From: a virus
Direction: 5' to 3' (one strand)
Virus record (IMG/VR): IMGVR_UViG_3300007609_001476
Location: 1 to 21,582 of that record
Length of the DNA: 21,582 bases
Shown here: positions 1 to 21,582 of the stretch, one piece after another
Numbering within the stretch: position 1 is the first letter of the stretch
Layout: each line of letters starts with the position of its first letter
Notes under the pieces: model-generated
Database searches by the model: none
What the model saw: the letters and a program-made list of their open reading frames with translations, nothing else
What the model was told of the DNA's origin: nothing
Translations under genes and position numbers: made by a program

Positions 1-126
1 GTAGAACCAAATACCCGCTCTAGTGTCCTTAAGATAGGCCAATGCAACGGCACCGATTATAGAACCACCAATGGCGGTCCAAATCCAAAGGGTATCGCTG
101 AACATTCTGTCTATCATTTCTAACAT
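1..126 (-). CDS. Small membrane protein, N-terminal part only (holin candidate)
   Basis: This frame opens with ATG at 126-124 and runs off the left edge, so only the first 42 residues are seen. They begin MLEMIDRMFSDTLWIWTAIG and continue through a hydrophobic stretch at about residues 13-32 (WIWTAIGGSIIGAVALAY), then a charged KDTR turn and the start of a second hydrophobic run. One clear membrane segment is visible and a second may follow. It is the last visible gene of a lysis module (endolysin, i-spanin, o-spanin), where a holin would be expected, so a holin role is inferred from size, topology and position only. A strong Shine-Dalgarno (AGGAGGG) lies in a hairpin that includes the start codon, and a late promoter motif lies just upstream. 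Another small phage membrane protein is equally possible. Confidence 0.7.
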   Translation of the reverse strand, partial: MLEMIDRMFSDTLWIWTAIGGSIIGAVALAYLKDTRAGIWFY

Positions 127-144
127 AGTAGCCCTCCTACTATG
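124..144 (-). promoter_or_regulatory. Hairpin holding the Shine-Dalgarno and start codon of the holin candidate
   Basis: A perfect 8-bp inverted repeat, CATAGTAG / CTACTATG, encloses a 5-nt loop. In the minus-strand mRNA the loop is GAGGG, the core of the Shine-Dalgarno, and the last three bases of the 3' arm are the AUG start codon. The folded form should block ribosome access. By analogy with the T4 lysozyme gene e, this could silence read-through transcripts while leaving late transcripts translatable. Confidence 0.7.
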
Positions 145-146
145 TT

Positions 147-154
147 TATTTATT
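147..154 (-). promoter_or_regulatory. T4-type late promoter motif (AATAAATA)
   Basis: On the minus strand the sequence is AATAAATA, one mismatch from the T4 late consensus TATAAATA. With T4 geometry, transcription would start near 141, inside the 5' arm of the following hairpin. The element overlaps the stop codon of the o-spanin gene. The motif is seen directly; the start point is inferred. Confidence 0.55.
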
Positions 155-572
155 GTTCTAGGGGAGTTTCCGAGACCACAGTGTCATCTGCATTAGGATC
201 CACAGCATCTTCATAATAAACAATGATCTGTGTTTGTTGATTTATATAACGACGAAGATCCGCTATATTGAGTGCCAAGTTTTCGTAGTCTTTCATTGAT
301 AGAGCAACAAATGCTACTTCGCCGTGCCGATCTTTGAACTCTGACAAGAAGTCATCAAGAATGCGTTCATTAACTACATATACCCTTACATCATTGAGCT
401 GGACTGGCTTGGGTCGGCTCACTGTCGGTACTGTTGTCTTCTCCACCTTGGTTACCACTTTGATCTCCGGTTCTGGTTTGCTCACTAGGCTGCAACCAGT
501 TAGGTAGAGGACGGTTAGGATCACCGCCAGTATCTTCAATGATGCCGCGCCAAAGTTTTGCTGTAGCGCCAT
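150..572 (-). CDS. Outer-membrane spanin (Rz1-like lipoprotein)
   Basis: A 140-aa lipoprotein. Residues 12-23 are hydrophobic and lead into a lipobox LTGC, with the lipidated cysteine at about residue 27, so the mature protein is about 114 aa and anchored in the outer membrane. A proline- and lysine-rich linker (about 33-58) follows, then a folded-looking periplasmic domain. The gene starts inside the i-spanin gene in another frame and the two share 182 nt, the usual signature of Rz/Rz1-type spanins, which join inner and outer membranes and fuse them at the end of lysis. An AAGGAA Shine-Dalgarno precedes the ATG. It is longer than lambda Rz1, so the C-terminal domain may add a further contact. 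The role is inferred from architecture, not from sequence identity. Confidence 0.8.
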   Translation of the reverse strand: MALQQNFGAASLKILAVILTVLYLTGCSLVSKPEPEIKVVTKVEKTTVPTVSRPKPVQLNDVRVYVVNERILDDFLSEFKDRHGEVAFVALSMKDYENLALNIADLRRYINQQTQIIVYYEDAVDPNADDTVVSETPLEQ

Positions 573-897
573 TCATCTTTCCTTCTAATTGTTCTGCATC
601 TCGTAATGCATCTTGAACAAGGTCTAGTCTGTTCAATTTACTTTGAAGCTCGTCACCGTAGGCTTCTGCAGCCTGTAGGTCTGCTTGTAATTGTTGATTT
701 AATTCTTGGAATTTAGCCATATCTTCCTGAAGCATTTCGATACTTGCTTCGCTTATTTCGACGGCTGTTTCTAGTTTGGCATTGTTTTCACGTAGGGTTG
801 CGATTGTTGCCTGTGTGCTGTCATAGTAATACTTGGCACCGTATGCAAAAGTGCCAAGTACTCCTACTATGATTAAAACAGCATAGACTTTAAGCAT
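391..897 (-). CDS. Inner-membrane spanin (Rz-like)
   Basis: A 168-aa protein with an N-terminal membrane segment (about residues 4-20, VYAVLIIVGVLGTFAYGA), followed by a long heptad-like coiled coil (about 25-105) rich in Glu, Gln and Leu. The tail, from about residue 120, is low-complexity and rich in Gly, Gln, Ser, Thr and Asp. This is the typical layout of an i-spanin (type II membrane topology, periplasmic coiled coil). The start overlaps the end of the endolysin gene by 8 nt, and a TAGGAA sequence just before the ATG can act as ribosome binding site. The o-spanin gene begins inside it out of frame. The C-terminal low-complexity part is encoded by the same DNA as the lipoprotein signal and linker of the o-spanin, which probably explains its odd composition. 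Confidence 0.8.
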   Translation of the reverse strand: MLKVYAVLIIVGVLGTFAYGAKYYYDSTQATIATLRENNAKLETAVEISEASIEMLQEDMAKFQELNQQLQADLQAAEAYGDELQSKLNRLDLVQDALRDAEQLEGKMNGATAKLWRGIIEDTGGDPNRPLPNWLQPSEQTRTGDQSGNQGGEDNSTDSEPTQASPAQ

Positions 898-1354
898 TAA
901 TTCCTACAGAGTATTCTGTCTTGCCGTCGATACGAGTCGCTGTTAGGCATTCGCCGCGATTATCGCCGTCTGCTAGATAAGATACATGGACCCAACCCGA
1001 ATCTGGGATCCCAGGAGTGTAAAATTCCAGGATTAACTGATCGAATTCTAGGTTATCACGAATCCACTCAGCAAGTTCTGCATTAGGAACTCCTGGCACT
1101 TCGATATCAGCCGCTTCGCCTTTGCAGTGCTGTGAACGTGAACTACCACCTACGGCTTCGTTTAGCTCTGGTGAACGATATCCTGAATTGATCACAGTAG
1201 GACCAAAGTGATCACGAACTTTCTGTACCACGTTTTCGAATAATGCCACCGCTGCATCTAGATGCTCGCCTTGTGGTGTGTTATCTATACCTCTACGCTC
1301 TGCTGTTTGGCTTTTTGTAAATTCAGCCATTGTAAAATTTTCTGATAAACGCAT
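890..1354 (-). CDS. Peptidoglycan peptidase, M15 family (endolysin)
   Basis: A 154-aa protein with the hallmarks of zinc D-Ala-D-Ala / L-Ala-D-Glu peptidases of the M15 group: GYRSPELN at about 58-65, the SxHxxGxAxD zinc motif at 74-83 (His76, Asp83), and a second histidine in GWVHVSY (His123). These residues predict zinc binding and cleavage of cell-wall peptide cross-links. There is no signal peptide or signal-anchor segment, so it should need a holin to reach the periplasm. The start is supported by an AAGGGGGA Shine-Dalgarno and overlaps the preceding stop as TAATG. It heads the endolysin / i-spanin / o-spanin / holin-candidate series. A weak late-like motif (AATAAATG, 1390-1397) lies inside the upstream gene and might serve it. 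Confidence 0.88.
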   Translation of the reverse strand: MRLSENFTMAEFTKSQTAERRGIDNTPQGEHLDAAVALFENVVQKVRDHFGPTVINSGYRSPELNEAVGGSSRSQHCKGEAADIEVPGVPNAELAEWIRDNLEFDQLILEFYTPGIPDSGWVHVSYLADGDNRGECLTATRIDGKTEYSVGINA

Positions 1355-2103
1355 TATATCCCCCTTTTAACAAGTTTTGCGTTGTTCCCATTTATTAATA
1401 GGAATTTATCACCATATTTAGTAATATCGTAATCACCTAAGACCTTGGTCAACCAAAAAACCTCTGCTGTGCTTTCACTATTCTCAGTGATAGGCTCGTT
1501 GATATTAGATATCAATTTTTCTTTTTCGCCTTCGTCTATTACTTCTAGGTTTATCTTATTCCCAAAAGGTCTTACAATACTTAGCAGGTTCCCGTCAATT
1601 TCTAGGTGATCCATGAAGGTTTTGGAGAAAAATGATTCTGCTTCCTTAATTTTGGTTTCATTAAGCATAGAGTAATACTGCATCGAATTTTGTGGTACTA
1701 GATTTTCTAGTGTTTCTCTTGATACAGGCCTTTGTGTTTTGTCCTTGTAGTATACGAAATCGAAATTATCTATTTCCGTAAGTTGCTTTATGCCGTACAT
1801 CATATCGCAAATTTGTTCTGCAAGATTTGTTGTTCTTTCGATTTCAACGAATATACTATATTCACCTCTTGAATTTTCGCCAGCACTGATATCAGCATCA
1901 AGTACAAAATCATATGATTTTTCAATAAACTCCATTAAGTCTTTGGCGGGCGATCTATCTTTGGCCTGCATAGTAACAACACATACATCAGAATCTTCAC
2001 CCATTTTACTTTTAAATGTGTCAATTTGTAATTTTGGATATATTAAATCTTTTAGATCCGACTTTCGTAGACCTTCGTTTACTTGCTTATAGGCCAAGAT
2101 CAT
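1354..2103 (-). CDS. Hypothetical protein, 249 aa
   Basis: No family is recognised. The protein is soluble-looking and mixed alpha/beta, with no signal peptide, membrane segment or metal motif. It has many charged residues and a central stretch around residues 90-115 (aromatic FDFVYYKD) that could be a folded core. It overlaps the upstream gene by 17 nt and meets the endolysin gene at a TAATG junction, so it is probably co-transcribed with its neighbours from the late promoter at 2637-2644. That placement suggests a late function such as a virion or assembly protein, but this is an inference from context only. The reading frame is long and open, and the shadow frame on the other strand (1790-2092) is much shorter. 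Confidence 0.75.
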   Translation of the reverse strand: MILAYKQVNEGLRKSDLKDLIYPKLQIDTFKSKMGEDSDVCVVTMQAKDRSPAKDLMEFIEKSYDFVLDADISAGENSRGEYSIFVEIERTTNLAEQICDMMYGIKQLTEIDNFDFVYYKDKTQRPVSRETLENLVPQNSMQYYSMLNETKIKEAESFFSKTFMDHLEIDGNLLSIVRPFGNKINLEVIDEGEKEKLISNINEPITENSESTAEVFWLTKVLGDYDITKYGDKFLLINGNNAKLVKRGI

Positions 2104-2620
2104 TTTCCTCTGTATCTGCGTCTGCTGCTTCTAATTCTGGTTGCTGTATAGGAGCTTTAACAGGAACTTGATTTACAATGTCTTCAATTTTGTTTCTGTC
2201 AAGTTCTGTGTATCCTGTCTCTACGGTTGCAATTAATTTTTTAGGCATTGTTATTTTCACCATCCATACTGGATAGTAATCTATTTTTCCTTTTTTTGTA
2301 CCAGGACGGATATCTTCTGGCTTTTTTATTTGTCTCACTTTAGCAACATAATCTTCTGCCCATTCGACTTTGCATCCATAATTGATTAATTTTATGCCTC
2401 CTTTCGGATCAGGCATATGTTCTTTCGGCCACATGAATGTGCATGAAATAAAATATCTAGTTTCTTTAGGTCCTTCTACTAATTCTCCATCAATCCAGTT
2501 ATCGTAAACATAAACATCGAGCTCATCAATTACCCTTTCAAAATCTTTTAAGATATTGAGGCTGTTATTTGAATCATAGATTTGTTGTACGTTTTGGATT
2601 ATGTCTTTAATATCTGCCAT
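2087..2620 (-). CDS. Hypothetical protein, 177 aa
   Basis: No function is assigned. The N-terminal half has a run of aromatic residues (DVYVYDNWIDGELVEGP at about 34-50, then CTFMWPKEHMPDPKGG), and the middle has PGTKKGK followed by PVWMVKITMPKK. The last 25 residues are acidic (Asp/Glu-rich tail). I have the impression that the family is common in marine T4-like phages, but this cannot be verified here. It is the first gene after a good late promoter motif. A GAGGAA Shine-Dalgarno lies 5 nt before the ATG, giving a predicted leader of only about 11 nt. Late expression and a virion-related role are plausible but unproven. Confidence 0.75.
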   Translation of the reverse strand: MADIKDIIQNVQQIYDSNNSLNILKDFERVIDELDVYVYDNWIDGELVEGPKETRYFISCTFMWPKEHMPDPKGGIKLINYGCKVEWAEDYVAKVRQIKKPEDIRPGTKKGKIDYYPVWMVKITMPKKLIATVETGYTELDRNKIEDIVNQVPVKAPIQQPELEAADADTEENDLGL

Positions 2621-2636
2621 GGTTTTTCCTCAATAG

Positions 2637-2644
2637 TATTTATC
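2637..2644 (-). promoter_or_regulatory. T4-type late promoter motif (GATAAATA)
   Basis: On the minus strand GATAAATACTATT occurs 17 nt upstream of the 2620 start codon. GATAAATA differs from the T4 late consensus at one position. The same 8-mer recurs at 7319-7326 and 20085-20092, each in front of a gene on this strand. With T4 spacing, transcription would begin near 2631, at the first base of the Shine-Dalgarno. Confidence 0.6.
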
Positions 2645-2663
2645 GAAATCTTTTATCACGTAC

Positions 2664-2669
2664 TATAAT
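2664..2669 (+). promoter_or_regulatory. phoH: Candidate sigma-70 -10 box for phoH (TATAAT)
   Basis: A perfect TATAAT lies in the divergent intergenic region, about 93 nt before the phoH start. No good -35 (TTGACA) is visible at the right spacing, no MotA-type middle box was found, and the -10 is not of the extended TGn type. It may be an early promoter with a weak or activator-assisted -35. Confidence is moderate because TATAAT is common in A+T-rich DNA. Confidence 0.4.
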
Positions 2670-2696
2670 TAGTGTTTTCTCAAGTTAAATACTTTT

Positions 2697-2736
2697 GTGT
2701 TCGGGTTCGAACACTTGCAAGTAGGTCGAACTCGAC
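2697..2736 (+). repeat. Three consecutive inverted repeats in the phoH leader
   Basis: There are three perfect inverted repeats in a row. GTGTTCG/CGAACAC has a GGTT loop at 2697-2714; the palindrome ACTTGCAAGT is at 2713-2722; GTCGA/TCGAC has a 2-nt loop at 2725-2736. The first two share their edge bases and so compete for pairing. They sit between the candidate -10 and the Shine-Dalgarno of phoH, so they lie in its leader RNA or form DNA operator sites. Confidence 0.6.
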
Positions 2737-2761
2737 ACTTCTAAGGAGGACAGACCTTTAT

Positions 2762-3487
2762 ATGAAGCGAAAAAATAAACAGGCTATGATGAGTAATCTT
2801 GCCGAAGATCAAAACGTTATAAACATCTCTCAACACAAATCTAAAAAACGTGTTCAAATTTACCCAAAAAATCTAAACCAAGAGGAGTATTTACTTAAAC
2901 TCAGTGACGATAGTAAGTATATTGTATTTGCTACTGGTCCTGCAGGTACAGGTAAAACAATGATCGCGGTTCAGTGGGCTATAAACGAGCTTAAGGACGG
3001 AGATGTTGATAGAATCGTCGTTACAAGACCCGCAGTTAGCGTCGATGAACAACACGGATTCTTACCTGGAGATTTAAATCAAAAGATGGAACCGTGGACT
3101 AAACCAATATTTGATGTATTCGCTGAAAATTACAATGCCAAGGAAATTGAAAAAATGGTTCAAGAGGAGGTGATTGAAACGAGCCCTCTGGCATACATGC
3201 GAGGAAGAACATTCAAAAATGCGATTGTTATCGCTGATGAAATGCAGAATGCCACACCTAGTCAGATGAAAATGTTATTAACTAGACTAGGTGAAGGGTC
3301 AAAGATGGTCGTGACCGGTGATCTACAGCAGGCCGATCGTCCAAGTAACAATGGTCTCTTAGAGTTTTTACAGTTGTATAACAACTTTGATAATCACCGC
3401 TATGTAGATATTTGTCACTTTACGGTGAGTGACATAGAACGGCATAAGGCTGTTAAAGAAATCCTAGCTATTTACGGAGAGGAGTAA
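2762..3487 (+). CDS. phoH: PhoH-like P-loop ATPase
   Basis: A 241-aa PhoH-family protein. Walker A GPAGTGKT is at residues 59-66, Walker B with IADEMQN at about 154-162, and the family-typical TRPAVSVDEQHGFLPGD follows Walker A. The start at 2762 is preferred over an in-frame ATG at 2672: AAGGAGG at 2743-2749 precedes it, and the upstream 30 codons run through the leader with its inverted repeats and do not resemble PhoH. The spacer is 12 nt, slightly long. PhoH ATPases are widespread in marine phages; the bacterial protein is linked to phosphate starvation and RNA metabolism, but its phage role is not settled. It is the only plus-strand gene in the left 20 kb and ends at a strong terminator. 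Confidence 0.95.
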   Translation: MKRKNKQAMMSNLAEDQNVINISQHKSKKRVQIYPKNLNQEEYLLKLSDDSKYIVFATGPAGTGKTMIAVQWAINELKDGDVDRIVVTRPAVSVDEQHGFLPGDLNQKMEPWTKPIFDVFAENYNAKEIEKMVQEEVIETSPLAYMRGRTFKNAIVIADEMQNATPSQMKMLLTRLGEGSKMVVTGDLQQADRPSNNGLLEFLQLYNNFDNHRYVDICHFTVSDIERHKAVKEILAIYGEE

Positions 3488-3490
3488 ACA

Positions 3491-3526
3491 AGTAAGGGGA
3501 CATTGTCCCCTTACTATTATTTTATT
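3491..3526 (+). terminator. Rho-independent terminator, phoH / ferredoxin convergent junction
   Basis: An 11-bp perfect stem AGTAAGGGGAC / GTCCCCTTACT with an ATT loop starts 4 nt after the phoH stop and is followed by the T-rich ATTATTTTATT. It should end phoH transcription. The T-rich part overlaps the last codons of the ferredoxin gene. From the minus strand the same hairpin is followed by a weaker T tract, so it may act in both directions. Confidence 0.9.
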
Positions 3527-3848
3527 GGCCTGGATTTTTACTAAACAGGTGTATTTTATTTTCTATGGCTGAATACTTTTCATGTTCCGGCATAGGATCT
3601 TTTTCGTCTGCGATATTAGGCCATTCTTTGGAAAAGTATAGATTGTGCTGATACCACATATCTTCTACATAGTTAGTTGCATAGATAGCATCTTCTGGAC
3701 ATTCAGGTTCGCATACTCCACAATCAATGCATTCCTCCGGATTGATTACCAGCATGTTTTCACCTTCGTAAAAGCAGTCCACCGGGCAGACGGTAACGCA
3801 GGTAGTGTGTTTACACATAATACATTTATCATCAACTACGTAAGCCAT
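3522..3848 (-). CDS. 7Fe ferredoxin (FdxA type, 3Fe-4S + 4Fe-4S)
   Basis: A 108-aa protein with the complete cysteine pattern of bacterial FdxA-type seven-iron ferredoxins: Cys9, Cys12, Cys17, Cys21 and Cys25 in the first half (CxxCxxxxCxxxCPxxC), and Cys40, Cys43, Cys46 and Cys50 in [12 protein letters not shown]. The C-terminal part keeps the family feature of an aromatic/acidic extension with WPNI and KDP. Length and spacing match the Azotobacter-type protein, so it should fold and carry electrons. It differs from the plant-type 2Fe-2S ferredoxins known in cyanophages. The start overlaps the clamp-loader stop as TAATG, with GGGAG before it, so translation is probably coupled. Its partner could be a host reductase or a phage redox enzyme outside the window. 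Confidence 0.93.
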
Positions 3849-4762
3849 TATAATCTCCCAAGTTTAATAAGTGTTGCCGCAAGATTGATTTCTGGATCTG
3901 CGACCAGCGTATGGTCAACCAATCCCTGTTTGATAATCAACACAGCTCTGTCTTGATTTTCATCCTCGCCAAAAATTTCAAGATTATCATACAACCAGCG
4001 ATACACTTCTTCCATTTCTTCTGCCCTGATCTTACCACATAGCAGTTTACGAGCTTCTTGTATTTTACCTGCTTTGAATAAATCGACCATGTCGAACTTC
4101 CAATCAGCTTCGCCTTCGTCGCCTTTATTAGGTGCATGCAATTCATTGCTATGTACGTTCTGTTGTACCATATTAATTGCTTTACGCAAATCCGGGTATG
4201 CAACTTTTACATAGCTATCTAGTGTATCTAGATCAAATGCAATTTCTTCTTCTACAAGAATAGTTGCAATCCTGGCTGTAAACTCTGTTTGATCAATTCT
4301 TTCAATATGAAAACCTTGACACCGACTGTGAATAGCAGGAATAATTCTGTTTGGGTAATTACAAGTAAGGATGAATCGAGAAGTGCTATGATATTCCTCC
4401 ATTACACCACGCAATGCTGCCTGTGCGTTTGGAGATAAGTAATCAGCCTCGTCTAACAATACTACTTTAAACGGACCAAATGGAATCATTTGTACAAAAT
4501 TAGTAATTTTATCGCGAACATCTTCTACAGAGTTTGTGCGACTTGCATTTATTTCTAAAACATCAAACTCTTCAATACCTAGCTCGTTGATTAATACTTT
4601 TGCCATGGTTGTTTTACCGATACCGGCAGACCCGCTGAACAATAAGTGCGGAATACTTTGATCTGAAACCCATGTCTCAATTTGTTTACGTTGAGCATCA
4701 TCTTTAAAAACATACTCAGCTGTTGTTTTTGGTCTGTATTTTTCTACCCAAAGATCTTTCAT
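3848..4762 (-). CDS. 44: Sliding-clamp loader ATPase subunit (T4 gp44-like)
   Basis: A 304-aa AAA+ protein close in size to T4 gp44. It has the RFC/gp44 N-terminus WVEKYRPKT at about 5-13, Walker A GSAGIGKT at 44-51, Walker B VVLLDEAD at about 100-107, a sensor-1 region [11 protein letters not shown], and the SRC motif in HSRCQGFHI that provides the arginine finger. It should load the phage sliding clamp (gp45) on DNA and so support replication and, in T4-like phages, late transcription. The start overlaps the MazG-like stop as ATGA. In T4 the partner gp62 gene follows gene 44; here that place is taken by a ferredoxin gene and no gp62-like frame is visible in the window. Confidence 0.95.
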
Positions 4763-5142
4763 TTCGGATCATTTTCCTTATAAACGTAGTCGGATAATAC
4801 AGGAGCAGTCCACCCTTCTGGCTTTAATACTTTACCGTCTTCACGTTTGCGAACTTTGCCCGTGTCTGGATCAATTTTTGCAAAGTTAGTACGCATTACT
4901 TCCTTCCAGGCTCCCTCCATGTCTGCGCCTATGCTATGCCCTGCGCCGATTGTGACAACCAGAATATCAATGAGAGCATCTAATACTTCAATTTCATCTT
5001 GTTGATCGATTGCTTCCATTAGTTCATTCATTTCTTCAACGATAAGTTTAACGTACATTCCTGCCTGTTCTGGATTGGGAATGCCAACAGTTTGATCACA
5101 AGCAGTCATAAAATCGGATTGATCCTTAAACGGATTAGACAT
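4759..5142 (-). CDS. MazG-like nucleotide pyrophosphohydrolase
   Basis: A 127-aa protein with the all-alpha NTP-PPase signature: EEMNELMEA (Glu36, Glu37, Glu40) and, 15 residues on, EVLDALIDILV (Glu52, Asp55, Asp59), matching the EExxE...ExxD magnesium-binding arrangement. These enzymes hydrolyse nucleoside triphosphates or related nucleotides to monophosphates. Phage versions have been proposed to act on dNTPs or on (p)ppGpp signalling, but the substrate here is unknown. The GxV/PEGW region near the C-terminus resembles phage relatives. It overlaps the clamp loader start by 4 nt and has an AAGGAG Shine-Dalgarno, so it belongs to the replication/metabolism cluster. It could equally be a phosphoribosyl-ATP pyrophosphatase-like housecleaning enzyme. 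Confidence 0.85.
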   Translation of the reverse strand: MSNPFKDQSDFMTACDQTVGIPNPEQAGMYVKLIVEEMNELMEAIDQQDEIEVLDALIDILVVTIGAGHSIGADMEGAWKEVMRTNFAKIDPDTGKVRKREDGKVLKPEGWTAPVLSDYVYKENDPK

Positions 5143-5151
5143 ATAGTCTCC

Positions 5152-5391
5152 TTATTTCTTTAGATAATTGATTATAGTTTCTTTTTCAAGATCTATCAAC
5201 CATTCTTTTTCCCCAGCGAAGTCAGGACAAGAATTTAATTGCTGGTCTATAAAAAATTTTAGTTCGTATAGTTCTTTTTTCAGCTCAAAGGAAGTAAAGC
5301 CCTCATTGTAAGGGCTTTTGCATTCTAATGCTATCCGGTCTATCTGCCGTTTAATATCGCTTATATTCCAGGATTTCTTTTTGAGATACAT
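5152..5391 (-). CDS. Hypothetical protein, 79 aa
   Basis: Function unknown. A small, highly helical protein with several Glu/Lys pairs and aromatic residues (ELYELKFFIDQQLN, then EKEWLIDLEKE). There is no membrane segment or cysteine pair. The start overlaps the co-chaperonin stop as TAATG and has no clear Shine-Dalgarno, so translation is probably coupled to the gene before it. Codons about 25-32 lie in an 8-bp hairpin (5296-5318). The context is the replication/chaperone cluster. Confidence 0.7.
   Translation of the reverse strand: MYLKKKSWNISDIKRQIDRIALECKSPYNEGFTSFELKKELYELKFFIDQQLNSCPDFAGEKEWLIDLEKETIINYLKK
5296..5318. repeat. Intragenic inverted repeat
   Basis: A perfect 8-bp stem AAAGCCCT / AGGGCTTT with a 7-nt loop lies inside the 79-aa gene. 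Read on the plus strand it is followed by TTTT-like bases and resembles a short terminator for antisense transcription. On the minus strand it would fold in the coding mRNA. Confidence 0.45.
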
Positions 5392-5792
5392 TAATTGTCC
5401 ATAAACAAACCAGGATCAACGTCGAAACCTTGTCCATCGTTGTATTCTTGTCCGATATAACTTGTATTCGGTTCTCCTTCACCATTCCAAATACCTAAAA
5501 TGCCTTGAGGATCGACTTTTTGTATTTCAAACTCTCCATCTCCGCTATCTACTTTTATCTTGCGTGTCCATCTTCCGTGCTCTACAAGGATCCAATCGTC
5601 TTTTTTAACCATTGTTTGGGCAGGACCTACAGAATAAACTTTGCCCCACCTGGGTTTAACACCTCTGGTTTTTCCATTATCTTCTGCAATAATAATACCA
5701 GAAGCGGTTTTCATCTCGCCGAAGTACATATCGGCCACTAAGATATCGTCTCCCTTGGCTTTAATTTCGCCTTGGATTGTGTAAACTGACAT
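5391..5792 (-). CDS. GroES-like co-chaperonin (T4 gp31 analogue)
   Basis: A 133-aa protein with the Cpn10 layout: an N-terminal beta strand with KAKGDDILV, a mobile-loop-like stretch EMKTASGIIIAEDNGKT (about 26-42) flanking a short GII hydrophobic motif, then GKVYSVGP and DDWILVEHGRW, the conserved beta-barrel part. It should cap host GroEL; T4 gp31 is needed for folding of major capsid protein gp23, and a similar job is likely here. It is longer than GroES (97 aa) and gp31 (111 aa), with an extra Gly/Asp-rich C-terminal tail (about 85-133). It has an AAAGGAG Shine-Dalgarno and overlaps the next gene. Identity is by motif and order of strands; overall similarity to either family is low. Confidence 0.8.
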   Translation of the reverse strand: MSVYTIQGEIKAKGDDILVADMYFGEMKTASGIIIAEDNGKTRGVKPRWGKVYSVGPAQTMVKKDDWILVEHGRWTRKIKVDSGDGEFEIQKVDPQGILGIWNGEGEPNTSYIGQEYNDGQGFDVDPGLFMDN

Positions 5793-5802
5793 TTATTCTC
5801 CT

Positions 5803-6018
5803 TTATTTGGTTTTGTCTTCACGAACAGAACGTGGGTTCTTATCATAATAATCTTTTAATACTTCTTCCCTGGTTCGCACAATTTCTCCACCTTGTCCTA
5901 GTTCGTCCCCGCGTGCATTTACACGCATATTTCCCACGGCAGGTTGTAATTCGTTTTGTAGTGTTAATTTTTCCATATCAACTTCTTTGCCTCTAAGGCT
6001 TCTATAAGTTTTACCCAT
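5803..6018 (-). CDS. Hypothetical protein, 71 aa
   Basis: A small basic/acidic protein that starts MGKTYRSLRGKEVDMEKL and contains NARGDELGQGGEIVRTREEVL. Function unknown; the pattern seems familiar from T4-like cyanophage-type genomes. The start at 6018 is chosen over an in-frame ATG at 6042 because AAGGAG (6025-6030) lies 6 nt before it. The longer form would have no ribosome binding site and would read through the end of the upstream gene. It overlaps that gene by 8 nt. The second half is mostly polar and may be disordered. Confidence 0.72.
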   Translation of the reverse strand: MGKTYRSLRGKEVDMEKLTLQNELQPAVGNMRVNARGDELGQGGEIVRTREEVLKDYYDKNPRSVREDKTK

Positions 6019-6514
6019 TAATTTCTCCTTTAAAAAATTCATCTAACGGTAAATTATATTTAATGCTGTCCACTTTATGAACCCCTAGTAAGTATAACAC
6101 ATAGCTGGCAACACTGGATCCACGACCAACTCCCCAAACAACATTATTTTCACGTAGTGTATCTACTATATATTTCATACAACGTAAGACATCTAAAAAA
6201 TCATGCTTTTGATAAAGTTGAATCTCACTTTTTACTCTTTGTACTTCTTCGTCAGTCTTACACAAATTAAGGATGTGCTTTTCTATATCCATTGACATAT
6301 ACTCAGTCGGGACATACCAGTTTTTATGATCAATCACTTCTTTCGGTATAGGATAATTTAAGAATTCTTCGTTAATTCTTTTCTTGTACTGATCCAAATC
6401 GGCATCTGTTTTACATAGATCTAAATAATCAATACCGTGTAATTTTATGCCTTCTAATATATCGTCAAGCGTATTAGTCGATGTTGATAAGTTGGTCGAG
6501 ATCGTCGTCGTCAT
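6011..6514 (-). CDS. DNA polymerase III alpha palm-like mini-protein
   Basis: A 167-aa protein whose C-terminal 60 residues resemble the start of the palm domain of bacterial DnaE: a helix ending in WGVGRGSS (about 127-134), then a hydrophobic helix and KVDSIKYNLPLDEFF. DnaE has GPGRGS, a hydrophobic helix and DPIxYxLLFERF in the same order. It stops where DnaE continues to its catalytic PDxDxDF, so it lacks the active-site aspartates visible in polymerases and is unlikely to make DNA alone. LCKTDx(E/D) is present twice (about 33-39 and 84-90), a hint of internal duplication. The start overlaps the previous gene by 41 nt and has only a weak Shine-Dalgarno. Possible roles are a host-replisome interactor or a non-catalytic structural relative. 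Confidence 0.75.
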   Translation of the reverse strand: MTTTISTNLSTSTNTLDDILEGIKLHGIDYLDLCKTDADLDQYKKRINEEFLNYPIPKEVIDHKNWYVPTEYMSMDIEKHILNLCKTDEEVQRVKSEIQLYQKHDFLDVLRCMKYIVDTLRENNVVWGVGRGSSVASYVLYLLGVHKVDSIKYNLPLDEFFKGEING

Positions 6515-6710
6515 CAGTGGTCATTTTCCGTGTAAGAGAACGTGTTTTTAATTCTTCTCTGTATATTGTAAGGAAAGTTTGAAGTTGTGTCAAGACCTCT
6601 GGGTTATTAAATCTTTGCGCAGAAAGATATTTAGATGTCAGTTCCTTTATCTTGTCATCGACTTCTGAATCTGACATATCTTTAAGCTCACCAATAAACG
6701 GGTGATGCAT
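6474..6710 (-). CDS. Hypothetical protein, 78 aa, acidic C-terminus
   Basis: Unknown small protein. It is helical throughout and ends in a run of five aspartates (TTDDDDDLDQL). It begins MHHPFIGELKDMSDSEVDDK. The start overlaps the preceding stop as TAATG. Its 3' end overlaps the DNA polymerase III-like gene by 41 nt in a different frame, with the Asp codons (GAC/GAT) supplying the repeated Thr/Ser codons of that neighbour. The acidic tail might mimic DNA or bind basic partners, but this is speculative. Confidence 0.7.
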   Translation of the reverse strand: MHHPFIGELKDMSDSEVDDKIKELTSKYLSAQRFNNPEVLTQLQTFLTIYREELKTRSLTRKMTTDDDDDLDQLINID

Positions 6711-7285
6711 TAAGAAAATACTCCTAGATAATGCATGTAAATTACTTCAGAGTTATATCTCCAAATTTCGATAATGACAGGATCGTCTGATGACGAAACT
6801 GTTATATTAGCTGGAAAATTAGGATCTTTCTTTATTACCGTACCGCCTGAGGTAATAAATGTAACAGTTCTTGCATCGCCGTCGCTGTACAATTCAAGCG
6901 TAATTTTTCCAAAACCGGCTTGCGAAAAATCTAATAGCGGGTCACCCGGGAAATTTAAAAAGTCAAATCCTACATCTGCACCTACCGTGTAAATCTGATA
7001 ATTTCCATTTTCATAATCAATCGTGGTAGGTGTAGCGGTCACAGATCCTGCATTGAATTTAGCAAAAGCTGTGTTTTGTAAAGTCGCACGTTGGATTTTG
7101 TTATTATTAAAGTCATTTGCTTGATTAGTTTTAGCAGTATTATCCTGCAAATCTTCAACTTCTGTTTGAGCAGTTCTTAGGCTTTGCTTGATTGTGTCAA
7201 AGTTATCTCTGAACACCTGTGTGTCATTATCCTGACCTGCTACAGGGAAATTTTCATTAATCCCTAAAAATTGTATGTCACTCAC
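6710..7285 (-). CDS. Virion structural protein, 191 aa
   Basis: The N-terminus (FLGINENFPVAGQDNDTQ then FRDNFDTIKQSL) is a divergent relative of the motif shared by the fibre genes to the right. A coiled-coil-like stretch (about 35-60) follows, then a beta-rich C-terminal part. A structural role (tail or fibre component) is inferred from this motif and from position next to the 820-aa Ig-like protein. The start is GTG at 7285, overlapping the previous TGA as GTGA, with GGAG upstream. A GATAAATA late promoter motif inside the previous gene (7319-7326) could give it its own transcript. Confidence 0.75.
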   Translation of the reverse strand: MSDIQFLGINENFPVAGQDNDTQVFRDNFDTIKQSLRTAQTEVEDLQDNTAKTNQANDFNNNKIQRATLQNTAFAKFNAGSVTATPTTIDYENGNYQIYTVGADVGFDFLNFPGDPLLDFSQAGFGKITLELYSDGDARTVTFITSGGTVIKKDPNFPANITVSSSDDPVIIEIWRYNSEVIYMHYLGVFS

Positions 7286-9744
7286 GGTAATTTTTCTCCA
7301 ATTTGTGGAAATGCAAGATATTTATCTTCATTTTCACCGTCTAAAATATCTATGATATATCTATCGCTTTCGAAATTAAGTTGTTTAAAATCGTAATTCT
7401 GTGCCTTTATACGCCTAATTATATCTTCTCCCTTACCAGGTTTAGCATAACACAAAACCACTGCCTTTGTAAAGCCTAATTCGAATGTTCCTGTATCCTG
7501 TATACTACGCATCCATAATGGTAGAAATGTTCTATCCGTCGGCCCCAACTCTTGTATTCTGTCTCTCATATTCTCGATGCTATTAGGAAAAATTCTTTGG
7601 TGATCCGAATCACTTACAAACGGGATGTCACTATCTATAGTTATTGCATCATAACTCACCAAGACCGGGCTGTTGATATTATTTCGTAATTCTATTACAT
7701 TGCTAATTTGTTTTCCGTTCGATTCATATTCGTCTAAAATCTCAACGTAAACAGTTTCGTACATAATTTCTTGTGTTGCAGGGTCCTTTGCTAACGCTTT
7801 TTTCACTTCGCCAAATTGCAGTCGTTTTCTATAATGATTCCTGCTCATTGCCTGTACATATTCGACTGCATCCTGTGCTTCTATTCCTGCATAAATCAAC
7901 ACTTTTAAATCAGTTTGTACACTATAATTTACGTCACCGTATCTGTATAAATCATCAGGGTTAAATATGATTGCATCAGTGATGAAGTCTGCCCAATACA
8001 ATCTTTTTTCTTTGCTTTGGAATGCTTTTATATAAAGGCTGGCAAATGTTCTGTTCTGCGTTACAGGAACCGTTAAGGTAAAAGTTCTTGTGGTTTCTGC
8101 TAGACCAGCAAAATCTCTGGCTTTTGCAGTGAATTCGAATTTTCTGTCAAATGTAGTGTTAGAATTATCAAAAGTTGTATCAAAAGAAATAGTTCCAGCA
8201 CTGTCTTCTGTGCTTGAGTCCCTTTCAAAAAATCTTGTAAGGCCCTCTCCTTCGTCATCTGCAAACTGTTTTATTTTTCCGGCAATAATACCAGATGGTA
8301 GTAACTCTAATCCTGGTGGTAAACTGCCGGATTCTAAACTGTAAAATACTTGTTCGCCGTATGCTGTTGTCGTCGCTTTAATGAAAATGTTACTAGGGAC
8401 ATTAGGTGCGAGCGAACCTCTATCGCTCGGTGTTATCCACGTAATTGCACTTTCTATTTCTCCAATAATATCTACCGTAAACGTTTTTGGGGTAGTAGTA
8501 TAACCTAGAGTCCAAAATTCGCCTTGTTCTGGCGGATTATTCCTATTAATTTTATTTGCAATGTATAAATCACCATTAAATTTTACAGCATCGCCTTCTT
8601 GATAAAAAACACTGTTGCTCCAATCTCCCTGTAAATTATATGAAGGTGTGGATGTTTGCGGGAAATTAATAGCCAATACAGTGAACTGATAGGTGGTTGT
8701 CACCGCATCCTGATATGGAACTTCGCCTGCAATTTCGCCGGTGATTGTATCTAATTCTGTGCCTGGCGGCAACACGCTAGGAGTACCGTCTGGATTTACA
8801 GTTTCTAACAAGTAAGATGTTATACCGGGCAATGTTGGGGGATCGTATACTTCTAAAAACAAGGTAATATAATTCTTGGCTCGAAACCTACCAAGATAAC
8901 TGTCTGTAACCCAAATCGGTTCCCGATTACCGTCTGAATCTGCTTGGAATAGATTTGTATCTACCTGTAGTATGTTGTTATCCGCCCTAAGAAACTCTTC
9001 TGTAACAACGTAAATTTTAAATACCCTGGTTTCAACAAATATCCCATCAGTTATGCCTATGCTAAAGGTATAAATTCGACTTAAACGCTTAGGTATTAAC
9101 GCAGGCTCATTATAATCATATGTAAAACTGTCGTAAAAGAAACTGTCGAAACCATTAGTGTTTACTCCGCCTATGTCTAAAGGAGTTGTATCAAAGGTAT
9201 TCGCATCATATCCTCCCAAATCACTCACCAAATCAGGAAGTGCAAGGATTGGATCAGTAAACCCGGTAATTTTTCCATCTGCAGACAGAATCAGGCCTGG
9301 GGGCAATTGTCCAGAATTAGGCACAAGATAAAATTCAATTGTTTGCCCGGCATTCAAATCTGGGTCTCTTGCTTCAATTTGAAAATCAACTAATGCATTA
9401 TCTAGAACAAAATATTGATCTCCTTCTCCTACATTTAAAAAACCGTCAGGAGTTTGAAAGATTGGAACATCTCCTCCGTCAACCGTAATGGAAAAGGTTC
9501 TATCTTTAAGATCAACAGCGTCTGTCGCTCGTACCGCGAATGTTGAATTGGTTAATTTTGCAACTTCAGTAGGACTACCTAAAATCCTATTGCCTTCTAA
9601 ACGTAATCCATTGGGTAAATCACCAGCAATGACCTGCAATTGAACATCGCCGGTGTCGCTTTCAGCTTCCAACAAAATGTCTAACAGTTCTCGTTCTTGG
9701 TAGGTTCCTAGGTTTCCTTTTGGCGTTTTCCAACTGATTGCCAT
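7282..9744 (-). CDS. Large virion protein with Ig-like (He_PIG) repeats and a chitin-binding-like module
   Basis: An 820-aa structural protein. At least four copies of the putative-Ig signature LPxGLxLxxxGxIxG are visible: GDLPNGLRLEGNRILG near residue 45, LPPGLILSADGKITG near 148, LPPGTELDTITGEIAG near 325, and LPPGLELLPSGIIAG near 475. Between the third and fourth lies a compact aromatic module (about 373-415): W..SVFYQEGDAVKFNGDLY...P....FW, like carbohydrate-binding ChtBD3/CBM5 folds. From about 600 on the sequence changes to a mixed charged domain that looks specific to this family. It is probably a baseplate- or tail-surface protein that decorates the virion and touches glycans. AAGGAG precedes the start. 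Confidence 0.85.
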   Translation of the reverse strand: MAISWKTPKGNLGTYQERELLDILLEAESDTGDVQLQVIAGDLPNGLRLEGNRILGSPTEVAKLTNSTFAVRATDAVDLKDRTFSITVDGGDVPIFQTPDGFLNVGEGDQYFVLDNALVDFQIEARDPDLNAGQTIEFYLVPNSGQLPPGLILSADGKITGFTDPILALPDLVSDLGGYDANTFDTTPLDIGGVNTNGFDSFFYDSFTYDYNEPALIPKRLSRIYTFSIGITDGIFVETRVFKIYVVTEEFLRADNNILQVDTNLFQADSDGNREPIWVTDSYLGRFRAKNYITLFLEVYDPPTLPGITSYLLETVNPDGTPSVLPPGTELDTITGEIAGEVPYQDAVTTTYQFTVLAINFPQTSTPSYNLQGDWSNSVFYQEGDAVKFNGDLYIANKINRNNPPEQGEFWTLGYTTTPKTFTVDIIGEIESAITWITPSDRGSLAPNVPSNIFIKATTTAYGEQVFYSLESGSLPPGLELLPSGIIAGKIKQFADDEGEGLTRFFERDSSTEDSAGTISFDTTFDNSNTTFDRKFEFTAKARDFAGLAETTRTFTLTVPVTQNRTFASLYIKAFQSKEKRLYWADFITDAIIFNPDDLYRYGDVNYSVQTDLKVLIYAGIEAQDAVEYVQAMSRNHYRKRLQFGEVKKALAKDPATQEIMYETVYVEILDEYESNGKQISNVIELRNNINSPVLVSYDAITIDSDIPFVSDSDHQRIFPNSIENMRDRIQELGPTDRTFLPLWMRSIQDTGTFELGFTKAVVLCYAKPGKGEDIIRRIKAQNYDFKQLNFESDRYIIDILDGENEDKYLAFPQIGEKLP
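7319..7326 (-). promoter_or_regulatory. T4-type late promoter motif (GATAAATA), intragenic
   Basis: The minus strand reads GATAAATA inside the last codons of the 820-aa gene (Asp-Lys-Tyr), with predicted start near 7313 and a leader of about 28 nt to the GTG at 7285. It is the same 8-mer as at 2637-2644 and 20085-20092. Since it is also coding, chance is possible. Confidence 0.4.
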
Positions 9745-9753
9745 TATATCTCC

Positions 9754-10329
9754 TTAGGAAATTGTGCCGCAGTCTAGATTAATTCTACTATCGTATTCTA
9801 ATGTACCAAAATCAACATTAGTGTTTGCCGTATTAAATTGGACAGAATTAACAAAATTGCCTGTCACAAAGCCAAAATCATAATTTTGTAATATTTCAGT
9901 TACAGGAAGTATAGTTTTGAATAGTACATTAGATCCTAAAGTAGTTACTTCAATGTCTTTTACTCCGCTGTAAGAACCTGGTGCTTTGGTGCCTTGCAAC
10001 GTTAATTGTTCGTGTGTTGCCGCATTTATTGAGCCGGAATCTGTATCAAACTGTGTAAATGCATCGGGTTGTGTAGAATTAATTTCAACGGATGACGGAA
10101 ATTCTTGTACAGTAATTTTAGTTCCGCCTACTAAGTTCTTGAATTCTAAAGTACCGCCTGTTCTTTGTTTGAATATGCCGGCACCTGTACTCCCTATATT
10201 TTCACCAGTAGTGGCTAACTCATTAGAAAGTTCAGTAAAGTTTGCATTTACTTTTTCAAAAGCAGTGCGGAGGTCATCACCTAGACCGTCATTTACTCTG
10301 TTACCGATGTTAATTGTTTGAATTGCCAT
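9754..10329 (-). CDS. Fibre-type virion protein, 191 aa
   Basis: Residues 5-35 contain the shared anchor motif INIGNRVNDGLGDDLRTA, then FEKVNANFTEL, found in its right-hand neighbours. The rest is beta-rich and glycine/threonine-rich, with no catalytic motif, and ends in a short cysteine-containing tail (DCGTIS). It is a likely tail-fibre or baseplate-attached protein that trimerises; the N-terminus probably docks to the virion. The ribosome binding site is AAGAGAA-like, and a late promoter motif (10350-10357) lies just upstream. Confidence 0.78.
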   Translation of the reverse strand: MAIQTINIGNRVNDGLGDDLRTAFEKVNANFTELSNELATTGENIGSTGAGIFKQRTGGTLEFKNLVGGTKITVQEFPSSVEINSTQPDAFTQFDTDSGSINAATHEQLTLQGTKAPGSYSGVKDIEVTTLGSNVLFKTILPVTEILQNYDFGFVTGNFVNSVQFNTANTNVDFGTLEYDSRINLDCGTIS

Positions 10330-10349
10330 AATGTGTTCTCTTTGTATAG

Positions 10350-10357
10350 TATTTACC
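10350..10357 (-). promoter_or_regulatory. T4-type late promoter motif (GGTAAATA)
   Basis: The minus strand reads GGTAAATACTATAC in the 29-nt gap between two fibre genes. It differs from TATAAATA at two positions, but its downstream bases (ACTAT) match those at 2637-2644. The predicted leader is about 15 nt. Confidence 0.4.
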
Positions 10358-10358
10358 G

Positions 10359-11669
10359 TTATATTGGAGTGTTTCCATTCACTGCATAAATTGCGGCTGC
10401 TATTCTATCCAATGCTTCTTTCACAGTTTCCGGAGCAGTTGCCCAGTGAATTTCCGAATTTGCTAGATACTGTATGCGTAGTATTGCTCCATCGGCGGCT
10501 TTAATTTCCCCAAATCCGCTGTCAAATATTAATTCACCCTGAGCGGTAAATTTAAATGTATTGCTATATATCCCAACTGGGCTGGTGTCTTCCTGTGTGC
10601 CGCTTGTGTTTATTATGAGATCAGATTCTTCTTCAACATTTATCGTGTTTCCAATAAAGTTACCTACAACTTTGCCATCGACGCCATCTACTAATAGTGT
10701 GCTATCATCAGCGAACACACTACCACTTATATCTGCGTTAAGTGTATTTGTAAATTCCCCAGCGACTGAAATTTGGGTAGCTATTAATGATACTGCGTTA
10801 TCTGCTATTATAGAAACACTACCGGTTCCTGATAATCCTCCATTACCGCTTGAAATAATTACATCGCCGTTATCGCCACTGTTTCTTGCTGAACCGCCTT
10901 GGATAGTGACTCCGCCACCGTTATCACTGCCTGCTAAGTAGTCAGAACCTTTTAAAAATAATATTGCTTTATCAGTTGTTACGCCGCCATAAAATGTATC
11001 ACCTTGTGCATCATTATTTAGGTTAACAAATCCTGTACCGCCGACTGTGAAGGTTCCTGGCATCTCTAAGTGGCCGTCTTGATCAAAAATCCAATCCTGG
11101 TCGCTCGGGCCTCGAGCTCTAAGTATAAGTTTTGAACCTGCAAAGGGACTGGATTGTATAACAGCATTTCCTGTGCTACCATCAGATAAAACACTACTGC
11201 TGAATGTCCAGTTTCCCAAGTTTGGAATAGCGGGTGTATTCAGTATTTCACTATAATCAATATCACCAGCCGCAACATCTACACCGCCTATTTGTAGATT
11301 TCCATCCACAATGCTTAGTGTGGTTCCGCCTAGGTCAATGGTGCTACCACTTAGATACAAATCTTTAAACCTACGAGTGGCACTTCCTAGATTGTGTTCT
11401 TCGTTAACATTAGGAACAATATCTCCACCCACGGTGAAATCGCCCGTGATAGTTGCGGCTTGATCGATAACAATGGCAGTGCTGTCTGTGGTGGTTAGTG
11501 TGCTTCCTGTAAACTCAAATGACCCTAGATTTAAGTCATCATCGCTGTTGATTCCTAATTCTGTGTAGAGTTCTGTAAAGTTTTCGTTTATTTTATTAAA
11601 AGCACTGCGTAGGCTATCACCTGTTCTATCATTTGCGGAAGTTCCGATATTTACTATTTGTTTTGCCAT
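10359..11669 (-). CDS. Fibre-type virion protein, 436 aa
   Basis: It starts with the anchor motif (about 5-38): VNIGTSANDRTGDSLRSAF, NKINENFTELYTELG. The rest is a beta-rich fibre sequence with a glycine-rich middle (GGGVTIQGGSARNSGDNG near 255-272) and one GSVFADD cassette near residue 316. The C-terminus ends in a helical cap (ETVKEALDRIAAAI), resembling that of the next gene (TVGEAIDRLATLV). Such N-anchor / beta-shaft / C-cap order fits a trimeric tail fibre or accessory fibre that recognises the host surface. There is no ligand or enzyme motif. It lies 3 nt from the neighbouring gene's stop and shares its transcript. Confidence 0.82.
   Translation of the reverse strand: MAKQIVNIGTSANDRTGDSLRSAFNKINENFTELYTELGINSDDDLNLGSFEFTGSTLTTTDSTAIVIDQAATITGDFTVGGDIVPNVNEEHNLGSATRRFKDLYLSGSTIDLGGTTLSIVDGNLQIGGVDVAAGDIDYSEILNTPAIPNLGNWTFSSSVLSDGSTGNAVIQSSPFAGSKLILRARGPSDQDWIFDQDGHLEMPGTFTVGGTGFVNLNNDAQGDTFYGGVTTDKAILFLKGSDYLAGSDNGGGVTIQGGSARNSGDNGDVIISSGNGGLSGTGSVSIIADNAVSLIATQISVAGEFTNTLNADISGSVFADDSTLLVDGVDGKVVGNFIGNTINVEEESDLIINTSGTQEDTSPVGIYSNTFKFTAQGELIFDSGFGEIKAADGAILRIQYLANSEIHWATAPETVKEALDRIAAAIYAVNGNTPI
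10674..10724 (-). repeat. GSVFADD cassette, copy 4
   Basis: Encodes the 17-residue unit GSVFADDSTLLVDGVDG in the 436-aa fibre protein. Three more copies are in the adjacent 512-aa gene. Third-position differences between copies show the repeat is conserved as protein rather than as recent DNA duplication. Confidence 0.85.
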
Positions 11670-11672
11670 TTA

Positions 11673-13211
11673 TTACGCTCCTGTTCCTGCATTTAGTGTT
11701 TTAACTAATGTGGCTAATCTATCAATGGCTTCGCCTACAGTAGTTGGAGCCGTTCCGTCCCAGTCGCTTGGTACTGAAGCACTGTATGTTAAACTTCCGT
11801 CAACACCGTTTACTAATAAGGTGGAATCATCAGCAAAAACAGATCCTATCAAGTCACCAGTTACATTACCTACAACATTACCTATTAAAGAATTTGCATA
11901 GATATTTCCGTATCTATTTCCCACTCTGCCTATGTCGTCTGTCCCGTCAGTGAATGGCCAGTGCTCCCCCAGTCTTGCTTGGGCATTCACAGTAAGCCCG
12001 TTTGTAGCAACAGTATCAGCTGACACCGAAGTGGTTTCGACATTACCCACAATTTTTCCGTCTACTGCATCAACTAATAACGTGCTGTCATCGGCAAAGA
12101 CAGATCCTTCCACATCTCCAGTGTGGTAGCCTATAGTATCACCGTTTATGTTTATAGAAGCGGTTCCCAAAAGATTTTCCGCCGGTATTACACCGTTTGT
12201 GCCATCTACTAACATTGTAGAGCCATCTGAAAATACTGACCCAATAATATCTATTCTTTGATCAACTTCTAGTTTAATTGTATCTGTAAGTGGAGTAGTG
12301 GTTACAACAATACCATAACCTTGGTCAATGACCAATTGATCAGTAGTAACTTCTGCGACAACATCATTAATGCCAAATCCGTCTCCTGCTAATCTAATTC
12401 TACCAAATGCAGGCTGAGCAGGCGCATTGTTTTGAATTGTTGCTATACCTGTAACAGGATCAGTGTTTGTGGTAATACCAAAACCACCCTGTACTTCAAT
12501 GACACCTATATTTGTCAATACAGGATTGCCTGTGGCTGTGTCGACCCTTATGCCTGTGCCTGCTGATCTGCCTAATGCTCCTACACTGTACGGTGCTTGT
12601 GCAGACAAATTAGTTGAATTTGTAATACTTAAAACCCCAGTGTTTGTTACGGTGATGTTACCTGTAGCCGAACTTACTGAAATTCCAGAACCGCCTGCCA
12701 GTGCTGTTACACCAGTATTTGTGAATGTAATAGATTCGGCGCCTGAGTCTGTGGTTATTTGAATAGCTGTTCCGCTTAAAAAATTTACTGTATCTACAAA
12801 TTCATCTGCAACAATACGGTTTCCGTCATCAATTTGAAAACTTTTAAAGAATGTTTTGTTAGGATCAATTATGAGCTCGCCGTCTACGGTACTGTTCAAA
12901 GGAAGATCTATAGTGCTTCCGATTCCTTTAATTTGTGCCGCACCTGCATATAATCCATTAAACTCCCCAGGACCTTCTGCTTCATATTCGCTTGCATGGA
13001 TTGAGGTAAATGCTTTTGATGTTGTGCCTAGGGAATAGATATTAGTTGACCCGGGTATAATGCTGCTTTCTAAGGTGGTTAGATCAACAACGCTTCCTCC
13101 GCCTATAGTTAGATACAATTCGTCGAAATTGGAGTTGATGTTAGCGAATGCTTTTTCTACGTTGCTCCAAATTAATGGAGGATTTCCCGGTAATACGGAT
13201 TTTTTAGCCAT
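11673..13211 (-). CDS. Fibre-type virion protein with GSVFADD cassettes, 512 aa
   Basis: The N-terminus keeps only the second half of the anchor motif (VEKAFANINSNFDELYLTIGG at about 18-38); the NDGTGD part is replaced by a Pro-rich stretch. Residues about 150-260 contain repeated NTGVxxLxGGxGIxVxxxTG units, like the beta turns of a fibre shaft. Three GSVFADD-type cassettes follow near 324, 369 and 456, and a helical cap ends the protein (TVGEAIDRLATLVKTL). It is probably a trimeric receptor-binding or accessory fibre. The start overlaps the previous stop as TAATG. Confidence 0.82.
   Translation of the reverse strand: MAKKSVLPGNPPLIWSNVEKAFANINSNFDELYLTIGGGSVVDLTTLESSIIPGSTNIYSLGTTSKAFTSIHASEYEAEGPGEFNGLYAGAAQIKGIGSTIDLPLNSTVDGELIIDPNKTFFKSFQIDDGNRIVADEFVDTVNFLSGTAIQITTDSGAESITFTNTGVTALAGGSGISVSSATGNITVTNTGVLSITNSTNLSAQAPYSVGALGRSAGTGIRVDTATGNPVLTNIGVIEVQGGFGITTNTDPVTGIATIQNNAPAQPAFGRIRLAGDGFGINDVVAEVTTDQLVIDQGYGIVVTTTPLTDTIKLEVDQRIDIIGSVFSDGSTMLVDGTNGVIPAENLLGTASININGDTIGYHTGDVEGSVFADDSTLLVDAVDGKIVGNVETTSVSADTVATNGLTVNAQARLGEHWPFTDGTDDIGRVGNRYGNIYANSLIGNVVGNVTGDLIGSVFADDSTLLVNGVDGSLTYSASVPSDWDGTAPTTVGEAIDRLATLVKTLNAGTGA
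11796..11846 (-). repeat. GSVFADD cassette, copy 3
   Basis: Encodes GSVFADDSTLLVNGVDG in the 512-aa fibre protein, close to its C-terminus. Confidence 0.85.
12057..12107 (-). repeat. GSVFADD cassette, copy 2
   Basis: Encodes GSVFADDSTLLVDAVDG in the 512-aa fibre protein. It is followed by GKIVGN, as copy 4 is followed by GKVVGN, so the conserved unit is slightly longer than 17 residues. Confidence 0.85.
12192..12242 (-). repeat. GSVFADD cassette, copy 1 (divergent)
   Basis: Encodes GSVFSDGSTMLVDGTNG in the 512-aa fibre protein, preceded by Asp-Ile-Ile as other copies are preceded by Asp plus two residues. Confidence 0.8.
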
Positions 13212-16200
13212 TATGTTCTCCCTACGGCTACTTCAATTAGCCCGACTTCTGTTGAGTCGTAGTTTTCTATTGCTTTCCCTATAATTGTACCTGCTCTTAC
13301 ATCACCGATCGCCTTAACACCAACCCCTGGAACTTCTGAAGTAACAATTATATCGCCCTTGTTAATTTTTCCTAATACTTTACACGGAACACGACCTGTT
13401 AGTGCAACACAGTTCTTCAGCCCAGGACAGGATGTATACATAACAAAACCAGCAGTCGCCGATACAACACCTGCTACTCTTGGATCGGCGTGCCTAACTG
13501 TTGTAGTAACTTCTTTGTCACCTCCGAATACCAACACAGTTCCTACTTCGTATTCTGCATCTCCTTCATAGTATTCAGCAACGTCTGCAGAGTAAGTTGC
13601 TTCGAATCTCGATTCGGTTGGTGATGTGCCAGTCAAGCTCCATCTACCGGTAACGGTTCCTGCCGTTGTGTTGCCGCCTGTGGTGAGTGCTAAAGTTTGA
13701 ACACTTTTTGCGGTTATAGGAGCATCGTCCGAACCATCCTGGGTTAAGAATTCATGGAGATCATTACGATACTGGTTTACCTTATCTGTTCCTAAGCTTC
13801 CACCAGATAGGAAAATACCACCAGCTCCGGTATAAGTGTAAAGCTGAATATACCCACCCGATGCTGTCTGCACAGAATCGACTGCATCTAAATCATCTAT
13901 TTTAAGTTTTGATAAATTACCAACTCTTGCTTCAAAATCGCCTTGGCTGTCACGATTTATCAGTTTGTTATTGTCAGATGCCCCAGTATAAGCCGCAGAA
14001 CTTTCAACAATGCTGTAGTCTACATCGTTAGCATTGCTGGAAGTGTTATCTCTACGTATGAAACCAGTCCCTGTAAATTGATTTTTCTTAAGGGCGCCGC
14101 CTACATTTACCACATCTGCATAAGAAACTGCCTGGGCACCGTCTACACTTACATTAGGATTTGCAATAACATGCCTTCCAGCAAAATGCTGTATTTTTTC
14201 CAGCTCTATACCGGTGGTGTTATCTGTGGCGGTTTGTAATTCAACAAATCCGTCGGTAACTGTAAACTGTGTATCATCAAAACTGGCAACACCTAGTGTG
14301 GCTTGTATTGCTTGATTAGTTCCTGCAGCCGCTGCAGTTCTAGCAGAAGCCTTATTCATATTAAGCTTGCTTTGTAATATTGCCTCTGCTTCGAACTCTG
14401 TATTATTCAAAGGTAATTTTACGTCAGTGTCAATGATAGTATCAGGAACAATTTGTGCATCAATTGTGTTTGCCGTTGAATCTATGTCAAGTGCAATATC
14501 ACCTACAATAGTGGCGTTGACAGCTTCGTTACCATCACCTGTAAACACCAATAGTTGGTTTGCAGATATTGAATTACCTGTAAATTCTTGTAGATTTGTA
14601 AAGGTTAAGCTTCTTAGATTAACAGCATCCTGTGGATTTGTTGGGTCGGCTACTGTTATGATTTTGTTATCACCTAGATTCATGTTACCTTTCATAGATA
14701 GCTGACCGTCTAATGACATAAAACCACCAGACCCTGTTGGAATCAGTGTTTCTTCTGGAACTACAGCACCACTATGGCTTATACCTAATCTTCTTTCGAT
14801 ATAAACCCTAGTAGCATTTTCTGTCGGCACCGTATCAACCGCATTGTCTGTGAATGTGCTATCTACGGAAAATTCTGAAATCGGCACACCACGCTTGAAT
14901 CCTAAACCGTCAAGATTGGAAAGTGCAATAGCAGCCGCAAAAGTAACAGTACCTGTCCCCTGGTCAACCTTAAAGAATGGTCCTACTTTGAAATTACCAA
15001 ACTGGTCTGTGGTTACAAAGAACACTCGTCCCACATCTCGTTCGATCACTTCGTTAGCTTCCTCAAACGCATTAACGCTTGCACCATAAATTTCTTTAGG
15101 ATAGTTAGTATCAGCGTATGACCCAGTACCAATTTCCAATAAGTCGTGAGATGTTACACGAACTAGAGAAATTCTCACTGTGAGCGTTCCTTTCGCTCTT
15201 TGATCCCTAATCGGAACAGCACTCTGAATAGCATAACTGCCGCTGTAATAAATCAAACCATCTTCTAGATCTCTATCGAGAACCAAAATTGCATAGGCTT
15301 CATTTGTTTCCTCTTCGGACTGGTATTCTTCGATAATGTAATCTTCGCCGCGGAATGTAAATCTAGAACCAGGAATTCTATCTCTATCCTGTGGGGCTAC
15401 TGGCACAACAGCAAAACTTCTGTCACCCGGGCGTCCTTTTACAAATGAAAAACTGTGTGTGCCGCTTTGTGTGCCGGTCGTATCTACCACCGCGGTCCCG
15501 CTTATACCTGGATAGCCACTGGATACTGTAAATGTGTTAGCTGATGGCGTTGTGTTTACAAAATAATTTTGTGCCGTGCTTAACCCTGTTGGTAGATCGC
15601 CTGTTGTGAACAAACGGATTGCATCGCCTACATTTAATCCGTGCGCTCCACTGGTAGTAAACACCCCAGGAGCGGCAATCGAAATTGTAACCGTTGTCCT
15701 AGTTCCTGGAACCTCAATATTAGGCTGGAACAAGGTTAAATCATTGAAATTATAGTTTTCTCTTGTGGTAGTTTTGGTAAGTCCTGTTTGGAAATAGGTT
15801 AAATCACCGCTACCAGCATCTGTAATTGCAACAGGGTTTCCGTTACGTTCTCGTGAAACTTGGAATTTAGTATCTGTTAGTCCTTCTTCTAACACAAAAA
15901 ATACTTCATTGTCAAGACCTGTCGGTAATGTTCCTGTTGTGTTGAACGCAATAGTAAAATTAGGCACTAATTTGTGCGGAACAAGTCCTAGGATGCTTAG
16001 GCTCGTCCCTGTAGAAGGTGAAAAACCATCATTGCCTTGCGGATCTGTATCAACAATTATTTGATTGTATGCAGGAACTTCTACAACATAGTAAGTTGTT
16101 CCTGCTGTAAACCCGTTGGTGGAACTGGTTGGTACAAATGTATCGCCTTCTCTTAATCTATGATTGTAAGAAGTTGTTAAGATGAATCTCGTAGAGTCAG

Positions 16201-19200
16201 TGCTGATATCAGTAACTTCAACGTATATACTTAATTCACCAGGGTCACCGGTCGTTACGATTCTAGTTATAAACTCTTCATCTATATCATTGCTGTAGGC
16301 TTGGAATTGCAACACACGATAAACTTCTGGCGATTCGTTAAGCACCAGGCCTGTAGACGGGCGAACCGCAACATTCTCTAGTCCGCCTGTTAGGATGAAG
16401 GTAGCTTTAGATCTATATGTCATCTTTGTTCCGTCCGGAATAACTTCGAAAATTCCATCGAAGTTGCCCGAGGTGTCTGATGTAAGATTAAGTCTTGCAA
16501 CGCCGTCTGGTAAGCCTTCTGTGTTAACCGAGGTTACCGGATATCTAACAATAAAGTTGCCGTGATCAACTTCCAATTCGCCATTTTCTAAAGGAGCCCA
16601 GTCATAATTGTTTACAAAAACAATCAATCCTTCTTTTTCATTCGCAAAACCTGCGGAAGGAAAAAAACAATCTACACGCTGTGCAAAATCATAGTATGGT
16701 TCTGTAGGAGTAGGAACTTCTAAAGGATCTGATCCTGCCGCGACCAATGCATAAACGCCGTGAGCCGATGAACCTCCTATAGAACGAATTTGTGCACCAT
16801 TTACCGCATAGTAAGAAACATAGTTGTAATAGGTGAACATGGAGACACTTTCTGTTAGTCCTCCGTTTGTTGCCAACAAACCAAAACCCATGTCGTTGAC
16901 CTGAGTGTAGTCATTTGACAGCATACTTCTGTTGCCAGGCATCAGAACTTCATATTTTACTTGATAATCAAAAGTTCCGCTTCCTGCACTTGTAGTTTCA
17001 ATAGGTTGTCCTGTTCCTGGCAGTGCTTCGATTTGGAAAGTGTTAGGTGTAATATTAGAACTTAATACGTAATACTCTACGCCTTCTTCTATGCCTGCAG
17101 GTAATGTTCCGCCGGTTGCGTTAAACACCAAAGTAACACCGGGAGTAAGTCCGTGATCGTTTTTCGTAATGATTGCCGGACTGCCCTGACTTATTGTACA
17201 GGTCTGGGGACCAGGTGCAAGATCAAAAGGCGTAGTTTCGTCTAGCACAAAAGTAGCTGTGCTTCCATCCTTGTTGTACTGGAAATTCCTTACATAGTTA
17301 ATGGTGAATCGAGTATCTGCTACAATAAATGATGCTGGCAATTGCGGGAATCTATCAAGACCAGATACATTGATTCTTGTTGTACTATCGCTTGAATCGT
17401 GGAGGAACTGAAGGTTTCCTGTAAATCCATCAACAAACATACCTCCTGCAAAAGTCCACTCGTTAGTGGATTTGGAAAAACTTGCCGATTCTTGACAGTA
17501 CGGAGATTTTGCCAATACCTGCCCGGTAGGATCTAACACCATCATAAAGCCACCGTGCCCTTGACCGGTTACTGCTCTTAAGATGTCAGCGTCGTTCATT
17601 AAGAACATATCCATTGCATCGTTTTCTTTAGGATAGTTCACACTGCCACTTCCGTCTATAACATCTTTCAAAGCATCCGTTAGGTCTTCCAAGACGGTTG
17701 GGGCTTCGGGTGCAGATTGAAACGCACGATCAATTACCTGTGATTCAGTTGAAAAAGTATCAAAAATTTCTTCGTTATTAATTACTTTTCCTGCTAATTC
17801 AAACCAACGGTCTATAGCGGCAAGTGTTTCGGAAAGCTGATCTGTAATTGCAATTCTACCACTGGCTGTTTCATAATACTTTAAACCTGCAGAAATTGTT
17901 CTGTTATATTCGCCGTATCTAAGGTCAAAAATTACAGCGTCAGTAATTAATCCTACATCCTTTTTACATCTTGCACTGTTATATGTAAAGGCACTTGTAA
18001 AAGGAGCCGTTTCCTCAACTATTTGTTCATTAATCCACGCAATTGTTTCTTCTTGTAAGAATTTTCTGTTAAGTTCTAATAGTGTTGCAGCCTCGTTGTA
18101 ATTTCCAGGATTGCTAATTTTAGGATAAACCGGTGCGGCGCTGTCTTGTAGATAATGATAACCGAAAAGTCTTTCGCCTATTACCAAATCGGTCCCACTC
18201 GTTACTAATCCGTCTCCGTCGGTTACTGGATCAGGCTCGGGGATAGTAAGGTCTCTTCTAAAACGCTGAAAAGCCCAAGGTGAAGAACTTGTTCCTTGTC
18301 TAGGTCGAACGATAGTTCGTCTAAATTCGTCACCTATAATTGCTGTATTTGGCGGAACCCGCAATGGAAAATGTTCTTCATATATTCCAGCTTCGACAAA
18401 AATACAGACTTGTGTTTCTTGTGCTCGGTCACCGTATCTAATTTCTTCACCGATTTCAAAAGTACCCGAGAGTATATCAACATCAAAGATTTCGTTACCG
18501 AAGCTGTCTAATTCACCGCTGTGCGATAAAATTTGAGCTATTGCTCCGGAAGTTACACCTTCTAAAAGGAACCCTTCTCTTATATCTCTTGTTCTAAAGG
18601 CCGCAACACTGTCAGTATCTGTGTCACCTGTAAAATCAGTTTGGAATCCATCTGTTCTAATCAATAATCTTGGTAGATTTACAACCAATGTTGGGAACGT
18701 TGTGAATCCGGAACCTGCATCAGTAATTTCAATGTTAGTAATTACGCCGCCAACCACAGTCGCTTCACCGAATGCACCTGTGCCTCCGCCACCTTCTACC
18801 CTTGCTGAAACCAATGAGTAACCTGATCCGCCATCTGTTACAGATATATCTGCAACTTTATATGTTATATCGAATGTTGCCCCTGTTCCGAACTCGCTGT
18901 CAGTTTCGGTTGCAACATCTGATGAACCAGGAAGTACCGAGTATAAACCGGATGAAATTATCTTAAAGGCACTAATTGCACCTGGGGTAGATACAGTAGC
19001 AAGTACCTCAATTACAGCAGACTCGCCAGTGCCGCTTGGAAATGTAATTCTGTCTCCTACCCTGTAGTTTGTGCCGATGTTATTCAAGGACAGTGTATCG
19101 ACGGCCATTGTGATTTCGCCCGCAAATCCTGTGCCAGAAATTGGCGCGGTTTCAATATCAGACAGTTGGCAGATACCTCTACCGTTGTTAAATGTAAGCA

Positions 19201-20056
19201 GTTTTCTGTATGGGCCGAGTTCTAAATTTGATTCTAAAAGTATTTCTTCAGCCCGCTTACAAGCAGCTTCTATAGATCTAAAGGCAAAAGGAAGGCTGCG
19301 TCCTTGTTTCTCTTTACCTAAATCGTCTCGTTCGTCGTCGCCAGTTGTGGCCACATATAGATTCACACCACTGGCAAATCCGCCGTTATCGACATAATCT
19401 TTAGTTGCGGCAATCAAGCCATCATACAAGATATCATCTTCTTCGTTTGGACTTCTAGATAAAATTAACGGCCCTGTCATCCGTCCAAATGCAGAATCTG
19501 ACTCCCCGGTAACCGGATCTATACCGTCAACACCACCTAAAGAAATTTTTGTATCCACGTAACCTTTGTTTACGCCAATTCTATCAGGATCATCTGCGTT
19601 TGTGCCGTGAACATTTGTGATTTGATTAAGCAAGGACTGTGTTTCAGAAACATTTGTTAAATCGGGTAAGTTAGCAATAGGGTATCTAATACCGCCACTG
19701 AACGCATTTAGAGGACCGCCTAGGTTTGGGGCTGGATCGCCTGCAACATCAGAAAATTCAGAATTGATTGTAATCTGATTTTGATTGGTTGTTTGATCGA
19801 TGTTTACACCAGTACCGCCGAGTATTTGTTTAAACTTTAATCCGTCAGTGGTTTGGTTTACGGTAACTATCGCATTTTCTTGTCCTGCATAGGTTGTAGG
19901 AGTATCATCTAACCCAATAAATGTTAAACGTTCTCCTAGACCTAACGAACTGTATAATTCTCTAAAATTTTCATTAACCTTGCGAAATGAATCTCGTATG
20001 CTATCACCGGTACCGTCGTTGCCAACTTCACCGATGTCAATAATTTTTCTTGCCAT
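13211..20056 (-). CDS. Giant tail-fibre / adhesin, 2281 aa
   Basis: One uninterrupted frame of 2281 codons. In order: anchor motif IDIGEVGNDGTGDSIRDSF, RKVNENFRELY (about 5-38); a region with GGSGY/AGSGF-type beta repeats (about 390-465); a pectate-lyase-like turn VEAGIYEEHFPLRVPPN (about 553-570); a long unique region with SIGGSSAHGVYALVAAG near 1090; four HGL...TTGxLPxGL...YYV modules (about 960-1540); a fibre motif GQLSMKGNMNLGDNKI (about 1785-1800); and a C-terminal domain beginning SADVAEYYEGD (about 2154) that resembles the self-processing or chaperone caps of marine phage fibres. It probably forms a long trimeric fibre that meets the host surface. It is first in the fibre operon behind a late promoter; the ribosome binding site is weak (AGGGG). 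Confidence 0.87.
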   Translation of the reverse strand: MARKIIDIGEVGNDGTGDSIRDSFRKVNENFRELYSSLGLGERLTFIGLDDTPTTYAGQENAIVTVNQTTDGLKFKQILGGTGVNIDQTTNQNQITINSEFSDVAGDPAPNLGGPLNAFSGGIRYPIANLPDLTNVSETQSLLNQITNVHGTNADDPDRIGVNKGYVDTKISLGGVDGIDPVTGESDSAFGRMTGPLILSRSPNEEDDILYDGLIAATKDYVDNGGFASGVNLYVATTGDDERDDLGKEKQGRSLPFAFRSIEAACKRAEEILLESNLELGPYRKLLTFNNGRGICQLSDIETAPISGTGFAGEITMAVDTLSLNNIGTNYRVGDRITFPSGTGESAVIEVLATVSTPGAISAFKIISSGLYSVLPGSSDVATETDSEFGTGATFDITYKVADISVTDGGSGYSLVSARVEGGGGTGAFGEATVVGGVITNIEITDAGSGFTTFPTLVVNLPRLLIRTDGFQTDFTGDTDTDSVAAFRTRDIREGFLLEGVTSGAIAQILSHSGELDSFGNEIFDVDILSGTFEIGEEIRYGDRAQETQVCIFVEAGIYEEHFPLRVPPNTAIIGDEFRRTIVRPRQGTSSSPWAFQRFRRDLTIPEPDPVTDGDGLVTSGTDLVIGERLFGYHYLQDSAAPVYPKISNPGNYNEAATLLELNRKFLQEETIAWINEQIVEETAPFTSAFTYNSARCKKDVGLITDAVIFDLRYGEYNRTISAGLKYYETASGRIAITDQLSETLAAIDRWFELAGKVINNEEIFDTFSTESQVIDRAFQSAPEAPTVLEDLTDALKDVIDGSGSVNYPKENDAMDMFLMNDADILRAVTGQGHGGFMMVLDPTGQVLAKSPYCQESASFSKSTNEWTFAGGMFVDGFTGNLQFLHDSSDSTTRINVSGLDRFPQLPASFIVADTRFTINYVRNFQYNKDGSTATFVLDETTPFDLAPGPQTCTISQGSPAIITKNDHGLTPGVTLVFNATGGTLPAGIEEGVEYYVLSSNITPNTFQIEALPGTGQPIETTSAGSGTFDYQVKYEVLMPGNRSMLSNDYTQVNDMGFGLLATNGGLTESVSMFTYYNYVSYYAVNGAQIRSIGGSSAHGVYALVAAGSDPLEVPTPTEPYYDFAQRVDCFFPSAGFANEKEGLIVFVNNYDWAPLENGELEVDHGNFIVRYPVTSVNTEGLPDGVARLNLTSDTSGNFDGIFEVIPDGTKMTYRSKATFILTGGLENVAVRPSTGLVLNESPEVYRVLQFQAYSNDIDEEFITRIVTTGDPGELSIYVEVTDISTDSTRFILTTSYNHRLREGDTFVPTSSTNGFTAGTTYYVVEVPAYNQIIVDTDPQGNDGFSPSTGTSLSILGLVPHKLVPNFTIAFNTTGTLPTGLDNEVFFVLEEGLTDTKFQVSRERNGNPVAITDAGSGDLTYFQTGLTKTTTRENYNFNDLTLFQPNIEVPGTRTTVTISIAAPGVFTTSGAHGLNVGDAIRLFTTGDLPTGLSTAQNYFVNTTPSANTFTVSSGYPGISGTAVVDTTGTQSGTHSFSFVKGRPGDRSFAVVPVAPQDRDRIPGSRFTFRGEDYIIEEYQSEEETNEAYAILVLDRDLEDGLIYYSGSYAIQSAVPIRDQRAKGTLTVRISLVRVTSHDLLEIGTGSYADTNYPKEIYGASVNAFEEANEVIERDVGRVFFVTTDQFGNFKVGPFFKVDQGTGTVTFAAAIALSNLDGLGFKRGVPISEFSVDSTFTDNAVDTVPTENATRVYIERRLGISHSGAVVPEETLIPTGSGGFMSLDGQLSMKGNMNLGDNKIITVADPTNPQDAVNLRSLTFTNLQEFTGNSISANQLLVFTGDGNEAVNATIVGDIALDIDSTANTIDAQIVPDTIIDTDVKLPLNNTEFEAEAILQSKLNMNKASARTAAAAGTNQAIQATLGVASFDDTQFTVTDGFVELQTATDNTTGIELEKIQHFAGRHVIANPNVSVDGAQAVSYADVVNVGGALKKNQFTGTGFIRRDNTSSNANDVDYSIVESSAAYTGASDNNKLINRDSQGDFEARVGNLSKLKIDDLDAVDSVQTASGGYIQLYTYTGAGGIFLSGGSLGTDKVNQYRNDLHEFLTQDGSDDAPITAKSVQTLALTTGGNTTAGTVTGRWSLTGTSPTESRFEATYSADVAEYYEGDAEYEVGTVLVFGGDKEVTTTVRHADPRVAGVVSATAGFVMYTSCPGLKNCVALTGRVPCKVLGKINKGDIIVTSEVPGVGVKAIGDVRAGTIIGKAIENYDSTEVGLIEVAVGRT
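15445..17170 (-). repeat. Four HGL / TTGxLPxGL modules inside the giant fibre gene
   Basis: Protein-level repeats with pattern HGLxxGxxxxFxTTGxLPxGLxxxxxYYVxxxxxxxxF, ending in an AGSG-type turn. The approximate spans are 16961-17170, 16000-16180 (divergent), 15793-15993 and 15445-15665. Copy 2 keeps the ends but has lost LPxGL. Spacing is irregular, so they are modular domains rather than a tandem DNA repeat. Confidence 0.7.
18667..18850 (-). repeat. Glycine-rich GGSGY / AGSGF beta repeats in the giant fibre gene
   Basis: Two adjacent protein units, VTDGGSGYSL...GGGGTGA and ITDAGSGFTTFPTLVV, occupy this stretch. Units of this kind are common in phage and bacterial surface proteins and probably form a beta-strand shaft. 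Confidence 0.6.
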
Positions 20057-20084
20057 ATTAGCCCCTGATAAAATGCTTCAATGG

Positions 20085-20092
20085 TATTTATC
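20085..20092 (-). promoter_or_regulatory. T4-type late promoter motif (GATAAATA) for the fibre operon
   Basis: The minus strand reads GATAAATACCATT 29 nt before the start codon of the 2281-aa gene, with predicted start near 20079 and a leader of about 23 nt. No terminator was seen between here and 3526, so it may drive much of the minus-strand block. Confidence 0.6.
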
Positions 20093-20124
20093 AACAGATT
20101 TTAAAAGCCTAATGTAAATACTTT

Positions 20125-20412
20125 ATGTTTATAAAGAAAAGATTAGAAACAAATACTTTCACCAGGGTAAGTAAACTAGGAAAAGAACATCAGTACTCAA
20201 GAACAAGAACTGTTTATAATTTTAAATGTGATAATTGTGGCACCGAGTTTGAAAGAACTCCAAAGAAAATGCACCACAAAAGAACAAGCAATAATTATTT
20301 TCATGTTTGTTCTAATTGTGATGCAAAACGTTTTGCACAAAAGAAAGGTATCGAGCAAAAACAGATATGGGATATGCCTGCAGGATTAGATTTACCTGTA
20401 AGCAAATTTTAA
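20125..20412 (+). CDS. Zinc-ribbon protein, 95 aa
   Basis: A small basic protein with two CxxC knuckles, Cys35-Cys38 (CDNC) and Cys62-Cys65 (CSNC), separated by a Lys/His-rich linker (KKMHHKR). This fits a four-cysteine zinc ribbon or treble-clef finger that could bind nucleic acid. The N-terminus is rich in Lys, Arg and Thr. No Shine-Dalgarno is visible before the ATG, and an in-frame stop lies 5 codons upstream, so no earlier start exists; translation may be leaderless or weak. The last 4 nt overlap the end of a small minus-strand gene. An HNH-type nuclease is not supported, since no HNH residues are seen. Confidence 0.75.
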   Translation: MFIKKRLETNTFTRVSKLGKEHQYSRTRTVYNFKCDNCGTEFERTPKKMHHKRTSNNYFHVCSNCDAKRFAQKKGIEQKQIWDMPAGLDLPVSKF

Positions 20413-20576
20413 TTTTCTTTTTTGCAGATTGTCCATATACCGTAAGCAACCGCAATACCACCTGCTATTTTTGCTAAATTTGCAGCGAAAATAGCTAATA
20501 ATCCCATTACTATTAGTCCAGCACCGTCCCAAGAAGTTCTTTCTTTAATACGTGATTTAATCCAATTTAGACCCAT
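20409..20576 (-). CDS. Small membrane protein, 55 aa
   Basis: A short gene with ATG at 20576-20574 and a TAA stop at 20411-20409. It encodes a basic amphipathic start (MGLNWIKSRIKERTSWD), a hydrophobic stretch of about 32 residues (about 19-50: GLIVMGLLAIFAANLAKIAG, then GIAVAYGIWTI) and a KKEN tail. AGGAG lies 6 nt before the ATG and a late motif AATAAATA lies upstream. It could be one long or two short membrane helices. Holin, antiholin or another membrane protein are possible; the function is unknown. Confidence 0.75.
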   Translation of the reverse strand: MGLNWIKSRIKERTSWDGAGLIVMGLLAIFAANLAKIAGGIAVAYGIWTICKKEN

Positions 20577-20597
20577 TTTAATCTCCTATCACAAACC

Positions 20598-20605
20598 TAT
20601 TTATT
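20598..20605 (-). promoter_or_regulatory. T4-type late promoter motif (AATAAATA), with a possible divergent partner
   Basis: The minus strand reads AATAAATA, giving a leader of about 16 nt to the 55-aa membrane protein. The surrounding TATTTATTAAATA is nearly symmetric. On the plus strand ATTAAATA (20603-20610) could serve the 105-aa gene, so one site may fire in both directions. Confidence 0.45.
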
Positions 20606-20613
20606 AAATAAGT

Positions 20614-20628
20614 GTCCTTAAGGAGGAC
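20614..20628 (+). promoter_or_regulatory. Hairpin over the Shine-Dalgarno of the 105-aa gene
   Basis: GTCCT / AGGAC with a TAAGG loop. The AAGGAGG Shine-Dalgarno (20620-20626 region) lies partly in the loop and partly in the stem, 3 to 5 nt from the start codon. The 5-bp stem is weak but may tune translation. Confidence 0.4.
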
Positions 20629-20631
20629 TAT

Positions 20632-20949
20632 ATGTTTACATGGTTAAAAAAAATGTTAGGAAGTGATGTTCCGGACACACCAGTTATCTCACAAGAACCT
20701 AATAACTACCAGTCGTTTAAAGATGCTGGCAAAAAGGCAAATCCTGAACTTGCACTAAATGAACCTGTTCAGGAAAAACAAGAAGAAAAGAAGCGTGGTC
20801 GCAAAAAGACCGGCGTTACAAAAACCGATCTTAACAAAATGACCAAAGATCAGTTAGAAGCCTATGCTAAGAAAGAGCATGGTGTTGATCTTGACAAGCG
20901 TCGAAAGAAAGCGGATCTTGTTGCAGAAGTGTTGAAGCTTGCGAAGTAA
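20632..20949 (+). CDS. Basic protein with AT-hook-like and HeH/SAP-like segments, 105 aa
   Basis: The N-terminus MFTWLKKMLG is amphipathic. The middle is polar and Glu-rich, then KKRGRKK (about 53-59) resembles an AT hook. The C-terminal 38 residues (LNKMTKDQLEAYAKKEHGVD, then KADLVAEVLKL) have the helix-extended loop-helix pattern of HeH/SAP/Rho-N-like DNA- or RNA-binding domains. A role in binding nucleic acid is inferred. AAGGAGG precedes the ATG. The last 83 nt run antisense to the end of the UV endonuclease gene. Confidence 0.8.
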   Translation: MFTWLKKMLGSDVPDTPVISQEPNNYQSFKDAGKKANPELALNEPVQEKQEEKKRGRKKTGVTKTDLNKMTKDQLEAYAKKEHGVDLDKRRKKADLVAEVLKLAK

Positions 20950-21582
20950 ATTCTTCGTAGAGCTTCATGCTCGCCAAGTTCTTACACTTTGACTCTACCA
21001 TAATATCAGCGTATTCCCAAAACTCTTTAGCCCACGCATTACAGGCTGTATTCCACATATAGTCTGAGTGGGCACGGAGTTTCTGTTTCTTGTATCCCCA
21101 ATCTAGTAGTTCTTCCATATCCGGTTGTTTATCCGCGGGATGTAGATTTAGCAAATCTTCTCGGCTAAGTGAGTAATGAATAACAGGACGACAAGCACCT
21201 CGCCATGAATCTATTATACGCTTAAATCTATCTGATTCGGGCGTAATGTAATATCCTTCACGGACCCATTCATGGTGTAAATCCAAGACGAGAGCACAAT
21301 GATCGACGAGTTCAAGGCTGGCGTCTGTGCCCCAACACATTTCGTCATTTTCGATTGTGATAGTGTTTCGTGCTTCTGGCGAGAGTCGCTTGAGGGCTTT
21401 TTTGATCCCTTCTGGACCTTGTCTACCTGATATATGGACGTTGATTTTAAAGTCCTGGAATGTCTTGCCGTAGCCCATCCATCTTGCCATATCCACATGG
21501 TATTCAAACTCCTCGATACTTCTATTTACTATATCTGGATTTTCGCTAGCAAGAACAGTAAACTGACCAGGGTGAAAAGATA
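20867..21582 (-). CDS. uvsE: UV damage endonuclease (UvdE/UvsE family), C-terminal part
   Basis: The frame is open to the right edge, so the start lies outside the window; 237 residues are visible. The first reads SFHPGQFTVLASENP, the UvdE core motif with a metal-binding histidine, followed by RSIEEFEYHVDM. Next come VHISGRQG, TIENDEM, LVLDLHHEW, RPVIHYS and AHSDYMW, matching in order the metal-ligand motifs of this TIM-barrel family. The enzyme nicks DNA 5' to UV photoproducts to start excision repair. T4 uses an unrelated glycosylase (DenV) for this task. After a family-like ending (YADIMVESKCKNLA) there is a tail of about 35 residues, most of it encoded antisense to the neighbouring plus-strand gene. 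A GTG at 21496 is not the true start. Confidence 0.9.
   Translation of the reverse strand, partial: SFHPGQFTVLASENPDIVNRSIEEFEYHVDMARWMGYGKTFQDFKINVHISGRQGPEGIKKALKRLSPEARNTITIENDEMCWGTDASLELVDHCALVLDLHHEWVREGYYITPESDRFKRIIDSWRGACRPVIHYSLSREDLLNLHPADKQPDMEELLDWGYKKQKLRAHSDYMWNTACNAWAKEFWEYADIMVESKCKNLASMKLYEEFTSQASTLLQQDPLSFDACQDQHHALS

Follow-up and report, generated by a model that had tools for sequence, protein, structure and literature searches.

The gene for a small membrane protein at the end of the lysis cassette in a viral DNA fragment of 21,582 nucleotides (hereafter the window) is preceded by a hairpin that pairs its start codon, and a T4-type late promoter motif adjoins the 5' arm of this hairpin. 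We consider it likely that this is a cis-acting anti-start hairpin with a late promoter built into its 5' edge, such that the membrane protein would be made only from its own late promoter and not from read-through RNA. Judged by comparison of sequences across relatives, the regulatory element is genuine and conserved; its kind is known, but the gene family that carries it is new.

On the minus strand, positions 154 to 122 read AATAAATA AACATAGTAG GAGGG CTACTATGTT, followed by AG. The hairpin (122-146) adjoins the AATAAATA box (154-147) and has a perfect 10-bp stem in which 146-137 pair with 131-122; sequence and folding define its 5' arm AACATAGTAG (137-146), its loop GAGGG (132-136) and its 3' arm CTACTATGTT (122-131), which holds the start codon AUG (126-124). 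The Shine-Dalgarno sequence AGGAGG (138-133) lies half in the stem and half in the loop (138-137 plus the GAGGG loop), and a CAU at 144-142 in the 5' arm is the complement of the start codon. The first-pass annotation had described a perfect 8-bp hairpin with the Shine-Dalgarno core in the loop and the AUG in the stem; the perfect stem, the placement of both elements and the other coordinates are correct, but the stem is 10 bp long by sequence. When both arms are present the RNA folds with -12.3 kcal/mol (z -2.4; 4 of 200 shuffles as good), compared with -5.0 kcal/mol for RNA starting at 141, and in read-through RNA of the window the pairing of the AUG is 1.00, amounting to sequestration of the Shine-Dalgarno sequence and AUG of the T4 e / I-TevI type. 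In the window, two perfect inverted repeats have arms of 10 bp or more and loops of 3-8 nt, compared with 0.2 expected: this ribosome-binding-site hairpin and a terminator at 3491-3515. An Rfam search returned only a chance snoRNA match, located elsewhere than the hairpin.

The box at 147-154 on the minus strand, which overlaps the o-spanin stop codon (150-152), is by its motif a credible T4-type late promoter -10 element. The window has five copies of ATAAATA, none of them off the minus (coding) strand, and four are 16-28 nt upstream of gene starts, bearing out the late motif that had been read at this position. Across related contigs, fetched whole or in large part, ATAAATA preceded an ORF in 17/25, 14/26, 6/8, 9/26, 30/67 and 10/19 cases, compared with roughly 2-14% for most permuted motifs. 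A gp55-like late sigma (phrog_234) is present in 9 of 18 related contigs carrying the cassette or the gene and in 9 of the 13 related contigs of at least 98 kb; the window, a 21.6-kb fragment, is without a gp55-like sigma gene. The T4 late TATA box spans -13 to -6, with A at -13 in nine listed T4 sites (PMC2988020), and the late promoter motif of cyanophage S-PM2 is NATAAATA (PMC2984593). The likeness to these promoters consists of the box sequence, in which an A at -13 is allowed, and of the gp55-like sigma in the large relatives; unlike the T4 and S-PM2 promoters, those of the present phages are candidates identified by their motif. By T4 geometry, the late transcription start can fairly be placed at about 141 on the minus strand, 6 nt past the last A of the box, in agreement with a box at -13 to -6. 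RNA starting at this predicted +1 would be missing positions 142-146 of the 5' arm and with them the CAU (144-142), consistent with the earlier expectation that late RNA lacks the three nucleotides that pair with the AUG.

Removal of the outer part of the 5' arm is predicted to loosen the start site of the window rather than to free it completely. The opening cost falls from 12.6 kcal/mol in read-through RNA to 5.5 in RNA starting exactly at 141, which retains a 5-bp stem and exceeds the family median of 2.2 kcal/mol, and RNA starting at 139 or later is open (2.5 at 139). Thus, of the claim that read-through RNA is blocked and late RNA open, folding of both RNAs upheld the drop in opening cost but not full opening at 141.

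To place this site among its relatives, protein searches yielded about 270 copies of the membrane-protein gene, which after removal of duplicates gave 80 leaders with ATAAATA within 65 nt upstream and 78 without; 35 promoter-bearing leaders found by protein were kept apart from those selected by DNA pattern. In the read-through RNA of these 35 protein-found leaders, the median AUG pairing is 1.00 and the median opening cost 9.2 kcal/mol, and the latter drops to 2.2 kcal/mol for RNA starting 6 nt after the box. The corresponding values for 73 other ATAAATA-preceded genes at the same loci are an AUG pairing of 0.48 and an opening cost of 4.2 in read-through and 2.6 in late RNA; the difference between the two sets (p about 1e-10) treats related sequences as independent and is to be read as an effect size. 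The lack of structure in these other ATAAATA genes rules out that late leaders have such a hairpin in general. Copies of the membrane-protein gene without ATAAATA are also mostly without structure (median opening 4.7 versus 8.9 with the promoter, p 2e-6), and most of them sit directly after another gene.

The anti-start CAU begins 2 nt after the box in 49 leaders and 0 nt after it in 13, and therefore falls between the box and the predicted +1. Leaders without a CAU often have the AUG paired with sequence in the box or upstream (e.g., L357, L405). Overall, the AUG pairs with a partner that precedes the predicted +1 in 22 of 35 protein-found leaders, in 37 of 41 pattern-selected leaders and in 10 of 73 controls; the CAU overlaps +1 in 5 of the 35 protein-found leaders and would thus be only partly removed there. 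An initial narrow DNA pattern matched one contig. When IMG/VR (2.9 million viral contigs) was scanned, irrespective of gene, for the box followed by CATA, GAGGG and TATG, 65 distinct sites were identified, 44 of which belong to the membrane-protein gene family, compared with 4 of 38 sites in a permuted control scan (TACA); hairpin counts from this gene-blind scan are biased at CATA and TATG by the search pattern itself.

Among about 80 distinct promoter-bearing relatives, the hairpin is usually retained through compensating changes. In 46 distinct arm pairs, 7 of the 10 base pairs are altered on both sides, the three invariant pairs being those of the AUG itself, and neither the paired fraction (81.5%) nor the covariation score was reached in any of 500 shuffles. 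Sliding the partner arm lowered pairing to 20-65%, and exchanging 3' arms between phages destroyed it, with none of 2000 exchanges reaching the observed mean pair number. These compensation counts include leaders from the DNA pattern scan, and the protein-found subset alone gave an equal result. For example, the arms of the window (AACATAGTAG/CTACTATGTT) and those of contig L006 (TACATAACAA/TTGTTATGTT), which encodes a 93% identical protein also after an o-spanin, differ by three double-compensated pairs. On the protein tree, which is built on 88 residues and weakly supported, the second inner pair switches type at least 15 times; in a tree-based independent-pairs test, the supported branches yielded too small a number of pairs to be significant alone, nearly all of them in the expected direction. 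Pairing of the AUG is retained despite wide variation in the sequence and length of the stem and in the length of the loop. The proposal of the first-pass annotation that related phages keep the hairpin by compensating changes is therefore sustained, and its converse, a stem broken without compensation, applies to a minority only: L099, L176, L402, L404 and L418 have no stable hairpin despite a promoter, and L066, L076 and L417 bear the promoter but are differently organised.

The genes of the window are almost all on the minus strand and form a T4-like set encoding a clamp loader, virion structural proteins and the lysis cassette; a 2281-aa tail protein has an N-terminus of the T4 gp9/10 type. 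The cassette consists of an M15 endolysin, an i-spanin, an o-spanin and the small membrane protein at the window's end. Profile matches identified the endolysin (peptidase M15_3, phrog_894; 890-1354), the i-spanin (Rz-like; 391-897) and the o-spanin (Rz1-like lipoprotein, phrog_812; 150-572), all on the minus strand. A further late promoter motif on this strand (2637-2644) precedes two structural genes (2087-2620 and 1354-2103) as well as the lysis genes. The terminator at 3491-3515, a strong bidirectional terminator-like hairpin recovered by both the terminator scan and the inverted-repeat count, is located between convergent PhoH (plus strand) and ferredoxin-like (minus strand) genes and separates the clamp-loader and ferredoxin genes from the lysis operon. 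Since it divides the clamp-loader genes from the operon, early read-through is unlikely; with this terminator upstream and a late promoter at 2643 heading the operon, the silenced RNA is probably the late polycistronic RNA from that promoter. The earlier statement that read-through RNA is blocked therefore fits late polycistronic RNA and is doubtful for early RNA. Elsewhere in the window, a 167-aa protein (6011-6514, minus strand) matches bacterial DNA polymerase III alpha (PF07733) over a small segment only. In the relative L002 (contig 3300026097_000980), whose o-spanin is 92% identical, the place of the membrane-protein gene behind the late box is taken by a gene that has an EF-hand-like motif.

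The window contains the 5' part of the membrane-protein gene (1-126, minus strand), an ORF for a single-TM protein of ~93 aa that is cut at the window end (base 1); contig L001 has an identical site and the full 93-aa ORF. Members of the family are about 88-120 aa long, with one hydrophobic helix (13-32) and a second, amphipathic helix, and the C-terminal helix likely forms a coiled coil. The gene adjoins the spanins and the M15 endolysin, and 40 of the 80 promoter-bearing copies directly follow the o-spanin. For the membrane protein, searches of Pfam and PHROGs gave no match above cut-off, tblastn against 50,697 phage records gave nothing solid, and Foldseek against viral structures gave no match. 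Residues 3-29 show weak similarity to the XhlA haemolysin family (PF10779) in 16 of 52 members, with a score of 20.6 that falls short of the family cut-off of 34.7. The gene had been put forward as a putative holin: a membrane protein of the lysis cassette it is, but a match to a known holin sequence or fold (PHROG, Pfam, Foldseek) did not emerge, and its position together with the one TM helix suggests a holin with about an even chance. A 55-aa single-TM protein is encoded at 20409-20576 (minus strand) behind its own late motif (20604-20598), and in other phages (e.g., L063, L049, L177) its relatives immediately precede the membrane-protein gene, so that there is more than one holin candidate; we regard this protein as a candidate second holin or antiholin.

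We propose that, in RNA reading in from upstream, the 5' arm would pair with the AUG region and the Shine-Dalgarno sequence would be presented only within the 10-bp stem-loop, and we infer that the membrane-protein gene at the end of the cassette would be poorly translated from such RNA. In RNA from its own late promoter (AATAAATA, +1 at about 141), the outer half of the 5' arm and the CAU would be gone and the start site would be loosened. The read-through RNA would most likely be the late polycistronic RNA of the lysis operon (2643), with a leak of earlier RNA as the second source, and the device would then tie the membrane protein to its own promoter rather than mark early versus late. The protein may be a holin or other lysis protein, whose early or excess synthesis would presumably be harmful.

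The position of the o-spanin stop codon, which overlaps the promoter and is 3 nt before the hairpin, raises the alternative of translational coupling, whereby the hairpin blocks independent initiation and o-spanin ribosomes melt the 5' arm and re-initiate, fixing the ratio of membrane protein to spanin on the polycistronic RNA. Because the stop is so close, ribosomes ending o-spanin could melt the hairpin, and an upstream stop is found within 10 nt of the box end in 38 of 67 hairpin leaders. However, 24 of the 67 have their nearest upstream stop at a distance of over 25 nt or lack an ORF end within 400 nt, which rules out pure coupling as a general account. Coupling also offers no reason for the late promoter inside the hairpin or for the missing hairpins in promoter-less copies that overlap the preceding stop, and we consider it unlikely.

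Hairpins or initiation regions are the sites of action of some T4 repressors (PMC3014915), and the leaders are only 20-30 nt long, so the hairpin might instead influence RNA stability or be bound by a RegA- or gp43-like translational repressor of the phage, and overlap the promoter only because the leader is short. This reading is quite improbable given that stem and loop vary with AUG pairing kept, leaving no fixed recognition sequence beyond the Shine-Dalgarno. It is highly improbable that the inverted repeat is a plus-strand intrinsic terminator or a chance match. A terminator scan does report it, with a T-rich tail, for the plus strand, but only 3 of the 10 stem pairs are G-C, no gene on the plus strand ends at this site, and the relatives retain pairing specifically around the AUG; this AUG-centred covariation, the absence of a plus-strand gene end and the rarity of such repeats in the whole window rule out the terminator reading, and the rarity also argues against chance. 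An anti-start hairpin whose 5' edge carries the late promoter thus remains our preferred reading.

Similar arrangements were observed at other genes. A SNase-like nuclease gene (PF00565) in L262, L249 and L290 (G004, G013) has a late box and a CATATTAA..TTAATATG anti-start hairpin. A 96-aa protein with no family assigned (MSRPKP...), found in L512 (G010), L543 (G013) and G014, is encoded behind a late box with TATACGTA..TACGTATA hairpins around its start. Other small TM proteins are encoded behind late boxes with (bulged) anti-start hairpins in L251, L261, L340 and L477. Tentatively, this group of marine T4-like phages could be viewed as using promoter-embedded anti-start hairpins repeatedly, as a lock that restricts several unrelated genes with products harmful out of time (the membrane protein, the SNase-like nuclease, the 96-aa SRPKP protein and other small TM proteins) to expression from their own promoter; such hairpins would uncouple the amount of lysis membrane protein from the rest of the lysis operon, even late in infection. 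The signature of late box, anti-start, Shine-Dalgarno and AUG would pick out genes that the phage must not express early. If the membrane protein is a holin, lysis timing would depend on an RNA switch set by promoter choice.

The arrangement is that of T4 gene e and I-TevI on a new gene family. In T4 gene e, which encodes lysozyme, an inhibitory hairpin forms in early RNA and late promoters are located inside its 5' arm; a review predicts similar e leaders in close T4 relatives (PMC3014915). In the identical calculation, the T4 e, 49 and I-TevII leaders show an equivalent drop in opening cost, that of e going from 17.1 to 4.5 or from 15.2 to 2.1 compared with 12.6 to 5.5 in the window, so both the literature and this profile agree with the first-pass reading that regulation of this type is known for gene e. 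Common to both are a late TATA box in the 5' arm, sequestration of the Shine-Dalgarno sequence and AUG in the longer RNA, late RNA without part of the arm, and a lysis gene as the apparent target. In contrast to T4 e, the gene of the window family encodes a small single-TM protein rather than lysozyme and belongs to another phage group, the 5' arm of the window abuts the box with the anti-start CAU just upstream of +1, and covariation could be counted over about 46 distinct stems. The leaders of T4 I-TevI, I-TevII, I-TevIII, segB, soc and 49 and of Aeh1 mobE likewise have a late promoter positioned such that the inhibitory arm is missing from late RNA (PMC2988022, PMC3014915); those are mostly homing endonuclease and recombination genes, whereas here a lysis-cassette membrane protein and a SNase-like nuclease are concerned. 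The device of T4 gene e thus appears not to be peculiar to enteric phages, since an abundant, mostly uncultured phage group has retained it on another gene of the lysis cassette and rebuilt it there through compensating mutations.
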